Positions 1 through 64,000 of a stretch of 64,000 bases of DNA are shown here, in pieces (the stretch's first letter is position 1; each line of letters begins with the position of its first letter). The translations under genes and the position numbers were made by a program. Under the pieces are notes generated by a model. That model was not told where the DNA came from. It saw only the letters and a program-made list of their open reading frames with translations, and ran no database searches. The stretch lies in NCBI GenBank assembly GCA_016928155.1, contig JAFGLG010000002.1, positions 16,412-80,411 on the forward strand. The letters are read 5' to 3'. This stretch comes from Candidatus Woesearchaeota archaeon (GTDB lineage: Archaea; Nanobdellota; Nanobdellia; Woesearchaeales; JAFGLG01).

Positions 1-30
1 GCCCCCGATTTGATACTACCAATGCCATTT

Positions 31-522
31 TTATGTCTCATCAATGAAGGATTTGCCTTCCATATATTTCTGGCGATACAAGAAACAGCTTAATTCTCGG
101 AAAAGTTCTCTGCTGATCTGTCGCTTAACATCCCTGAAGGTTATGCGAACATCAACATTCTTGAAACGCCTCTCACCATCAATGATATCAGTATTCTCAT
201 TATAAGCATCCTCTAACATCTTTTCTGCTTCTTGACCTATCTTTTTCATTTCCTCATCAAAATGTGGGTATAATATATCATATAGGTATTCCACTGAATT
301 GGAATAGACTTCTCGGGAGTCAGGAATATAAATTTTAATTATGGCATTGCTATTTGGCCGAGGATCAGGCCGCTCTTGCCAATAACCACCCAAAAACTCG
401 CAAGAAGAATAACCGCCTATCTTTCTCAAATGCTCCAAAACAATCATCTTGAAAGTCAGCTTTTCATCTGCTCTGCCCTGATAAGATTCTGCATCAATAA
501 ATTTGACATCATCATCAGCCAT
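31..522 (-). CDS. Hypothetical protein of integrated element (163 aa)
   Basis: Not recognised as a family. It is a soluble, acidic protein rich in Arg, Glu and Tyr, with no signal peptide or membrane segment. It is the last visible gene of a minus-strand run (RHH proteins, ATPase, Zn finger, small ORFs) belonging to the integrated element, and its ATG lies 6 bases after the stop of the preceding 56-aa ORF. The tight packing supports a real gene. The function is unknown; it probably serves element maintenance. Confidence 0.6.
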   Translation of the reverse strand: MADDDVKFIDAESYQGRADEKLTFKMIVLEHLRKIGGYSSCEFLGGYWQERPDPRPNSNAIIKIYIPDSREVYSNSVEYLYDILYPHFDEEMKKIGQEAEKMLEDAYNENTDIIDGERRFKNVDVRITFRDVKRQISRELFRELSCFLYRQKYMEGKSFIDET

Positions 523-528
523 ATTCCA

Positions 529-699
529 TCAACCCACATTCCTTTTTTGCTCCAAATGCCTTTTAAGATTCTGCTCCCACAAAAACCGAAGCTCATTATA
601 TCTTTCAAGCCTCTTGAGGATCTCAACCTTCTCATTACTCATGGCCTTCGCATAATACATGACCGCATCAAGATGCGAATTAAAGGTCTTTGACAACAT
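529..699 (-). CDS. Small coiled-coil-like protein (56 aa)
   Basis: This short ORF starts MLSKTFNSHLDAVMYY and ends in a Lys/Arg/Glu-rich helix. It overlaps the end of the 51-aa ORF upstream by 20 bases and is followed after 6 bases by the 163-aa gene, so translational coupling is likely. No family is recognised. The main support is the continuous, overlapping layout of the element operon. Confidence 0.45.
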   Translation of the reverse strand: MLSKTFNSHLDAVMYYAKAMSNEKVEILKRLERYNELRFLWEQNLKRHLEQKRNVG

Positions 700-835
700 G
701 ATCTAACTCCTCTTTATACCTATCAATGATCAACTGAATCCTCTCCTTATTCTCAGCTTTTTGGAGCAATATCCCATATTTCTTGATTTGCAGCTCATAA
801 AACCTGATTACCGCTTTCTGACTTCTCTCTTCCAT
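680..835 (-). CDS. Small helical protein (51 aa)
   Basis: The ORF starts MEERSQKAVIRFYEL and is predicted almost wholly alpha-helical and charged. Its ATG shares bases with the stop of the 63-aa zinc-finger gene (TGATG overlap), a typical sign of coupled translation. The function is unknown. It is probably a real element gene because three adjacent short ORFs are all overlapped in this way. Confidence 0.45.
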   Translation of the reverse strand: MEERSQKAVIRFYELQIKKYGILLQKAENKERIQLIIDRYKEELDHVVKDL

Positions 836-1026
836 CACTTTGCACCCGATTTTTTGGATTCTAATTCTTTCCTTCTCAACCTGAAAGTCTCATTACATGA
901 TCTGCTGCAAAATAATGCATCAGATCTCATATTACCAGGAATAGGATTCCTGCACCAAATACAAACCTTGCCTTTTGCAGCTGCTTGGTTTCCTGGCAAA
1001 AACCTTCCTTTCTTGTCTCTTTTCAT
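835..1026 (-). CDS. Small zinc-finger protein (63 aa)
   Basis: It shows a four-Cys pattern, CIWC followed about 15 residues later by FCSRSC, flanked by basic residues (N-terminal MKRDKKGRF, C-terminal RLRRKELESKK). This fits a small treble-clef or zinc-ribbon nucleic-acid-binding protein of plasmids and viruses. It lies between the ATPase gene and two short ORFs on the same strand. The exact family was not identified; a DNA- or RNA-binding role is inferred. Confidence 0.6.
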   Translation of the reverse strand: MKRDKKGRFLPGNQAAAKGKVCIWCRNPIPGNMRSDALFCSRSCNETFRLRRKELESKKSGAK

Positions 1027-1050
1027 TTTTCCTCTCTGTTCCAGGATATA

Positions 1051-1107
1051 GTGTCACAAGTGTCATAAGTGTCATAAGTGTCACAGCTTAAGTGTCACAA
1101 GTGTCAC
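1051..1107. repeat. Iteron-like 9-bp tandem repeats
   Basis: The heptamer GTGTCAC/T recurs six times, at 1051, 1060, 1069, 1078, 1092 and 1101: four copies at an exact 9-bp period, a 5-bp gap, then two more at the same period. The last two lie inside the final codons of the ATPase gene (encoding GDTCDT) and four lie between that gene and the zinc-finger gene. Tandem direct repeats beside a replication-type gene resemble plasmid iterons or a regulator-binding array. The role is inferred. Confidence 0.6.
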
Positions 1108-2608
1108 CTTCAATTTCTTCTTCTGTCACATTTTTGCGAGTGATTTCTTCATTTTGTGATACATATGATAGATGTGATACTATATTTTGGGTTTGTAAAA
1201 TGAAGAAAAAAGTTTTTTCACTCAACAGATATGCATTACCATCTCGGAAATGCTTAAAATATCTCTTGAATCCCAATTTGTTTAAAAATGATGCAATATA
1301 CCTCTGGCTGGGCTTTTTCTCACCATCAAGGAGAACAATACCACCCCTTATCTCAATTGTCTTAATAGGTATTGGATCCTGCACACCATCCAATTTCTCA
1401 GATAATACCTCAAGAATTTTGTAATCCCAGCTATCAGGACTCAAATCATTTGTGATATTTTTGCTCTCAGTCAGCTCCTCTGCAAACTGCCCCATCTCAA
1501 GATATAGCTCTTTTGATATCAGTTTGGCTATACAGAGGATTGGCTTCCAGATCTGCCAGTCCCTATTAGTAAGCTTAAACTCCTTTTTAATCCCAAACTG
1601 ATCGCTTGAATAATAAGCATCAACCTGCTTCCAATGAAGCAGAGCAAAAGGATATAAATTGTCCCTGATTGTTTTGAAATCAGGATCCTTATCTGTGGGC
1701 CATGAATCCCCTCTCTTATCTTTCTCTGGACTCTTGATAAAAATCTCTGTGATACAACGATCCTGTAATGCCCCTTCCAAACCCTTAATAGAAGCAAACT
1801 GCTTGGGGCAATATGCATCATGCATTATTGAAACAAACTTTTCCCCCCTTTTCTCAAGCCTCGGGACTTTCCCTCCCTTCTGCCATCCACTATTACACAG
1901 CTCAACAATCTCAGAATTTAAGAGATTGCCCTTTTTATCCCTGGTAAATAACTTCTCAGCCTCATCCAGATATAATGTTGGCCTGTTCCTCTCAACAAAC
2001 CTGAATATTGTCGCCCCTGTCGGATTCACAAAAACAATCCCATTAAAAGATATAAAAGAACTGATGGTCATGGCTTTGGTTTTGCTTGTCCCTTTCAATC
2101 CAGTATTTTCAATATAAGGGTATGCATCAAAGATATCATAAATGTATGTGCCCATATCCCATAAAGCTCTCAAGGAATTAAATCTCTCATCCTGGCAGAA
2201 ACGATATTCCTCATATTTGCCTCGGATTTTAAGAAATAAATCCTGAGGAGATAGTGTCTTATACTGCTTTCTTAATACACCTTGATAGGTAATAAAATTT
2301 TGAATCTCCTGCAAGCTCCAGGGCTTAAAACCCTCCATTGGTGGATCCAAAAATTTAACATTCTGCTGCCTCTCAAAATCTTGAGTGATCTCTCGGAAAT
2401 CATGATTATCAAATACAATGCACGCCCTCTCTTCCTGGACTGGAGCAGTATATTCCTTCTTATCCTTACTCCTAAACTTTTTCTTCACCATTTTAGGTAT
2501 AATAAACCCAAAATATTTCTGGCCCTTCAGGATACCAATTGCGGGATATAATTTCTGAGTCCTTTTATTTTCATCAAAGATAAAATCCTCTGTTTCAGTC
2601 ATCTGCAC
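1088..2608 (-). CDS. Replication-type ATPase of integrated element
   Basis: This is a 506-aa protein with a P-loop-like segment GLKGTSKTKA near residue 170 and a Walker-B-like LYLDEAEKLF near residue 212. Both fit the AAA+/helicase-like ATPases found with plasmid and virus primases (DUF927/DUF3631/D5-like groups); the exact family is uncertain. The N-terminal 150 residues and the C-terminal tail match nothing I recognise. The first possible start is GTG at 2608; an ATG at 2602 is equally possible. The start overlaps the upstream RHH gene. It is probably the replication or maintenance ATPase of the element. Confidence 0.65.
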   Translation of the reverse strand: MQMTETEDFIFDENKRTQKLYPAIGILKGQKYFGFIIPKMVKKKFRSKDKKEYTAPVQEERACIVFDNHDFREITQDFERQQNVKFLDPPMEGFKPWSLQEIQNFITYQGVLRKQYKTLSPQDLFLKIRGKYEEYRFCQDERFNSLRALWDMGTYIYDIFDAYPYIENTGLKGTSKTKAMTISSFISFNGIVFVNPTGATIFRFVERNRPTLYLDEAEKLFTRDKKGNLLNSEIVELCNSGWQKGGKVPRLEKRGEKFVSIMHDAYCPKQFASIKGLEGALQDRCITEIFIKSPEKDKRGDSWPTDKDPDFKTIRDNLYPFALLHWKQVDAYYSSDQFGIKKEFKLTNRDWQIWKPILCIAKLISKELYLEMGQFAEELTESKNITNDLSPDSWDYKILEVLSEKLDGVQDPIPIKTIEIRGGIVLLDGEKKPSQRYIASFLNKLGFKRYFKHFRDGNAYLLSEKTFFFILQTQNIVSHLSYVSQNEEITRKNVTEEEIEGDTCDT

Positions 2609-2736
2609 GCCTCTCTATGACAGGGCTTGGGCAGATTTGTCCTGATGTATTCAGAAATGGTAATCCCCTTTTTTTGTGCTTCTTCTCGCCAGAACCGACT
2701 CAATTCAGGATCCGCTTTGAATGTGGTTATCAACAT
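2599..2736 (-). CDS. Ribbon-helix-helix protein (45 aa)
   Basis: The N-terminal strand MLITTFKADPELS is followed by two helices (RFWREEAQKKG, then ITISEYIRTNL), the classical RHH/Arc-MetJ pattern in which TISEYIR marks the second helix. It is likely a DNA-binding copy-control or autoregulatory protein. Its 3' end overlaps the start of the ATPase, so the two are probably co-translated. It is one of two RHH genes in this operon. Confidence 0.65.
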   Translation of the reverse strand: MLITTFKADPELSRFWREEAQKKGITISEYIRTNLPKPCHREACR

Positions 2737-2773
2737 AGTATCACCAGTCTTTTATAGGAAATCCCAGAATAAG

Positions 2774-2878
2774 TTATTTTGGCAATTTTGAATCTGGGTT
2801 TTTTTGAACAGGCACTTTCCCAAGTGCCTTCAGTTTCTCATAAAGGTCATTGAACCACTGGATATGCTCACTTTCCAT
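2774..2878 (-). CDS. Very small ORF (34 aa) between two RHH genes
   Basis: The ORF starts MESEHIQWFNDLYEKLKALG. Its ATG overlaps the 3' end of the upstream RHH gene and its stop lies 37 bases before the next RHH start. It is soluble and amphipathic, with no known family. Only gene packing supports it. Confidence 0.35.
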   Translation of the reverse strand: MESEHIQWFNDLYEKLKALGKVPVQKNPDSKLPK

Positions 2879-3017
2879 GATCATCGCCTCGCATTTTGGG
2901 AAGATGATTTCTCAAGCACAATTTTACACAGGCTGACATTGTTATACCATTCCACTGCGCTGTTTCTATGAGTTCAGAATGGATATCTTCAGGTAGATCA
3001 ACAATAATCTTCTTCAT
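2868..3017 (-). CDS. Ribbon-helix-helix regulator (49 aa), first gene of element operon
   Basis: MKKIIVDLPEDIHSEL is a typical RHH beta-strand and first-helix start (V-DLPE motif), followed by NGITMSACVKLCLRNHL as the second helix. It probably binds the intergenic region upstream and represses its own operon. An AT-rich TATA-like stretch (CTTAAATATTG on the minus strand, about 3043-3053) precedes the start. It is divergent from the winged-helix-like gene at 3148. Confidence 0.65.
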   Translation of the reverse strand: MKKIIVDLPEDIHSELIETAQWNGITMSACVKLCLRNHLPKMRGDDHGK

Positions 3018-3121
3018 GAGCTGAAAATCCCAATATTCAATATTTAAGATTTTTGGTAGAATTGGGTAGAAATAATTATTATTTATTTATATATCAGTGC
3101 CATAATAACGTAAAATATATA

Positions 3122-3142
3122 AATTTAATATATTATTAAATT
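3122..3142. promoter_or_regulatory. Inverted repeat operator candidate
   Basis: AATTTAATA is followed by TAT and then its exact reverse complement TATTAAATT, ending 5 bases before the ATG at 3148. It lies in the divergent spacer between an RHH operon and an HTH-like gene. A repressor site or overlapping TATA elements are both possible in such AT-rich sequence. Confidence 0.4.
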
Positions 3143-3147
3143 GTGAA

Positions 3148-3666
3148 ATGGGTAGAAATAATAAAGAAGATTTATTGATGGAACTGGCGAAAAAAGTATT
3201 TGGTGAGAAAAAATTTAAAGAAATAAATGATAAATTAGATTATCAATGGAATTCATTTTTTATGATTGTATATGATATTCAATCAGCATTTTCGGCTCGC
3301 AAAATGAATTTTCAACATATGGAAATGTTTTATTTATTATTCAAATTGTTCAATTCGGATATTAAATTTTCAAATTCACAACATTTTTTTCAAAAAATAA
3401 AAGATGAGAAACATATTTGGTTATCTGTTAAACAAAATACTCTTTCCAAATTATTTAAGGATTTAAGGGAAAATGATTTTATTATGTCTGATAAAACAAA
3501 AACATCTTCAAGAGGCAAACAAGGCTATTTTGTTCCTGTATTTGCAGAATATTTTAATAAAGAATATAAACTTTCAAATGAAAACATAATAGAATTATTC
3601 AATATAATCTTATATCATTCTGATGATGGGGGCAGCATTTTTCATTTTACAAAAAAAATAAATTAA
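3148..3666 (+). CDS. AT-rich winged-helix-like protein (172 aa)
   Basis: The segment around residues 85-135 (KQNTLSKLFKDLREN, then SSRGKQGYFVPVF) resembles the recognition helix and wing of an HTH domain, and the N-terminal half is helical. No family is firmly recognised. The base composition is far more AT-rich than the chromosome around it, a mark of acquired DNA. It is convergent with the integrase, with a 4-base overlap, and divergent from the RHH operon, so it may be the switch gene of the element. Confidence 0.55.
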   Translation: MGRNNKEDLLMELAKKVFGEKKFKEINDKLDYQWNSFFMIVYDIQSAFSARKMNFQHMEMFYLLFKLFNSDIKFSNSQHFFQKIKDEKHIWLSVKQNTLSKLFKDLRENDFIMSDKTKTSSRGKQGYFVPVFAEYFNKEYKLSNENIIELFNIILYHSDDGGSIFHFTKKIN

Positions 3667-4907
3667 TTTTTTTTAATTTCTTGATCAAAGGTGCCTTTCA
3701 ATCTCTCATCCTTGTATATCATTTCTATAAAAGCATCATATCTCTCCAGCCTTTGCTTGATCTCATGCATCTCCTTTTGGATGCTGCCTTCATTCTGCAC
3801 GAGATCCTCCTTCTTGACCTTCAAGAACAGCCCACATTTCTTGCAGTAAGTCATATCAGCCGGATTCCTCTCCTGACATCTGAGGCAAATCTGACTATCA
3901 AAGACTGACTGCACCTTATCACTTTCCAGGCCATTCAATGCTCTTATCTCTCGCTGATAATCCTTTGCAGAGCTCTTATCATAATTCACTATGACCTTTG
4001 TGCCTTTTCGCCATCCATACTTTTGCTCCAGGGCACCTGTCGTAACTCCCTTGATCCTGTCCATTGTGACTGAGAATTTTCTGAGCTTGTAAGGATAGGC
4101 CCTTTTATTGATGCCTTGTCTCTGGCAGATCTCTTTCAGCACTAAACCCAGGCCCGCAATTGAGATATCAAATAAATAGATCTTATCTTTCGGCAGGCTT
4201 TTCACATAACTTGATATATGATTGAGCACCCAGCTCTCATAAATATAGATGTCTCTTGTCCCTGTTTTTCCCGAAACTTTGATCTTTATGCCATCCTTTA
4301 TCTCTGAAATGTCCTGTTTTCTGATGGTCAATAACTCTTCTGGCCTTAATCCCTGGCTTGCTGTGATACTGATCCAGCATTTATCTCTGAGATTTCTTGC
4401 TCCCTCAATGATCCTCATGACATCGTCTTCATTAAACCACTCTTCCTTTTCCTTCTTCTTTGAGGGGTTATCCTTTTTCTTGAAATAAGGAGTCCTCCGA
4501 TCATAAATCCAGAAATAAATTGGAGTTAAATTCTCATACTTGTCCAGGGTTGTGATGGTCTTATAGAGCATTTGCACAGCTCCCCTATGATCATCCTTGG
4601 TGCTTTCCCTATGATCCTGGCTGTTGATCTTGGCTGCCAGCTTGATCAGATCCTCTTTGTTGCTGGCTTCTAGGATGTCCTTATCCATCCAGCTGATCAT
4701 GTTCTTCCAATGCATGATATACTTGCTTCTCCTGGCATGAGTAAGGCCCTGAGCCTCTAATAGGGCAAAGAAATCCTCCATGACCTGCTTATTTGAGGGG
4801 CTTAAACCTGGCCACTTATCAGGGTGCATATTGCCCTTACCCCCATTTATAAATAAGGGATAGATTCTATTGAAATTGGCTTCATGCCTGTATATGTCCT
4901 TTGGCAT
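3663..4907 (-). CDS. Tyrosine recombinase/integrase with C-terminal zinc ribbon
   Basis: This 414-aa protein has an N-terminal SAM-like core-binding domain (about 30-130) and a catalytic domain (about 160-330). Candidate catalytic residues are the Arg in GLRPEELL, the Lys in SGKTGTR, YKLRKF at the usual HxLR position, Trp in GWRKGTK and Tyr in VNYDKSS. The usual His of the HxxR motif is Tyr, as in some archaeal integrases. A zinc ribbon (CLRC then CKKC) and a coiled C-terminus follow. It starts 64 bases from a tRNA-Leu gene, the expected attachment target, and should insert or excise the element to its left. Confidence 0.9.
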   Translation of the reverse strand: MPKDIYRHEANFNRIYPLFINGGKGNMHPDKWPGLSPSNKQVMEDFFALLEAQGLTHARRSKYIMHWKNMISWMDKDILEASNKEDLIKLAAKINSQDHRESTKDDHRGAVQMLYKTITTLDKYENLTPIYFWIYDRRTPYFKKKDNPSKKKEKEEWFNEDDVMRIIEGARNLRDKCWISITASQGLRPEELLTIRKQDISEIKDGIKIKVSGKTGTRDIYIYESWVLNHISSYVKSLPKDKIYLFDISIAGLGLVLKEICQRQGINKRAYPYKLRKFSVTMDRIKGVTTGALEQKYGWRKGTKVIVNYDKSSAKDYQREIRALNGLESDKVQSVFDSQICLRCQERNPADMTYCKKCGLFLKVKKEDLVQNEGSIQKEMHEIKQRLERYDAFIEMIYKDERLKGTFDQEIKKN

Positions 4908-4971
4908 GGGACATCACCATCCTTCCTGTTATTTAAGCATGGTAATACAGAGAATTAAAGTTGAGTATAAG

Positions 4972-5088
4972 TGCGGGGCACAGGATTCGAACCTGCGTAG
5001 GCACTAAGCCAACAGGGTTCTTAGACAGAACCTCACGACGGTTTTAGTCACCTAAACCTGTCCCGTTTGACCACTCCGGCAACCCCGC
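4972..5088 (-). tRNA. tRNA-Leu (anticodon UAG) with 33-nt anticodon-loop intron
   Basis: Acceptor arms GCGGGGU/GCCCCGC pair fully and the discriminator is A. The D-loop has GG, the T-arm has GGUUCGAAUCC, and a class II variable arm (GGC/GCC) is present. The anticodon stem ACAGG/CCUGU encloses UUUAG-G, giving anticodon UAG at 5052-5054. The intron runs from 5050 down to 5018. The exon UUUAG pairs with intronic CUAAG, and a 3-nt bulge lies at the 3' splice site, the bulge-helix-bulge form used by archaeal tRNA endonuclease. No CCA is encoded. A TATA-like ATATTTAAAAAAGG lies upstream at about 5130-5143. The gene end nearest the integrase is the likely att site. Confidence 0.88.
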
Positions 5089-5161
5089 ATTGGAATTGAG
5101 TGGTCTTGCTCCTATGATTTTTCTCCCTTTTTTAAATATTGCCCTAGAAATGTAAAAAGTG

Positions 5162-5276
5162 CGCCGGCGCAGGGATTTTCAAACCACCGGCAGAAACCGA
5201 AAGCTTTTTGAACCCTGATGTCCCTAAGGACACTCAGGTATCAGCTGAGCGGTCTACAGGGTTGACCGTCGCCGGC
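5162..5276 (-). tRNA. Class II tRNA with GAU anticodon and T-loop intron (noncanonical)
   Basis: Acceptor arms GCCGGCG/CGCCGGC pair, with discriminator G. The D-stem is GGUC/GACC, the anticodon arm CUCAG-CUGAUAC-CUGAG (anticodon GAU at 5240-5242), the variable arm UGUCC-UUAG-GGACA and the T-stem CAGGG/CCCUG. The T-loop UUCAAA..U is split by 31 nt (5206-5176) whose 3' part UUUGAA pairs with UUCAAA, with an AAU bulge at the 3' site, so it looks like a bulge-helix-bulge intron. The mature length is 84 nt. GAU would read Ile codons, but the long variable arm and G73 are serine-type, and the D-loop AACCCUGUA lacks GG. A TATA-like AGATATAAAAAAAGG lies upstream. The gene looks real; its identity is uncertain. 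Confidence 0.62.
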
Positions 5277-5415
5277 ACACATTATTTCCTTTTTTTATAT
5301 CTTAATATCTCTTTAGTCAGGATATCTGAAAATCTTTCCTATATGTTACAAGATAAACAATATTAAGAAAGAAAAATCCTGAGAATAAATCAAGAAAGAC
5401 AAGTAATCCGGAATC

Positions 5416-5589
5416 TCACTTCTTCCTCTGGGCCTTCCAGGCAAACTTCCTTCTCTTGGCAGAATTGCCATAACCGCATGAAGAGCAGATGCCTGTCTTC
5501 ATGTGATAAGACCTCTTGCCGCACCTGCGGCAATAGAAGTGAAGCCTCTTACCTGACTTCTTCCCCATAGAAGGAGTTCCTTTAGCCAT
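5416..5589 (-). CDS. rpl37e: 50S ribosomal protein eL37
   Basis: This 57-aa protein starts MAKGTPSMGKKSGKRLHF and carries the eL37 zinc finger CRRC...CSSC followed by the basic GNSAKRRKF tail. It binds 23S rRNA in the large subunit. Its start lies 2 bases after the stop of the LSm gene, the conserved archaeal LSm-eL37 pair, so the two are co-transcribed from the promoter near 5870. It is recognised directly from sequence. Confidence 0.95.
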   Translation of the reverse strand: MAKGTPSMGKKSGKRLHFYCRRCGKRSYHMKTGICSSCGYGNSAKRRKFAWKAQRKK

Positions 5590-5591
5590 GC

Positions 5592-5819
5592 TCACTCAAC
5601 CGGAGATATTATTATGATTGTGTCCCCTCTTATAAACACGGTGCCAAGCTTCCTTGTGACCTGGCCATCCACCCTTTCCTCTGCTTCAGCAAGCACAGTA
5701 TTGATGTGGATATCAAATGCCTTGAGCTTCCCTATGATCTGCTTCGAGTTCTTCAGCTCAATTATCACTCGCTTATCCCTTGCATGATTCAATGTGTCTA
5801 ATGGTCTTGATGCTTCCAT
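5592..5819 (-). CDS. LSm/Sm-like archaeal protein (SmAP)
   Basis: This 75-aa protein shows both Sm motifs: Sm1 (RVIIELKNSKQIIGKLKAFD, with the usual D-HIN continuation) and Sm2 (GTVFIRGDTIIIISP, the [IV]RG signature). It should form a ring that binds U-rich RNA. A strong Shine-Dalgarno AAGGGGGTCC precedes the ATG. It is co-transcribed with eL37. Confidence 0.93.
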   Translation of the reverse strand: MEASRPLDTLNHARDKRVIIELKNSKQIIGKLKAFDIHINTVLAEAEERVDGQVTRKLGTVFIRGDTIIIISPVE

Positions 5820-5867
5820 ATTATGGACCCCCTTTAAAAAACAAATACTAGGAAAAACATGCGGCCA

Positions 5868-5908
5868 CTATATAAATTTTTCCTATGAAAAAGCAAAACA
5901 TATTTAAA
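5868..5908. promoter_or_regulatory. Divergent promoters of LSm-eL37 and eS8
   Basis: On the minus strand, TTTATATAG (5869-5877) is a TATA box for the LSm operon. On the plus strand, ATATTTAAAC (5900-5909) sits about 26 bases before the ATG of eS8, which predicts a nearly leaderless eS8 mRNA. Both are inferred from archaeal TATA consensus and spacing. Confidence 0.6.
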
Positions 5909-5933
5909 CAGGGGCCAGACTCAAACAGCCAGA

Positions 5934-6317
5934 ATGGCAATATCACAGAGAAGATCAAAGAGAAAGGTCTCAGGCACGATTTACAACAGGAAAGGCCGAG
6001 GCAAGAGAAAATACGAGCTAGGCAGACTGCCGACAATGACCAAGCTCGGCAAAGAGAAGAGAAAGACCATAAGGGTCAGAGGAGGGAACCTCAAGACAAG
6101 GCTCATCGGAGCAGAATTCGCCAACCTTTATGATCCCAAGACCAAGAAATACCAGAAAGCAAAGATCAAGACAGTGGCTGACAATCCGGCAAACAAGAAC
6201 TATGTCAGGCGAAACATCATCACAAAAGGCACAATCATAGATACTGAAGCAGGAAAAGCGAGAATAACAAGCAGGCCCGGACAGGATGGGATCCTGAATG
6301 CAGTGCTGGTCAAATAA
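5934..6317 (+). CDS. rps8e: 30S ribosomal protein eS8
   Basis: This 127-aa protein matches archaeal eS8 throughout: [17 protein letters not shown], the [16 protein letters not shown] segment, [10 protein letters not shown], and the C-terminal [22 protein letters not shown]. It is a primary small-subunit protein. It is monocistronic, with its own TATA box, and converges with the hydrolase gene through an 8-base overlap. Confidence 0.95.
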
Positions 6318-6870
6318 GTTTTCTCAATATCTCTTTTGAAGATAATACTTCCCCAAAATGATCATTGATATTCTCCAAAGACATCTTATGTGTCCTCTTA
6401 TCATATGTGAAATTCAGATCTGAACAGAAAAAGACATTGAAATCCCTGTACATGGCACCCCTTGCAGTGGAATCACAGCAGACATTTGTCATTGTGCCGA
6501 TGATTATTATGTTCTTGATCCTTTTCTTCTTAAGGATTGACTCAAGATCAGTGCCATAAAACGCATCATAACGATGCTTGTCAATTATGATATCATCTTC
6601 AGTGTAAATGCTCTCATGGATATTCCAACCATGAGTGCCTTTCTTCAATACTTCACCAATGAGCTCAGGATAAAGCCTGGCCTCAATAGGGTTCTTCTTC
6701 GGCGAGAAGCAGTGCCTTGTATAGATTATCAAGAATCCTTTTTCCCTGCAGGCATCGATGAATGACTTGATCCTTTTCAGGTTCTTCCTGATAGAAATGT
6801 TGCCATAAACTGAATCTTCCTCAATGAAATCATTCTGGAGATCAACCACAAGCAATGCTGTTCCTGCCAT
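6310..6870 (-). CDS. Isochorismatase/nicotinamidase-family cysteine hydrolase
   Basis: The chosen start gives 186 aa beginning [15 protein letters not shown]. Asp10 of VVDLQNDF, Lys of the DKHRYDAF segment (about residue 95) and the Cys in [10 protein letters not shown] (about 130) form the expected catalytic triad of this superfamily. The substrate is not fixed by the sequence; nicotinamide (NAD salvage) is the usual archaeal assignment. The open frame extends 156 bases further upstream, but that part would overlap the divergent oxidoreductase gene and reads unlike the family. Confidence 0.85.
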
Positions 6871-6947
6871 CAGCATATCCAGATATTGCACATATAAATA
6901 GTTTAGCATGGAAACCTTTAAAAACACGGATTCCAAAAAGAGAAACA

Positions 6948-8681
6948 ATGAAGACAAACTCTTTTGTCTGGAAAATAGGTGGAGAAGCAGGATACGGCAT
7001 AATGACAGCAGGCATAGCGTTTGCAAGATGCTGCATGAGAGCCGGCCTCTATGTGTTTGCGAACAATGAATACCCCTCTCTTATCCGCGGCGGACACAAC
7101 ACTTATGATGTCAGAGTCAGCGAAAAGCCGGCCAAAGCACCGCTCACAAAAATAGATCTTCTCGTAGCGCTCAACCAGGACACAATAGACAGGCACAAGG
7201 AAAATCTGAATCCGGGAGCAGGTATTGTGTATGACAAAGCAGAAATGGACATGTCCATCAATGATGTCAAGCTCTATGATGTGCCGCTGAAAGCGATTGC
7301 AAAAGAATGCGGCAACGAGAAACTGATGCAGAACACAGTCGCCATGGGAGCAAGCTTTGCACTCCTGAAATTACCTTTTTCTCATTTTGAAGATGTCATC
7401 AAAGACTGGTTCAAGGGAAAGAAAGAGGATATAATCCAGAACAACATCAAGGCAGCAAAGAAGGGATATGACCATATAATAGAGAACTATGAGCCAAATG
7501 AATTCGGATGCAAACTCGAGCCAAAGCAGGGCCCGAAGAAGCTGCTGATCTGCGGAAGCGAAGCGCTTTCAGTCGGAGCAATAAGGGCAGGATGCAAACT
7601 ACTGTTCCAATATCCCATGACGCCGTCATCAGGAGTGATACACTACATGATGAATGTGTCAAGGCAGAAAGACATCGTGGTTGTGCAGCCAGAGGATGAG
7701 ATCGCTGCGATGAACATGACAATAGGCGCCAATTTTGCAGGAGTAAGGGCGATGACAGCAACATCAGGAGGAGGATTTGCGCTCATGGCAGAAGGGCTTG
7801 GATTAGCAGGACTCTCAGAGACACCTGTAGTGATAAATCTTGCAATGAGGCCGGGACCTGCGACAGGACTTCCGACGCATTCAGGACAAGCGGACCTGAG
7901 ATTCGCGATGCATGCAGCACAGGATGAGTTCCCGAGGATGATAATGGCGCCAGGAGACGCAGAAGAATGCTTCTATTGCGCAATGGAAGCCTTCAATTAT
8001 GCAGAGAAATACCAGATACCTGTCTTCATCCTTACAGATAAATACCTAGCAGAGAGCTATGAATCAATAGGATTCCCAGACCAGGACAAGGTGAAAGTGG
8101 ATAAAGGCAAACTAGTTCTGGAGCTTCCGGAACTTGGAGAGAAAGGCCTGTTCAAGAGATATGAATTCACAGAAGACGGAATAAGCCCCAGAAGCATACC
8201 TGGAATAAAGAATGGTCTTTTTCATTCTGCAGGAGATGAGCATGATGAACGAGGATTCGTGGAAGAAGACACAGAGAACAGGACAAGGATGCACGCAAAG
8301 AGGCTGAAGAAATTCGAGACACTGAAGAAAGAAGTCCCGAATCCGACAATTTATGGGGATGAGGACGCAGAGATAACACTCATCTCCTGGGGATCAAACA
8401 AAGGGAATGCCATGGAAGCGATGGAGATGCTCAAGAAAGAAGGAACAAACTGCAAGCTGATGCACATCAAGTATGTGTGGCCTTTCCCGACACAATCTGT
8501 GAAAGAAACATTATCAAAATCAAAAAAAGCAGTGCTGATAGAGAACAATGCGACAGCACAATTAGGATCACTTATCAAAGAACACTGTTTTATTGATGTT
8601 GAGAAAAAGGTCTTGAAATGGGACGGAAGGCCGTTCCACGCAGATGAGCTGCATGAAAAACTCAAGAAGGCAATAAGATGA
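6948..8681 (+). CDS. 2-oxoacid:ferredoxin oxidoreductase, fused gamma-alpha subunit
   Basis: This 577-aa protein has an N-terminal gamma domain (1 to about 190, with GGEAGYGIMTAG and RGGHNTYDVRVS) joined to the alpha/pyrimidine-binding domain (about 195-577, with FQYPMTPSSGV and the GPATGLPTHSGQADL loop). With the beta subunit that follows, it oxidatively decarboxylates a 2-oxoacid to acyl-CoA while reducing ferredoxin. The exact substrate is uncertain (2-oxoglutarate type by fusion layout). The start was chosen by a TATA-like CCTTTAAAAAC about 28 bases upstream; the open frame begins earlier, inside the divergent gene. The stop overlaps the next ATG. Confidence 0.92.
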   Translation: MKTNSFVWKIGGEAGYGIMTAGIAFARCCMRAGLYVFANNEYPSLIRGGHNTYDVRVSEKPAKAPLTKIDLLVALNQDTIDRHKENLNPGAGIVYDKAEMDMSINDVKLYDVPLKAIAKECGNEKLMQNTVAMGASFALLKLPFSHFEDVIKDWFKGKKEDIIQNNIKAAKKGYDHIIENYEPNEFGCKLEPKQGPKKLLICGSEALSVGAIRAGCKLLFQYPMTPSSGVIHYMMNVSRQKDIVVVQPEDEIAAMNMTIGANFAGVRAMTATSGGGFALMAEGLGLAGLSETPVVINLAMRPGPATGLPTHSGQADLRFAMHAAQDEFPRMIMAPGDAEECFYCAMEAFNYAEKYQIPVFILTDKYLAESYESIGFPDQDKVKVDKGKLVLELPELGEKGLFKRYEFTEDGISPRSIPGIKNGLFHSAGDEHDERGFVEEDTENRTRMHAKRLKKFETLKKEVPNPTIYGDEDAEITLISWGSNKGNAMEAMEMLKKEGTNCKLMHIKYVWPFPTQSVKETLSKSKKAVLIENNATAQLGSLIKEHCFIDVEKKVLKWDGRPFHADELHEKLKKAIR

Positions 8682-9529
8682 CTGACATGAAGGACTTCAA
8701 TGTGGCAGAGTTCCCGACATGGTGCCCGGGATGCGGCAACTTCGGGATATGGACAGCACTGAAAAAGACATTCAGCGAGATGGACCTCAAGCCAGAGGAC
8801 TGTGCAGTCATATCAGGAGTCGGATGCCACGGCAAATTCCCATACTGGTTCAGGAGCTACGGATTCTCAGGACTGCATGGAAGGCCGCTGCCTCTTGCAC
8901 AGGGAGCCAAGATAGCGAACCACAAACTGAATGTCGTCGTGATGTCAGGAGACGGAGACTGCTACGGAGAAGGCGGGAATCATTTCATACATGCATGCCG
9001 CCGCAATGTCGACATCACATTGATAGTGCACAACAACGGCAATTACGGCCTGACAACAGGGCAGTACAGCCCGACATCAAGGCAGGAATACAAATCAAAG
9101 ACATCGCCATTCGGGGTCGAGGAGCTTCCGGTCAACCCATTGATGACATCACTGACAATGGGCGCCACATTCGTGGCCCGTGGATATGCAGGAAACATGC
9201 CCCTCCTGGTGGAACTGATAAAGAAAGGGATGCAGCACAAGGGATTTGCGCACATAGATGTACTGCAGCCCTGCGTCACATTTAACAAGATAGACACATA
9301 CGAAGCACTGAACTCCAGAGTGTATGACCTCAACAAAGAGGGACATGACACAAAGGACTGGAAAAAGGCATTCGAGAAAGCGCAGGAAAACGAGAGGATG
9401 CCTATAGGCGTGTTCTATGAAGGCGACAGGCCGAGCTTCGAGCAATGGAGCCCGCAGCTGAAAGAGACAGCGCTTGTCGAGAAGAAACTGCAGCCGGATG
9501 TAAGGGATCTATTGGAAGGGTTCTATTGA
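8678..9529 (+). CDS. 2-oxoacid:ferredoxin oxidoreductase, beta subunit (TPP-binding)
   Basis: This 283-aa protein carries the CPGCGNFG motif at residues 17-24, VGCHGKFPYW, and the thiamine-diphosphate motif GDGDCYGEGGNHF...NNGNYGLTTGQ. It is the catalytic TPP-binding partner of the preceding gene, with which it overlaps by 4 bases (ATGA). No delta (ferredoxin-type) subunit gene is adjacent, as in two-subunit archaeal enzymes. Confidence 0.93.
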   Translation: MTDMKDFNVAEFPTWCPGCGNFGIWTALKKTFSEMDLKPEDCAVISGVGCHGKFPYWFRSYGFSGLHGRPLPLAQGAKIANHKLNVVVMSGDGDCYGEGGNHFIHACRRNVDITLIVHNNGNYGLTTGQYSPTSRQEYKSKTSPFGVEELPVNPLMTSLTMGATFVARGYAGNMPLLVELIKKGMQHKGFAHIDVLQPCVTFNKIDTYEALNSRVYDLNKEGHDTKDWKKAFEKAQENERMPIGVFYEGDRPSFEQWSPQLKETALVEKKLQPDVRDLLEGFY

Positions 9530-9548
9530 GAAGATTTAAATATATGGA

Positions 9549-9647
9549 GTTGCTCACCTTTCTTATCATAACAGAACGGTTTCATCACTGGAGAGCCTCC
9601 AAGCACTCCTCAGCTCTACTCGTTTAGTTCATCGAAAGGTGAGCAGC
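9549..9647 (-). ncRNA. Candidate structured ncRNA, possibly C/D-box-like
   Basis: A 14-bp terminal stem (one GU pair) joins 9549-9562 to 9634-9647 around a 71-nt interior. On the minus strand the interior holds CGAUGAA just after the stem, CUGA, then GUGAUGA, resembling C, D' and C' boxes, but the expected terminal D box is only AUGA. A minus-strand TATA (CTTTAAATCAT, 9678-9688) has correct spacing for a start near 9658. A plus-strand TATA (9535-9543) lies too close to the stem. Immediately beside it is a 7-bp hairpin with a GGGG loop (9648-9665). The class is uncertain. Confidence 0.4.
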
Positions 9648-9685
9648 CACCTGCGGGGGCAGGTGACAAATATTTCTATGATTTA

Positions 9686-9722
9686 AAGGTTCATTAAGTT
9701 TTAGCAGAAAAAATCGGAAGAA
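9686..9722. repeat. Direct repeat, left copy, flanking toxin-antitoxin pair
   Basis: AAGGTTCATTAAGTTTT followed by AGCAGAAAAAATCGGAAGA matches the copy at 10356-10390 at most positions, in the same orientation. The two copies bracket the toxin-antitoxin genes, which suggests insertion or excision of that segment by recombination or a duplicated target. Confidence 0.6.
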
Positions 9723-9759
9723 GTTCTGAGAAGTCGGAGATGCTTTAGAAGATGGCGAC

Positions 9760-10089
9760 TCAATAACCTAATCTCCTCAGATAGGCTTTCAGATCCTTAT
9801 AACCCCTGCTCCTGTCAAGGATGCAGAGAACGCGGATCTGATGATTTTCAACAGGATATATCAATCTCTTCTCTTTATCATTATCTTGGAATCTTATCCT
9901 AAACAAGAACCTATATCCTTTCAGACTTTTGTTCCTAAACGGATTCCTCAAAGCGAGGGACAATTTATTATCCAGAATGGATCTTGCTTTTGAACTTAGC
10001 GATTCAATCTGATCAAGAAATAAATTTGAAGGGACAAGGACATATCTATCTTCTTCTGAGCGCCTTGAATAAATCTTCTTCTGTGCCAT
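9760..10089 (-). CDS. RelE/ParE-family toxin
   Basis: This 109-aa basic protein has the RelE-type C-terminal strand pattern (LKGYRFLFRIRF, then RLIYPVENHQIRVLCILDRSRGYKDL). It is probably an mRNA interferase or gyrase-type toxin held inactive by the upstream RHH antitoxin. The ATG at 10089 was chosen; the open frame begins 18 bases earlier. It overlaps the antitoxin gene by 44 bases, the usual coupled order with the antitoxin first. Confidence 0.72.
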   Translation of the reverse strand: MAQKKIYSRRSEEDRYVLVPSNLFLDQIESLSSKARSILDNKLSLALRNPFRNKSLKGYRFLFRIRFQDNDKEKRLIYPVENHQIRVLCILDRSRGYKDLKAYLRRLGY

Positions 10090-10288
10090 AAAGCCCCCTC
10101 TCATCACTGACTCTCTTCAGCTTCTTTATGAGGGCAGCCTCTTCTGCAGTAAGTTCAGGCTCAAAGACCTTCTCTCTTACGGTCTCCTTTATGAAATCCT
10201 GCAATGTACCGAATCCATGCTTCTTGGCATAATTCCTAGCTGAGACCAGCAGCTTGCTCGGCATCCTGATATTCACCTGAGTATTCAT
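10046..10288 (-). CDS. RHH-type antitoxin
   Basis: This 80-aa protein begins MNTQVNIRMPSKLLVSARNYAKKHGFGTLQDFIKE, a clear RHH fold with its strand and two helices. The acidic C-terminal half (FEPELTAEEAALIKKL) would bind the toxin. A TATA-like CTTAAATATCA lies about 25 bases upstream of the chosen start. It should repress its own promoter together with the toxin. Confidence 0.72.
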   Translation of the reverse strand: MNTQVNIRMPSKLLVSARNYAKKHGFGTLQDFIKETVREKVFEPELTAEEAALIKKLKRVSDERGLYGTEEDLFKALRRR

Positions 10289-10355
10289 GCTATCAATAGA
10301 TACCAAATGATATTTAAGCTTTCCGGTCTGCCCCATGAGATGATCTTGATACATG

Positions 10356-10390
10356 AAGGTTCATTAATTTTTGGCAGAAAAATTCGAAGA
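10356..10390. repeat. Direct repeat, right copy, flanking toxin-antitoxin pair
   Basis: AAGGTTCATTAATTTTT followed by GGCAGAAAAATTCGAAGA is the partner of the copy at 9686-9722. This copy also contains a perfect 7-bp inverted repeat (AATTTTT...AAAAATT with a GGCAG loop), which is weaker in the left copy. Confidence 0.6.
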
Positions 10391-10483
10391 CAATTTGAAA
10401 GATATCAAATATATCCGGGATAGCCAGTGTGAGCAGATTAGGAAACAATAGATTATTAAACAAGCAAATGCTGGAGACAGTTG

Positions 10484-11065
10484 ATGGCAGACAAACCGAT
10501 CGATAAGACCATTGCAAAGATGCCGGAAGAGCAGAAGCAGGCAATAATCCAGCTGGCGCAGGTGAGCCTGTGGATAGACACATATGACGACATATTCTCT
10601 GATTTCGATCCCAGGCCATATTCCCAGAGAGCACTGTCAGATGACTTCATAAATGAGGCAAAGAAAGCAGTGAGAGAGACAAGCAGGGGCAAGATAGAGC
10701 TGAAGATCCTGATACCTGCTGCCAAGAGGGACAATGCGCAGGAGATCATGATCAAGAAAAGGCTCAGGAGCAATTTCAAGCAGTATCTCCAGAACATGCA
10801 CCTGAAAAAAAGAAAACTCCAGAACCAAGGACTGTTCTTCATTGCCTTGGGGGTCATATTCATGTTCATAGCAACATTCATCCTGGTCAGGAATCCAGGA
10901 CAAGGATTCCTGCTGACATTCCTGACTGTACTCGCAGAGCCGGCAGGATGGTTCCTGTTCTGGGAAGGAGGCAATCTCCTGATATTCAAATCCAGAGAAA
11001 GGGACAAGGACCTGGAATTCAATGAGAAGATGGCCAACAGCAGCATAGAGTTCAATTCTTACTGA
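10484..11065 (+). CDS. Membrane protein with two transmembrane segments (193 aa)
   Basis: The N-terminal ~110 residues are soluble and charged. Two hydrophobic segments follow near residues 115-137 (LFFIALGVIFMFIATFILV) and 142-163 (FLLTFLTVLAEPAGWFLF). No family is recognised. A TTG codon precedes the chosen ATG. Its 3' end abuts the broken Fic gene on the other strand. Confidence 0.6.
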   Translation: MADKPIDKTIAKMPEEQKQAIIQLAQVSLWIDTYDDIFSDFDPRPYSQRALSDDFINEAKKAVRETSRGKIELKILIPAAKRDNAQEIMIKKRLRSNFKQYLQNMHLKKRKLQNQGLFFIALGVIFMFIATFILVRNPGQGFLLTFLTVLAEPAGWFLFWEGGNLLIFKSRERDKDLEFNEKMANSSIEFNSY

Positions 11066-11539
11066 TCACATCTTGGAAAGCTTCTCTGCAACACCGATGC
11101 TCTTGATGACTAGCCTATAGAAATCATGATAACCCCTTATCGGCGTTGCATCTTCAATCAGATCCTGATGACATAACTGCTTCGCAAGATCAAACGCATC
11201 ATCAATAGTCGGAAGTGCGGCGACTTGATTGACCTCTTCTGCTGCTTCCTCGATGCTGCTGCCATTGAAATCCGCTCCATTGAGCATCAGGAAATATCTT
11301 GCAGCAAAATAAGCTGTCCTCTTGTTGCCATCAGCATATGGGTGGGTCTTTGCTAATCTTTAAAGAATAAAAGCAGCGCCATTGCAAAGGTCAGAATGAT
11401 CCTGATAATACAAGCTATGGAGCATAGTGCTGGGGTAATCATCAATGAGAGTGCCTGATTTGCCCCCTGTCACATTAAGGATATCATCATGCAATTTAGC
11501 GATATCTTCAGGAGCGGGATACTTAATCTCTTGGGACAT
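11066..11539 (-). pseudogene. Fic/Doc-family gene broken by an in-frame stop codon
   Basis: The frame reads through 157 codons with a single internal TAA at 11360-11362. The part before it is Doc-like (KLHDDILNVTGGKSG...LHSLYYQDH). The part after it holds the Fic motif HPYADGNKRTA and the conserved ARYFLMLNG. At the stop, AAFIL*RLAKTHPY corresponds to AAFIL-Q-RLAKTHPF in intact relatives, so a single CAA-to-TAA change would explain it. A short ORF from 11287 remains but lacks the catalytic motif. No RHH or Phd-like partner is adjacent. Inactive, unless read through or a sequencing error. Confidence 0.85.
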
Positions 11540-11677
11540 AGGAGTATATGATAATTTGCTATATATAAAACTTATTATTTTTAGTACTATAAAGTAGATA
11601 TTTTATTTATTTCTATATTGAAATTAATAAAAAAGAGAGGCATAACATTTATATTAAAATAAGAGGAAATAAAACTC

Positions 11678-12166
11678 ATGAAAATAGCCATCATGAGCGA
11701 CTCGCATGACCATCTAGAGCACTTTGATAAAGCGATTGGGATGATCAGAGCGCTCGGGATCAGGACAATCCTGCACTGCGGGGACCTCTCTGCACCAATA
11801 TTATTGAAGAAGTTTGCTGAACTTGAGTTTGAGCTGCATATGGTTTCAGGAAACACAAATGATGAGTACACCTTCATGAAGATCTGCTGTGCAAATAAGC
11901 ATCTCAACCATCATGGCATATATGCCGACCTTGAATTGGGCGGCAAGAAGATCGCCATGGTACATTATCCAGAGCTGGCAGAAGGGCTTGCATCAACCGG
12001 AAAATATAATATCATATTCTATGGACATGATCATACATCTGCAGTGAAGAAGATCGGAAAGACAATACTGGCAAACCCCGGAGAGATATTAGGCTTCAGG
12101 AACAGGCCAAGCATTGCAGTATATGACACTGAGACAAATGAAGTCGAGATAAAGGAGGTAGAATAA
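11678..12166 (+). CDS. YfcE/MJ0936-type metallophosphoesterase
   Basis: This 162-aa protein has all the dimetal motifs in order: DSHDH (8-12), HCGDLS, SGNTND, HYPE and GHDHT. Members hydrolyse phosphodiesters; the physiological substrate in archaea is unknown. The gene is followed by a DUF4870 gene after one base, so the two are co-transcribed, although no functional link is known. Confidence 0.9.
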   Translation: MKIAIMSDSHDHLEHFDKAIGMIRALGIRTILHCGDLSAPILLKKFAELEFELHMVSGNTNDEYTFMKICCANKHLNHHGIYADLELGGKKIAMVHYPELAEGLASTGKYNIIFYGHDHTSAVKKIGKTILANPGEILGFRNRPSIAVYDTETNEVEIKEVE

Positions 12167-12167
12167 A

Positions 12168-12503
12168 ATGGCAAAATTAAGTTCAGACGAGCAGATGGCA
12201 TCAATCCTGTCATATCTAGGCATACTTGTATTGATACCATGGTTAGCGATAAAGAAGAAGAGCCCATTCGCACTGTTCCACATCAGGCAGGGGATGCTGC
12301 TCTTCATCATTGAAGTCATTGTGTGGGTCTTGGTAGCTATCCTGAGCTCATTCCTATGGTTCATGTGGGTCGCGATCATGCCGCTACTGCAGCTGCTGTT
12401 CCTTGTCGTGATAATAGTCGCGATAGTCAAGGCTTTCCAGGGAGAGCAGTGGAAGATCCCATTGATCGGAGACCATCTGGACAAGGTAGAGTGGGTCAAG
12501 TAA
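12168..12503 (+). CDS. DUF4870/Tic20-like small membrane protein
   Basis: This 111-aa protein has three hydrophobic segments. The pattern SILSYLGILVLIPWL...FALFHIRQGMLLFI matches the DUF4870 family. The function is unknown. A GGAGG-type ribosome site lies in the end of the upstream gene. A T-tract (12511-12517) right after the stop probably terminates transcription. Confidence 0.8.
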   Translation: MAKLSSDEQMASILSYLGILVLIPWLAIKKKSPFALFHIRQGMLLFIIEVIVWVLVAILSSFLWFMWVAIMPLLQLLFLVVIIVAIVKAFQGEQWKIPLIGDHLDKVEWVK

Positions 12504-12530
12504 ACATAATTTTTTTATTTCCATTTAATC

Positions 12531-12560
12531 GAGCAGCCCTGACTTGTGTAAGGGCTTGCT
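12531..12560. other. Hairpin in the spacer after DUF4870
   Basis: AGCAGCCCT pairs with AGGGC-T-TGCT around a 10-nt loop, with one bulged T. It lies beyond the likely T-tract terminator. It may be a terminator for either strand or a small RNA. The rest of the 254-base spacer shows only a TATA-like CAGTATTTAAATC (12669-12681), for the lipoprotein gene. Confidence 0.35.
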
Positions 12561-12757
12561 GATCTCTTTTTCTGACATAAAAGAATCAATGCTGCTCCTC
12601 AACAGAAATACCGGCCATCAGGACACACAAGAATGTCACTATTTGTCATGTGCACATTATGAATTTTTCAGTATTTAAATCTTGCTGTTTTTCTGTTTTG
12701 CCGACGAAAAAGCTTTTATAGACAAAGAGCCAAAGAGTTCGGAAAAAGGTGGGGCAA

Positions 12758-13939
12758 ATGAAAAAAGAGACATTGTTCATCATTTCCATCATCACTATGA
12801 TCTTGTTCTGCACACTGCTCTCCGGATGCAAATATTTCCCTTATCTCTTCGGATCAGGAGGGATGGATGACATCACAGGACAGGTAATCAAAGAGATCGG
12901 AGAAGAGAATCTCACAAAACTTTTTGAAAAGCTTGCAAATTATTCTGAAAACCTGACATTCAATGGGACAGGCGGAGGATCAGGCCGAGCAGGCGGAACT
13001 GAAAATGGGACCGGCAGCGGAGCTGGCGGCTACAAGTCACCAAAAGGGACGCAGTCATACACCATAGGACCATCGGGCGGAAGCGCCTCGCCAATGATGA
13101 TGAAAGGAGGCTCTCCATTAATCATGAAAGGAGGCTCTTCAGGAGGATCCGGTGGATCAAGCGGTGGCTCAACAGGAGGAACTGACAATCAAACAAACGG
13201 CACCGGAGGAACAGGCGGAAGCGGAGGTTCCGGAGGGACAGGCGGGACAGGAGGGCCTGGAACAGGCAACCAAACCAATAGCACAGGAGGAACAGGAGGG
13301 AGTGGTGGCACAGGAGGTACCGGTGGCACTGGGACCAACAATCAAACAAACGGCACCGGAGGAACAGGAGGGACAGGAGGAACTGGTGGGACAGGAGGAA
13401 CCCCTCTCGATTGCGGAGACGGATACTGCGATGCAGACGAGAACTGCGCCAACTGTCAGGAAGACTGCGAATGCGACCAAGGATATGAATGCAACCCCAG
13501 CCATCCGAATATAGATGTCAAAGGATGCTATCTCCTGTCACTCGAGGACTGCGGCGACGGATTCTGCGACGATGAAGAGAACTGCCTGAACTGCGAACTG
13601 GACTGCAGATGCACGCCATCACAGCAATGCAACCCTGAAGTCCCCATCTCAGATGAATATGGATGCTATTCTTTTTACTGCGGCGACGGGATATGCTCAT
13701 ATTATTTTGAGGATATAGACACATGTTTCATCGACTGCAAGACCGGATGCGGCAATGGGCTGTGCGAGATAAACCTCGGAGAGACATGCAAGAACTGCAG
13801 GGACTGCTACTGCACACAGGGATTCATATGCGGCAATACTCTCCAATGTGTCAGGGAGGGAGTATGCGGAAATGGAGTATGCGAAGCTGAATATGGAGAA
13901 TACTGCATGAGCTGCCCTGCTGACTGCGGCGTGTGCTGA
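12758..13939 (+). CDS. Secreted lipoprotein with Gly/Thr linker and five CGDGxC repeats
   Basis: This 393-aa protein has a signal peptide and lipobox-like LLSGCKYF (Cys about residue 24). A long Gly/Ser/Thr/Asn linker (about 75-220) is built of TGGTGG and NQTNGTGG units with N-glycosylation sequons. The C-terminal part has five Cys-rich repeats of the CGDGYCDADENCANCQEDC type (also CGNGLC, CGNGVC). It is probably displayed on the cell surface and stabilised by disulphides; such repeats are common in DPANN surface proteins. The ATG was chosen over an upstream GTG because it follows GGTGGGGC. No catalytic domain is seen. Confidence 0.8.
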   Translation: MKKETLFIISIITMILFCTLLSGCKYFPYLFGSGGMDDITGQVIKEIGEENLTKLFEKLANYSENLTFNGTGGGSGRAGGTENGTGSGAGGYKSPKGTQSYTIGPSGGSASPMMMKGGSPLIMKGGSSGGSGGSSGGSTGGTDNQTNGTGGTGGSGGSGGTGGTGGPGTGNQTNSTGGTGGSGGTGGTGGTGTNNQTNGTGGTGGTGGTGGTGGTPLDCGDGYCDADENCANCQEDCECDQGYECNPSHPNIDVKGCYLLSLEDCGDGFCDDEENCLNCELDCRCTPSQQCNPEVPISDEYGCYSFYCGDGICSYYFEDIDTCFIDCKTGCGNGLCEINLGETCKNCRDCYCTQGFICGNTLQCVREGVCGNGVCEAEYGEYCMSCPADCGVC

Positions 13940-14086
13940 TCAATATTTTTTCCTTTTCTCTGTCTTTAACAGGATTCATTCCCTGTTGTTATTATATTAA
14001 CATTAAGTTATTATATTAATTCAACCTATAGCAGCCATATGGCAGTTCCCAAGACAAAGAAATGAAGAAATTCTAAAGGTGATCAC

Positions 14087-15079
14087 ATGAGAATATGCAA
14101 TGCAACAAGAATAGACAGCGCTATGCCAGTTGAGGCAACCCAGATGGCAGCAAGTGAATCCTGCCAGCATAGTGAGGAAAAACAGAGTTATGTGAACCCA
14201 AGCCTGGGCCAGATAGGGGTCATGTACCATGACAGCCGAAACGACCGGATAAAATATTTCTCCACTGACATCCACACCTCACCAAATTCAGTTGATGACC
14301 TTGTTGATGAAGGGCTTAGGCTCGCCAGTGAGAGAGGAACAACAAGACTGAACGCCAGATTCCTGTGCACCGAAGAATGCAGCTATGATGGGCCTATCGA
14401 AGCGAGAATCCCATTGAACAATGGATTCACCGGCCTTGAACTCATATATGTGGGGATAAATTCATCAGAAAGGACCACTGACCCGAAGACAAGAGCAGAC
14501 GAGGACAGGCTCGTTGCTGTCATACTCTCCTCAGAAAGATCCAGCAGAGAAACCACACCAGGCTATTCAATACACCACCTGACTGCCCAGAACACAACTG
14601 AATCTGACATCAGCGACATGGTCAGGCTTTATGCAGAGGCATTCACAACATACACAACAGTATTGGACGCTGAAAACGTCAGAAGGATGATCGACAACTC
14701 AGTGGTGTATGCAGTAAGAAATCCCGCAGGGAGAATAGTCTCCACTGTCGTCGCAGAGATCGGAGAAGTACCCACAGAAAGAGGGATCATGAGGATCACA
14801 GAGCTCAGCGAGATGGCGACTCTGCGTGAATGCCGGGGATCAGGCCTTGTCACCTTAGCCACTGAACAATTGGTAGAAGATATCAGGGACAGGGTGGATC
14901 TGATCTATGCAGAAGCGAGAGCCCCACATGCAGCAATAAACAAATCCTTCCATAACATGGGATTCTCATATGCAGGAAGACTCGACAAGCAATGCATACT
15001 GTCAGGAGACAGGGAGATCGCTGAAACCGGACCTTATGAAAACCTCAATGTCTGGTACATGCTGCCCCATGACGATTAG
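14087..15079 (+). CDS. GNAT-family acetyltransferase-like protein
   Basis: The C-terminal half (about 155-330) reads as a GNAT domain: ISDMVRLYAEAFTTY..., VVYAVRNPAGRIVSTVVAE, then MATLRECRGSGLVTLATEQLV at the acetyl-CoA loop, and HNMGFSYAGRL near the end. The layout resembles beta-lysine acetyltransferase AblB-like proteins, but the partner mutase AblA is not nearby. The N-terminal 150 residues are unassigned. The next gene (M23 peptidase) starts 9 bases later, preceded by AGGAGG, so the pair forms an operon. Confidence 0.65.
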   Translation: MRICNATRIDSAMPVEATQMAASESCQHSEEKQSYVNPSLGQIGVMYHDSRNDRIKYFSTDIHTSPNSVDDLVDEGLRLASERGTTRLNARFLCTEECSYDGPIEARIPLNNGFTGLELIYVGINSSERTTDPKTRADEDRLVAVILSSERSSRETTPGYSIHHLTAQNTTESDISDMVRLYAEAFTTYTTVLDAENVRRMIDNSVVYAVRNPAGRIVSTVVAEIGEVPTERGIMRITELSEMATLRECRGSGLVTLATEQLVEDIRDRVDLIYAEARAPHAAINKSFHNMGFSYAGRLDKQCILSGDREIAETGPYENLNVWYMLPHDD

Positions 15080-15088
15080 GAGGAGAAG

Positions 15089-15760
15089 ATGATACAGACA
15101 GGGATCCTGATGAAGGACAGAGAAAGATTCTCAAAGATAATTGATCTTGACCTCAGCAGAAGCGTAATACTTGACCTGACAAACAAGAATCAGGAGCTGA
15201 GCCAATTCGATATCACAAACCCAGAGCATTTTGAGAGCTACATCAGAAGGAAGATAGCAGAGAACAAAGCACAGATAGCGATAGGCAGATACGACGAGAA
15301 CAGGGTGATATATGACCACAGCAATGTCTTTGACGGCACCCAAAGAAGAACTGTGCACCTAGGGATCGATCTGTGGACAGAACCTGGCACCAAAGTGTTC
15401 TCCCCATTGGCCGGCAGGGTGCACAGTTTCAGGTTCAACAATAATGTGGGTGATTATGGCCCGACAATGATCCTCGAGCACGAAACCGACGGCAGGTTCT
15501 ACACATTGTATGGGCATCTCAGCCTGGACTCTCTTGATGGGCTCCATGAAGGGAAAAAGATAGAGGCAGGACAAGAGATCGCCCGAGTCGGCAATTATCC
15601 GACGAATGGGAACTGGGCGCCGCATCTGCATTTCCAACTAATCCTTGATATGAAAGGCATGAAAGGGGATTTTCCAGGAGTTGCATCAGAGAAAGACAGA
15701 GAGAAAATGCTGAAACTGTGTCCTGATCCGAATATCATCCTTAACTTAAATCATCTTTAA
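15089..15760 (+). CDS. M23-family metallopeptidase (LytM-like)
   Basis: The 223-aa protein has a LytM domain at about 90-200: HLGIDLWTEPGTKVFSPLAGRV gives the first His and Asp ligands and APHLHF the HxH pair. It has no signal peptide. M23 enzymes usually cut peptidoglycan cross-links; archaea lack murein, so the substrate could be a host or competitor wall, an endogenous protein, or a sugar ligand if catalysis is lost. It is co-transcribed with the GNAT-like gene. Confidence 0.82.
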   Translation: MIQTGILMKDRERFSKIIDLDLSRSVILDLTNKNQELSQFDITNPEHFESYIRRKIAENKAQIAIGRYDENRVIYDHSNVFDGTQRRTVHLGIDLWTEPGTKVFSPLAGRVHSFRFNNNVGDYGPTMILEHETDGRFYTLYGHLSLDSLDGLHEGKKIEAGQEIARVGNYPTNGNWAPHLHFQLILDMKGMKGDFPGVASEKDREKMLKLCPDPNIILNLNHL

Positions 15761-15865
15761 TTTAAGATAGCAAAAATCTTATTTTTACAGTCCATGCGCC
15801 ATCAAAGAAAGCCTAATCAGTGTTATTATTTACCTGCATCCTCTGCCAGTCCGTGTGCATTTATT

Positions 15866-15938
15866 GAAAATTCAAGAGTTCCTGACCAGATCTGCAGGGC
15901 AGATCTGGATATAATAAAAACTTATTCCTTGAATTTTC
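15866..15938. repeat. Nested hairpin element, copy B (73 nt)
   Basis: The outer arms GAAAATTCAAG and CTTGAATTTTC pair perfectly. Inside lies a perfect 10-bp hairpin, CCAGATCTGC-AGG-GCAGATCTGG (15886-15908). The element has the same length and internal geometry as the copy at 57997-58069, and 44 of 73 positions match without gaps. It lies in the convergent spacer between the M23 and Pth2 genes. Upstream is GTCCGTGTGC, also present (as GTCCGGGTGC) before the other copy. It may be a structured RNA or a small mobile element. Confidence 0.7.
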
Positions 15939-16026
15939 CAGCAATTGGAAGAAGGTGGGCAAATGATCAAAGAAAAGCAGCAAAAAATAGGAAACAGAGA
16001 TCATTCAAAAAGGACTGCACAGAAGA

Positions 16027-16371
16027 TCAGACCATCTTCAATTTTCCAGTGACCTTGTCAATCTTCTCTTCTTCATCGGGGCCGATGCCAAGGCAAGTGA
16101 CTGTGCCAGGAGCAATGACTGTCCTGCCGGCATCAGTTATTATGGATGCGACAAGCTTCTCCTGCTTTGCCAACTGCTGATATCCAAGAAGCTCTTTCAG
16201 ATCAGCCACATACAGAACAACTTTCTTGCTGCCTTCGGACTGCCATGTGCTGAACTTATCCTCACTGACCCTATAAGCAGACTCAACTGAAGCATGAGCT
16301 ACCTGCGCAGCAAGCTTGCCCTTGGGAAGCCTGAGATCCTTCCTTACCAAAATGACCTGTTTGAATGACAT
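16027..16371 (-). CDS. pth2: Peptidyl-tRNA hydrolase, Pth2 type
   Basis: This 114-aa protein matches archaeal/eukaryal Pth2 along its full length: QVILVRKDLRLPKGKLAAQVAHASV, KVVLYVADLKELL, ITDAGRTVIAPGTVTCLGIGP. It releases peptides from stalled peptidyl-tRNA. The gene is monocistronic, and the 5' end faces a TATA-rich spacer shared with corA. Confidence 0.95.
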   Translation of the reverse strand: MSFKQVILVRKDLRLPKGKLAAQVAHASVESAYRVSEDKFSTWQSEGSKKVVLYVADLKELLGYQQLAKQEKLVASIITDAGRTVIAPGTVTCLGIGPDEEEKIDKVTGKLKMV

Positions 16372-16526
16372 ACTGAATTTTCGGGGATATGCTTATATAA
16401 ATTTTATCTAAAAAAATATGTAATAAAATAGTATACCTGTATACTTTTTATTCTCATCCATTTTTAAATTGTATAAAAAGAAATATAAACCATAGACAAT
16501 GCAGAAAACAAAGAAAAAGAGGGAAT

Positions 16527-17471
16527 ATGATAGAAGGATACAAGATACAAAAAAATCAGCTGGTGAACGCAAAGGCCAGTGACCTGGCCAGCAAAGATTT
16601 TGTCTGGCTTGACTACACAAACCCTTCTGAAAAAGAACTGAAAGACCTTTCTGAAGCAACAGACATCCCTTTCGAGTACCTCGAGAATGTGCATTTCCCG
16701 ACAGAGAGGCCCAAGATATTCGAATACGGCAACTACTCGATGATCATATATGGCTCAGCATACCACAACAGGACCTCATTCAACACACAGCCCGTCTTCA
16801 TCCTGATATCAGAAAACAACAATGTAATCACTCTCAAGCAGCAGGAGCATGAGGCATTCGCCAAGATAAAAGCCCTGAATGACGAGCAGAAAAAAATCCT
16901 CATGCAGAACCAGACATACTTCATCTATAGGCTGCTCGACAACCTGAACAACCAGTTCTTCAGTGTCCTCGAAGAGGTTGAAGATATCATGGAGAGCATC
17001 GAACACGAGGTCATGCATACAGTATCCAAAACCATCGTGAACAAGATATTCAGGGTGAAGAAAAGCATCATCTATTTCCACAAGGCCCTCATCGCCAACA
17101 GGGAAGTCGTCACCATGATAGAGAAAGAATACCTCTCCATAATCGTAAAGAAAGAACTCAGGAGATTCAGGGATGTATACAATGATGTGATCCAGCTCAT
17201 AGACCTTGAAGAGACATACAGGGACATACTGACAAATGTGCTCGAGATATACCTGACAAACATATCAAACAACATGAATGAGGTTGTCAAGAAGCTGACA
17301 GTATACGGAAGCTTTGTGCTTGTGCCGACACTCATCGCAAGCATCTACGGCATGAATTTCAAGAACATGCCTGAGCTGTTCTGGCATTATGGGTATTTCT
17401 TTTCGATAGGATTCATGGCCCTATCTGTCCTTGCAATGTATCTCACATTCAAGAGATATAAGTGGATATAG
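16527..17471 (+). CDS. corA: CorA-family magnesium/cobalt transporter
   Basis: This 314-aa protein has the long cytosolic helical domain of CorA and two C-terminal membrane helices, with the signature YGMNF at about residue 272 at the end of the first helix. It should form a pentameric Mg2+ channel. It is divergent from pth2. An inverted repeat (GCTATAT...TTTGCAT with ATGCAAAATATAGC, 17500-17559) lies just after the gene and may be its terminator or part of the next promoter. Confidence 0.92.
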   Translation: MIEGYKIQKNQLVNAKASDLASKDFVWLDYTNPSEKELKDLSEATDIPFEYLENVHFPTERPKIFEYGNYSMIIYGSAYHNRTSFNTQPVFILISENNNVITLKQQEHEAFAKIKALNDEQKKILMQNQTYFIYRLLDNLNNQFFSVLEEVEDIMESIEHEVMHTVSKTIVNKIFRVKKSIIYFHKALIANREVVTMIEKEYLSIIVKKELRRFRDVYNDVIQLIDLEETYRDILTNVLEIYLTNISNNMNEVVKKLTVYGSFVLVPTLIASIYGMNFKNMPELFWHYGYFFSIGFMALSVLAMYLTFKRYKWI

Positions 17472-17605
17472 GCACAATCCCCATAGAATTGCTATACTCG
17501 CTATATGATTTTTGCATAAATCTATAAGAAATTCCAAAAACATATGCAAAATATAGCAACCTTTATATATTTTGGATACTTATATATTATATCTACATCT
17601 AAAAA

Positions 17606-17752
17606 ATGGTAGCAATAAAATTCTTTGAATCAATGGACTTTTTGGAACCAAAGTGCCCCCATTGCGAGGCCAAACTAGATTACGGAGTGAACACCCGTTT
17701 CGACAAAGAGAAAGACTCTGAAATCTGCAATAATTGCGGGAATGAAATCTAA
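17606..17752 (+). CDS. Small zinc-ribbon protein (48 aa)
   Basis: The ORF begins MVAIKFFESMDFLEPK and has a zinc ribbon CPHC...CNNC with 24 residues between the pairs. A TATA-like CTTTATATATTTTGG lies at about 17561-17575, so it has its own promoter and a short leader. The function is unknown; it is probably a nucleic-acid- or protein-binding zinc ribbon. Confidence 0.65.
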   Translation: MVAIKFFESMDFLEPKCPHCEAKLDYGVNTRFDKEKDSEICNNCGNEI

Positions 17753-17818
17753 ATCCTGGGGCATTAACTTTATAAATCAAGCCCAGCTTCTCCAAATGTC
17801 TTTGATGGTGATAAAAAC

Positions 17819-20773
17819 ATGTCCCAAGAACCAAAAAACTATGATTTCAGGCAGATAGAGAGCGAAATACTCGATTACTGGAAAGAAAATCTCATATTTG
17901 ACAAGGCCAAAGCCAAAAACAGGGGCAGGAAGATATTCTATTTCCTGGACGGGCCGCCATACACATCAGGAAAAGTGCATATCGGCACTGCCTGGAACAA
18001 ATCCCTCAAAGACGCAGTCCTCAGGTACAAGAGGATGTCAGGGCTTGATGTATGGGACAGGGCAGGATATGACATGCACGGGCTGCCCACAGAGAATGCA
18101 GTGCAGAAGAACCTCAATCTGAAGAACAAGGATGACATCCCAAAATATGGGGTGCAGAAATTCATAGAAGAGTGCAGGGCCTTCTCAACAGGAAACCTCA
18201 AGATAATGAATGAGGACTTCAAGCGCATGGGTATATGGATGGACTTCGACAATGCATACCAATCCATCAAGAACGAATTCATGGAAGGGGAATGGTGGCT
18301 GGTCAAGAAAGCCCATGAGAAAGGAAGGCTGTATGAAGGAGAAAAGCCCATGCACTGGTGCGGGCACTGCGCAACAGCGCTCGCAAAACACGAGCTCGAG
18401 TACCAGGATGTTGAAGATGACTCCATATTCGTGAAGTTCCCGGTGGTCGGGAAGAAGAATGAATTCCTGATAATCTGGACAACGACACCATGGACAATAC
18501 CCTACAATCTCGGCGTGATGGTGAATCCGGAGCTTGAATATGTCAAGGCACAGGTCGATGATGAGGTATGGATCGTGGCAGCAGGGCTTGTCGCGCCTGT
18601 CGTACAGGCTGTGGCGAACAAGAGATACAAGGTGCTCGAGACATTCATGGGAGAGCAGCTGAAAGGGATAAAATACCATCATCCATTCGAGAAAGAGCTG
18701 AAGAAGAGATACGATGAGCTCCGCAAGGAGAGCGACAAGATCCATTCAGTTGTCCTATCAGAAGAATATGTAGACCTGAGCGCAGGAACAGGCCTTGTGC
18801 ACATGGCGCCAGGATGCGGACCAGAAGATTATGCAATAGGTCACAGGGAGGGCATACCTGGATTCAACAATCTCCAGGAAGATGGAAGCTTCCCTGATGA
18901 CATGGGCAAATTCTCAAAGCTTGTGGCAAAGGTCGATGACAAGAGATTCATCGAGGCATTGCGGGAAGAAGGAGCGCTCATCGAGACAACAAAGGTATCA
19001 CATGATTATGCGCACTGCTGGAGATGCCACAAACCAGTCATATTCAAGCTCACAAAGCAATGGTTCTTCAAGATAGAAGACCTCAAAGAGAACATGAGAG
19101 AGCTCAACAAGGACATCTACTGGGTGCCGGACTGGGCAGGGAACAGGCAGTTCGACTCATGGCTCGACAATCTCCGAGACAATGGCATAACACGACAGAG
19201 ATACTGGGGAACACCGGTGCCGATATGGCGATGCGACAAGTGCGAAGCCTATGATGTCATCGGCTCAGTGAGAGAGCTGCAGGAGAAGGCAGGCAAGGTG
19301 CCTGATGACCTCCACATACCCTATATCGACGAGATAAAATGGGGATGCAAGTGCGGCGGAGAGATGAAGAGGGTGCCGGATGTGCTCGATGTATGGATAG
19401 ATGCAGGGACAACATCATGGAGCTGCCTGGATTACCCACAGAGGACAGATCTTTTCGAAAGCATGTTCCCGCCAGACTTCATCCTCGAAGGCAAAGACCA
19501 GATAAGGGGATGGTTCAACCTGCTATTTGTCGCAAGCATGATATCAATGGAGAAGACAGCATTCAAAGCAGTCTACATGCACGGGTTCGTCCAGGATTCC
19601 CAGGGAAGGAAGATGTCCAAGTCATTGGGGAATTACATCCTGCCGGAAGAGGTCATCGGGCAATACGGCGCAGACACCCTCAGATACTACATGATAGGAG
19701 GGGCCAATCCAGGCATCGACATCAATTACAACTTCGATGACATGAAGACAAAACACAAGAACCTCATGATACTATGGAACCTAATGAAATACCTTCTGGA
19801 GCTCGGCAAGACCAACAAGATAGGCAATGCAGGCAAGATCAGCATAGAAGAGAGGTATATCCTATCAAAACTGCATTCAACAATAAAGGATGTCACAGAG
19901 AAATTCGAAGGATACTTCATCAACAACATCCCGTGGAAGATAGAGGAACTGCTGCTCGAGCTGTCAAGGACATACATCCAGCTGATAAGGGACAAGGCAG
20001 CAAGCGGGGAACAGGAAGATAAGGATACAGTGACTGACACAATATTCCAGGTGATGATGGGAGTTCTCAAGATGTTCTCAACCATTGCGCCGTTCATATC
20101 AGAGAAGGTGTATCTGGAGCTGAAGAACGGATTCGGCCTCAAGGAGGAGTCAATAAGCCTCTATGACTGGCCGAAATATGACCAGAAGATGATCGATGTG
20201 AAGCTCGAGCAGGATTTCGAGCACATGAAATCAATAATAGGCGGAATACTCAGCGCAAGAGAGGCTGCACAGCTCGGGGTCAGATGGCCGCTGCTCAAGG
20301 CAGTTGCTGTGAGCGAGAAGAAACAGATAAGAGAGAGCGCTGAGAGCCTGAAAGAGCTGATAATCAGCCATACAAACATAAGAGGCCTTGAGATCAAGGA
20401 GAAGATAGATGAAGAAGAGAAGCTCAGCCTCAAGGAAGCTGAGTTCCCGGGAGGGACAGTCTACATCGACATCTCAAGGAATGACGAGCTTGAAGCAGAG
20501 GGATTCATGAGAGAGCTTATCAGGAGAGTGCAGGTGCAGAGGAAGAAGACAGGGCTCATGAAAGAGGACAAGATCAACATCATAATAAAATCACAGAGAA
20601 ATGAGCTTTTTGAGAGATCAAAAGAGCAGATAAGAGAAAAAGTAGGCGCATCAGGGATAAGATTCGTGAATGATACAGTCGACAAGGCATACCCAAACAG
20701 GGCAACTATCAAGATCAAAGGATTGATATTCGAGATATTCTTCGAGAAGCATGAGCCAAAAGAGGTGGAATGA
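17819..20773 (+). CDS. ileS: Isoleucyl-tRNA synthetase
   Basis: This 984-aa class I synthetase has the HIGH motif as HIGT (about residue 50, GPPYTSGKVHIGTAWN), an editing domain with the TTPWTIPYNLGV segment, and KMSKSLGN near residue 600. The anticodon-binding domain follows. The length is usual for archaeal/eukaryal-type IleRS. It is followed by a zinc-ribbon gene with an ATGA overlap. It charges tRNA-Ile and clears Val-tRNA-Ile. Confidence 0.96.
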   Translation: MSQEPKNYDFRQIESEILDYWKENLIFDKAKAKNRGRKIFYFLDGPPYTSGKVHIGTAWNKSLKDAVLRYKRMSGLDVWDRAGYDMHGLPTENAVQKNLNLKNKDDIPKYGVQKFIEECRAFSTGNLKIMNEDFKRMGIWMDFDNAYQSIKNEFMEGEWWLVKKAHEKGRLYEGEKPMHWCGHCATALAKHELEYQDVEDDSIFVKFPVVGKKNEFLIIWTTTPWTIPYNLGVMVNPELEYVKAQVDDEVWIVAAGLVAPVVQAVANKRYKVLETFMGEQLKGIKYHHPFEKELKKRYDELRKESDKIHSVVLSEEYVDLSAGTGLVHMAPGCGPEDYAIGHREGIPGFNNLQEDGSFPDDMGKFSKLVAKVDDKRFIEALREEGALIETTKVSHDYAHCWRCHKPVIFKLTKQWFFKIEDLKENMRELNKDIYWVPDWAGNRQFDSWLDNLRDNGITRQRYWGTPVPIWRCDKCEAYDVIGSVRELQEKAGKVPDDLHIPYIDEIKWGCKCGGEMKRVPDVLDVWIDAGTTSWSCLDYPQRTDLFESMFPPDFILEGKDQIRGWFNLLFVASMISMEKTAFKAVYMHGFVQDSQGRKMSKSLGNYILPEEVIGQYGADTLRYYMIGGANPGIDINYNFDDMKTKHKNLMILWNLMKYLLELGKTNKIGNAGKISIEERYILSKLHSTIKDVTEKFEGYFINNIPWKIEELLLELSRTYIQLIRDKAASGEQEDKDTVTDTIFQVMMGVLKMFSTIAPFISEKVYLELKNGFGLKEESISLYDWPKYDQKMIDVKLEQDFEHMKSIIGGILSAREAAQLGVRWPLLKAVAVSEKKQIRESAESLKELIISHTNIRGLEIKEKIDEEEKLSLKEAEFPGGTVYIDISRNDELEAEGFMRELIRRVQVQRKKTGLMKEDKINIIIKSQRNELFERSKEQIREKVGASGIRFVNDTVDKAYPNRATIKIKGLIFEIFFEKHEPKEVE

Positions 20774-21186
20774 TGGTCACAGAGCCAGAATCAATGGATG
20801 AGCTGGTCTATTACACCAACAGGAAAGTCGGGAACGGAAAAATAACTGCCTGGACATACAGGGGAGAATGCCCGAAATGCAAGAAAGGACTGATGGGCAA
20901 GCCAAAAGACCCCAAGACCGGAAAGCCGAAGGTCAGGGCAACAGAATATGAATGCCCAGAATGCGGCTACACTGCCGAGAAAGAAGAGTATGAGGACACT
21001 CTCGAATGCGAAGCTAAATACACATGCCCCAAATGCAGGAAAGAAGGGGAAGGAGCAGTGCCGTTCAAGAGGAAGAAAGTGATGCTCTTTGATGAGGAGA
21101 AGCAGAAGAAGACAACAGTAGATGCAGTCGTGTTCCTTTGCTCGAAATGCGGAGAGAAGATACCAGTCACAAAGAAATTGAAGTGA
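20770..21186 (+). CDS. Double zinc-ribbon protein (138 aa)
   Basis: Two pairs of CxxC modules are visible: CPKC...CPEC (about residues 36-62) and CPKC...CSKC (about 85-125), each with basic and charged linkers. No enzyme motif is seen. It is translationally coupled to ileS (ATGA overlap), which hints at a role in translation or RNA binding, but this is only inference. Confidence 0.7.
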   Translation: MMVTEPESMDELVYYTNRKVGNGKITAWTYRGECPKCKKGLMGKPKDPKTGKPKVRATEYECPECGYTAEKEEYEDTLECEAKYTCPKCRKEGEGAVPFKRKKVMLFDEEKQKKTTVDAVVFLCSKCGEKIPVTKKLK

Positions 21187-21390
21187 AGGTCCATCTATCA
21201 ATTTTCTGATTCTATATATTCTTAACATATTCTGAAAAGCGGGTCCATACTGCATCATCTTTCAAGTTTATTACCGGAATATCCTGCAAAGACTCCAAAA
21301 TCGGCCAAAATCAGATACGCACACAAGAAAGGCCTATCAGCAGAATCCTGATACCTGCAAAACAGCAGTGATAATCCTAAAAAACAAAAG
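21187..21390. other. Spacer without recognised feature
   Basis: No ORF of coding character, tRNA or clear repeat is seen in these 204 bases between the zinc-ribbon gene and the DUF134 operon promoter. Confidence 0.4.
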
Positions 21391-21423
21391 ATTTAAATAG
21401 TATTATGCATTATAATGCATAAT
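21391..21423 (+). promoter_or_regulatory. TATA box and 22-bp palindromic operator of the DUF134 operon
   Basis: The TATA box ATTTAAATAG (21391-21400) is followed at once by a perfect 22-bp palindrome (21402-21423) made of ATTATGCATTA and its exact reverse complement. The palindrome spans the transcription start region and the first two bases of the ATG at 21422. A repressor bound here would block RNA polymerase and ribosome access. The HTH protein encoded by the first gene is the likely ligand, giving autoregulation. Confidence 0.7.
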
Positions 21424-21916
21424 GGTTAGGCCAAGAAAGACAAGGATCGTCAACTTTGAACCTAATGTCACTTATTTCAAGCCCAGAGCAGTGCCGCTGA
21501 ACCTGCTTGAAGAAGCTGACCTGACAATCGATGAGCTTGAGACCCTCAGATTATCAGATCTTGAGAAACTGAGCCAGGCAGATGCAGCAGAAAAGATGAG
21601 GATACACCAGTCAACTTTCCAGAGGACACTGGCAAGAGCAAGAGAGAAAGTGACAGATGCTCTAGTCAATGGAAAGGCAATAAAGATACACGGAGGTGAA
21701 TATACCATGCCAGGAAGAGACGGAACAGGACCAAGCCCGGGCCGCGGAATAGGCCGAGGAGGCAGAGGAATTGGAAGGATGGGAGGACAGCTGGCAGCAG
21801 GACCAGGAGGAAAATGCGTCTGCCCGAAATGCAGCTACGAGATGCCGCATGCAAGAGGACAGCCCTGCAATCAGATAACCTGCCCAAAGTGCAAAAGCCC
21901 GATGACAAGAGGATAA
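21422..21916 (+). CDS. DUF134-family HTH protein with C-terminal Cys-rich tail
   Basis: Residues 1-95 match the DUF134 family, an HTH of the sigma70-region-4 type (LTIDELETLRLSDLEKLSQADAAEKMRIHQSTFQRTLARAREKV). The middle contains MPGRDGTGPSPGRGIGRGG, which resembles the start of DUF5320 proteins. The last 36 residues (CVCPKC...HARGQPC...CPKCKSPMTRG) nearly repeat the tail of the next protein. It is likely a metal- or redox-responsive regulator of this operon, binding the palindrome over its own start. Confidence 0.85.
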   Translation: MVRPRKTRIVNFEPNVTYFKPRAVPLNLLEEADLTIDELETLRLSDLEKLSQADAAEKMRIHQSTFQRTLARAREKVTDALVNGKAIKIHGGEYTMPGRDGTGPSPGRGIGRGGRGIGRMGGQLAAGPGGKCVCPKCSYEMPHARGQPCNQITCPKCKSPMTRG

Positions 21917-21917
21917 T

Positions 21918-23003
21918 ATGTGCAAAGGGATGAATAAAGGAAAAGTGTCTGTAATCGCAGTAGCAGCCAACCTTGTCCTGGCAATCTCCAAGATAAGCAT
22001 CGGCCTCATCAGCAAGAGCTCTGCCGTGCTTGCAGAAGGCCTTCATTCCAGTGTTGACATCTTATCCTCAATGCTTTCTTTTTTAGGAATACGCGCTGCA
22101 AAAAAACCGGCAGACAAGGAACACCCATACGGGCACCATAAATTTGAAGTCCTATCAGGACTGGCGATCACAATCATCCTTTTTCTTACAGGAGCATGGA
22201 TAATCTACAGATCATATAACGGATTCATCAATCCCAGCCTGACAGAGATAAATTATCTGGCATTGGGGGTTATGGCTTTCTCAGCAACCATAAATGAGAT
22301 AATGGCAAGAATAAAACTGCATTATGGCAGAAAAGAGCATTCATTATCACTAATCTCAGACGGAATCCATTCCCGCATAGACGTCATATCCTCATTGGTC
22401 ATATTCGCAGGATTATTCCTGACACCGATATTCAAGTATTCTGATCCATTGCTCACATTCCTTATCGGAGCATACATACTCAAAGAATCATTCAGTCTCG
22501 GGAAGGAAGCTACTGATTCCTTATTGGATGTATCAGCAGGAGAAGAGATTGAGAAAAAGATAAGAGACATAATCCACGGTCAAAAAATCGAGCTATCTGA
22601 ACTAAAAACACAAAAAAAAGGATCAGTGATCACTGCAAACATGATAATAAAACTGGAAAGATCATTGAGCATAGGGCAGGCGAACGCGATCTCATCAGGA
22701 TTACAGAAAAGATTAACAGAAGAGATACCAAATCTCCAGTATATCTCAGTGCAAATGAGTTCCCATGATCTGGAAAGCAACTATTATCAGCCCACAAAAA
22801 TAATCCCAGGCATAAAAATCGTGCAGGGATTCGGATGGCAAAGGAAAGGCAAATTCATTGAGAAGATACCAGAAGCCAAAGGACGCGGACCAGGCGGAAA
22901 ATGCATATGCAATAAATGCAGATATGAGACAGGACACAAACAGGGAGTGCCTTGCTCGACCATCAAGTGCCCAAAATGCAAAAACCCGATGACAAGGGGA
23001 TAA
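21918..23003 (+). CDS. Cation diffusion facilitator with Cys-rich tail
   Basis: This 361-aa protein has a CDF membrane domain (about 5-200) with both zinc-site motifs: EGLHSSVDILSS in TM2 and DGIHSRIDVISS in TM5, plus HPYGHHKFE. A cytosolic CDF domain follows (about 205-290). The C-terminal 36 residues repeat the six-Cys tail of the preceding DUF134 protein (CICNKC, then PC, then CPKCKNPMTRG). It should export or distribute Zn2+, Fe2+ or a similar ion in exchange for protons. It is co-transcribed within the operon. Confidence 0.9.
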   Translation: MCKGMNKGKVSVIAVAANLVLAISKISIGLISKSSAVLAEGLHSSVDILSSMLSFLGIRAAKKPADKEHPYGHHKFEVLSGLAITIILFLTGAWIIYRSYNGFINPSLTEINYLALGVMAFSATINEIMARIKLHYGRKEHSLSLISDGIHSRIDVISSLVIFAGLFLTPIFKYSDPLLTFLIGAYILKESFSLGKEATDSLLDVSAGEEIEKKIRDIIHGQKIELSELKTQKKGSVITANMIIKLERSLSIGQANAISSGLQKRLTEEIPNLQYISVQMSSHDLESNYYQPTKIIPGIKIVQGFGWQRKGKFIEKIPEAKGRGPGGKCICNKCRYETGHKQGVPCSTIKCPKCKNPMTRG

Positions 23004-23024
23004 AATCGTCAGGAGGAAAATAAA

Positions 23025-23354
23025 ATGCCAAGAGGAGACGGAACAGGACCAAGAGGGCTGGGTGCAGGAACAGGATGGGGCTTAGGCCCATGCGGAGCCG
23101 GAATGAGGATGGGGCAAGGAAAAGGATTTGGACAGGGATTTGGAAGAGGATATGGGAGAGGACCAGGAAATGGAATGTGGCAAGGAAGAGGGTATGGATA
23201 CAGAAGATTCGCGCCTGCACCACCTGCACCAGAACCTACAAAAGAACAGGAAAAAGACCTCCTTGAGGAACAGATAAAAATGCTTGAATCTGAACATGAA
23301 CAGATCGATAAAGAGATAGAAACCATAAAGAAAAGGATTAAAGAAATAAAGTGA
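23025..23354 (+). CDS. DUF5320-family protein
   Basis: This 109-aa protein starts MPRGDGTGPRGLGAG and has a Gly/Arg/Met-rich first half and a coiled-coil second half (KEQEKDLLEEQIKMLESEH). This is the DUF5320 layout, typically encoded beside NifX-like and MinD-like genes. The function is unknown; a scaffold for metal or Fe-S cofactor handling is a guess. A GGAGG ribosome site precedes the start. Confidence 0.8.
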   Translation: MPRGDGTGPRGLGAGTGWGLGPCGAGMRMGQGKGFGQGFGRGYGRGPGNGMWQGRGYGYRRFAPAPPAPEPTKEQEKDLLEEQIKMLESEHEQIDKEIETIKKRIKEIK

Positions 23355-23365
23355 GGAGGCAGAAA

Positions 23366-24094
23366 ATGAGGATTGCAATAACTTGCCAAGAAGACACCCT
23401 GGACAGCATGATCGACCAAAGATTCGGCAGATGCAGATATTTCCTGATTGTTGATATAGAAAAAGGGGAAATAACACGTACTGAAGCTGTGCTGAACCAG
23501 GGAGCAGAGCAGGGCCATGGCGCTGCAATAAAAGCAGGAGAACAGATGGGAGACCTTAAAGTGGAAAAAGTCCTGACAGGACAATTAGGGCCGAATGCAA
23601 CAACTGTGCTTGGCAGTCTCGGGATAACAGCATACCATGCATCAGGGACTGCAAAGGAAGCCATAAAGCAATTGATCAATGATGAGCTGGAAACCATATC
23701 AGAGACAGCAAAACCCCATCCGGACACAAAAAAAACCAGTGACCAGGAAAGGATCCTCTTCCCGCTCCTTGACAACAAAGGGATGGATTCAGAGATAAGC
23801 CAGCATTTCGGCCATGCACCATTCGTCGGGTTGTATGATGCTGAAAAAAAGGAATTGGACATCATTGAAAATGATCTGGACCACACTGACCCCAGCAAGA
23901 GCCCAATAGACCAGATCGAAGAAAAATTCAACCCCACAGCAATCTTCGCAAAAGACATAGGGGGAAGAGCTGTCAGCATAATAAAAGAGAAGGGGCTGGC
24001 CCTCAAGACAGGGGATTACAAGACTGTGAAGGAGGCAATAGCAAACATAGACAGGCTTGAAGACCAAAAAAAGGACTGCGGACAGAAACACTAG
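23366..24094 (+). CDS. Tandem NifX/NafY-like (dinitrogenase cofactor) domain protein
   Basis: This 242-aa protein has two Fe-Mo-cofactor-type domains: one at 1-110 (RIAITCQEDTLDSMIDQRFGRCRYFLIVD) and one at about 135-240 (ILFPLLDNKGMDSEISQHFGHAPFVGLYD). Such proteins bind iron-sulphur or molybdenum cofactors in transit. No nitrogenase gene is nearby, so a general Fe-S role is more likely. The ATG at 23366 has an AGGAGG site; the open frame starts 15 bases earlier with GTG. Confidence 0.85.
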   Translation: MRIAITCQEDTLDSMIDQRFGRCRYFLIVDIEKGEITRTEAVLNQGAEQGHGAAIKAGEQMGDLKVEKVLTGQLGPNATTVLGSLGITAYHASGTAKEAIKQLINDELETISETAKPHPDTKKTSDQERILFPLLDNKGMDSEISQHFGHAPFVGLYDAEKKELDIIENDLDHTDPSKSPIDQIEEKFNPTAIFAKDIGGRAVSIIKEKGLALKTGDYKTVKEAIANIDRLEDQKKDCGQKH

Positions 24095-24097
24095 CAA

Positions 24098-24151
24098 TAC
24101 AGATGACAAGAGCGATACAGATAACAAGATCGATACAGATGACAAGAATAA
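24098..24151. repeat. Three 18-bp tandem repeats at the start of the MinD-like gene
   Basis: The unit ACAGATGACAAGAGCGAT recurs three times with small changes (second copy ACAGATAACAAGATCGAT). It spans the region just before and across the candidate start codons of the first MinD-like gene, so three nested starts (24103, 24121 variant, 24139) encode repeated MTRxIQ. It may be replication slippage, and it may affect start choice. Confidence 0.6.
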
Positions 24152-24966
24152 TCGCAATCACTGGAGGGAAAGGAGGGACCGGGAAATCAACAGTGGCAAC
24201 ATCCCTAGCCTTCGAATTGTCAAAAGAGAAAAGAGTGCTCCTGGTGGATGCTGATGTCGACTGCCCCAATGACCATCTGCTCCTGAGCATAAAAAGAGAG
24301 CATCTGAAAACAGTCAGGCAGAGGATACCCAAGTTCAATCCTGACAGATGCACAAAGTGCGGAGCATGCGGAAAAGTCTGCAAGACAAATGCCATAATGT
24401 CGATAAAAGGAAAGAACCCCATATTCATGCCTGACCAATGCAATGGATGCGGAGCCTGCAAGATCATCTGCCCGTCAGGCGCAATCGAATGGGATTCCAA
24501 GGAGATAGGCAGGATATACTCCGGCAAAAAGGACAATCTTGATTTCCTGTCAGGAGAACTGAAGACAAACCAGCCCATCTCAGAATTCATAGTCAACAGC
24601 CTAAATGAGGAGATAGAAAAAAGAAAAGATGGATATGACTATATCATAATAGACACTGCCGCCGGCACACACTGCCCGGTCATAGCTGCTCTTGAAAATG
24701 CAGATTATGCATTCGCTGTGACAGAGCCGACCCCGCTCGGAGCGCACGATCTTGAGATAATCCTGCAGCTGCTGGCCAGGATGAACAAGAAAGGGGGGAT
24801 AATCCTGAACCGCTCTGACATCGGAGACAAAAAAATCATAGAATCCATGGCAAAAAAGCACAGCGCAGGGATAATATTTGAGATACCTTTCTCAAAAGAG
24901 ATAATAATCCAATATTCAAAAGGAGAGCCTGTCAACATCCCAAGAATATCGTCAATAATAAAATGA
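24139..24966 (+). CDS. MinD/Mrp-type ATPase with ferredoxin insert (first of two)
   Basis: With the ATG at 24139 the protein is 275 aa and starts MTRIIAITGGKGGTGKST, the deviant Walker A. Two 4Fe-4S motifs (CTKCGACGKVC and CNGCGACKIICPSGAI) are inserted at about 65-110. Walker B-like DYIIIDTAAG and the EPTPLGAHDLE loop follow. This P-loop/ferredoxin architecture is common next to NifX and DUF5320 genes; it probably loads or moves Fe-S or metal cofactors. The open frame extends 36 bases upstream through a tandem repeat. It overlaps its paralogue by 4 bases. Confidence 0.88.
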   Translation: MTRIIAITGGKGGTGKSTVATSLAFELSKEKRVLLVDADVDCPNDHLLLSIKREHLKTVRQRIPKFNPDRCTKCGACGKVCKTNAIMSIKGKNPIFMPDQCNGCGACKIICPSGAIEWDSKEIGRIYSGKKDNLDFLSGELKTNQPISEFIVNSLNEEIEKRKDGYDYIIIDTAAGTHCPVIAALENADYAFAVTEPTPLGAHDLEIILQLLARMNKKGGIILNRSDIGDKKIIESMAKKHSAGIIFEIPFSKEIIIQYSKGEPVNIPRISSIIK

Positions 24967-25856
24967 AATCAATAATAGTCTTATCAGGGAAAGGAGGTGT
25001 GGGAAAAAGCAGCATCGCTGCCTCATTAGCAATAGCTTTCTCTGAAGACAAGAGGATAGTGTGCGCAGACTGTGATGTCGATGCCTCAAACCTCTCTATC
25101 CTGTTCTCACTGCCGACAGAGAGATATGAAGAATGGACCCCTCTGTCCACCAACCAGATAGCCTCAATCGACAGGGATAAGTGCATAAGATGCGGAAAAT
25201 GCATCGCCACATGCTATTTCAAGGCACTGCGATCCGAAGACAATATCCCTAAACTGAATGAATTCGGTTGCGAGGGCTGCGGAGCATGCGAACTGATATG
25301 CCCAGCCAAGGCAATAACACTGAAAGATATCGATAATGCATACATCGGGTACTCAAGAACAGGCTATGGATTCAAGATCGCATCTGCACAGCTGCTTCCG
25401 GGCAATTCCGGCTCAGGGAAAGTGGTCTCAGAGGTCAGGAAGAAGGCAAAAGAGATAGAACCTGATGCAGAGCTGATGATAATAGATGCTGCAGCAGGGA
25501 TAGGATGCCCTGTCATAGCTTCTGTCACAGGGAATGACTATGCTTTATTGGTCACTGAACCAACACCCTCAGGATATGAGGATATGCTGAGAGCGCTTGA
25601 CATAGTGGACCATTTCAGGATCAAAAAAGGGATCATAATAAATAAATATGACCTGAACAAGGATTATTCTGCAAAGATAGAGCTTTTTGCGCAGGAGAAA
25701 AAAATCCCCATCATCCATAAGATACCTTTTGACAGGGCTTTTGTAGACGCGATGACCAATATGGTGCCGATAATCGATCATGACAAAGATTTCAGGAAAA
25801 TGTTCATGGATATGAAGAAAAAAATTGAAGCTGAGGTGATAGACAGTGAAAAATAA
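24963..25856 (+). CDS. MinD/Mrp-type ATPase with ferredoxin insert (second of two)
   Basis: This 297-aa paralogue of the preceding protein has SGKGGVGKSS (8-17), ferredoxin motifs CIRCGKCIATC and CEGCGACELICPAKAI, and LMIIDAAAGIGCPV. The pair may work as a heterodimer. It starts within the stop of the first copy (ATGA) and overlaps the GTG start of the thioredoxin-CcdA gene by 11 bases. Confidence 0.9.
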   Translation: MKSIIVLSGKGGVGKSSIAASLAIAFSEDKRIVCADCDVDASNLSILFSLPTERYEEWTPLSTNQIASIDRDKCIRCGKCIATCYFKALRSEDNIPKLNEFGCEGCGACELICPAKAITLKDIDNAYIGYSRTGYGFKIASAQLLPGNSGSGKVVSEVRKKAKEIEPDAELMIIDAAAGIGCPVIASVTGNDYALLVTEPTPSGYEDMLRALDIVDHFRIKKGIIINKYDLNKDYSAKIELFAQEKKIPIIHKIPFDRAFVDAMTNMVPIIDHDKDFRKMFMDMKKKIEAEVIDSEK

Positions 25857-27000
25857 AGTCATCATTTTGCTGTGCACAATGATTATATTACAATCCTTTC
25901 TCATATCAGCAGAAGGTGAGACTGCCAATGAAGTGCATCTGCACCTGTTCTACGGCCAGGGATGCCCGCACTGCTCACAACTGAGGATTTTCCTGAATGA
26001 TATACAGCCAAAATACCCATCTCTCACAATCCACGAACATGAGGTGTATTCAGACAATGAAGGGAGACTGCTATTTGAACAGATGTCCCATGATTTCAAT
26101 GTGTCGATAGAAGGTGTTCCGACTGTCTTTGTCGATGATAAGGTGATTGTCGGTTTCAGTAAGTCCATAGGAGAATCAATAGAAAGAGAGATAAAAAGAT
26201 GCCTTGAAATGGACTGTGGAGACCCGGAAAAAAAGCAGGGAAGCCCTGAAACAATAAAGATGATCGGAGAGAGCTCTCCTTCTGATAATCCAGAGAAAAA
26301 AGAATTTTCCCAGAAACTCACCATACCAATAGTAGTGGCAGCTGCTGCAGTGGATGCAATTAACCCATGCGCCTTTGCAGTGCTTATCATCCTCATGACA
26401 GCCGCCCTGTCGATAGCAAACAAGAAGAGGGCATTAAGATTCGGGCTGGCATTCACTGTATCTATCTACATATCATATTTCCTGATGGGACTGGGCCTGT
26501 TCTCAGCACTGCAAGCGACAGGCATAAGCCATGCATTCTACATATTTGTCAGCGTGCTTGCGGTCATTGTCGGATTATTGAACATCAAGGATTATTTCTG
26601 GTACGGCAAAGGATTCCTCATGGAAGTGCCGCTCAGCTGGAGACCGACCATGAAAAAAATCCTGAAAAGCACGACTTCCCCATTCGGCGCATTCATTGCC
26701 GGATTTGCAGTATCATTGTTCGAACTGCCATGCACAGGAGGGCCTTACATTGTGATTTTGGGGCTGTTGGCAAAGGAAGTGACACGGGAAACAGGGATAT
26801 TATACCTGCTTTTATACAATCTGGTGTTTGTATCTCCCCTGATAATCCTGTCAATCATATTATATAAGGGCTTATCAACTACAGAGAAACTTGAATCCAT
26901 AAGGCAGAATAAAATAAGACTGCTGCACCTGATTGCAGGAATCCTGATGCTGGGCATAGCAGTTGTGATGATCCTGTCAATCAGCTATGGATGGGTCTAA
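25846..27000 (+). CDS. Thioredoxin-like/CcdA (DsbD-type) fusion, membrane thiol transporter
   Basis: This 384-aa protein has a signal peptide (1-22), an extracytoplasmic thioredoxin-like domain with CPHC (about 39-42) and cis-Pro GVPTVF, then six or so membrane helices of the CcdA/DsbD type with the conserved Cys in NPCAFAV and LPCTGGP. It should carry electrons across the membrane to keep outside thiols reduced. It uses a GTG start overlapping the previous gene and closes the metal/Fe-S operon. Confidence 0.9.
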   Translation: MKNKVIILLCTMIILQSFLISAEGETANEVHLHLFYGQGCPHCSQLRIFLNDIQPKYPSLTIHEHEVYSDNEGRLLFEQMSHDFNVSIEGVPTVFVDDKVIVGFSKSIGESIEREIKRCLEMDCGDPEKKQGSPETIKMIGESSPSDNPEKKEFSQKLTIPIVVAAAAVDAINPCAFAVLIILMTAALSIANKKRALRFGLAFTVSIYISYFLMGLGLFSALQATGISHAFYIFVSVLAVIVGLLNIKDYFWYGKGFLMEVPLSWRPTMKKILKSTTSPFGAFIAGFAVSLFELPCTGGPYIVILGLLAKEVTRETGILYLLLYNLVFVSPLIILSIILYKGLSTTEKLESIRQNKIRLLHLIAGILMLGIAVVMILSISYGWV

Positions 27001-27087
27001 AAAAATTTCATTATTTATTGATTTTTTATTGATGAGAGATAATAAAAATAACAACAATAGATTGATTCATATGAATTTAAGCATATC

Positions 27088-28023
27088 CTAGAAATCTTTC
27101 AGAACATCAATCAAAGCATCCCTTTCTTCGATCCTTGACAGCCTATCCCTCAGCTTATTGCTGCCATCCAGGCCCTTTGTGAACCACATTGCATATTCCC
27201 TATAAGCCTTGATGCCAAAATCATATTTCTTCATAATACTGTAGAGCTCAAGGAGCATCTCCAGCTTCTGGGTTTTTTCAGGCTCAGGAAGAAGCTCTCC
27301 AGTGCTCAGATAATGATCTGTCCTCCTGAAGATGGACGGGTCCTTCATCGCAGCCCTGCCGATCATGATGAAATCGCAATTGGTTTGGTCTAACATGGCT
27401 TTTGCATCCTCTGGAGAGAAAACATCACCGTTGCCGATGACAGGTATTGAGATACTGTCCTTGACCTCCTTTATTACTGACCACTTCGCCTTCCCTGAAT
27501 AGCCCTGCTGCTGGGTCCTCGCATGGATGGTTATCGCAGAAGCGCCGGCTGACTCTATTATCCTGGCTGTCTTGACAGCCTGATTGTCAGAGATGCCAGA
27601 CCTAATCTTTGCAGTGACTGGGATCTTCACAGTGTCAACTAGTGTTTCAATTATCTCCTTGATCTTTGCAGGACGCTTTAGCAAGGCAGATCCTGCGCCG
27701 ATGTTGACAACAGAAGATGCAGGACATCCTAAGTTGAAATCCAATATATCACATTTCTTTTCAAGAATCAGAGCAGATGCTTTTATGTTATCAATCTTTG
27801 CAGCGAACATCTGCATTGCAACAGGCTTCTCCTGAGGGTCTGTTAGGATCATCTTCAGGGTTGCCTTGTTTGATCTCGCCAGGGCATTCGCATTCACCAT
27901 CTGATTGAAGACAAGGCCTGCGCCGTATCTCCTGCAAAGAAGCCTGAAAGGGAGCCAGCAGACATCAGCCATCGGAGCCAGGACAAGCTGGTTCGGAATC
28001 CTGACATTGCCTATGTTTTGCAT
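27088..28023 (-). CDS. dus: tRNA-dihydrouridine synthase
   Basis: This 311-aa flavoenzyme has the Dus signature: LAPMADVCWLPFRLLC at the start, NLGCPASSV with the catalytic Cys near residue 100, TAKIRSG, IHARTQQQGYSGKA and the FMN-phosphate loop GNGDVFSPEDA. It reduces uridine in tRNA loops. It is monocistronic and converges with the thioredoxin-CcdA operon. Confidence 0.93.
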   Translation of the reverse strand: MQNIGNVRIPNQLVLAPMADVCWLPFRLLCRRYGAGLVFNQMVNANALARSNKATLKMILTDPQEKPVAMQMFAAKIDNIKASALILEKKCDILDFNLGCPASSVVNIGAGSALLKRPAKIKEIIETLVDTVKIPVTAKIRSGISDNQAVKTARIIESAGASAITIHARTQQQGYSGKAKWSVIKEVKDSISIPVIGNGDVFSPEDAKAMLDQTNCDFIMIGRAAMKDPSIFRRTDHYLSTGELLPEPEKTQKLEMLLELYSIMKKYDFGIKAYREYAMWFTKGLDGSNKLRDRLSRIEERDALIDVLKDF

Positions 28024-28162
28024 GAAATCGGCTTAATCTATGGTCTTAATAAAGATTTCCGGGTGGAATTGCGAAAAATTTATATATGAAAACAAAATCC
28101 TTTAACATAAAGTATTATTATATAAGATAATATCATATAAAATCATATAAAAGTGAATTCAA

Positions 28163-28966
28163 ATGGATTACCAGCCGCCAAACTTCGTCCCATACAACAT
28201 ACAGGAAATGCTGAAAATCAGGACACTCGAAAATGTTAGGCTTTCAGAACCGCTGGCGCAGAGCCTCAACCATGGAAGGCAGGACTCATATGGAAAAAGA
28301 CTGATATACATATCCGGGCCCAATGGAGTCGGGAAGGATACGCTGCTTGACATCGCACTTGATATTCTTGCCGAAAAAGGGATAGAGAGCATATCAAGAT
28401 TCCCCAGGACAACAACGAGGCCCAGGAGAAAAGCTGAAAGGGATGGGATAGACTATTTCTTCCAGAGCGAAGAGGAGATGCTCGACGGGTGGAGAAGATA
28501 CATAGCGATGACAAGATATCCGGCAAACCAATGCCTGTACGGCATCGACGGAGCAAAGATGGGGGATGCACTGCAGGGAGGCAGGCATGTAGTCATGGTT
28601 GCAGGGATTGATTTCGCGCCTGTGCTGAAGAAATTCTTCCCTGAATCCACATCAATCTACATACTGCCGCCGTCAGCAGAAGAGCTCGAGAGAAGGCTGA
28701 GCGAGAGGGAATCTGACTCAGAAGAGCTTAGGGAAAGATTCAGGGTCGGCGAAGAAGAGATCATATCAGTATTCGGCTCGCTCTACGGAAGAAGATGCTA
28801 CTTCAACAATGCGATAGATGCGGCAATAAACAATGATGATCTGCAAAAGTCTTCGCTTCAGCTTGCTGAGATGATAGAGAAGGCCATGGATGGAGTGAGA
28901 CCAGACCCGAGTGACAGGCTGGAAAGGCTCAGGGCAGAATTCCACAGGGTGATGGACGCAAGATGA
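28163..28966 (+). CDS. Guanylate kinase-like P-loop kinase
   Basis: This 267-aa protein has the P-loop SGPNGVGKDT (about 52-61), then RFPRTTTRPRRKAERDGIDYFF, which matches the guanylate-kinase GMP-binding segment (S/P-RTTTRxxRxxE-dGxdYfF), and a lid-like LSERESDSEELRERF. The N-terminal 45 residues are extra. Guanylate kinase of this type is rare in archaea, so either acquired GMP kinase or a related kinase with a different substrate is possible. Confidence 0.75.
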   Translation: MDYQPPNFVPYNIQEMLKIRTLENVRLSEPLAQSLNHGRQDSYGKRLIYISGPNGVGKDTLLDIALDILAEKGIESISRFPRTTTRPRRKAERDGIDYFFQSEEEMLDGWRRYIAMTRYPANQCLYGIDGAKMGDALQGGRHVVMVAGIDFAPVLKKFFPESTSIYILPPSAEELERRLSERESDSEELRERFRVGEEEIISVFGSLYGRRCYFNNAIDAAINNDDLQKSSLQLAEMIEKAMDGVRPDPSDRLERLRAEFHRVMDAR

Positions 28967-29061
28967 AACACTGCCTGAAGAAAAAAGACTGGAAGCAGAG
29001 ACTTCCACAACCATTATCAGGATCCCAAGGATAAAACATATAAGCAAAGGAATGATACACC

Positions 29062-29601
29062 ATGATCATGGCACATGATGAAAAGGTCGATATAGTGGAC
29101 AGCGAAGACAGAGTGATAGGCGAGGACACAAAAGAGAGATGCCACCTATCAGGGAAAAGGCACAGATGCGCGGCCATATACGTGATGAACGAAGGCAAGC
29201 TGTTCCTGCAGATACGCGCAGACCACAAGAAAGTGGAGCCTGGCAAGATGGACCATTCAGCAGCAGGGCATGTCAAGAAAGGGGAGAATTATGAAGACGC
29301 AGCTGTAAGAGAGCTTGAAGAGGAACTAGGGATAAAGACAAACCTCACATTCCTGGGAAAAGCCGCAGAGAACAAGACCCACACTGATGGGAGGGACATA
29401 AAACACATCTTCCAGATGTACATAGCAGAGCACGACGGTGCCATAAAGCTAAACAAGGACGAGCTCAAGGGCATTGCGCTTATAGAACCTGAAGAGATAG
29501 AAAAAATGATAAAAGAGAAACCTTCACAGTTCGCCCAAGGATTCCTAGAGACATTCCCCACATTCATCGAATGGTACAGGGAATTCGGGAATCTGCCCTA
29601 A
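29062..29601 (+). CDS. NUDIX hydrolase/IPP-isomerase-like protein
   Basis: This 179-aa protein starts like type 1 isopentenyl-diphosphate isomerases and YfcD-like NUDIX proteins (EKVDIVDSEDRVIGEDTKERCHLSGKRHRCAAIYV) and has the NUDIX box GHVKKGENYEDAAVRELEEELGI at about 73-95. IPP isomerase activity would serve archaeal lipid synthesis; a housekeeping nucleotide hydrolase is the alternative. ATG at 29068 is a second possible start. It overlaps the end of the asparagine synthetase gene by 4 bases. Confidence 0.8.
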   Translation: MIMAHDEKVDIVDSEDRVIGEDTKERCHLSGKRHRCAAIYVMNEGKLFLQIRADHKKVEPGKMDHSAAGHVKKGENYEDAAVRELEEELGIKTNLTFLGKAAENKTHTDGRDIKHIFQMYIAEHDGAIKLNKDELKGIALIEPEEIEKMIKEKPSQFAQGFLETFPTFIEWYREFGNLP

Positions 29602-30605
29602 AACAAGGTGGCCCTGTTCAGGGGGAATGCAGTAGACTTCCTGATATCCTTCTGCTGGAGTATGGATTGCGTGACCCTGCTTATGCCTATCCCGCAGCCT
29701 GCATGGGGTATGGGGTGCTCCTTGATAATCTTCATATACCAGTCAAATCTCCTGAGAGCCTCAGAGTGGAGCTCTTTATCAGAGAAGGCGCTGAAACCAT
29801 ACTCTTCCTTGATCGCTTCCTTCAACAATCTCAGCATATCTGAGCTCTCCAGCCTCTCAACCAGCCTTCCATGGCTCTCCTCGCGTTCTGCTGCACCGAC
29901 AGCCTCACCGCTAAAGGGCATGAGAAGATCCATGCTGTTGACAACAGAACCATCATCCCTGTTGACCTTCATATTGAAGAACTTTATCTCCTTAGGATAA
30001 TGAGTGATGAACAGAGGCCTACCCCCATTGAGCGCAACAAGCTCCTGCTCATGAGCAGCTTTCAGATCATCTCCGAACTTAAGCCCATGATGAGACAACA
30101 GCTTGATGGCATTGGAATAAGTGATGCTGTTATAGGGAGGCCTTAGGACATCCAGATCCGGGGATTCAATAAGCATATTCAGCTCTTCCTCACAATTCTG
30201 CTCGACATAATCAATCATCGCACCGAAGATATTGGAGATCTCTCCCTGAAGCTGCAGGAGATCCATATCAGCGACCTCAATCTCAAACAATGGGAACTCT
30301 ATGAGATGCCTCTCATCAGCCTTGAGCTCCTTCCTAAAGCTCGGGCCGCAGCAGAAGGTCTTCCTATACACATGCATGAATGCCTCCAACATCAGCTGGC
30401 CAGTCTGGTTCAGGTAAGCTGCCTGAGAAAACAGGTCTGTCCTGAACAAGGTGCTGAAGTTCTCGCAAGCACCAGTGGCCTTTGTCAGGTGAGGTATCAG
30501 GATCAGCTGATACCCGCTCTTCATGCAATAATCTGTCGCTGCTGTGACCAACCCAGCCTCAAGCTTCGCCACCAAAGCGGTCTCACTACTCAAAATCTGC
30601 TCCAT
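29598..30605 (-). CDS. asnA: Archaeal-type asparagine synthetase A (AsnRS paralogue)
   Basis: This 335-aa protein is a class II aminoacyl-tRNA synthetase catalytic core without an anticodon-binding domain. Motif 2 is FRKELKADERHLIEFPLFEIE and motif 3 HAGCGIGISRVTQ. That architecture corresponds to the archaeal aspartate-ammonia ligase related to AsnRS/AspRS. It would make asparagine from aspartate, ammonia and ATP. A GGAGGTGGAAG ribosome site precedes the ATG. A truncated AsnRS with another role cannot be excluded. Confidence 0.82.
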   Translation of the reverse strand: MEQILSSETALVAKLEAGLVTAATDYCMKSGYQLILIPHLTKATGACENFSTLFRTDLFSQAAYLNQTGQLMLEAFMHVYRKTFCCGPSFRKELKADERHLIEFPLFEIEVADMDLLQLQGEISNIFGAMIDYVEQNCEEELNMLIESPDLDVLRPPYNSITYSNAIKLLSHHGLKFGDDLKAAHEQELVALNGGRPLFITHYPKEIKFFNMKVNRDDGSVVNSMDLLMPFSGEAVGAAEREESHGRLVERLESSDMLRLLKEAIKEEYGFSAFSDKELHSEALRRFDWYMKIIKEHPIPHAGCGIGISRVTQSILQQKDIRKSTAFPLNRATLF

Positions 30606-30820
30606 TCTTCCACCTCCGAGCCCTAGCTAGAATGCAATGACTCTATCTAGAACCTGCCAGCGTACCGGCCAATTACAAATACAAATGAACATGAAAAAAT
30701 CTACAGGGAATGAAATAGAATGTTTTGACGACGACAGAATTGAGGTATTTTCCTAGATTTTTCATCTAGAAAACTTACAGAATCAGGGTGATATAAATAA
30801 TTATCGGTTGCATGGGGCAG
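30606..30820. other. Spacer with a hairpin near DUF2179 gene end
   Basis: A hairpin (TTTTCCTAGA...TCTAGAAAA, about 30749-30775) follows the DUF2179 gene on the minus strand and may be its terminator. The rest shows no ORF or RNA that I can support. Confidence 0.35.
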
Positions 30821-31411
30821 TCACTTCACCAATTTCTTCATCCTGGACAGGAAAGAGCTGTCCCTCTGATGGGATTCAGAGACATCACCATCAAAAGAGA
30901 ACCTCACATCCTCTATTGAACAGAAAGCATTTGGGTTATATTCATTGACAAGATCAAGCACCTTCTTGGTGTCATGGCGGTTTATGATTGTGAAGATTAT
31001 CTTCACCTTGTCATCAGGACCATCAGCGCCGATCGTGGTAAAGGTGTATCTTTTGCTTTTCAGGGCATCCAATAGCTGGACTGCATCCCTGCCTGTTATT
31101 ATCCTGATAATGACCTTGCCCATAGAGATCCTCTCCTCTATCACCATGCCGACATAGGTCCCGGCTGCAAAACCCAGCCCATAAGCCAGGAAGCAGAAAA
31201 CATTGGAGAGATTAAGAAGTATCTGCCTGATAGCTAAAAGCCAAATCAGCACTTCAAAGAAACCCATGACAGGAGCCAGATACTTGAAGCCCCTGGAGAT
31301 GAATATGACACGAATAGTGCCAATGCTGACATCAACAACCCTTGCACAGAATATCAAGACAGGTATGATGAAATAAGCATACAGATTCGAATCAAAAAAA
31401 GCAAGCGCCAT
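30821..31411 (-). CDS. DUF2179/DUF5698-family membrane protein
   Basis: This 196-aa protein has three N-terminal membrane helices (ARVVDVSIGTIRVIFISRG is typical of the family) followed by a DUF2179 domain (RIITGRDAVQLLDALKSKRYTFTTIGADG) and a basic tail. The family is widespread, of unknown function, and possibly a sensor. A TATA-like TTATAAATTG lies upstream on the minus strand. Confidence 0.85.
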   Translation of the reverse strand: MALAFFDSNLYAYFIIPVLIFCARVVDVSIGTIRVIFISRGFKYLAPVMGFFEVLIWLLAIRQILLNLSNVFCFLAYGLGFAAGTYVGMVIEERISMGKVIIRIITGRDAVQLLDALKSKRYTFTTIGADGPDDKVKIIFTIINRHDTKKVLDLVNEYNPNAFCSIEDVRFSFDGDVSESHQRDSSFLSRMKKLVK

Positions 31412-31574
31412 GCACCATGAATATTTTTATCAATTTATAAAATTATTGGTTGGTATATGCAAAATCCAAAGAAACAGGCTATACAAGCCAGAATGCCAGA
31501 ATGCCAGAAAATGACGGAGCAATTCCGGATTTATCCTGTGAAAACATATTAAGCATCAGTATCATCAATATCTC

Positions 31575-32774
31575 ATGATTATAGAAATAATAATCGCAGT
31601 AATCATCGGGATCGGCGCAGGCATATTCACAGGCCTGTCCCCTGGAATCCACATAAATCTCGTCTCTGTACTGCTGCTCAGCCTAAGCCCGCTGCTGCTG
31701 CAATTCACAACACCGCTCATACTTGCATGCTTCATAATATCAATGTCTGTCACACAGACATTCATAGATCCTATACCAGCAACATTCTTAGGGGCGCCGG
31801 AATCAGAGAGTGCACTGGGAGTGCTTCCAGGCCACAGGTACCTGCTGAAAGGCATGGGCTATACTGCAGTCAAGCTGACAGTGATAGGAAGCATCGGGGC
31901 AATGATACTGAGCATAATCATGTTCCCATTCCTCATACCATTTGTGAAGCACATATATCCGATATTGCAGGGATACATGGGATACATACTGCTTGGGGTC
32001 GTGATATTCATGATCCTCAGGGAGAAGAAAAAGATGTGGGCCATCATAATATTCGGGCTTTCAGGGATTCTCGGGCTCATAGTGATGAACTACAGCTTCA
32101 AGGACCCCTTATTCCCACTATTCTCAGGATTGTATGGGATAAGCACACTACTGATCTCGCTGAATGAGAATGAGAAGATACCAAAACAGAAAGATAAACA
32201 GGAGCTGAAGCTTGATACATGGCAGACGACAAAAGCGCTTCTCTCAGGCCAGTTCTCTGGATTCATAACAGCAGTCTTCCCGGGATTAGGGGCAGCGACA
32301 GCAGCTGTGATAAGCATGCAGATAACAAGAAAACTCGGGGACCAGGGATTCATGATACTCATCGGGAGCATAAGCACTGTCAATTTCGTGCTATCGCTTG
32401 TGGCATTCTATGCCATAGACAAGGCAAGGAACGGAAGCATAATAGCGGTGCAGAAGCTGATGCCGGAGATAAGCATACCAATAATCATCGTCTATCTGTG
32501 CTGCGGACTGATTGCCGGGAGCATATCTGTATATCTGTGCCTGAAGATAACAAGATGGTTCTCTACAGCAATAACAAAAGTCAACTATAGGGCTGTGGTG
32601 CTAGGAGTCATAGGACTGATAATAATACTTGTCTGTGTGCTGACAAGATGGCAGGGACTGCTGATATTATTTGTGGGAACATGCATCGGGCTGATACCTG
32701 CTATAGTCAAGACGAGCAGGACACATGCAATGGGATCATTGCTATTGCCTGTGATGTGCTATTTCTTACTTTGA
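31575..32774 (+). CDS. TctA/DUF112-like membrane permease
   Basis: This 399-aa protein has about ten hydrophobic segments. GIGAGIFTGLSPGIHINL near the N-terminus and FSGFITAVFPGLGAATAAVIS near residue 225 are the paired Gly/Pro-rich motifs of the tripartite tricarboxylate transporter TctA fold. No TctB or TctC partner is adjacent; archaeal DUF112 proteins work alone. The substrate is unknown. It overlaps the convergent purO-like gene by 9 bases. Confidence 0.85.
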   Translation: MIIEIIIAVIIGIGAGIFTGLSPGIHINLVSVLLLSLSPLLLQFTTPLILACFIISMSVTQTFIDPIPATFLGAPESESALGVLPGHRYLLKGMGYTAVKLTVIGSIGAMILSIIMFPFLIPFVKHIYPILQGYMGYILLGVVIFMILREKKKMWAIIIFGLSGILGLIVMNYSFKDPLFPLFSGLYGISTLLISLNENEKIPKQKDKQELKLDTWQTTKALLSGQFSGFITAVFPGLGAATAAVISMQITRKLGDQGFMILIGSISTVNFVLSLVAFYAIDKARNGSIIAVQKLMPEISIPIIIVYLCCGLIAGSISVYLCLKITRWFSTAITKVNYRAVVLGVIGLIIILVCVLTRWQGLLILFVGTCIGLIPAIVKTSRTHAMGSLLLPVMCYFLL

Positions 32775-33599
32775 AGCAACTTTCCCCTCAAGATCCATCC
32801 TGTTGGTTATACTAACGTCAAGCAACATGGATCCTGGATTATAACAGACCACAGCCAAGCCACCCCTTACATCCTTGTCTCCGTCTTTGGGCGCAAGCTG
32901 ATGCCAGATCTCGCCTGAGATGCTGGCTGCATCATGAGCACCAACCCTCACATCCAATGGATCACCTTCAAATGGAGGAGTGTCATCCATATGGCCTTGA
33001 TAGGTTGATATGAACTTTCCGTCGCCAGGCATCAAGTCTGCAAATGGGAAATGCCACATCTGGGAAACAGGCTCTCCATTCTCTCCCTTCTTAATAATAT
33101 GCATCGCAAAACCATATGGCTGCACAACAGCGCTGATCCTTGCAGTGTTTATGGGGGCATCTGGCTCATAAGATGTCATATCAATCCATCCAAACTTAGG
33201 ATCATGGACATAGAATGGATCCCTGAATGACTCTCTCAGAATATCAGCTGGGTTGGATTCGGAATTGAAACCATGCTTCATCGTCGCAGTGTACATGCAG
33301 TTTGTCTGGAAACCATTGCTGACAAGCAAAGTCCTGCCAACCTGTGCAACTGCCGGATATAATAATAGCGCAGGATTGCCCTGCTCATAAGCCTTGCTGC
33401 TCGTCGGCGCAGTCCTTATGACGCCATGCTCATCCATCGGTGGAAACTCTCTTGCCCTGCTGCCTGGGCTCCTGCCCTCGAAACTATATGCAATAAATAC
33501 CTTATCCGGATCTGATATCAGAGGGTCATCTTGAACCCTGCCCACTGTTATATGCCTGCCCCTATAAGGCCTGTCTGCAACCTGTTGAAAACCATCCAT
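32766..33599 (-). CDS. IMP cyclohydrolase-like protein (PurO family, extended)
   Basis: The chosen ATG, after GGAGGT, gives 277 aa. The segment YRGRHITVGRVQDD...VFIAYSFEGRSPGSRARE resembles the start of PurO-type IMP cyclohydrolases, and the SNGFQTNCMY loop also fits. It is longer than typical archaeal PurO (about 200 aa). PurO would close the purine ring of FAICAR to IMP. It is the last gene of the purine run and complements the separate PurH transformylase, which lacks a cyclohydrolase domain. This supports the assignment by context. Confidence 0.75.
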   Translation of the reverse strand: MDGFQQVADRPYRGRHITVGRVQDDPLISDPDKVFIAYSFEGRSPGSRAREFPPMDEHGVIRTAPTSSKAYEQGNPALLLYPAVAQVGRTLLVSNGFQTNCMYTATMKHGFNSESNPADILRESFRDPFYVHDPKFGWIDMTSYEPDAPINTARISAVVQPYGFAMHIIKKGENGEPVSQMWHFPFADLMPGDGKFISTYQGHMDDTPPFEGDPLDVRVGAHDAASISGEIWHQLAPKDGDKDVRGGLAVVCYNPGSMLLDVSITNRMDLEGKVASK

Positions 33600-33615
33600 T
33601 TTAGTTACCTCCACC

Positions 33616-34926
33616 TCATAAATTCAATATCTTATCCATGCTTGACTTATCAATAATCACCTGATGATCCTCAGGCCCGGTGCCGATCATGAAAAACCTG
33701 TGACCCAGAAACTGCTCAATGAAATCGACATACTTTCTTGCCGGAGGAGTCAAGGTCTTGTGGTCAGCTTCCACAGTCCTGTCCCAAGGATCAAATTCCT
33801 TATAGATTGGCTTGACCTGGGAGAGAACACCTCTTTTGTTGAATGATATGTCCCATCTGGTATAAACCCTGTTGTCGAGCTCATAAGCCACAGCAACTTT
33901 TGGCCTGACACCCAGCTCTGAAAAAACCTCAAGCCTGTCAAGGCATGTCCCGGCAACATAATCCCCTTTTATAGCTCGCAGGGTCTTCTCTGCAGCAATG
34001 CAATCAAACCACCCAAGATGCCTCGGCTTTCCAGTGCTCGTGCCATATTCCCCCCATACCTGCCTCACCTTATCCTGCAGGTCATCAGGCATCTCAGTCA
34101 TGAATGGCCTGTCACCTATACCGACGCTGCTGACAGTGAACTTATAAACAACAACAATATTCTTCGGCCTGTTAGGAGGATTTGTAGGATGTGAAGAGGT
34201 AATACCTGGATATTGGCCGACATCAATGTCAATCAAGGCTCCCTGGGCTCCCTCTTCGACAGCAAAAACAAATCTGGGATCAAAGAAAACATCATCATCA
34301 TCAGCCAAGAAACCTTCCAGACCCCTCCTCTGATTATCATAAGAATCCGCAAATTCCCCAAAAGACCTCAATCCCGGCGGCACACCGGCTGGAAAAGCCT
34401 TTTCCTCAAGGATTTTCATCATCAATCCCTTATCGAGAAACTCAATGAACCTCATGCCGGTCCTGAAATACTTATCCCTTGCAACCTGCTTGATGCCCCT
34501 GCCAGTGGAGGTATGCTCCTTGAGATTATAACACCCCTGATCCTCAGCAGTATGATAATCAAGGATGACATGAGCATTTGAAGAGATACCTAAATTATCC
34601 GGGGTTATCTTGATGCCCCTGCTCCTCAACAATTCAATCTCCTCAAGGAGTGATCTCGGCTCAATATACATCCCCCTGCCAAGAAGTCCATAAACCTCGG
34701 GTGTGATGATGCTGCTGGTGACATGATGAAGCTGATATTTAACACCATCAATGATAACTGTATGGCCCGCATTGTGGGCACCCTGATATCTGACTGCAAG
34801 AATCCTGCTGCTTGGAACATCAAGAAGATGATACCTGCCAATTGCGTGATCGGTGACAGTATAGACACACTTGCCCTTGCCCTCATCACCATTCTGGCCC
34901 CCGATAAATGCCACATCTGACCTCAT
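33616..34926 (-). CDS. purA: Adenylosuccinate synthetase
   Basis: This 436-aa GTP-dependent ligase has the P-loop GGQNGDEGKGK (9-19), GAHNAGHTV (about 50) and STGRGIKQV. It makes adenylosuccinate from IMP and aspartate, the first step to AMP. It lies in the purine operon between guaB and the purO-like gene, so both IMP branches are encoded together. Confidence 0.93.
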   Translation of the reverse strand: MRSDVAFIGGQNGDEGKGKCVYTVTDHAIGRYHLLDVPSSRILAVRYQGAHNAGHTVIIDGVKYQLHHVTSSIITPEVYGLLGRGMYIEPRSLLEEIELLRSRGIKITPDNLGISSNAHVILDYHTAEDQGCYNLKEHTSTGRGIKQVARDKYFRTGMRFIEFLDKGLMMKILEEKAFPAGVPPGLRSFGEFADSYDNQRRGLEGFLADDDDVFFDPRFVFAVEEGAQGALIDIDVGQYPGITSSHPTNPPNRPKNIVVVYKFTVSSVGIGDRPFMTEMPDDLQDKVRQVWGEYGTSTGKPRHLGWFDCIAAEKTLRAIKGDYVAGTCLDRLEVFSELGVRPKVAVAYELDNRVYTRWDISFNKRGVLSQVKPIYKEFDPWDRTVEADHKTLTPPARKYVDFIEQFLGHRFFMIGTGPEDHQVIIDKSSMDKILNL

Positions 34927-34963
34927 AAAAATCCCCCCATGAATTCTTCAATCTTCATTCTTA

Positions 34964-36535
34964 TCAGCTCGAACCAGGTTTATGATAATTCGGCGGGTCA
35001 TTGACCACCTTGACATCATGCACATGAGACTCCAGATGACCAGCGCCGGTCATCTTCCTGAAAGTGACCTGATCCCTCAACTGCTCAAGATTCGCTGCGC
35101 CAGCCATGCCCATGCCACTGCGCAATCCTCCGACCAATTGGACAATGGTATTTGCGATAGGACCTGTATAAGGAACAAGGGCCTCAACTCCCTCTGGGAC
35201 CAGTTTCTCATCTGCCACTTCACCTTGCTGGTATCTGGCTCGTGCCTGCCTGCTCTCTCTCATCGCAGCAAGGCTCCCCATGCCCCTGTAATCCTTCATC
35301 TGCCGGCTGCCAGAAAGGACAATCTCACCAGGCGCCTCTTCAGAGCCTGCAAGCATCATGCCTACCATGACAGAATGGGCTCCTGCAATGATGGCCTTGG
35401 CAATATCACCAGAATACTTGATGCCGCCATCTGCAATAACAGGGATGCCTTTGGCCCTGGCGACTTCATACACTTCATAGATTGCTGTGACCTGGGGGAT
35501 GCCGCCGCCGGTTATTTTCCTTGTAGTGCAGATGGAACCAGGGCCTTGGCCGACCTTGATGCCGTCCGGGTCATACTTCACAAGCTCTGCAGCCTGGACA
35601 GCAGATGAGATATTGCCGACGACAACATCAAGATCCGGGTATTTGGCCTTTATCTCCCTCAATGTCCTGACGGCATTTGTGGTGCTGGCATGAGCAGTAT
35701 CAATGACAATAACATCAGGGTGTGCCTTCAGGATTACCTCAAGCCTATCCAAGGCATCAAGACCATCACCTATAGCAGCACCGACCCTCAGCTGGCCATT
35801 CTCGTCGACATTGTAAGCCTTATAGGATTCGGTCATGGTCCTCTTGACGTCGCTCAGCAAGTACATGGCAACAATCTTGCCCCCATCTACAACAGGAATC
35901 ACCTTCTTGCCCTCATCAACCATCATCCGATAAGCCTTATCAGGGGTTGTGGTCCTGTCAGCGGTTATCAAACCAGTGGTCATTATATCACATGCCTTCT
36001 GAGAAGGGTCATCACAGAGATCAAAATCATTGCCTGTAAGGAGACCGACAAGGTTCCCTGCTTCATTGACGACAGGAAAGCTCCTGAAAGACCAGCCCCT
36101 CTCATCTGCCCTGTCCAGAATCTCCTCTATGGTATCTGACTCCTTGACAGTTATAGGCCCTTCAATCGGACAATTCAAATGATACTTGACCCGTCTTATC
36201 TCTTCTTTCTGCTCCTCAGGAGACATGCTCTTATCAATTATGCCAAGACCACCTTCCTTGGCCATCGCAATCCCCATCTTATACCTAGTAACCCTATCCA
36301 TCGCAGCACTAACAATCGGAATCTTCAATGGGACATTCCTTGAGAATCTAGAAGATACATCAACATCCTTCGGATAGACGTTCGTGAATCTTGGGACAAA
36401 AGTGACGTCGTCATAGCTCAAAGCCTCCTGCATGAGCTGGGATGCCAGGAAGAACTCATCCACAGCACGGTTTATCCTAATATCAAATTCAAGACGATTC
36501 AATACATCCGACAGTTTAATATCACCAATATTCAT
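34964..36535 (-). CDS. guaB: IMP dehydrogenase with CBS pair
   Basis: This 523-aa protein has the TIM-barrel IMPDH domain with catalytic loop [15 protein letters not shown] (about 335) and [15 protein letters not shown], plus a tandem CBS regulatory pair (about 120-240; [16 protein letters not shown]). An extra 30 residues precede the usual [13 protein letters not shown] start. It converts IMP to XMP, the first step to GMP. Confidence 0.95.
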
Positions 36536-36544
36536 ATTATCACC

Positions 36545-37840
36545 CTAGTGCTTGAAACTTCGCTGGCCAGTGAATACCATCGTAGCATTCTTCTCATTGC
36601 AGGCCTCGATGACCTGCCAATCATTCACGCTGCCTCCTGGCTGGATGACTGCAGTGACTCCCTCTTCAAGTCCTACATCGATGCCATCCCTAAAAGGGAA
36701 GAATGCATCGCTCACCATTATCGCTCCAACAAGACCTCCATGGACATCTTGGACTGTCCACTTTATCTCTTTCAGAGTCTTGAGATCCTTCGGGGAGGCA
36801 TATCTGGTCTTCACCCGATATAGCAACTCATTATAGGACAAACCAAGAGCTTCGTATACCATTATATCTGTCAGTTTAGAATAAGCTTTATCCCTGGCAA
36901 TCTCAGCTGCTCCAACCCTATCCTGCTCACCAGTGCCTATGCCTACTGTAACTCCATCCTTGACATAGATGACAGAATTCGATGAGACCCCTGACTCCAC
37001 AAGCCACCCAAACAACATGTCCCTGAACTCGTTCTCAGTGGGCTCTCTTTGAACCTTAAACAACTCCCCTTTCCTTTGATGATATCCTAAAGGAAGTGCT
37101 TTAATATCCTCAAGAGTTCTTGCCTGCGGGACGTAAGATGTCTGTACAATCAAGCCACCATCTATGAGGCTCTTGAAATCAAGCACTGGGACCCCTACCC
37201 AATCCTTAAGTGCACTCATGTTACTGATACGCATGACCCTCAAATTCTTCTTCGTGCCCAATACACTCATGACACCACCCTCATACTCAGGAGCGACAAC
37301 AACCTCAGCATACCGTGATGCGATGGCCTCTGCAGTCGCCATATCGACAGGAAGATTCAAAGCAATGGCACCACCAAAAGCAGCCAGACGGTCTGCACAA
37401 TCTGCCTTGACATAAGCATCTACAAGGCTTGTTCCGATAGCAACACCGCAAGGATTATTATGCTTCATAATTGCAACAACAGGCTCACCTGAGAAATATC
37501 TGAGTATATTCATCGCATTATCTGCATCTGTGATATTGATCTTACCAGGATGCTTGCCAGACTGAAGGAGCTCAGCATCAGAAGCAAGCCAGCGACCAGG
37601 CTGGATCGTCTCCACATCACCAATTATCAGGTTACCATTGAGTAGCCTATACATTGCAGCCTGCTGACCAGGATTCTCACCATAACGCAAGCCGCTCTCG
37701 ACCAATGTGCCGTCGCTGTCAGGCACTTTCCAAGTGGCCTTCTCAAATCTCAACACCTTATCCCCCAGAGTGATGGTCATCGAATCCGGGAAATGTTCCT
37801 CCATCCTTGTCGTATAATCCTTCTGCAATCTTCTATCCAT
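36545..37840 (-). CDS. purH: AICAR transformylase (PurH without cyclohydrolase domain)
   Basis: This 431-aa protein holds only the AICARFT half of PurH: LRYGENPGQQAAMY, KHNNPCGVAIG (catalytic Lys-His and loop), FGGAIALN and the C-terminal VTAVIQPGGS...ATMVFTGQRSFKH. It transfers the formyl group to AICAR. The missing cyclohydrolase is probably supplied by the PurO-like gene four positions downstream in the operon. Confidence 0.92.
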   Translation of the reverse strand: MDRRLQKDYTTRMEEHFPDSMTITLGDKVLRFEKATWKVPDSDGTLVESGLRYGENPGQQAAMYRLLNGNLIIGDVETIQPGRWLASDAELLQSGKHPGKINITDADNAMNILRYFSGEPVVAIMKHNNPCGVAIGTSLVDAYVKADCADRLAAFGGAIALNLPVDMATAEAIASRYAEVVVAPEYEGGVMSVLGTKKNLRVMRISNMSALKDWVGVPVLDFKSLIDGGLIVQTSYVPQARTLEDIKALPLGYHQRKGELFKVQREPTENEFRDMLFGWLVESGVSSNSVIYVKDGVTVGIGTGEQDRVGAAEIARDKAYSKLTDIMVYEALGLSYNELLYRVKTRYASPKDLKTLKEIKWTVQDVHGGLVGAIMVSDAFFPFRDGIDVGLEEGVTAVIQPGGSVNDWQVIEACNEKNATMVFTGQRSFKH

Positions 37841-37852
37841 AGCAAATCACCT

Positions 37853-39307
37853 TCATGCCGCTTTTGTTCCTGAAAAATAAACAGGCTCACCATTGTGGGC
37901 CCTGAATAATACCCCTGTCTTGCCATCCTCTGTAGATTTCAAAATACTGACAACCTTTGCATCAAGACCCTTTGATCTTATGAGTGCTAATGCACTAGCT
38001 GGCTTATCGGATGCTATGAAAGCCTCATTCCCCATGGGGAACATACCATAGACAGCTTGGACTGGTGTATCACCACATAATGCAACCTCCCTTGGATCAG
38101 GTTCATAGATGCGACTGAGCTCTGCATATAAACCATGCTTGGCGAGAGGCTTAGCAAGCTTCGAATCAAAAGCGCCGCCGCTCATATGAGTGACCCATGA
38201 AGCAAGACCTCCGTCGATGAGCTGCTTGAATACTGGATAGAAGACAGTGGATGGCTCTGCAAGGAACCCCAGATATTTCTTGCCTTCATCAGATAGATGA
38301 TACCTAGGACCAAGCATCTCAACCATAGCTTTTCTCTTTGCACTGATGCCGTTAGACCGCGGTGTAGGATTGCCTCTGATAGCAATCAAGTAATCACCTG
38401 CTTTCGGATGCAATGAATTCCTCAATCTCTCCTCGTCGATCAAGCTGATCGCTGTTCCGCTGAGATTGAAAGCAGGAGCTTTCCTAGTATAACCCATCCA
38501 TCTGCTATCAGCCCTATGCGGAACAACATAATAAGGGAAGCCCATGGTCCGCGTGACATAACATGCCTCTTCTTCAAATGCTCTTGTCGGGATAGAACCC
38601 CTATGCTCAAGCATATCAAACACTGCAATCACTTCTGCACCTACCTTGCTCGCATCATCGACCTTCATGGCAAGGGAATCATACAAAGCACCAGGGAACC
38701 TGCGCAACCGCTCATAGAACTCAGGCTTTGTGCCGATACCATCACAGTTGAGATAAATCGCTCTCCCTTTGGGATCAAAATCAAAATATTGTATCCCCAA
38801 CAAGGATAATCTCTCATTAACAAGTTCCTTCATGCGCTCTTCATACATGCACAACAAAGTACCACAGACATTTGCCTGGACATTCGGATTGACACGAGCT
38901 CCAAGGATCGCATTCTCTCCATTTATTATGCCAAACCTATGATAATCAGCCCTCTCAGCCATAACTTTCCCGACCAAATCTATCAGACCGATATCACCAG
39001 AATTCGAGTCAACAACATCAGCAAGCACCAGAGGCTTTGCGCCTGCCTCTGCAGCAATCCAAGCAAGATAATCAACCATGGATGCAGTGTGCCAATCAGG
39101 TCTCTTGTAGTCCAGCCCTGGGACAGAGAAGGCAAGAGCACGATGTCCTTCAGGAATCCTAACAACCTTCAAACCACCCATCTCAGAGTCGAGAACCTCA
39201 ACAAAGTCTTCCACATTCCTCAGCGTAGGAACACAAATAGCGTTCAGAAGAGCAGCACCCTCCTGATCCTGTGCAACAACCTTATCTAGGTATGGGCTTA
39301 AGTCCAT
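37853..39307 (-). CDS. PurM-like phosphoribosylformylglycinamidine cyclo-ligase
   Basis: The second half resembles AIR synthetase: LIAIRGNPTPRSNGISAKRKAMVEM and WVTHMSGGAFDSKLAKPLAK match the GLHSNGxSLVRK and HITGGGxxxN regions, and MEVDDASK-type KVDDASKVGAE fits the ATP site. At 484 aa it is about 140 residues longer than usual PurM, mostly at the N-terminus. The operon context makes AIR synthesis likely, although the sequence is divergent. Confidence 0.75.
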   Translation of the reverse strand: MDLSPYLDKVVAQDQEGAALLNAICVPTLRNVEDFVEVLDSEMGGLKVVRIPEGHRALAFSVPGLDYKRPDWHTASMVDYLAWIAAEAGAKPLVLADVVDSNSGDIGLIDLVGKVMAERADYHRFGIINGENAILGARVNPNVQANVCGTLLCMYEERMKELVNERLSLLGIQYFDFDPKGRAIYLNCDGIGTKPEFYERLRRFPGALYDSLAMKVDDASKVGAEVIAVFDMLEHRGSIPTRAFEEEACYVTRTMGFPYYVVPHRADSRWMGYTRKAPAFNLSGTAISLIDEERLRNSLHPKAGDYLIAIRGNPTPRSNGISAKRKAMVEMLGPRYHLSDEGKKYLGFLAEPSTVFYPVFKQLIDGGLASWVTHMSGGAFDSKLAKPLAKHGLYAELSRIYEPDPREVALCGDTPVQAVYGMFPMGNEAFIASDKPASALALIRSKGLDAKVVSILKSTEDGKTGVLFRAHNGEPVYFSGTKAA

Positions 39308-39316
39308 ATCAACACC

Positions 39317-40744
39317 TCATAAAATATCTTTCGGCTGGTACGCGGCCTGAGTCGGATACCTCTCGAAAAAAGGAACTGCAAAATCATGAACCATTCCGAT
39401 CTGCTGCAGAGCCAACCCGACAAAATGCTCCCTGTCCTGAAGAAGGTTCTCCAAGACAGACTTTGATATTCCAGCCCCTGCAAAAATTGGATCAACAGCA
39501 AGATCACTTGAGAGATCAGGAGGAGTTCCAGACTTCCTCATGCCAAGAGCTGCTGCAATAGAATGCTTCTTGATGACCTCATGAGCAGTCTCCCTATCGA
39601 TACCATATGTCTGCGCGAGATTCAATATCTCAGTCGTGGCCAAGAACGGAAGATAACGATCAGCCTCAGCCGAGATAATCGCAGGATAAGCACCCATCTC
39701 CTTGAAGACTGTCAAAGCAGCCTCGCAAAGACCGTCAGAAGCATAGAAGGCATCAGGTAGTATTACCCTTCTCACAACAGAACAGGAAACATCACCCTCT
39801 GCAAGCTGAGCACCTGAAAGCCTCGAACCTCCGTCAGCATACATCTTGAGAAGCTCGGCAAAACCCCAGACCCTCTCAGAGGTCCTTGTGTTCATCTTGT
39901 GAGGCATAGCACTTGAACCCACCTGACCTTCCTTGAAACCCTCAGTGACCAATTCACTGCTTGCCATGAGCCTCATGTTATTTGCGAAGTTCTCGACAGA
40001 AGAAGCGACCTGGGAAAGATGAGCAAGGAGGGAATAGTCAAGAGAACGAGGATATACCTGACCTGTAGAATGTAATACCCTGGAGAAACCAAGACTCTCA
40101 GCAACCATTGCTTCCATCTGGTCAACCTTATCGCTGCTGCCTAACAGGGTCAATAGATCAAACTGGGTTCCTACCGGACCTTTGATGCCACGCATCGGAT
40201 AATCCCTGATGAAATCCTCAAAAGGAGCAAGGTGCTCAAGAAGCTCCTCTTCCCACATCGAGAATCGTCTTCCCAAAAGAGTGAGCTGAGCAGGCTGGAG
40301 ATGAGTCCTTGCTGTAAGGCAAATGTTAGCATACGCGTCAGCCTTCTTGTCCATGGCAGCAAGAATCGCAACATATTTTCCGAAGACCAGCTTAGCAGCA
40401 TCCATGATCTGCCATTGCTCAACATTATCAGTCAAATCCCTGCTTGTGAGCGGCCTATGGATGTAACCATTTACACCTGCAGCACCTGAAAAACCCTGGA
40501 TTTTCGCCTTGATATCATGCCTAAGCTCTGCCTCCATTTCCCTAATAGCATCACGGTTATCAACATCAATCGCTGATTCGTATGCTTCGATTATCGGAGA
40601 AGGTATATCAACGCCCATCTGCTTCTCAGCCTTGAGAATCTCAACCCAGAACCTCCTTTCCCTCCTTGTCTTCTCCAAATCTGACCAAATAGAATTCATC
40701 TCATCTGTAGCATAACGATCTGACAAAACATTTAGATTAGCCAT
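39317..40744 (-). CDS. purB: Adenylosuccinate lyase
   Basis: This 475-aa lyase has the fumarase-superfamily signature GSSAMPHKMNTRTSERV (about residue 285) and TARTHLQPAQLTLLGRRFSMW. It acts twice in purine synthesis (SAICAR to AICAR, adenylosuccinate to AMP). It is the first gene of the purine operon; no clear TATA box was identified upstream. ATG chosen over the preceding TTG. Confidence 0.93.
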   Translation of the reverse strand: MANLNVLSDRYATDEMNSIWSDLEKTRRERRFWVEILKAEKQMGVDIPSPIIEAYESAIDVDNRDAIREMEAELRHDIKAKIQGFSGAAGVNGYIHRPLTSRDLTDNVEQWQIMDAAKLVFGKYVAILAAMDKKADAYANICLTARTHLQPAQLTLLGRRFSMWEEELLEHLAPFEDFIRDYPMRGIKGPVGTQFDLLTLLGSSDKVDQMEAMVAESLGFSRVLHSTGQVYPRSLDYSLLAHLSQVASSVENFANNMRLMASSELVTEGFKEGQVGSSAMPHKMNTRTSERVWGFAELLKMYADGGSRLSGAQLAEGDVSCSVVRRVILPDAFYASDGLCEAALTVFKEMGAYPAIISAEADRYLPFLATTEILNLAQTYGIDRETAHEVIKKHSIAAALGMRKSGTPPDLSSDLAVDPIFAGAGISKSVLENLLQDREHFVGLALQQIGMVHDFAVPFFERYPTQAAYQPKDIL

Positions 40745-40818
40745 CAAACCACCCAGCTACAGAAATCGATAGTTACTATAAAAAGATGGATAGTCCCATA
40801 TCAGTAAAAAAGAGAAAG

Positions 40819-40828
40819 GTTTAAATAG
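40819..40828 (+). promoter_or_regulatory. TATA box upstream of micro-ORF
   Basis: GTTTAAATAG fits the archaeal TATA consensus and lies about 27 bases before the ATG of a 21-codon ORF at 40852, which predicts a leaderless transcript start near 40850. Confidence 0.55.
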
Positions 40829-40851
40829 TATGCTGACTACCTGACTTGGTT

Positions 40852-40917
40852 ATGCAAATGACCAGAATATTAAACATTATTATTGTCGTCGTCATCTTGC
40901 TAGTCCTTATCATATAA
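40852..40917 (+). CDS. Micro-ORF encoding a 21-aa membrane peptide
   Basis: The ORF starts MQMTRILN and continues with 13 Ile, Val and Leu residues in a row, enough for one membrane helix. TATA spacing predicts leaderless translation of this ORF. It is followed by three hairpins and a 72-aa ORF. It could be a type I toxin-like peptide, a small regulatory membrane peptide or a leader peptide. Shortness makes it tentative. Confidence 0.4.
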   Translation: MQMTRILNIIIVVVILLVLII

Positions 40918-40921
40918 AACC

Positions 40922-41037
40922 GGGCTTTTCCGCCGTGATTCTGGAAAGGCCCCACACGAAAGACTTGATAAAAATATATCCTGTTGAAATGACGGGGTAA
41001 AGGCATACTCCCAAGAACCCTGCTCCACGGGTTTCTT
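40922..41037 (+). ncRNA. Structured region with three successive hairpins
   Basis: GGGCTTTTCC (40922-40931) pairs with GGAAAGGCCC (40943-40952), 10 bp with one wobble. TATCCTGT (40977-40984) pairs with ACGGGGTA (40992-40999), 8 bp with two GU pairs. AAGAACCC (41013-41020) pairs with GGGTTTCTT (41029-41037) with one bulge. The region has no coding character and lies in the transcript expected from the TATA box at 40819. It may be a small RNA or a regulatory leader for the next ORF. No known family is recognised. Confidence 0.5.
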
Positions 41038-41098
41038 AGCCAGTAGCCTGATCAGACATAGATGGAGCCATGCAAAACAAAACAACAAAGGTGAGAAA

Positions 41099-41317
41099 AT
41101 GTTAGGACCAACAGACCAACAATTATTCGAACAGGAGCTAGGAGCAGACTTTTATGGATGCAGGCCAGCAGGGCCCAAAATGATAAAAGCCCAGCCTGGA
41201 ACAGGGCCAACACTGGACGATAAAGTGCAGAATCCGGAACCCAAGCCTCTCCAGACAAACCAGATGACCTGCGTCAGCATGAATTATTTCGGAGTCGGTG
41301 CGCACAGGGGGTACTGA
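41099..41317 (+). CDS. Hypothetical protein (72 aa)
   Basis: The ORF has a GGTGAG ribosome site 5 bases before its ATG. The protein is soluble and Pro/Gln-rich (MLGPTDQQLFEQELGADFYG...), with two Cys and no known family. It may share a transcript with the micro-ORF and hairpins upstream. Coding is plausible but unproven. Confidence 0.4.
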   Translation: MLGPTDQQLFEQELGADFYGCRPAGPKMIKAQPGTGPTLDDKVQNPEPKPLQTNQMTCVSMNYFGVGAHRGY

Positions 41318-41336
41318 CCAATAGGAATAAAAAAAA

Positions 41337-41978
41337 TCATTTCTTCTTTTTCTTTACCTTCTCAGCCGGCTGGATCTTCCCGACAAGCTTCTTGTAGCTT
41401 ATGCCGATAAGCACAAGGAATTCGAGCAATAGCACAATGAATCTCATAATCCGGCTCATATCACCGAAATACCTTATTGTGCCGTAAATGATGAGCAAAA
41501 TCCCGCCGATCATGACGCCTGAACCCATGAAATCAATCCGCCAGTAGACACCGAAGATTATCCCAATAAGCCCGAGAATCGTTGCCATGTAGAAGACAAT
41601 CTGGCTGTGCTTCTTGTTATCTTCCCGGAAATCCCTGTTGCAGGTATCACATCTCTCAAACACCCTGCATCCATTCTCGTCGTATGTGAATTTGGGTATA
41701 TCCTCGCCGCACTCCTGATAATAACGGTCCATGTCAGCGCATTTGGATTCATCAATCGCCTTCATGGGCTCGGGGAACTCTTTTCCGCAATAATCTTCCC
41801 ATTCAGGGCTCGGATAGAAAGCCTCAATGCCGAAACCCACAACCAAAGCAAACATTATCGCAATCGCAACAGTCATGACAACATGCTTGAATGCCATCGT
41901 CTCACCTCTATTCTTGTGTTCATAATAGGCATACAAAACAACCAATAATACAACCAGCAAAATGCCTGGTATGACCAT
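41337..41978 (-). CDS. Membrane protein with Cys-rich outer loop (213 aa)
   Basis: Two N-terminal membrane helices (about 3-20 and 29-50) precede a hydrophilic loop (about 55-125) with six Cys, including CDTC, then three more helices and a lysine-rich end (VKKKKK). The loop may be extracytoplasmic and disulphide-bonded. No family is recognised. Confidence 0.65.
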   Translation of the reverse strand: MVIPGILLVVLLVVLYAYYEHKNRGETMAFKHVVMTVAIAIMFALVVGFGIEAFYPSPEWEDYCGKEFPEPMKAIDESKCADMDRYYQECGEDIPKFTYDENGCRVFERCDTCNRDFREDNKKHSQIVFYMATILGLIGIIFGVYWRIDFMGSGVMIGGILLIIYGTIRYFGDMSRIMRFIVLLLEFLVLIGISYKKLVGKIQPAEKVKKKKK

Positions 41979-42313
41979 CTTAGGCTTTATTGCTCAAGAG
42001 CTTATAAATATTATGAATTAGAAGCTCTGTCCAGAATCCTGCTAATGCTCTATTCGCTTTAAAATATCTGCTTCAAAATGAAGGCTTTTCATTTGGATTT
42101 CCGGTGAGTGCAGATAATTCAGGCCTTTATCAGCCCAAAGAAAGTCAGCCCAAAGAAAGCCTTTGACAAACCCTTGCCACCCACTTAATTCTGCTGTCAA
42201 GTTCTTCTACTGCCAAGTTCTTCTGCTGTCCTTCTTTCTGACCAAGCCAATGATTCACTGAACAGACAAAGAAACCCAAATATTTAAATATTGATTCTCC
42301 ATAAAACCCGCTT
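41979..42313. other. Spacer with short tandem repeats and a promoter
   Basis: The spacer holds two pairs of short tandem repeats: CAGCCCAAAGAAAG twice (42131-42159) and CTGTCAAGTTCTTCT/CTGCCAAGTTCTTCT (42194-42224). A hairpin AAATGAA...TTCATTT lies near 42078-42097. A TATA box (ATATTTAAATATTG, 42280-42293) serves the zinc-ribbon gene. No larger ORF is supported. Confidence 0.45.
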
Positions 42314-42472
42314 ATGACACAGTTCACATGCAAATACTGCGGGTACAGGTTCCAGCCCAAAAAGGACATGAAAGAAGTCCCGAAGAAATGCCCTTACTGC
42401 GCAAGGGAAGGCTTTGTGGAGAACACATCAGCGATAGTCAAGAACATACTGGATGAAGCCGGAGTCAGATAG
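42314..42472 (+). CDS. Small zinc-ribbon protein (52 aa)
   Basis: The ORF starts MTQFTCKYCGYRFQPKKD, with a zinc ribbon CKYC...CPYC (17 residues between the pairs) and a helical tail. This resembles the short archaeal zinc-ribbon proteins with a rubredoxin-like N-terminus. The TATA box at 42280-42293 gives a nearly leaderless mRNA. The role is unknown, probably nucleic-acid or protein binding. Confidence 0.7.
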   Translation: MTQFTCKYCGYRFQPKKDMKEVPKKCPYCAREGFVENTSAIVKNILDEAGVR

Positions 42473-42487
42473 GACCGGAGCCCGCAG

Positions 42488-43459
42488 TCAGATAACCTCT
42501 TTCATCCTACTTATCTCTTTTCTCAGATCCGCTACAGACGTGACGACCCTGACATCACTGCCCCTGACAAAATCCTTCACCTTTCCAGAATGCAGGAGGT
42601 CTGTCTTGGAAAGGTATATCAATAACGGCTTATCAAAGCCTTTCATCCTCATGAGCAGCTTATGCTGATCCGCAAGAGGGTAGCTCTCAGTGAGATCAAA
42701 GACAAAGACAATCGCATGGACGACATATTTGATCGCAAGATAAGCCTGCTTCTCGATATTATTCATCTTATCGACACGGTTCAGAGTCCCAGGGGTGTCG
42801 ATGAACTGGACCCTGCGATGGTTGATCATGTCATAGCCAAGATTAAGTGATTTTGTGGTGAAGGCATATGTGTTTATCTCAGGCCTGCTTGTTGTGATCC
42901 TCGAAAGGAGAGTGGACTTCCCGACATTCGGGAATCCGGAGATGGCGACAGTGAAGAGAGAGGTCTTGATCGTCGGATATTCCCTCATTATCTTCCTGCA
43001 CTCCTCAAGATAATCAAGATTCTCAGAGACCTGCCTGAGGATGGATGATATCCTGCCCATGAACTGCTGCCTGAACCTGTTGACATCCTGGATGACCCTG
43101 CACCCAGTTATCTTCTTGATGTAGATCTTGTGTATCTCCTCTATCTTTCCAGCTGCCCAGTTGAGAGAACCCAGAGATTTCTTCAGTGCGACATAATCAA
43201 GGGTTATCCTGACGAGCTCCTGATAGAACTCATCAAGCTGATCGAATGAAGGGAAAGACCTGAGGATCATATCCAGGGATTCAACAAGAGACCTCTTGAT
43301 CTCGTCAAGCTTCTCCCGCTCTATGTCCTTTGACTTCTTCAGGGGATCAAGCCTCTTCTTGGACAATCTTGCTGCTGCTGCCTTCTTGTTCGCCCTTTTA
43401 ACAGCAACATCTAGATAGAACTGGTACTTCTCAATCTTGGAAAGCCCTTGAAAATTCAT
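42488..43459 (-). CDS. Nog1-type GTPase
   Basis: This 323-aa protein has the helical Nog1 N-domain (about 1-155) and an Obg-type G domain: G1 GFPNVGKST (about 175), G3 DTPGT and G4 SKTD. This is the layout of Nog1, needed for 60S/50S subunit assembly in eukaryotes and conserved in archaea. It is convergent with the zinc-ribbon gene. It shares the minus strand with the YkgJ gene upstream, and a TATA-like stretch lies between them. Confidence 0.9.
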   Translation of the reverse strand: MNFQGLSKIEKYQFYLDVAVKRANKKAAAARLSKKRLDPLKKSKDIEREKLDEIKRSLVESLDMILRSFPSFDQLDEFYQELVRITLDYVALKKSLGSLNWAAGKIEEIHKIYIKKITGCRVIQDVNRFRQQFMGRISSILRQVSENLDYLEECRKIMREYPTIKTSLFTVAISGFPNVGKSTLLSRITTSRPEINTYAFTTKSLNLGYDMINHRRVQFIDTPGTLNRVDKMNNIEKQAYLAIKYVVHAIVFVFDLTESYPLADQHKLLMRMKGFDKPLLIYLSKTDLLHSGKVKDFVRGSDVRVVTSVADLRKEISRMKEVI

Positions 43460-43491
43460 GGATCTGGAAATAAATTGCAGTGTTTAAATAG

Positions 43492-44013
43492 TTATTGGAG
43501 CTCCCTTATCATCGAACTGAGCTCCTCATTCCTCCTGTCGAATTCAACTGCATGATCATAAGATGGACCGTAGACAGACCTGCCTTCCTTGCTGAGGTCA
43601 CACCTTATCTTCTTGGGACAGTCCCCGAGCATGCAGTGCTTTGCACTCAATATCGGGAAAGCCCTGCAGGCAAGAGGGCGCTTGTCATAACAAGTGCAAA
43701 GAAGATTCTTCTCATCGAAAAAAGGGCAGACCTTATGGTCCATGAAATAATTGATGATAAAAATCTTATCGCCCCTCCTGAATGCCTTGAGCGGGCGTAT
43801 CCTCAGATCAATATCCCTGTCTTCAGCCCCTTTCTCAAGAACAATCTTCTCATCCCTCGTCATCGGAAAAGTCATTGACCTCGGATCAGCAAGATAGAAC
43901 AGGCCCTGCTTCTTTGCCTGGCTGACGAGAAATCCCACATCCTCATCCCTGAGATCAACGTTGTTGCGGATATGGCAGCACTGCCCGCAATCACTGCAGT
44001 CAAATTTCTCCAT
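43492..44013 (-). CDS. YkgJ-family cysteine cluster protein
   Basis: This 173-aa protein has the cluster CSDCGQCC (5-12), CPFF...CTCYDKRPLACRAFP and a last CMLGDCPKKIRC. These Cys sets bind zinc or an Fe-S cluster in the YkgJ/UPF0153 family. The biochemical role is unknown. Another, shorter YkgJ protein is encoded divergently next door. Confidence 0.85.
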   Translation of the reverse strand: MEKFDCSDCGQCCHIRNNVDLRDEDVGFLVSQAKKQGLFYLADPRSMTFPMTRDEKIVLEKGAEDRDIDLRIRPLKAFRRGDKIFIINYFMDHKVCPFFDEKNLLCTCYDKRPLACRAFPILSAKHCMLGDCPKKIRCDLSKEGRSVYGPSYDHAVEFDRRNEELSSMIRELQ

Positions 44014-44083
44014 GCAAAAAGCGGAAAAGAACAGGTATATAAATTTTCACAAAAATTATAAACCTGCCTGAGATGACAGGATC

Positions 44084-44413
44084 ATGCTCACAAAAAAAGG
44101 ATTCTTCTGCATAAGGTGCGGAAAGTGCTGCAGGTATTCAGTCACAATAAGCATACTTGAAAGATGGAGGATCCAGAAAAGATTTCCGGGCTTAAGGTTC
44201 TGGTCACCTGAAAGGCACTGGTGGCAGAGCAGCATCAGGATGAAAGACGGGAGATGCGTGTTCCTTGAAGAGAAAAACGGGCTCTATTCCTGCAGGATAT
44301 TCGATATCAGGCCGAAGATATGCAGACAGTACCCATTTTTTAAAGTCAGCGAAGTCAAGTCATGCTTCCCTGAGGATTTGGGCACTACAGCCCTTAAAAA
44401 CCCTAAATTCTGA
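44084..44413 (+). CDS. YkgJ-family cysteine cluster protein, short form
   Basis: This 109-aa protein has FCIRCGKCCRY (8-18) and, near the end, CVF...YSCRIFDIRPKICRQYPFFKV, the two halves of the YkgJ cluster with a truncated linker. It may bind a metal cluster. It is divergent from the longer family member upstream, suggesting an old local duplication. Confidence 0.8.
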   Translation: MLTKKGFFCIRCGKCCRYSVTISILERWRIQKRFPGLRFWSPERHWWQSSIRMKDGRCVFLEEKNGLYSCRIFDIRPKICRQYPFFKVSEVKSCFPEDLGTTALKNPKF

Positions 44414-44497
44414 GTTTATCAGCAGGCATAATATTTATATATGACAGCCGATTTTTCCAGCATACTTTTATAAATGGGGGTATCCGGAGGAATAATG

Positions 44498-44923
44498 ATG
44501 GCAGATTATAAACTAGTCATAAGCGATCCAAAGACAGGCAAAAGCTACCAGAAGGAAGCCAAAGAACCAGATTCCAAATCATTATCTGGCCTGCAGATCG
44601 GGGACAAAGTTAAAGGAGAAACAATAGACATGGCAGGATATGAGTTCGAGATCACAGGCGGAAGCGACTTCGCCGGATTCCCGATGAGAAAAGATGTGAA
44701 AGGCATCCTACGAAAGAAGATCCTCGCAGTGAAAGGGACAGGGCTGGCACAGAAAGACAAAGGGATAAGGGTAAAAAAACTTGTGGCAGGGAACACAATA
44801 AGCGAAAAGACAGCACAGATAAACCTAAAGGTCATAAAGTACGGAAAAGAGCCTCTTGAGCCGAAAGAGGAAAAAGCAGAAGAGAAGAAAGAGCCTGCAG
44901 AAAAAGCAGAGGAGACGAAGTAA
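44498..44923 (+). CDS. rps6e: 30S ribosomal protein eS6
   Basis: From the second ATG of ATGATG (SD CCGGAGG, 7 bases upstream) the protein is 141 aa: MADYKLVISDPKTGKSYQ, GDKVKGETIDMAGYEFEITGGSDFAGFPMRKDV and RKKILAVKGTG are diagnostic of eS6. The C-terminus is a Lys/Glu-rich tail. It shares one base with the start of the aIF2-gamma gene, the conserved archaeal pair. Confidence 0.95.
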   Translation: MADYKLVISDPKTGKSYQKEAKEPDSKSLSGLQIGDKVKGETIDMAGYEFEITGGSDFAGFPMRKDVKGILRKKILAVKGTGLAQKDKGIRVKKLVAGNTISEKTAQINLKVIKYGKEPLEPKEEKAEEKKEPAEKAEETK

Positions 44924-46149
44924 TGGCAAAGAAACCTGCCCTACAGCCGGAAATAAACATCGGTTTAGTGGGACATGTCGACCATGGCAAGACAACACTG
45001 ACCGAAAGGCTGAGCGGCAAGTGGACAGACACTCATTCTGAAGAGATAAGGCGCGGGATCACGATCAGGCTTGGATATGCTGACGCAAGCTTCTACCAGT
45101 GCGAGAAATGCAAGAGATTCCTCACTGCACAGAAATGCGACTGCGGCGGAAAGGCAAAACTCCTGAGGAAAGTCAGCTTTGTCGACGCACCAGGACACGA
45201 GAGCCTCATGGCCACAATGCTCTCAGGAGCCACTGTGATGGACGGAGCCCTGTTGCTGATCGCGGCAAACGAGGAATGCCCCCAGCCGCAGACAAGAGAG
45301 CACCTCATGGCGCTGCAGATAATGGGGATAAAGAACATCGTGGTGGTGCAGAACAAGATAGACATCATCCCGAAAGAGAAGACAATGAAGAACCACGGAC
45401 AGATAAAGGAGTTCCTGAAAGACACTGACTTCAGGGATGCTCCGATAATACCCTTATCCGCGAAATTCAATGTCAACATAGACGTCCTCATCGAGACGAT
45501 CGAAAGCGTGATCAAGACACCTAAGAGGGACCAGAAGAAGGACCTCATCATGTTTGTCACGAGAAGCTTTGACATAAACAAGCCAGGCACTGATATCGAC
45601 GAACTGAAAGGAGGAGTGCTCGGCGGAGCCCTCAGGCAAGGCATCCTGAAAACCGGGGAAGAGATAGAGATCAGGCCCGGACAGAGGATACAGGAAGCAA
45701 ACAAGTCTGTATTCCGGCCCATCAAGACCAAGGTAGTCGGGCTTATGTCAGGATCAGATCCCATGGAAAAGGTGGGGCCCGGGGGATCCATAGGAGCATC
45801 TACGACACTCGACCCCTCGATAGTGAAATCTGACTCGCTCGCAGGATCTGTCGTCGGACACCCCGGAAAGCTTCCTCCGGTATGGGAAGACCTCGAGCTT
45901 GAAGTGCACCTCCTCGATAGGCATGTCGGAACAAAAGAGGACCTTGAGATAGAGCCCATAAAGATGCAAGAAGTCCTAATGCTCAATGTGAATTCAGCCG
46001 CAACAGTTGGGATTGTCAATCAGCTCGGCAAGAACAGGTTCAAATGCAAGCTCAAGCTTCCGGTCTGCACTGAAAAAGGGAGCCGGGTCACGATATCCAG
46101 AAGGATAGGGACAAGGTTCAGGCTGATCGGCTATGGTGTGATCATCTGA
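44923..46149 (+). CDS. eif2g: Translation initiation factor aIF2, gamma subunit
   Basis: This 408-aa GTPase has GHVDHGKTTL (16-25), a zinc knuckle CEKC...CDCGG, DAPGHESL and NKID, and EF-Tu-like domains 2 and 3. It carries initiator Met-tRNA to the 30S subunit. It is directly coupled to eS6 (one-base overlap). Confidence 0.97.
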   Translation: MAKKPALQPEINIGLVGHVDHGKTTLTERLSGKWTDTHSEEIRRGITIRLGYADASFYQCEKCKRFLTAQKCDCGGKAKLLRKVSFVDAPGHESLMATMLSGATVMDGALLLIAANEECPQPQTREHLMALQIMGIKNIVVVQNKIDIIPKEKTMKNHGQIKEFLKDTDFRDAPIIPLSAKFNVNIDVLIETIESVIKTPKRDQKKDLIMFVTRSFDINKPGTDIDELKGGVLGGALRQGILKTGEEIEIRPGQRIQEANKSVFRPIKTKVVGLMSGSDPMEKVGPGGSIGASTTLDPSIVKSDSLAGSVVGHPGKLPPVWEDLELEVHLLDRHVGTKEDLEIEPIKMQEVLMLNVNSAATVGIVNQLGKNRFKCKLKLPVCTEKGSRVTISRRIGTRFRLIGYGVII

Positions 46150-46157
46150 CCAAAACA

Positions 46158-47066
46158 CTATTCTCTCCTGACAAATTCAATATTCTCGATCGCTTGCCTC
46201 AGATCAACTGCACGATTGCAGTTCTGGGATATGACTGTGTTATAGAATTTTGTCACTTCTTTGCTGACTATCACAACACCCGTCGTCACACCAAGGTGCC
46301 TCAGAGAGATGTTGACCCGCTTGTCATTAACATCTATCTGCATGGGGATATAATCATCAAGAACAAATCCCTTCAGTTTATATCTCTCAAAATTCTTCAA
46401 CAGAGAGGATTTCCAATGCTCAAAGAATTTTGGACCCAGCTTCATAATGATATCAAGGTGAAAATCCAGTGCGGATCTCTCAAGGACCGCCTCAATTGAC
46501 TTACCTCTCTTCAATGCATCATTGTAGGTCTTATGAACAAGAAAAGTCATCTGTGGATCAAAATGGGTTATCGTCGGCCTTGATGCGACAATCGCTCTCC
46601 TGAGCTTCACAAATCTCTTGAAATCCATCGGATAGAAAGCATAGGGGAAAGACTGGTGGAGCGACATATACCTGAAACTATTTGATTCCACAATCATCTG
46701 CAGATGCATCTGGGTGAACTGCTTGCTGTTGTTTACAATATCTATATGCTCAGCTCCAGGACCTCGCATCTGATCAATAATGTCCGCTTGTGCAATCACC
46801 ATCCGGTCGATATTGTGCTTCATGAAGTTGATAATGCGTTTGTTAAGATTGCCGACTGAATACAAAAAAGGCCTTTTAGGAGATTTCTCTATCAGACCAC
46901 TGGTGATGAGGCCGTTCAGATAATCATATATCCTACCCTTTGGGATGCCAGTCTTGGCACAAACATCTTTGGCATCTAAGCCCTTGTCCCTTAGCACTTC
47001 GATAATGACAACCTGGCTGTCACTAAGGGCAAAGTTCTCCTGCAACTTTTCAAGAAGCTTATCCAT
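46158..47066 (-). CDS. TrmB-like transcriptional regulator
   Basis: This 302-aa protein starts MDKLLEKLQENFALSDSQVVIIEVLRDKG and has a winged-helix domain in the first ~75 residues (DAKDVCAKTGIPKGRIYDYLNGLITSGLIEKSP), the TrmB pattern, followed by a ligand-binding half that is not clearly assigned. ATG at 47081 is a possible earlier start. It is divergent from the unknown 294-aa gene; a perfect palindrome in the shared spacer (47115-47128) is its likely operator. Confidence 0.78.
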   Translation of the reverse strand: MDKLLEKLQENFALSDSQVVIIEVLRDKGLDAKDVCAKTGIPKGRIYDYLNGLITSGLIEKSPKRPFLYSVGNLNKRIINFMKHNIDRMVIAQADIIDQMRGPGAEHIDIVNNSKQFTQMHLQMIVESNSFRYMSLHQSFPYAFYPMDFKRFVKLRRAIVASRPTITHFDPQMTFLVHKTYNDALKRGKSIEAVLERSALDFHLDIIMKLGPKFFEHWKSSLLKNFERYKLKGFVLDDYIPMQIDVNDKRVNISLRHLGVTTGVVIVSKEVTKFYNTVISQNCNRAVDLRQAIENIEFVRRE

Positions 47067-47114
47067 CATAAGATATAACAAATACTTATTTATAAATATT
47101 GTCAGAAAAACACG

Positions 47115-47128
47115 AAAAAACGTTTTTT
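47115..47128. promoter_or_regulatory. Palindrome between TrmB-like and 294-aa genes
   Basis: AAAAAACGTTTTTT is a perfect 14-bp palindrome. It lies just upstream of the TATA box TGTTTAAATAATC (47138-47150) of the plus-strand gene and near the TATA of the minus-strand regulator. It is a candidate TrmB-like operator. Confidence 0.45.
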
Positions 47129-47189
47129 AGTAGGAAATGTTTAAATAATCAACCCACTTACCTTTACGCATCAAGCGGGGTGACAATGA

Positions 47190-48074
47190 GTGGTATGCAA
47201 CATAACTGAGATAGTACTCAATCAGGCTAATAGAACTGACCATATCAAGAGAATGCTCACTCTAGATGGATTAACTGATGAAAGGATCAGGGAGCATATC
47301 ACCAAATACCGTTCTATGGTCCAAGAAAGGATACCTGATATTTCTGAAGAAGACCTGGAAACAGCAAACCTATACATAATTGATGGCCACAATCCCGGCT
47401 TTGACCCATGTGAGGTACAGGCCACAATAGACAAATACAAAGGCATAACCTCATTCCTTGATGATATTCTCCAACATCTGGGGGATACTGGCTTTCTAGA
47501 GGCTGAAGATGCCTGTTATTCTGGATTGGCATTAACTGGAGTTGCAAAGGATAAGATGCCAAATCTTCTAGCTGACCATGAGAGGATAAAGGCTGCAGTT
47601 GTATCAGCTGGACTGAGAAGATATGATCCCGCTGAAGCTCCGTTTAATCCGCAGCACAAACTGGTAGGCCTTCCGCAGGAGGTTTTTGATATTGACAATC
47701 TGATGGTCGCTGCGTCAAGATTCTTCACATTCACAAATCTGGCTGCGTCAAGCGGGGGAGGCATGGAAGAGAGGACCGCTATCGCATACAACAAAATGCC
47801 TATCATAATCATGAAGAAGGGTGAATATACGAGCAGAATGACTACTGGAGCCAGACGAGTGCTCCTATTCGAGTATTCTGACATAAAAGCACAGTTCAAT
47901 GAGCTTGTAGATTTCATCAGCGAAGCAAGATCATACAGCCCTGGAATCGGGACCTGTTCGGAGCATGGAAACACCTTGGTAGGATTCCGCGAAGGTGATC
48001 ATCTTTGCTTACCTGCACATATGGAGAGGAAATTCCCATCTGTGAAGTATGATTTTTCACAATACCAGAAATGA
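47190..48074 (+). CDS. Unknown protein, possibly nucleoside-deoxyribosyltransferase-like fold (294 aa)
   Basis: It starts with GTG behind GGGGTGACA. No family is firmly recognised. The C-terminal half reads SRFFTFTNLAASSGGGMEERTAIAYNKMPIIIMKKG...RRVLLFEYSDI, a Rossmann-like layout in which a Gly-rich turn and Glu precede a beta strand, as in nucleoside 2-deoxyribosyltransferase or TIR-like folds; this is only a resemblance. It is divergent from a TrmB-like regulator and upstream of the radical SAM cluster, from which it is separated by a T-tract and a new TATA box. Confidence 0.55.
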   Translation: MVCNITEIVLNQANRTDHIKRMLTLDGLTDERIREHITKYRSMVQERIPDISEEDLETANLYIIDGHNPGFDPCEVQATIDKYKGITSFLDDILQHLGDTGFLEAEDACYSGLALTGVAKDKMPNLLADHERIKAAVVSAGLRRYDPAEAPFNPQHKLVGLPQEVFDIDNLMVAASRFFTFTNLAASSGGGMEERTAIAYNKMPIIIMKKGEYTSRMTTGARRVLLFEYSDIKAQFNELVDFISEARSYSPGIGTCSEHGNTLVGFREGDHLCLPAHMERKFPSVKYDFSQYQK

Positions 48075-48131
48075 ATAGCAGAGTTTGAATGCTTTTTTCT
48101 TAGATTTTCCTATATGGCATTCAGCTTCAGC

Positions 48132-48140
48132 TATAAAATT
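48132..48140 (+). promoter_or_regulatory. TATA box of the radical SAM cluster
   Basis: TATAAAATT lies about 36 bases before the ATG of the 33-aa peptide ORF and after a T-rich stretch (48092-48110) likely to end the upstream transcript. It would start the cluster transcript near 48160. Confidence 0.5.
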
Positions 48141-48171
48141 TTTCCGAAACATTCAGAAAAATTCCAAGAGA

Positions 48172-48273
48172 ATGAAAAAACAAAAGGGGGACGGAAAGCT
48201 TAATCCATATTGGGCAATGTACGACAAAGAGAAAATTATGGAACAGATGAACCAAACCCACGAGGAAAAATGA
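48172..48273 (+). CDS. Small peptide ORF, candidate precursor peptide (33 aa)
   Basis: The peptide begins MKKQKGDGKLNPYWAMYDK and ends MNQTHEEK. It is the first ORF after the cluster TATA box, and its stop overlaps the ATG of the Lrp/AsnC gene (ATGA), so it is co-translated with the modifying-enzyme genes. It is basic at the N-terminus, with an aromatic patch in the middle. A longer frame starts at 48085, but that part lies upstream of the promoter. It could be a substrate of the radical SAM and E1-like enzymes, or only a leader ORF. Confidence 0.45.
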   Translation: MKKQKGDGKLNPYWAMYDKEKIMEQMNQTHEEK

Positions 48274-48716
48274 TCAATGAAACTGACATAGCAATCATAC
48301 AGATGCTACGACAGAACTCAAGAGAATCCCTGGCAAAGATGGGAAAAAAGATAGGAATACCCATGTCAACAACATATGATAAGCTCAAGAAACTCGAAGA
48401 GAACGCGATCCTGAGGCATTCCACAATCGTGGACTTCCGGCAATTAGGGTTCTCCCACAGGATACATCTCAGCCTGAAGTTTGAAAACAATACCAAACAC
48501 AGCTTCAGGCTATTTGCCTGCTCAAATCCAAATGTGAACAACATACTGGAATGCGTAGGCGAATATGATTTCATAATGGACTGTCTATTCAGGGACCTGA
48601 AAGAGATGCACGCCTTCATAGAAGACATCAAATCAGGCTTCAATCCCACAAACATGAAAAGACTGGACATCGTGGGGGACATAAAACAAGAGGGGCTGAA
48701 GTTTTGGAATGATTGA
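48270..48716 (+). CDS. Lrp/AsnC-family regulator
   Basis: This 148-aa protein starts MINETDIAIIQMLRQNSRESLAKMGKKIGIPMSTTYDKLKKLEE, the AsnC HTH, with a RAM-like effector domain after residue 65 (FRLFACSNPNVNNILECVGEYDFIMDC). Members sense amino acids or related ligands. It probably controls the cluster in which it lies, coupled to the 33-aa ORF before and the radical SAM gene after. Confidence 0.88.
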   Translation: MINETDIAIIQMLRQNSRESLAKMGKKIGIPMSTTYDKLKKLEENAILRHSTIVDFRQLGFSHRIHLSLKFENNTKHSFRLFACSNPNVNNILECVGEYDFIMDCLFRDLKEMHAFIEDIKSGFNPTNMKRLDIVGDIKQEGLKFWND

Positions 48717-48745
48717 GCGACCTTGATGGTCAACAGGAAAGAAAA

Positions 48746-49915
48746 ATGCAAAAGAAGAATATCGCAAGGGCTGAGAATTTTGGTTACACCTTGCTAGATA
48801 GAAGAAGCCTGATGCACAGATTTATCCACAAGGAAGAACCAGACCCGAATGGATATGAGGTATGGTCAGCGGATCTCTCCAATGCACCCAAGGATCTCCT
48901 ATTCTCTCCAGTAAGGATGTATTTTGAAGTCACAAATATTTGCAACCTCAGATGCAAGACATGCTTCAACAATTCTGGACAGAAAAGACCTGATGAGATG
49001 AACACTGAGCAGGTCTTGAGAACCCTTGATGGATTCAGGCGCAACAATGTGATGGACATAAGATTCACAGGTGGTGAAGTAACCTGCAGGCCGGATTGGT
49101 TCGAGATACTTAGGCATGCAAAGGACCTTGGATTCGCTGTATCAATAAACACCAATGGGGTCTACAGAAATGATGAAACACCCGAGAATCTGGCATCCTT
49201 GGAACTGGAGCAGATCACATTAAGCGTCGACGGAGACCGACAAAGCCATGATATGATAAGAGGAGATGGGAATTATGAACGGACAGTATCATCCATGCAG
49301 AGACTCCATGATCTGGGCGCCCATCTCAGAATAAACACAATCCTGACAAGATCATCTGCAGAAAGTATACCACATATATTGGATCTGGCCTCGAGATATG
49401 CAGAAGAGATCAACTTTTTCTATATGCGATTGATGGGAAGAGCGCTCAATCTATCCGACCAGATAGTGCCTTATGAGGACCTATGCAGAATCGATGAAAA
49501 AATTGATGGATTAAGATCAAGATATCCAGGGCTTAATATACTGCATGGATCAAAAGTCATGGCAAGGACATCTGTGAATGCAGACCTATCAAAGAAATTC
49601 GGACTTACAATTGGAGGACCGGAGGGTTTTACACGATTCAACATATTGCCGGATGGATCCCTGTGGCCAGGAGGATACACACCACATATCAGACCAGAAT
49701 TCATGCTTGGCAATATAATATCAGAAGGGTACGATCTCCTTAATATATGGAGACACTCTGAGAAACTGGCATCATATAGGAAAATTAGCCTGGAACTGCA
49801 GAAAACCTGTTCAGAATGTGATCAGAGAGCAACAAGATGCAACGGAGCAAGCATGGAGATGACATTCTTCAAGGAAAAAAACCCTCATATCGGGAATCCA
49901 TACTGTGCAAAATGA
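48746..49915 (+). CDS. Radical SAM/SPASM protein A
   Basis: This 389-aa protein binds the radical SAM 4Fe-4S cluster at Cys66, Cys70 and Cys73 (CNLRCKTC). It has the GGE-type SAM motif FTGGEVTCRPDW and a SPASM-like C-terminus CSECDQRATRC...NPYC for auxiliary Fe-S. SPASM enzymes usually modify peptides. ATG 48746 was chosen because it aligns with the start of the downstream paralogue; a TTG at 48713 overlaps the Lrp stop. It overlaps protein B by 4 bases. Confidence 0.92.
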   Translation: MQKKNIARAENFGYTLLDRRSLMHRFIHKEEPDPNGYEVWSADLSNAPKDLLFSPVRMYFEVTNICNLRCKTCFNNSGQKRPDEMNTEQVLRTLDGFRRNNVMDIRFTGGEVTCRPDWFEILRHAKDLGFAVSINTNGVYRNDETPENLASLELEQITLSVDGDRQSHDMIRGDGNYERTVSSMQRLHDLGAHLRINTILTRSSAESIPHILDLASRYAEEINFFYMRLMGRALNLSDQIVPYEDLCRIDEKIDGLRSRYPGLNILHGSKVMARTSVNADLSKKFGLTIGGPEGFTRFNILPDGSLWPGGYTPHIRPEFMLGNIISEGYDLLNIWRHSEKLASYRKISLELQKTCSECDQRATRCNGASMEMTFFKEKNPHIGNPYCAK

Positions 49916-51093
49916 GATACATCTCAAGACATGAAAGATTTGGAAGGACAGTATTCAATCCTGCAGACTTCACCCATGCTTATACCAGCGAAGAGCAGCA
50001 TAGTGATCTCAAAGTCAAACATCAGGTCGAAGAGAAAAACAATCCTGTAACCGGCACTGAAGGAATACTTGAAGCCCCCATAAGAGTCTATTATGATATC
50101 ACAATGGCATGCAACCTAAGATGCAAAACATGCCTAAACAGCTCAGGAGAACCAGATAAAGATGAGCTTGACACTGAACAAAGCCTGAGAACAATAGATG
50201 GCCTAACTTCAGCAGGAGTATTTGAAGTCAGGTTGAGCGGCGGAGAGCCAACTTTCAGAGATGACTGGGGCCTTATTCTGAATCATGCAAAGGAAAGAGG
50301 GCTTATAATATCATTGAATACAAATGGCGTCTTCTCAGACAGAACACTGAAAAAACTGATAGAATTAAAACCAGATGAAACAACAGTCAGCCTTGATGGA
50401 GCAAGAGATCTTCATGATAGGATCCGTGGACCTGGAAAATATGATAGGTCCTGCGCTGCAATACAAGCCATGAACGAAGCAGGACTCAGGGTCACAATAA
50501 ACTCAGTGATGACTGCCAGCACTTCAATGGCAGATATTGAGGAACTCACTGCAGTAGCCGATAGGTACTGTCAGGATATCAGTTTCTTTCATGCCAGACC
50601 ATTAGGTAGAGCACAGAACATCCCTGAGGAGATATTGCAATACAAGAATCTTGATGACAAGATGGCATGGGCTGAATCGATAAGATCAAAGTATCCGCAT
50701 CTCATAATACGTACCAGAAGCTCAAGCATAAAGAAGAGCGGGATATCCCCATCTATAGGATTAGGATTGGTAAGAGGAGGGAGTGATGGCTTCACACGAC
50801 TGAACATAATGTCCAATGGGGACATCTATGCAGGCGGATGTGTAAGATATGTCAACGAAAATGTCAGGGAAGAACAGAAACTCGGGAACATAGTGGATGA
50901 ATCATTCTGCATCAAGAGAGTATGGCATCATAGTGCTAGGCTCTGGGCCATAAGAGAAACGAGCAGAAGACTGCAAGAGCAATGTGATCAGTGCCCTGAA
51001 TATCAAGGAAAATGCCACGGCTTCACGCCAGAGATGTACCAGTATGGCCTGGCCAATTCTGGTGATCCTTTCTGCATAATGAGGACAAAATGA
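49912..51093 (+). CDS. Radical SAM/SPASM protein B
   Basis: This 393-aa protein is a clear paralogue of A: CNLRCKTC at Cys67/71/74, LSGGEPTFRDDW, TVSLDGARDLHDRIRG, and a C-terminal CDQCPEYQGKC...DPFC. The pair shares the same NxSG, TEQxLRTIDG spacing after the cluster, so it arose by duplication. The two may act in sequence or as a heterodimer on one substrate. The start lies in the stop of A (ATGA), and the stop overlaps the editing-domain gene. Confidence 0.92.
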   Translation: MRYISRHERFGRTVFNPADFTHAYTSEEQHSDLKVKHQVEEKNNPVTGTEGILEAPIRVYYDITMACNLRCKTCLNSSGEPDKDELDTEQSLRTIDGLTSAGVFEVRLSGGEPTFRDDWGLILNHAKERGLIISLNTNGVFSDRTLKKLIELKPDETTVSLDGARDLHDRIRGPGKYDRSCAAIQAMNEAGLRVTINSVMTASTSMADIEELTAVADRYCQDISFFHARPLGRAQNIPEEILQYKNLDDKMAWAESIRSKYPHLIIRTRSSSIKKSGISPSIGLGLVRGGSDGFTRLNIMSNGDIYAGGCVRYVNENVREEQKLGNIVDESFCIKRVWHHSARLWAIRETSRRLQEQCDQCPEYQGKCHGFTPEMYQYGLANSGDPFCIMRTK

Positions 51094-51503
51094 GATCCGT
51101 GCTTTTCCACTGCAGGAGATATGCAACAAGAATTACACGACTCGCGAATAGACCATCCGACATCAATCCTGAAACAGTCAGAGAACATAAACAACAGATA
51201 GACAATTGCATCGTGGCCATGATCTCTATAGAGATGAGAGACAAAAATGAATACGTTGAGAAGATGGCAACAGAAATCTCCCATATGGCAAAAGAAACCA
51301 AGAATAATAGGGTAGTCATACTCCCTTTTGCACACTTATCCAATCGGTTAGCTGAACCAAAAAAAGGACTTGATTACCTTAAGAAGCTAGAAGAATCACT
51401 TTCAAAAGATCACGATGTCTCAAGAGCTCATTTCGGCTCCCATAAAGAACTGATGCTGGACCTCTATGGCCACCCTGGAAATGCAAGGTACAGGGAGTTC
51501 TGA
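51090..51503 (+). CDS. Stand-alone archaeal ThrRS-type editing domain
   Basis: This 137-aa protein resembles the N-terminal editing domain of archaeal ThrRS, a D-aminoacyl-tRNA deacylase (DTD)-like fold: AMISIEMRDKNEYVEKMATEI, then VILPFAHLSNRLAEPKKGLDYLKKLEESL (the PFAHLS..LA.P signature), then AHFGSHKELMLDLYGHP. The family removes Ser from tRNA-Thr or D-amino acids from tRNA. It has no synthetase attached here. Coupled to both radical SAM genes, it may clear tRNAs charged with a product of the pathway. Confidence 0.8.
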   Translation: MRSVLFHCRRYATRITRLANRPSDINPETVREHKQQIDNCIVAMISIEMRDKNEYVEKMATEISHMAKETKNNRVVILPFAHLSNRLAEPKKGLDYLKKLEESLSKDHDVSRAHFGSHKELMLDLYGHPGNARYREF

Positions 51504-51513
51504 CAAGGTGAAA

Positions 51514-52386
51514 ATGATGTATTATGCAGAAGAGTTCAGGCAACTGATGTCAGGCATATATCGGCAAGAGGAACTTCAAAAGATAAAAGACGCCAGCATC
51601 TCAATATCTGGTGTGGGTGGATCAGCCGGCAGCTACCTCCTGGATATACTTGTTAGGAAAGGCTTCGAGACATTCAACCTTGCAGAACCTGACATCTATG
51701 ATCTTAGGAACCTTTCAAGACAGCTTTTCGCAAATACACAAACAATTGGAAGACCAAAACTGGACATCGCCGTTGAACACGCACTAAGAATAAACCCACA
51801 GTTGACAATAAACTGTTATGCGAGCGTAGATGCTGAGAATGCAGAAGATTTCACTAGAAGTTGCACAGTCATGGCGTATCAGGCAGAAGGATTCTCGGCC
51901 TGGGCACTGACCAGATACATGTGCTCAAGATATAAGATACCATTCGTCAATGTATCAAGAAAAAGGAAAGGAAACCTCCGTAGCGTCATCGCAACAACAG
52001 TGTTTGATTATCGAGATGGAGAACCATTCACGGCGGATGAGCTAGAGTTCGACTCATTCGGAATCCAAGGAGACCTTGCCAGAATTGTCAAAGAGATGTT
52101 CATACAAGGAAGAATCAGGCAGGATTTATTGGACGAGTGTGACAGAGTACATAATGAATTCAAGAAAAAAAGGAGATTCACAAACCTTGGAGATCTTTAC
52201 CCTGAGGTTGGTCCAATTACCGACCGATACCCTGATGATTATTTCAAGAGGTACTCTGACCCTGAAATATGCCTAATAGCGGGTGCCCTTGCAGCACGCA
52301 CCATAACCGATCTTGTTGTCAATAGAATCACAGAAGTCAGGGAACTGGACATATTCTCCAGAAAGTCCGCAGGACAGAAGCAATAA
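51514..52386 (+). CDS. E1/ThiF-like adenylating enzyme
   Basis: The 290-aa protein has the Rossmann ATP site SGVGGSAGSYLLDILVRKG (about 34-52) and the E1 arginine/asparagine/lysine set in YDLRNLSRQLFANTQTIGRPKLDIA. There is no CxxC zinc pair. E1-like enzymes adenylate the C-terminus of a protein or peptide (ThiS, MoaD, microcin C7 precursor); here a small peptide is a possible substrate. ATG 51514 follows AAGGTGA; the open frame starts 48 bases earlier. Confidence 0.88.
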   Translation: MMYYAEEFRQLMSGIYRQEELQKIKDASISISGVGGSAGSYLLDILVRKGFETFNLAEPDIYDLRNLSRQLFANTQTIGRPKLDIAVEHALRINPQLTINCYASVDAENAEDFTRSCTVMAYQAEGFSAWALTRYMCSRYKIPFVNVSRKRKGNLRSVIATTVFDYRDGEPFTADELEFDSFGIQGDLARIVKEMFIQGRIRQDLLDECDRVHNEFKKKRRFTNLGDLYPEVGPITDRYPDDYFKRYSDPEICLIAGALAARTITDLVVNRITEVRELDIFSRKSAGQKQ

Positions 52387-52417
52387 ATATTAAAACAAAA
52401 AAGGATATATCTCACTC

Positions 52418-52861
52418 ATGACTCAACAGATACAAGGCATTGCATATAGAAAGATAGGGGATAAACACCAATTCCTTCTCTTGAAAAGGATTCCTGAAAA
52501 AGGTGGTTTCTGGCAACCAATAAGCGGGAAAGTGGAACATAATGAAGGTCTGCAAGAAGCCCTCTTCAGGGAATTGATGGAAGAAGCTAACATACACAAA
52601 ATGGATATTCTAAGATTGGTACCTGATGTCCACAAATACAAGATATCCAGGCATTACCTAACAGATGAACCAATAGAGCCAATCACTGAGACAGTATTTG
52701 GTGTTGAGATAAAACCTGAGACAAAGATATCCATCCATGGTAACACTTCAAAAGAACATAGTCGATTCATCTGGGCTGAATTTGAAGATGCTGTCAAGAT
52801 GCTGAAATGGGAAGACAACATCAAAGCCATACATTTATTACTTAAGAAGATAAAGAATTAA
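52418..52861 (+). CDS. NUDIX hydrolase (147 aa)
   Basis: It has a NUDIX box SGKVEHNEGLQEALFRELMEEANI at about 36-58 (GX5EX7REUXEE form) preceded by FLLLKRIPEKGGFWQPI, as in dATP/dihydroneopterin-triphosphate hydrolases. It lies 31 bases after the E1-like gene on the same strand, and a TATA-like TAAATATTAAAAC lies in between, so it may be a separate transcript or the last gene of the cluster. It overlaps the convergent DUF655 gene by 4 bases. Confidence 0.82.
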   Translation: MTQQIQGIAYRKIGDKHQFLLLKRIPEKGGFWQPISGKVEHNEGLQEALFRELMEEANIHKMDILRLVPDVHKYKISRHYLTDEPIEPITETVFGVEIKPETKISIHGNTSKEHSRFIWAEFEDAVKMLKWEDNIKAIHLLLKKIKN

Positions 52862-53412
52862 ATCTCAACAAATATCCTGTGCTTCTCAGTGCCGTCAATC
52901 TCCTTGAGAATCCTCTTGATGATGGCCTTCTGCGGATCAGGCATGAGCTTGACACGCTTCTTCAGGTCGTCAAAAGACTCGAAAGGCTTCTCCTTGCGCT
53001 GCTCGATTATCTCCCACATGTGCTTCTTGCCGAGACCCGGCAACAGCTCAAGCTGATGCATCCTCGTGGTCAGAGGCCTTGCATTGTTGAAGAAATCCAC
53101 GAACATCTTCTCATTCTTGGTGACGATATCCTTGACCACAAAATCAAGCTCTGTCTTCCCTGTTCCGGTGAGGCGCGACATCGGCAGGCGCCCCATTATG
53201 TGATGGATCTGCTCCCTCTTGCCCTCTCCGATATAGACCTCCTCAAGAGGCTGGAGAAAAACATCCTTCTTGGGGACAAGCTCCAGAAGAGTGAAATGCT
53301 CTTTCCCGAGAGCCTGCGCAATAGCTGATTTCTTGTAGGTCGGCCTGTCATCAAAAGGATACCCATTAGGCAGGAAATCTAGAATTATCGCTTTTTCTTC
53401 CTTGATGCCCAT
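52858..53412 (-). CDS. DUF655-family protein
   Basis: This 184-aa protein starts KEEKAIILDFLPNGYPFDDRP and has a helix-hairpin-helix-like ELLPGLGKKHMWEIIEQRKEKPFESFDDLKKR. DUF655 proteins are archaea-specific, nucleic-acid-binding in appearance and placed after rpoF, exactly as here. The function is unknown, probably RNA- or DNA-related. Confidence 0.9.
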   Translation of the reverse strand: MGIKEEKAIILDFLPNGYPFDDRPTYKKSAIAQALGKEHFTLLELVPKKDVFLQPLEEVYIGEGKREQIHHIMGRLPMSRLTGTGKTELDFVVKDIVTKNEKMFVDFFNNARPLTTRMHQLELLPGLGKKHMWEIIEQRKEKPFESFDDLKKRVKLMPDPQKAIIKRILKEIDGTEKHRIFVEI

Positions 53413-53427
53413 GATCCCCCACCCTCT

Positions 53428-53856
53428 TTATTCAGACTCCGCTTGGTCAGGCTGCTCAGACTCTTCAGCCTGCACTTCATCCTTCTTCTCCTTCAGGCGC
53501 GTCCTGTAATCATCCATGAACTTCTTCGTGACATCGACAATCTTCTTGATATTATCATTCGTGACAGAAATAGGATAACCCTGAAGGATGGACTTGAGCT
53601 CGTCAACCGAGGTCGGCATCATGTCAATTATCTTCTTGATATGGAGCTCCTTCAGCCTCGGGATATTCAGGTCCTCGATGGCCTTAGAGATATCCTTCGC
53701 CTCCTTCTGCTTCAGAATCAGGAAAGTGTTGACATATTCCTCCACTTTCTGGGCCCTGGCATTCAGTTCAGTGTCCCTCTTCTTGATTGCCTTGATCTCT
53801 GACCTGACATCATTAAGGCTGAGCGGCGCCTCATTGATGATAGTTATTTTGGGCAT
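53428..53856 (-). CDS. rpoF: RNA polymerase subunit F (Rpb4)
   Basis: This 142-aa protein matches archaeal Rpo4/RpoF: an N-terminal strand segment (EAPLSLNDVRSEI), the HRDC-like helical core (VNTFLILKQKEAKDISKAIEDLNIPRLKELHIKKIIDMMPTSVDELKSIL), and an acidic C-terminal tail added. It forms the polymerase stalk with Rpo7. It lies in the conserved eL21-rpoF-DUF655 order and overlaps eL21 by 13 bases. Confidence 0.92.
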   Translation of the reverse strand: MPKITIINEAPLSLNDVRSEIKAIKKRDTELNARAQKVEEYVNTFLILKQKEAKDISKAIEDLNIPRLKELHIKKIIDMMPTSVDELKSILQGYPISVTNDNIKKIVDVTKKFMDDYRTRLKEKKDEVQAEESEQPDQAESE

Positions 53857-54161
53857 TTTTTCACCTCAGGACAATGTCTCTTAAGATGCACAGGGTGCAC
53901 AATCGTCTTCTTGAGCTTTGAACCCTGCCTATAAGAGACAATGTAACAGTCCCCTCTCATGCCTACTATCTTGCCGCTCTTGCCATGCAATTTCAGACTA
54001 TAAATCCCTTTGTGAACAGACGGCTCTGCCTTGAAAACAACGAGCTCATCCTCCTTGAACGACTGATAGTAATTCCTGATACTCATCTTGCCCTTCCTGG
54101 ATGAAGGCTTCATGAGCTTGTGCCTTGTCTTCCTTCTTGATCCACCGATTCTCTTGACCAT
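53844..54161 (-). CDS. rpl21e: 50S ribosomal protein eL21
   Basis: This 105-aa protein starts MVKRIGGSRRKTRHKLMKPSSRKGKMSIRNYYQSF and has the SH3-like VHKGIYSLKLHGKSGKIVGMRGDCYIV segment typical of eL21. ATG 54161 was chosen over an upstream in-frame ATG by family alignment. It is the first gene of the three-gene operon with rpoF and DUF655. Confidence 0.94.
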   Translation of the reverse strand: MVKRIGGSRRKTRHKLMKPSSRKGKMSIRNYYQSFKEDELVVFKAEPSVHKGIYSLKLHGKSGKIVGMRGDCYIVSYRQGSKLKKTIVHPVHLKRHCPEVKKCPK

Positions 54162-54405
54162 TATCCCACTCCTTATATTTATAATTATCAAAATCTTACT
54201 GAATCAGCTGAAAACCCATGTTATTTAAAAAGATTTTGCTTAATAACCAGAATATGCAATAAAGGCTCAGACTGCGAAAAAAAGAGGTATTAAGTATTGA
54301 GCAGTCAAGAAACCCAACGAAAGATTTATATATATGTAATTCAAAGGTTTTCCTGAGCTCTCTAAGGGGGAGATTACACTCGCTGATAAAAAGGAGGGGT
54401 TCTTG

Positions 54406-54822
54406 ATGCGATCAATGATAATGAAGATCAAAAAGAGTTTCGGGGGAAAAAGGTTTGACCCTGATGATGCAGAAGAAAGCTATGTTGAACTGACAACTGA
54501 CAGTGAATTAGGCGCAAAATCCAAAATCGTGGTGAGACCATTTGTTCTTGATGATTTCGCTTCACTGAAGCCAATACTCGATGTCCTGAGAGAAGGCTAC
54601 ACAATCGCCCTCATAAACATCAAACCGCTCAAGGACAAGGATCTTGTTGAACTGAAAAGAGCCATAAGCAAGCTCAAGAAGACAACAGATGCAATCGAAG
54701 GGGACATCGCAGGATTCGGAGATGATTGGATAGCAGTCGTGCCAAGCTTCGCGACAATCTTCAGGGAGAAGCCTTCCACAAAAGAGAAGGAAGCGCCTGA
54801 GGAGCTGGGAGAATTCGACTGA
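54406..54822 (+). CDS. sepF: Archaeal cell-division protein SepF
   Basis: The 138-aa protein has the SepF domain at about 50-115: KIVVRPFVLDDFASLKPILDVLREGYTIALINIKPLK...IEGDIAGFGDDWIAVVPS. The short N-terminal MRSMIMKIKKSFGGKRF could form the membrane-binding helix. SepF anchors FtsZ to the membrane. A TATA-like ATTTATATATATG lies upstream and AAAAAGGAGGGG before the start. Confidence 0.88.
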   Translation: MRSMIMKIKKSFGGKRFDPDDAEESYVELTTDSELGAKSKIVVRPFVLDDFASLKPILDVLREGYTIALINIKPLKDKDLVELKRAISKLKKTTDAIEGDIAGFGDDWIAVVPSFATIFREKPSTKEKEAPEELGEFD

Positions 54823-54838
54823 ACTGATTAATCTTATT

Positions 54839-55369
54839 TCAATTATTCAATTTTGTTTTCACTGCTTTTTCTGATATTATTGCACTGTTACCGGAGGGAT
54901 CCTCAAGGATTATCTTCAGCTTCTCCCTGCCCCACATCACATCCATCAGCTTCTTGACGAGATTCTTCGCTTTCCTGCGCTCCTCATCATCCTCTGCGTT
55001 ATCCCTCAGGCTCTCGGTCTGGACCTTTATCCTGTTTAGGATGCCCTCGATGTTCGTGACATATCCATTGGAGGCTGTGCCGGGAGTGATGGTGGCTACA
55101 TGAGGTATCTTGATGGTAGCCTGCGAAGACTTGACGACACGGATCTTCATGTCCTCCTCACAATCCACTTCAATTGTGAATCTCACAGGCTCGTTCTGCT
55201 CAGCAGACTCTACATCAGCCATGTGATAATTGCACGAAGAGCAGCTCATGGAAAATATGTAGACCTTGCCGAAATAGGGTATCTCGCGCTCTGCCTCAGT
55301 CAATGTGAGGGTGTCCTTGTTGCACATAGAACATTTCTGGTTTTCCAGGACGCTGATTTCATCTGCCAT
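54839..55369 (-). CDS. ZPR1-family zinc-finger protein
   Basis: This 176-aa protein has one ZPR1 unit: a zinc finger CSMC...CSSC (14-47, with EREIPYFGKVYIFSMSC) followed by the alpha/beta domain SSQATIKIPHVATITPG. Eukaryotic ZPR1 proteins bind EF-1A; archaeal homologues have one unit. It is monocistronic and convergent with sepF. Confidence 0.9.
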   Translation of the reverse strand: MADEISVLENQKCSMCNKDTLTLTEAEREIPYFGKVYIFSMSCSSCNYHMADVESAEQNEPVRFTIEVDCEEDMKIRVVKSSQATIKIPHVATITPGTASNGYVTNIEGILNRIKVQTESLRDNAEDDEERRKAKNLVKKLMDVMWGREKLKIILEDPSGNSAIISEKAVKTKLNN

Positions 55370-55451
55370 GCATCAAGAAATAAAAAACTGGTTTAAATAA
55401 CTTTTGATTCAAGCAAAACAAATAAAAAAGATAGCAGATTGATGAAACAAG

Positions 55452-55874
55452 ATGGAAGCACTTGAGAAGAAAATCAAAAAAGAAGAGGCCAAATCAGAAA
55501 ACCTCGCTGACCCGAAGCAGACAGAGATACAGCAGGAGATCATGAATGTCAAAGAAGAGATCGGGACCAATGAGAAGACACCTGAACCCCAACAGGCAAT
55601 GACAAAGAAGTACCTGGATAATCCGCAAGAGCCAGAATACAAGGAGACCCTGAACACAGGAGACGCACTTCCTGAAGTCCATTACCCTGAAGGGAATGAA
55701 TCAGCATACAGACAGATAATGAGCTTCCTTGACCCAAGAAGAAGACTAAAAGATATCACACAGGCATTCAAGAAAGAGGACCATCTTGCTGCCTATGAAG
55801 AGAAGATAGACAAGAAAGTCAAGGAAAGCGAAGATAAGGAATACAAAAAGATAAAGAAAGGATCAGAGTCCTGA
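55452..55874 (+). CDS. Highly charged hypothetical protein (140 aa)
   Basis: It is rich in Lys, Glu, Gln and Asp with low complexity and likely coiled or disordered regions ([22 protein letters not shown]). The pattern [21 protein letters not shown] near residue 96 is the only compact part. No family is recognised. It overlaps the convergent metK gene by 12 bases. Confidence 0.55.
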
Positions 55875-57023
55875 ATCCTTTCTCAAAGCAGCAGCCTTGT
55901 CTGTCTTCTCCCAGGTGAAATCAGGATCAGACCTGCCGAAATGACCATAAGCTGCAGTCTTCCTGTAGATAGGGCGCTTAAGCTTCAGATGGGCAATCAT
56001 ATCTGCCGGCTTGAGCGGGAAGTGCTTGCGTATCAGCTTCTCGATCTGCATCTCTGGGATCTTATTGGTCCCATAGCAGAGCACATTGACTGATGTAGGC
56101 TCAGCGATGCCGATGCAATAAGAGAGCTGGACCTCTGCCTCATCAGCGATGCCTGCAGCGACAATGTTCTTCGCTATGTATCTTGCCATGTAAGCGCCTG
56201 ACCTGTCTACCTTGCTGGGATCCTTGCCGGAGAAACAGCCCCCTCCATGCGTGCCGACTCCACCATAAGTGTCCACGATTATCTTCCTGCCTGTAAGACC
56301 AGTATCGCCATGCGGGCCGCCGATGACAAACTTACCGGTGCCATTGATGAATATCTTTGTCTTACTGTCAAGATATCTGCCGCAGACCTTCTTTATGACC
56401 TTGTCATAAACCTCTTTCCTCAATCTGCTTACAGACACATCAGGATGATGCTGGGCTGCGATCACAACTGCATCGACCCTGACAGGGACATTATCATGAT
56501 ACTCCACAGTGACCTGAGACTTGCCATCAGGCCTGAGATAAGGCAATATCCTCTTCTTCCTGACCTCAGCAAGCCTCCTGGTGAGGCCATGAGCCAATGC
56601 AATAGGAAGAGGCATGAGACTCTTGGTCTCCTTGCAGGCAAATCCGAACATCATGCCCTGATCGCCGGCACCCTGCTCCTTCTTCTTCTTTGCATCAACG
56701 CCCTGGGCAATGTCAGAGCTCTGCTCATGTATAGCAGAAAGGACTCCCGCGTTCTCAGCACCGATGCCGAAAGCAGGATCAGTATATCCTATCTCTCTCA
56801 AAGTCTTTCTTACAACAGTCTGGACATCGACATAGCCCTTGGTCCTGACTTCACCGCCGACAACAACAAGCCCTGTGGTGGTGAAACACTCGACAGCAAC
56901 CCTTGAATCAGGATCCTGCCTGAAAAGCTCGTCAAGGACAGCATCTGATATCTGGTCAGCCACCTTATCAGGGTGACCCTCGGTCACACTCTCAGATGTA
57001 AAGAAATGAATTCGTTTTACCAT
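55863..57023 (-). CDS. metK: S-adenosylmethionine synthetase, bacterial/eukaryal type
   Basis: This 386-aa protein has [22 protein letters not shown] (7-28), [12 protein letters not shown] and [21 protein letters not shown], all diagnostic of the bacterial/eukaryal MetK rather than the divergent archaeal MAT. It makes SAM, the cofactor of the radical SAM pair. ATG 57023 was chosen by family start. The TATA box lies near 57065-57078 on the minus strand, with a palindrome behind it. Probably acquired from bacteria. Confidence 0.94.
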
Positions 57024-57088
57024 ATTTCGCGGCCTCCATTGCTTTTTCATATTGAAGAAACTTCCTTTTTAAATAAATATCTGGTTTT

Positions 57089-57102
57089 GAGTATATATAC
57101 TC
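57089..57102. promoter_or_regulatory. Palindrome upstream of the metK promoter
   Basis: GAGTATATATACTC is a perfect 14-bp palindrome about 12 bases upstream of the metK TATA box, a position suited to a transcription factor. It could also be a chance AT-rich match. Confidence 0.35.
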
Positions 57103-57210
57103 TGCTAATTTCATGCCTTTTGAACAAGAATATTCTTTTCTGAGATCAATATCAAATTTATCCATATCATGTCAAGATAAACTACACAATAAAAAACCAC
57201 GTTCGGGGAA

Positions 57211-57918
57211 TCAGGAAATGTTCCGGACCTTTCCAAAATCATAGACCTTGTCCTCAACAACGAAGACCCTGAAATCACCAAGACGCTGACTGAGGAAAGG
57301 ACTCAACAGCTTCTCCTTCAGGATGTCAGTGCCCTCAACAAAAAGATTCATTGATGGCAGAACGATCAAATTCTTTCTCCTGAATTTTCCCAGAAGAAAG
57401 CACTTGAACTTCTCCTGCCTGGCGCCATCCTCCAGTGTTATTGCAGGATGCTCGTGGCCGATGATAATAATCTCGGCTTTCTTGAAATCTGAATCTTCTG
57501 GAATCTTGTGGCCGTGGCAGATGTAGATGTCTTCAATCATCATGTAATCCTTGACATCGACATCGCGCTTCTTCGCTATCGGACCAAGGATCTTATCATG
57601 ATTGCCTCTTATGAGGATGAGCTTTGATGACTTTGTGATGAGGTCGATTATCTTCAGCGTATCACGCCATTCCTGGTCAGAGATCTCACCGAACTCATGC
57701 TTGATATCGCCGTTGATGACCACAGTCTTTGGATCAGCCTGCTTCATGATCTTCTGCAACCTGTCAAGAAGCTGATTGAATGAGAATCTAGGAACAAGGA
57801 TACCCTGCTTGTTCAGGGCCTCTTCATATCCTATGTGCAGATCCCCGATAATCAAAGTCTTGCGGCTCTTGACAAGAAGGCCGAGGTCGATGAGCTCCAA
57901 ACCAGGTTGTATCTCCAT
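57211..57918 (-). CDS. Metallophosphoesterase (Lhr/MJ-type archaeal ICC-like)
   Basis: This 235-aa protein has the dimetal motifs GDLHIGYE (about 25), NGDIKHEF, RGNHD, HGHKIP and GHEHPA. This is the archaeal/bacterial ligase-associated phosphoesterase-like group, which acts on nucleic acids or nucleotides. Its 5' end faces the nested hairpin element and eL35a. Substrate not defined. Confidence 0.85.
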   Translation of the reverse strand: MEIQPGLELIDLGLLVKSRKTLIIGDLHIGYEEALNKQGILVPRFSFNQLLDRLQKIMKQADPKTVVINGDIKHEFGEISDQEWRDTLKIIDLITKSSKLILIRGNHDKILGPIAKKRDVDVKDYMMIEDIYICHGHKIPEDSDFKKAEIIIIGHEHPAITLEDGARQEKFKCFLLGKFRRKNLIVLPSMNLFVEGTDILKEKLLSPFLSQRLGDFRVFVVEDKVYDFGKVRNIS

Positions 57919-57996
57919 ATAAAGGCCTAATCCTTGATCATTTAAAAATATTTCAGGGTGTTCGCCAAATCATGTGCCAAGCCTGTCCGGGTGCTT

Positions 57997-58069
57997 GAAA
58001 AATCCAAAGGAGAAGGCCAAATCCGCCTTGCGGATTTGGATCTGACAGGATTTGATCTTTGGATTTTTC
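57997..58069. repeat. Nested hairpin element, copy A (73 nt)
   Basis: The outer arms GAAAAATCCAAAG and CTTTGGATTTTTC pair over 13 bp. Inside is a perfect 10-bp hairpin CCAAATCCGC-CTT-GCGGATTTGG (58017-58039). It has the same length and inner offset (20 bases) as the copy at 15866-15938; differences fall as paired changes in five stem positions. It lies in the divergent spacer between the phosphoesterase and eL35a, so it is not simply a terminator. Confidence 0.7.
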
Positions 58070-58161
58070 CCTGAATCAGACATAGCAGGGCAATGGAGCA
58101 TCAGGACAAGTACAAATTCCTATCAGTTAAATATTTAAATAGGTCAAAATTTCGAGGCAGC

Positions 58162-58419
58162 ATGAAAGGGATAATCAACAATTTCAGGATGCATAGGCAC
58201 ACGCAGTACAAGAACCACATGATAATAGTGGTCAAAAATGTCGATAATAGGGAAAAGGCGACCAAATTAGTCGGCAAATCAGTAACATGGAAGAGTCCTG
58301 CTGGCAAAGAGATAAAAGGAGAGATAAAATCAGCACATGGCAACAAAGGAGCTCTTAGAGCCATTTTTGAAAAAGGCATGCCTGGTCAAAGTGTACATAA
58401 AGAAGTAGAGATAAAATAA
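58162..58419 (+). CDS. rpl35ae: 50S ribosomal protein eL33 (L35Ae)
   Basis: This 85-aa protein starts MKGIINNFRMHRHTQYKNHMIIVV and has the L35Ae core GKSVTWKSPAGKEIKGEI...HGNKGALRAIFEKGMPGQSV. ATG 58162 was chosen because the TATA box ATATTTAAATAGG (58132-58144) lies between the upstream in-frame ATG and this one. It is a large-subunit protein. Confidence 0.92.
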   Translation: MKGIINNFRMHRHTQYKNHMIIVVKNVDNREKATKLVGKSVTWKSPAGKEIKGEIKSAHGNKGALRAIFEKGMPGQSVHKEVEIK

Positions 58420-58422
58420 AAA

Positions 58423-58890
58423 TTAAAGAGATTCTGATTTTTCTGTACCAATAAGACGCTGAACCATTTCTTCAATCCACTTGTTGATTACCTCTTCTCT
58501 ATGTTCATTACTCAATTCAAGATCAGCGAGTTCACTTTTGTTTAATCCAAGTTTTGCCATTAGCATATTATCAGCGTGAATCCTCAACATTACTTGCTTT
58601 AAAGAAACAATCTGCACAGATATTATTCTAATTGTATTATATAAATTATGCATCACTGCTTCCACTAGTTCATCCTCGTGTTTCATACTTTTCTTAATTT
58701 TATTCAATTTACCTTTTCTAATCAGAACAGGAAGACTATGTTCTTCTTCAGCGGCATCATGAACTTCCTTGTACACTTGTTTAATATTTGAGATAGCTTC
58801 ATATCGAGTGACAATTGCGGGTTCAACATGGTTTTTAACAGCATCAATTAAAGCACCGGCATGACCCCATGATTTCATTATTCCCATCAT
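58423..58890 (-). CDS. Hypothetical helical protein (155 aa)
   Basis: It is all-helical and charged, with no membrane segment or known motif (VEPAIVTRYEAISNIKQVYKEVHDAAEEEHS...). The gene is AT-richer than its neighbours. Convergent with eL35a after 3 bases. The MMGIMK start has two possible ATGs. No function can be proposed. Confidence 0.55.
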   Translation of the reverse strand: MMGIMKSWGHAGALIDAVKNHVEPAIVTRYEAISNIKQVYKEVHDAAEEEHSLPVLIRKGKLNKIKKSMKHEDELVEAVMHNLYNTIRIISVQIVSLKQVMLRIHADNMLMAKLGLNKSELADLELSNEHREEVINKWIEEMVQRLIGTEKSESL

Positions 58891-58943
58891 ATCACCTTTT
58901 GATCATTAATGAAATATCAAATAAGCATATTTTATAAAAAAGT

Positions 58944-59066
58944 TTATGGCAACCCAATAGGGATGATTCCCTTAGCCATCAGATAAATCAGAACAGCGCC
59001 GATGATGAAACCAAACACCAGACCTTTCATAAGATCAGCCGGACTTGTGATGAAACCCTTATCCAT
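58944..59066 (-). CDS. Small single-helix membrane protein (40 aa)
   Basis: The ORF starts MDKGFITSPADLMKGLVFG and forms one membrane helix (VFGFIIGAVLIYLMA). It has a GGTGAT ribosome site 5 bases upstream of ATG. It lies between two minus-strand hypothetical genes and near a set of membrane proteins. Too short for certainty, but composition and ribosome site support it. Confidence 0.5.
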   Translation of the reverse strand: MDKGFITSPADLMKGLVFGFIIGAVLIYLMAKGIIPIGLP

Positions 59067-59142
59067 AATATCACCTTTTTTTGTTGATAATGATTATAAC
59101 TGATTTATAAGAGCTGAGTATATAAATTTAACTATATCCGGA

Positions 59143-59694
59143 CTATTTCTTTGCCGGAATGAACCCTCTTCTCTCAAGCAAAAGCTTGGAGTGGCTCTTG
59201 AGATTGTTCCGGATGTTCTCGACTGAAGCTGAAAAGGCCTTGTTGAGATCAGATATCCTCTGGACCTGGGCAAGCTTCTGCTGATATTCCAGCACAGCCT
59301 TCTGGACATTCTTCGGATTGGCAGGCATCGCTGGCTTATATCCGGAGATGATCTTGTTGTTGAGACTGATGAGGGTGCTGTATCTGCTTGCTAGACCAGA
59401 ATATAATGCAGCTGCGCCGCTCATCACAGAAGGGAAAACTGCTTCGAGATTCTTCATTATCACGACAGAATCCTTCTGAGAATTCAGGAAATCAGCAAGG
59501 TCCTTATCTGAAACATTTGATTTGCCGGCAATAGAGTCTAGCTTTTGTATCTGGCTCTCAAGCTGGAAAAGACTGCCCCTTGCTTTTGTGACATCAATCT
59601 GGAGGGCGCGCAAGGTATCATGGGATGTTGTCATCTTCGCCCTGCTCTTAAACTTTATCGCAGTTATCTTCCTGAAAATATCGAAAAAACCCAT
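59143..59694 (-). CDS. Coiled-coil hypothetical protein (183 aa)
   Basis: From ATG 59694 (AGGTGAATGC before it) it begins MGFFDIFRKITAIKFKSRAK, a possible amphipathic membrane-binding helix, and then runs as coiled coil (ALQIDVTKARGSLFQLESQIQKLDSIAG). It is divergent from the large membrane protein at 59813 and may belong with it. No family is recognised. Confidence 0.6.
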   Translation of the reverse strand: MGFFDIFRKITAIKFKSRAKMTTSHDTLRALQIDVTKARGSLFQLESQIQKLDSIAGKSNVSDKDLADFLNSQKDSVVIMKNLEAVFPSVMSGAAALYSGLASRYSTLISLNNKIISGYKPAMPANPKNVQKAVLEYQQKLAQVQRISDLNKAFSASVENIRNNLKSHSKLLLERRGFIPAKK

Positions 59695-59812
59695 GCTTGC
59701 ATTCACCTCTTGGATGTTTTCAGACAAAATCCCTTTATAAAATTTTCCAATATAGAAAAGTATATAAATAATATTGATATTTTTAAAGCCCATAGGCGCT
59801 TATGGTGAATAT

Positions 59813-61279
59813 ATGAAAAAAGGGATGGTGCTGACACTTACAACTGTACTCACATTCTTGACTATCCCAAGTGTAAATGCCCAAACCGGCAACAATATCC
59901 TTGAACCGATATACAAGGTGTTCGGATTCGTGTTCGATCTCATAAGAGATAATAATATTTCAGGAGAAAAAGAGGTATTCTACGCAAAATTCATGCTGTG
60001 GATCATATTGTTCTCCATACTTCTCTATGCATCAAAATTTGTCTTTCCAAACCAGAAAGGCGTGGGAGGCACAATAGCAGCAGTGATATCAATCATAGCA
60101 TTGATACCATTGAAAGGGGATCTGCTAACAAGCATATTCGAAGTGTATGGTGTTGTTGCAGCATTCCTTTTCTTCATGATACCCATAGTCGGGCTGATGT
60201 TCATCAATCATAAACTGTTCCATGACAACACACCAACACATGCAATCGGAAGATTCCTTGTATACATGCTCGTGCTCTTCACATTCCTGAGAATGAAAGG
60301 GGCATTCGACAACCAGACAGGATGGTTCTCACAATCAATGGCATCCATGACAGACTACATGAATCTCTTTGTGGGAGTGATGGTGCTTCTCCTGATATGG
60401 AGCTTCATACAGATATTCAGCGCATTCAGCGGAGGAGGCTCGACAACATTCTCTGGAGGAAGCGGAGGAGGAGGTTTCTTCAGCGGAGCAAATGAAGTGC
60501 TGAATCCATGGAATGCAGACAGGAGAGCAAGAAGACATGAGCTGAAGGACCTGAGACATCGGGCAAAGCTTGAAGGAAGAGAAAAGAAACTTGAAGATGA
60601 AAGAGCAAAACAAGAGGCGATAAACAGCGCAATAAGGAGACTTGACAGCCTCGAAACAAGAGATGTCGATACCATCATCACAGAGCTCGAGACCATTGCC
60701 AGACTCGTAGAAAATTTCGGGGGAATGGTAAAGGGAAGAGCAGATTTCCATGATCTTGTCCATAAGATATTCATACAGGACAGGGAGACAAAGAAACTCA
60801 TCGAAGAGCTGAAGACGTTGCTCGGCAAAGAAGAGTCCCTGAATGACATCGAAAGAAGGATTGAGGAGTTCATAAGAAAGGCAGATGAGAAGGCTCAGGA
60901 AAGATTCAAGGAACTGGGAGTAGAAGATACAAAGATAATAAACCTGAGCAATAGACTGAAAGCAAGCCTGCAAGAAGAGCTAAAGGCGACCAAGATAATC
61001 GAACAATATGTCAGGGATATGGAGAGGAACGAGAGCTCATTCTCAGAAATGATGAGGATAATCCTCACAGCAATCAAGAAGAACAACACGCCTGCAGCAT
61101 TATCCAATATCGCAACAGCCAGAAACCTCATGATAGCACAGAAGAACCTGGCCAAAAACACTGCAATTGTCGAAACCAGGATCCAACAGATAATCCAGAA
61201 CAACAGAACCCTTGAGACAGCAATAGAATACGCGATAAGGAGAGAAGTGGCAAAGGAAAAAAGAGCTGTCGGCGGATAA
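59813..61279 (+). CDS. Polytopic membrane protein with coiled-coil tail (paralogue 1)
   Basis: This 488-aa protein has a signal peptide (VLTFLTIPSVNAQ, 1-23), five to six membrane helices (about 50-215), a Gly/Ser-rich stretch (GGGSTTFSGGSGGGGFFSG) and then a long cytoplasmic coiled coil (230-488). FYAKFMLWIILFSILLYASKFVF is shared with the next protein. It is unknown, perhaps a channel or secretion/surface-complex base. Co-transcribed with the next two genes. Confidence 0.7.
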   Translation: MKKGMVLTLTTVLTFLTIPSVNAQTGNNILEPIYKVFGFVFDLIRDNNISGEKEVFYAKFMLWIILFSILLYASKFVFPNQKGVGGTIAAVISIIALIPLKGDLLTSIFEVYGVVAAFLFFMIPIVGLMFINHKLFHDNTPTHAIGRFLVYMLVLFTFLRMKGAFDNQTGWFSQSMASMTDYMNLFVGVMVLLLIWSFIQIFSAFSGGGSTTFSGGSGGGGFFSGANEVLNPWNADRRARRHELKDLRHRAKLEGREKKLEDERAKQEAINSAIRRLDSLETRDVDTIITELETIARLVENFGGMVKGRADFHDLVHKIFIQDRETKKLIEELKTLLGKEESLNDIERRIEEFIRKADEKAQERFKELGVEDTKIINLSNRLKASLQEELKATKIIEQYVRDMERNESSFSEMMRIILTAIKKNNTPAALSNIATARNLMIAQKNLAKNTAIVETRIQQIIQNNRTLETAIEYAIRREVAKEKRAVGG

Positions 61280-61312
61280 TATTTATAAATAACATATAAT
61301 TAAGGCAACACA

Positions 61313-62479
61313 ATGAAAAAGCTGGGATGGTTAAGCGGAATCGGACTCCTTCTGATGCCGGCTCTGGCTGCAGCACAGACAAGCGCAGTCCAGAAGATAC
61401 TTGATGTGCTCAACACACAAGTCGGATTCCTGTTCTACAACTTCAATCTCGGCGACAGGATGTACCTGTTCTACATCAAGTTCTGCCTTTGGATAATAAT
61501 ATTCTCAATCCTGTTCTATGCAGGAGGATTTGTCTTCAGGGATTCAGGCAGAAGGCAGAGGAACAGAGGGATCAGGGTCACATTAGCAATTGTGATTGCG
61601 CTGATATCAGCCATTGCAATACCTGATGAGATGGTAAGGCCGATAGTAGAATCATACGGCATAGTCGCGATAGCGCTTCTTGTGGGAATGCCTCTATTCG
61701 GAATCGTATATTTCAACCATGTAGTGCTGCCAAGGCAGGGAGGGGCATTCCACGGATTCAGGGCAGCGATATACTATATCCTTGCTTTGCTCATCACAAA
61801 TATTGTAGAAGGTGTCAGGTCAGCAGAACTGTTCGCATGGGTCGATGATCTTTATTTCTGGGGATCACTGGCAAGGGATATATGCCTGATATTGATGATC
61901 TTCTACCTAATAGCTGCAATTGCCAGCGCATTCAGGAGAGATGATGCGCAGCCAGATGCAGCAGGAGGAGAGACTATATGGGACAGGCTGAGAGGAACAG
62001 CTCCCAGAAGAGCTGCTGACGGACAGCCTTATCCTGCAGACCTCAGAGGAGAAATAACCAATCTCAGGAATGACATAACAGCAGTGCAGGCCTATCTGAA
62101 TGGATCATTAGCGCCATCATCAACAGGGCTGATGAACTGGAGGCAGACATTGGCACCAGCGCCGCCTGCTCTGTCCGGAGCACCAGGTGCAGGCATTTAT
62201 ACATTGCCTCCGGGAGCTGCAGGATCATGCTGGACCTTCCCTATGGGAGCATTCAATCCGATGGCAGAACTTGCAGCCTGGCAGGGCCACTGGGCACATC
62301 TCCAGACCCTGCTCGCAAATGCAAACAACCTGCTCAGACAGATAGCAACAGACCCTAATGTAGCAAGACTGAACAATGCAGATTCAAGAGCACTGGCCAC
62401 AGAAGGAGCCAGACTGGCCACAATCGCAGGGCAGATAAGGGTACATAGAAATCAATTCCATCATGACATGAGGATCTAA
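61313..62479 (+). CDS. Polytopic membrane protein (paralogue 2)
   Basis: This 388-aa protein has a signal peptide (MKKLGWLSGIGLLLMPALAAAQ) and five to six membrane helices. FYIKFCLWIIIFSILFYAGGFVF aligns with FYAKFMLWIILFSILLYASKFVF of the preceding protein, and the following loop, VESYGIV and HxxLxR segments also match, so the membrane parts are duplicates. Its C-terminus (200-388) is Pro/Ala/Gly-rich and differs from the coiled coil of paralogue 1. Unknown role. Confidence 0.7.
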   Translation: MKKLGWLSGIGLLLMPALAAAQTSAVQKILDVLNTQVGFLFYNFNLGDRMYLFYIKFCLWIIIFSILFYAGGFVFRDSGRRQRNRGIRVTLAIVIALISAIAIPDEMVRPIVESYGIVAIALLVGMPLFGIVYFNHVVLPRQGGAFHGFRAAIYYILALLITNIVEGVRSAELFAWVDDLYFWGSLARDICLILMIFYLIAAIASAFRRDDAQPDAAGGETIWDRLRGTAPRRAADGQPYPADLRGEITNLRNDITAVQAYLNGSLAPSSTGLMNWRQTLAPAPPALSGAPGAGIYTLPPGAAGSCWTFPMGAFNPMAELAAWQGHWAHLQTLLANANNLLRQIATDPNVARLNNADSRALATEGARLATIAGQIRVHRNQFHHDMRI

Positions 62480-62480
62480 A

Positions 62481-63419
62481 ATGAGCCAAGGAATAACAAT
62501 ACAGGAGGCAATAAGCCATACAGATGCGAGATTCGACACAGAACTGAAGAGACTGTTCGAAATACTCAAGCATCTCCAGACAGCCCTGCATGAGAAAGGA
62601 GTGAGCAGCATCATCCATAAAGCCATGTCAATCACGCTTACCTCAATCAAGGAGATATCACACCTTACAGCGCAAGAAAAACAGGAGATTGCACAGGAAG
62701 CAGATGGAGAGAGAAGGCAGAAGGGAGAGCTGACTGATCTCAACACAATCTATAATCTCATCAATGAAGCTGAGAATAACAACAAGCAGGCTATTGAGAT
62801 TTGGATGGATATGGAAAACATTGAAAAATCTGAACTGAAAAAAATATTTGATATAGAAAAACAGATAAACGCACATTTTAGTGAGGGTATACTTTCTGAT
62901 CCAACACAATTAGAGAAGAAAATCAAGGAATTCCTTGAAATGTATGGTGAGAAGGGAAAAGCATCCATGAGGCATGATCAGCTGATAAGAATATTAACTG
63001 AACTTTCAACAAGAAACAAAAATATTGCGCTACACATTGAAGCACTAAAAGAACATGAAAAAAGACTGGAAGGAGAGGATAAAACGAGGATAAATCAATA
63101 TTTAGGATTACTAACAAAATTAGAGGACAGATTCAATGAAGCAAACAAACATACAAAGGAATTCAATGCATTAAGCAGGGATTTAAACGGCATCCAAGGC
63201 AGGATCCAAGAAATTTTCAAAGAGATGCTGGATAATAAGGATAATTCAAGTATAGTTAATGAAAAAATAAATATACTACGAGAACTCGCAAGAGGAGCAA
63301 AAGCATTCATAACAAAAATGATCAAATTTGAAGAAAACCTGGTAAAATATCTTAATGAGAATGAAAAGCTTGTCTTAGAACTCAAGGAGAAGTTTGAGCA
63401 GCTTATCCACAGAGGATAG
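62481..63419 (+). CDS. Long coiled-coil protein (312 aa)
   Basis: It starts one base after the preceding stop. It is almost wholly alpha-helical and charged, with no membrane segment (MSQGITIQEAISHTDARFDTELKRLFEILKHLQ...). The first 320 bases have the composition of the neighbours; the rest is much richer in A and T with different codon choice, suggesting a joined or faster-evolving segment. It probably works with the two membrane proteins. Confidence 0.65.
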   Translation: MSQGITIQEAISHTDARFDTELKRLFEILKHLQTALHEKGVSSIIHKAMSITLTSIKEISHLTAQEKQEIAQEADGERRQKGELTDLNTIYNLINEAENNNKQAIEIWMDMENIEKSELKKIFDIEKQINAHFSEGILSDPTQLEKKIKEFLEMYGEKGKASMRHDQLIRILTELSTRNKNIALHIEALKEHEKRLEGEDKTRINQYLGLLTKLEDRFNEANKHTKEFNALSRDLNGIQGRIQEIFKEMLDNKDNSSIVNEKINILRELARGAKAFITKMIKFEENLVKYLNENEKLVLELKEKFEQLIHRG

Positions 63420-63478
63420 AATTTTCAACAATATTTATATACTAAGTTCTTATTAATGCAGCAAAAGAGGTGCACATC

Positions 63479-64000
63479 ATGGAGATAAACCTTATCAAGA
63501 AGCCGAAGAACCCCACCATACTGGAAGGATTTCCCGGCTTCGGACTCATAGGCACAATAACAACTGAATATCTGATAGACCATCTCAAGACAGAGCTCAT
63601 AGGCACGATCTGGATACCTGAGATGCCTGCACTGGCAGCAATACATGAGAACAAGCTCATACAGCCGATAGGGCTGTTCTACTCAAAAGAACACAACATC
63701 GTGATAGTCCATGTCATAACAAGCGCAACAGGCTTTGAATGGAAGCTATGCAAGGCAGTCAGGGATGTGGCAGAGATGCTGCAGGCAAAAGAGATACTGT
63801 CACTTGAAGGGGTCGGAAGCGCGATGCCAGTCGAGAACCCGGCAGTGTTCTACTTCACCACAGAGAAGAACAGGGAGAAAGACTTCAAGAAACTGAAGAT
63901 AAGCCCCCTCGGCGAGGGTATCATAATGGGTGTGACAGCAAGCATCCTCCTGAGAGAGGACAAGCTGCCTGTCAGTGCGCTCTTTGTCGAGGCGCAGAGC
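63479..64000 (+). CDS. PAC2-family (proteasome assembly chaperone-like) protein, partial
   Basis: The frame runs off the window end; 174 codons are visible. It starts MEINLIKKPKNPTILEGFPGFGLIGTI, the PAC2 family signature (EGFPGFGLIGT), followed by WIPEMPALAAIHENKLIQPIGLFYS. A GAGGTG ribosome site precedes ATG, and ATATTTATATACTA is the TATA box. Archaeal PAC2 proteins may help proteasome assembly. Confidence 0.9.
   Translation, partial: MEINLIKKPKNPTILEGFPGFGLIGTITTEYLIDHLKTELIGTIWIPEMPALAAIHENKLIQPIGLFYSKEHNIVIVHVITSATGFEWKLCKAVRDVAEMLQAKEILSLEGVGSAMPVENPAVFYFTTEKNREKDFKKLKISPLGEGIIMGVTASILLREDKLPVSALFVEAQS

Follow-up and report, generated by a model that had tools for sequence, protein, structure and literature searches.

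The six open reading frames at positions 48132 to 52386 of the window analysed here, a stretch of 64,000 nucleotides from a Candidatus Woesearchaeota archaeon (contig JAFGLG010000002.1 of a 1.48 Mb genome in 17 contigs, whose translation-factor and regulator genes also read as archaeal), form a real, recurring group of genes that is more than a chance neighbourhood. They encode a 33-residue peptide, an Lrp/AsnC-type regulator, two radical SAM/SPASM enzymes (rSAM1 and rSAM2), a free-standing ThrRS-type editing domain (ED) and a ThiF/E1-like adenylating enzyme (E1). Together they might constitute an archaeal RiPP-like pathway, in which a peptide is modified by the radical SAM enzymes, its carboxylate is activated by E1 and mischarged tRNA is cleared by ED. 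We put forward this complete reading tentatively, as somewhat short of evenly balanced, and regard peptide modification alone as more probable.

Gene organisation

All six open reading frames run head to tail on the forward strand downstream of a TATA box (Table 1), which was the only match when positions 48101-48172 were scanned with four TATA-like hexamers. Every gene named in the initial annotation was present in the order given there. The ATGA-type overlaps that it describes are ATGA at three junctions (peptide/Lrp, rSAM1/rSAM2 and rSAM2/ED) and TTGA at Lrp/rSAM1, provided that the TTG start of rSAM1 is correct (rSAM1 homologues begin near 48746). The E1 frame is open from 38 nt within the ED gene, and its true start may be an ATG near 51514; since such a later ATG is the called start in most relatives, the two genes may merely abut. 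In the eight proteins encoded between 46158 and 52861, Pfam and NCBIfam revealed no exporter, peptidase or full RRE, and none was evident by eye among further neighbours.

Table 1 Features of the operon and the adjoining gene, in window positions
Feature	Position	Strand	Basis or remark
TATA-like promoter element	48132..48139	+	TATAAA at 48132; 40 nt 5' of the small ORF
33-aa ORF, candidate precursor or leader peptide	48172..48273	+	Coding-like codon usage; overlaps the Lrp gene by ATGA
Lrp/AsnC-type transcription regulator	48270..48716	+	HTH_AsnC above cut-off
Radical SAM/SPASM enzyme 1 (rSAM1)	48713..49915	+	Domain matches; predicted structure
Radical SAM/SPASM enzyme 2 (rSAM2)	49912..51093	+	Domain matches; 37% identity with rSAM1
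Stand-alone archaeal ThrRS-type editing domain (ED), D-aminoacyl-tRNA deacylase fold	51090..51503	+	PF08915
ThiF/E1-like adenylating enzyme of a discrete family (E1)	51466..52386	+	PF00899, 75.1 bits
NUDIX hydrolase	52418..52861	+	31 nt 3' of the E1 ORF; operon membership uncertain

Recurrence of the gene set

Five of the 18 E1 heads (the window's own, P0002, P0004, P0008 and P0017), read out of frame, give the ED tail YGHPGNARYREF, and hence ED ends at the E1 start in these five contigs. The remaining 210 of 215 proteins yielded no such reading, nor did any of 20,000 shuffled tails (P0002 used); the other 13 E1 rows have later starts, beyond the reach of this test. E1 proteins with ED directly 5' are only 51-61% identical to that of the window.

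Co-occurrence was also scored from rows whose parent contigs have exactly equal length, with 1000 offsets as control; the search tables carry one contig size per 90% cluster. By this measure seven of the 17 foreign E1 rows are matched by an rSAM1 homologue (where the control averages 0.06, with a maximum of 2) and an ED matches three of the 17 (mean 0.16, maximum 3), while four EDs match an rSAM (mean 0.49, maximum 4), so that the E1-ED and ED-rSAM matches merely equal the highest control value and E1-rSAM1 alone lies far outside the control. The database source agrees in six of the seven E1-rSAM1 pairs, in all three E1-ED pairs and in all four ED-rSAM pairs; the count of seven includes a doubtful 5583-base pair (P0004 from jgi, P0155 from ncbi), which may be due to chance because its rows come from different sources. 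With both of these indirect tests combined, 10 of the 17 foreign E1 rows, from environmental sequences, have an ED or rSAM1 neighbour; P0005 and P0008 have both, and P0004 has ED plus perhaps rSAM1. Neither link was found for the other seven, five of them on contigs longer than 6 kb (49,748 and 22,800 bases among them), so that the module may be less than universal or the tables may miss some links. ED is found more often outside the cluster than within it, contig size linking just 3 of the 110 foreign ED rows to an E1.

A search for the same neighbourhood elsewhere, suggested in the initial annotation, has thus recovered both ED-E1 and rSAM1-E1 pairs. Homologues scattered and never together had been named there as evidence against a common pathway: scattering is indeed seen for solo EDs, but the two recurring pairs contradict 'never together'.

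The radical SAM enzymes

Both enzymes match the SPASM domain (PF13186) above cut-off. The CxxxCxxC motif is present, its cysteines C66, C70 and C73 being invariant across 38 rows, as are four SPASM cysteines (355, 358, 365 and 387 in the 389-residue numbering). The predicted structure of rSAM1 (pLDDT 93.4) has as its nearest solved structures the peptide maturases SkfB and SuiB, with viperin and MoaA about 9-10 Z units below SkfB. Like these maturases, which also join radical SAM and SPASM domains, the model carries an N-terminal beta sheet (strands 5-10, 13-18 and 23-28) placed as in SkfB and SuiB; it contains no helix of four or more residues preceding the radical SAM core. A strict RRE consists of three strands followed by three helices (beta3-alpha3), according to PMC12710340, and the N-terminus of rSAM1 is by this standard only half an RRE, with the three strands and without the helices.

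The best NCBIfam match of both enzymes is the mycofactocin maturase MftC (TIGR03962), but the scores of 136.7 and 141.1 bits lie under the equivalog cut-off of 265, by which identity with MftC was rejected, and no MftA-like peptide was recognised in the operon. In a quick tree of 83 rows, nine linked rows with agreeing sources (the window's own included), together with P0155, fall inside one 29-row group (SH-aLRT 92), and rSAM2, like P0205 and P0209, is placed outside that group. Searches with the rSAM alignment gave matches in 3 of 371 genomes of the phylum (E <= 1e-60), in 4 of 352 genomes of the order (E <= 1e-45) and in one viral contig (29% identity). When the surroundings in G512, G282 and G308 were read by eye, radical SAM genes were the sole feature in common with the operon. 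PADLOC and PHROGs searches produced superfamily-level matches only.

The small open reading frame and the regulator

Scored by a codon-usage model that was trained on nine other genes, the small open reading frame exceeds 92% of 472 overlapping real coding windows from eight neighbouring genes and all 433 open out-of-frame windows of the same length. Its product contains one Trp, two Tyr and no cysteine. Precursor genes of radical SAM RiPP clusters often occupy the first start after the promoter, and the 33-residue product is probably the substrate of the pathway. Alternatively, the frame could be a translated leader that couples or attenuates expression of Lrp, the substrate of the enzymes (another peptide or a small-molecule cofactor) being encoded elsewhere. 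The lack of cysteine would suit a leader, as would the ATGA overlap with the regulator gene and not with those of the enzymes and the single copy in the genome, where the only match was the frame itself; its position as the first start downstream of the TATA box and the aromatic-rich centre NPYWAMYDK argue for a substrate, and we consider a mere leader somewhat unlikely.

The regulator scored 29.4 bits against HTH_AsnC (cut-off 27), with a weak ligand domain (22.8 bits, cut-off 25); its nearest NCBIfam model is LysM, at 42.1 bits below the cut-off of 180.

The free-standing editing domain

ED, the sole PF08915 match in its genome (89.9 bits, cut-off 30.2), shares this domain, the motif PFAHLS and the active-site Lys with PabNTD, the N-terminal editing domain of archaeal ThrRS, and with free-standing DTD. 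It differs from PabNTD in being free-standing in a host whose ThrRS carries a bacterial SAD domain, and in its family-specific tail NARYREF. His82 and Lys119 (His83 and Lys121 of PabNTD) are invariant in all 32 aligned rows, and the position of PabNTD Tyr120 is His in 28 of them. PabNTD clears Ser from tRNAThr, and its pocket side chains are dispensable (PMC4491819), so the residues do not settle the specificity of ED; by analogy, deacylation of Ser-tRNAThr or of a D-aminoacyl-tRNA is predicted.

The possibility that ED supplies proofreading missing from ThrRS was ruled out. The organism's own bacterial-type ThrRS carries TGS and SAD domains, as does that of G319, and in G475 and G520 a solo ED coexists with an ED-bearing ThrRS. 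Because the host ThrRS already has its SAD editing domain, ED is an addition to ThrRS editing. Wherever a full ThrRS was retrieved beside a solo ED, in four of four genomes, it had an editing domain of its own; the search, which covered six genomes, retrieved no full ThrRS from G367 and G509, and the ED of G509, which reaches the contig end, probably belongs to a truncated ThrRS. The solo-ED alignment matched 22 of the 371 phylum genomes sampled (E <= 1e-25), and 16 of these matches lie within ThrRS-sized frames of 525-648 residues.

By eye, the roughly 4 kb that flank the solo EDs of G475, G520, G367 and G319 on either side showed neither an rSAM nor an E1 gene. Since solo EDs occur without rSAM or E1, and in G475 and G520 beside an ED-bearing ThrRS, they make up a broader family of supplementary editing proteins, and certain members stand in an operon of this type. 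ED might be a general trans-editing factor of small-genome lineages, recruited by chance, with a peptide pathway independent of it. The solitary occurrences are consistent with this, as is a tree of 108 rows in which the six cluster-linked EDs lie within one 18-row part and require four changes without forming a clade; yet so few changes arose in only 3 of 500 draws with shuffled labels, and the ED-before-E1 order has been kept among E1 proteins as divergent as those described above. We consider this reading unlikely.

The E1-like enzyme

E1 has 306 residues, with the ThiF domain beginning at residue 25 and a short N-terminus that is disordered in the model. It retains the superfamily residues, namely the Rossmann motif GxGGxxGS, the RQ pair, the Lys and the acidic Mg-binding position. 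The family is discrete and rare: 18 rows were found in about 5.8 billion proteins, followed by a gap to a distant ThiF protein (the distant ThiF P0019 was excluded from the count). Among 99 genomes it occurred in the organism's own alone, four further matches (E <= 1e-10) being ThiF-like proteins of 24-31% identity; it was likewise confined to the own genome among 352 of the order (E <= 1e-30). Species genomes gave one weak match (26% identity), and the family was absent from the viral contigs searched.

In sequence, the E1 profile matched TcdA best among PDB entries (51 bits, with UBA5 at 41 and MccB at 37); equation of E1 with TcdA, the cyclic t6A synthase, was rejected on a score of 45.7 bits against the PRK15116 cut-off of 304. 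The fold comparison of the E1 model placed ThiF, MoeB, AclA and MccB at the top and no TcdA among the best 50, although a family absent from such a list may still be related. The folds of rSAM1 and E1 are predictions. These matches bear on a tRNA-centred explanation, whereby E1 would act like TcdA on a tRNA carboxylate, the radical SAM enzymes would modify the same tRNA and ED would control the aminoacyl end. TcdA and the ThrRS-type ED both work around threonine (t6A and tRNAThr, respectively). The ED fold acts on tRNA, ED directly adjoins E1 in five E1 rows, and TcdA leads the sequence matches; against this stand the low TcdA score, the order of the fold list, the likeness of the rSAM1 model to peptide maturases with its leader-binding-like sheet, and the small coding-like frame at the head of the operon. 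On this evidence we judge the tRNA-centred scheme quite unlikely.

The adjoining NUDIX gene

Relatives of the NUDIX protein (E <= 1e-15) were found in 3 of 97 other relatives, and in the stretches read that of G071 (43% identical) adjoins an rSAM homologue whereas those of G066 (50% identical, the nearest) and G083 do not. As only the G071 gene is near an rSAM, the NUDIX gene was dropped as a firm member of the operon. To our knowledge, viperins lack SPASM. A nucleotide-directed or antiviral viperin-type system, with NUDIX acting on the product, is very improbable: the PADLOC pVip models match rSAM1 (71 bits), NUDIX-rSAM fusions exist (P0200, P0204 and P0206) and the G071 rSAM homologue adjoins an NDK-like gene as well as the NUDIX gene, but viperin ranks far below SkfB in the rSAM1 fold comparison, as does MoaA, the fusions belong to a different branch of the rSAM tree from rSAM1, and the nearest NUDIX relative is without an rSAM.

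Comparison with known systems

The closest known system is GRC of Streptococcus pneumoniae (GrcA-F), which the operon resembles without being a member. The section on those clusters in PMC12250964 describes a pair of radical SAM enzymes, one of which (GrcC) introduces L-allo-Thr, together with the ThiF-like GrcB and a peptide of 39 residues; a short peptide gene and a ThiF-like enzyme beside two radical SAM enzymes are thus common to both. According to the same section, GRC has an RRE on GrcB, a separate RRE, a transporter and a location by quorum-sensing operons, and its precursor ends in Cys, forming a Glu-Cys thiolactone. The operon falls outside the GRC system, since its E1 lacks an RRE, the small frame encodes no cysteine and neither a separate RRE nor a transporter could be recognised in the vicinity. 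Its tRNA-editing domain has no counterpart described in that section. The Thr stereoisomer in GRC and the Thr-tRNA editing fold of the operon suggest, by analogy, a link that is suggestive but unproven.

The E1 fold is common to the window's enzyme and the RiPP enzymes MccB (microcin C7), PaaA (pantocin A), IndF and AclA (PDB 9egb), although identity to AclA and MccB in the fold comparison is low, at 15-16%. MccB, PaaA and IndF (PMC12150305) are RRE-bearing enzymes of ATP-dependent peptide-carboxylate activation; the window's E1 is without an RRE.

A title-level literature search, with most subscription journals outside its scope, found no published description of the whole set. The initial annotation's view that no described pathway has this combination thus needs narrowing: radical SAM and ThiF-like enzymes with a small peptide are known from GRC, and the full combination is undescribed in the literature searched. 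The new elements are the archaeal host and the editing domain built into the operon.

Proposed pathway and implications

The modified-peptide pathway proposed at the outset draws partial support from the recurring set, the rSAM1 model and the adenylation residues of E1. That the 33-residue peptide is the substrate and that ED serves self-protection is what we infer. The Lrp protein would turn the operon on upon sensing an amino acid. The small peptide, this one or another, would dock on the three-stranded sheet at the N-terminus of each SPASM enzyme; rSAM1 and rSAM2 would, judging from fold kinship, abstract hydrogens so that residues become cross-linked or epimerised; and E1 would adenylate the carboxylate, attack by a side chain then giving a ring or amide. 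Turnover of the product could release an odd amino acid, which would be charged by a synthetase and hydrolysed from the tRNA by ED.

In its strongest form the proposal is of a new class of archaeal peptide pathway, in which an ED wired directly before E1 excludes altered threonine-like residues from the cell's own proteins, amounting to self-immunity by tRNA editing; this we regard as doubtful. Small-genome archaea of this kind have been little explored as makers of modified peptides. Were the pathway reading true, it would provide a function for free-standing ThrRS-type editing domains, and would link the self-protection of natural-product makers with quality control in translation, in a pathway that combines radical SAM chemistry with carboxylate activation and tRNA proofreading.

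Neighbouring and other loci in the window

The gene immediately upstream of the operon encodes a 294-aa protein for which no match was found in Pfam, NCBIfam, PHROGs or PADLOC at the thresholds used. Elsewhere, the tandem ATPase genes were preceded by one NifX-like and one cation-transporter-like gene (by eye), and the region containing the recombinase-like ORF and a nearby ATPase-like ORF is possibly an integrated element.

Features in the window outside the operon
Feature	Position	Strand	Basis
294-aa protein, directly upstream of operon	47190-48074	+	
ParA/MinD-like ATPases in tandem, carrying ferredoxin-type cysteine clusters	24103-25856	+	by eye
Tyrosine recombinase/integrase-like ORF	3663-4907	-	by eye
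ATPase-like ORF	1088-2608		by eye

Radical SAM loci in other genomes

In genome G071 (stretch L024:8298-10354), a radical SAM gene of the wider family had as neighbours a gene for a 139-aa NDK-like protein (PF00334, 35.7 bits) and, in convergent orientation, a NUDIX gene whose product was 43% identical to the window's NUDIX hydrolase; neither E1 nor ED was seen at this locus. Three proteins (P0200, P0204 and P0206) combined a radical SAM/SPASM enzyme of this family with a C-terminal NUDIX domain in a single chain.

Four radical SAM-type genes in series (counted by eye), together with one HD-domain-like and one glycosyltransferase-like gene, were present in G282 (L055:2501-10188), in what looks like an uncharacterised biosynthetic cluster. 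By eye, a cluster in G308 (L056:7075-13723) comprised two radical SAM-type genes and a repeat-rich peptide gene (repeated motif GESR/LGESRAS), along with genes for a methyltransferase and an ATP-grasp-like ligase, and looks like a separate peptide pathway of its own.
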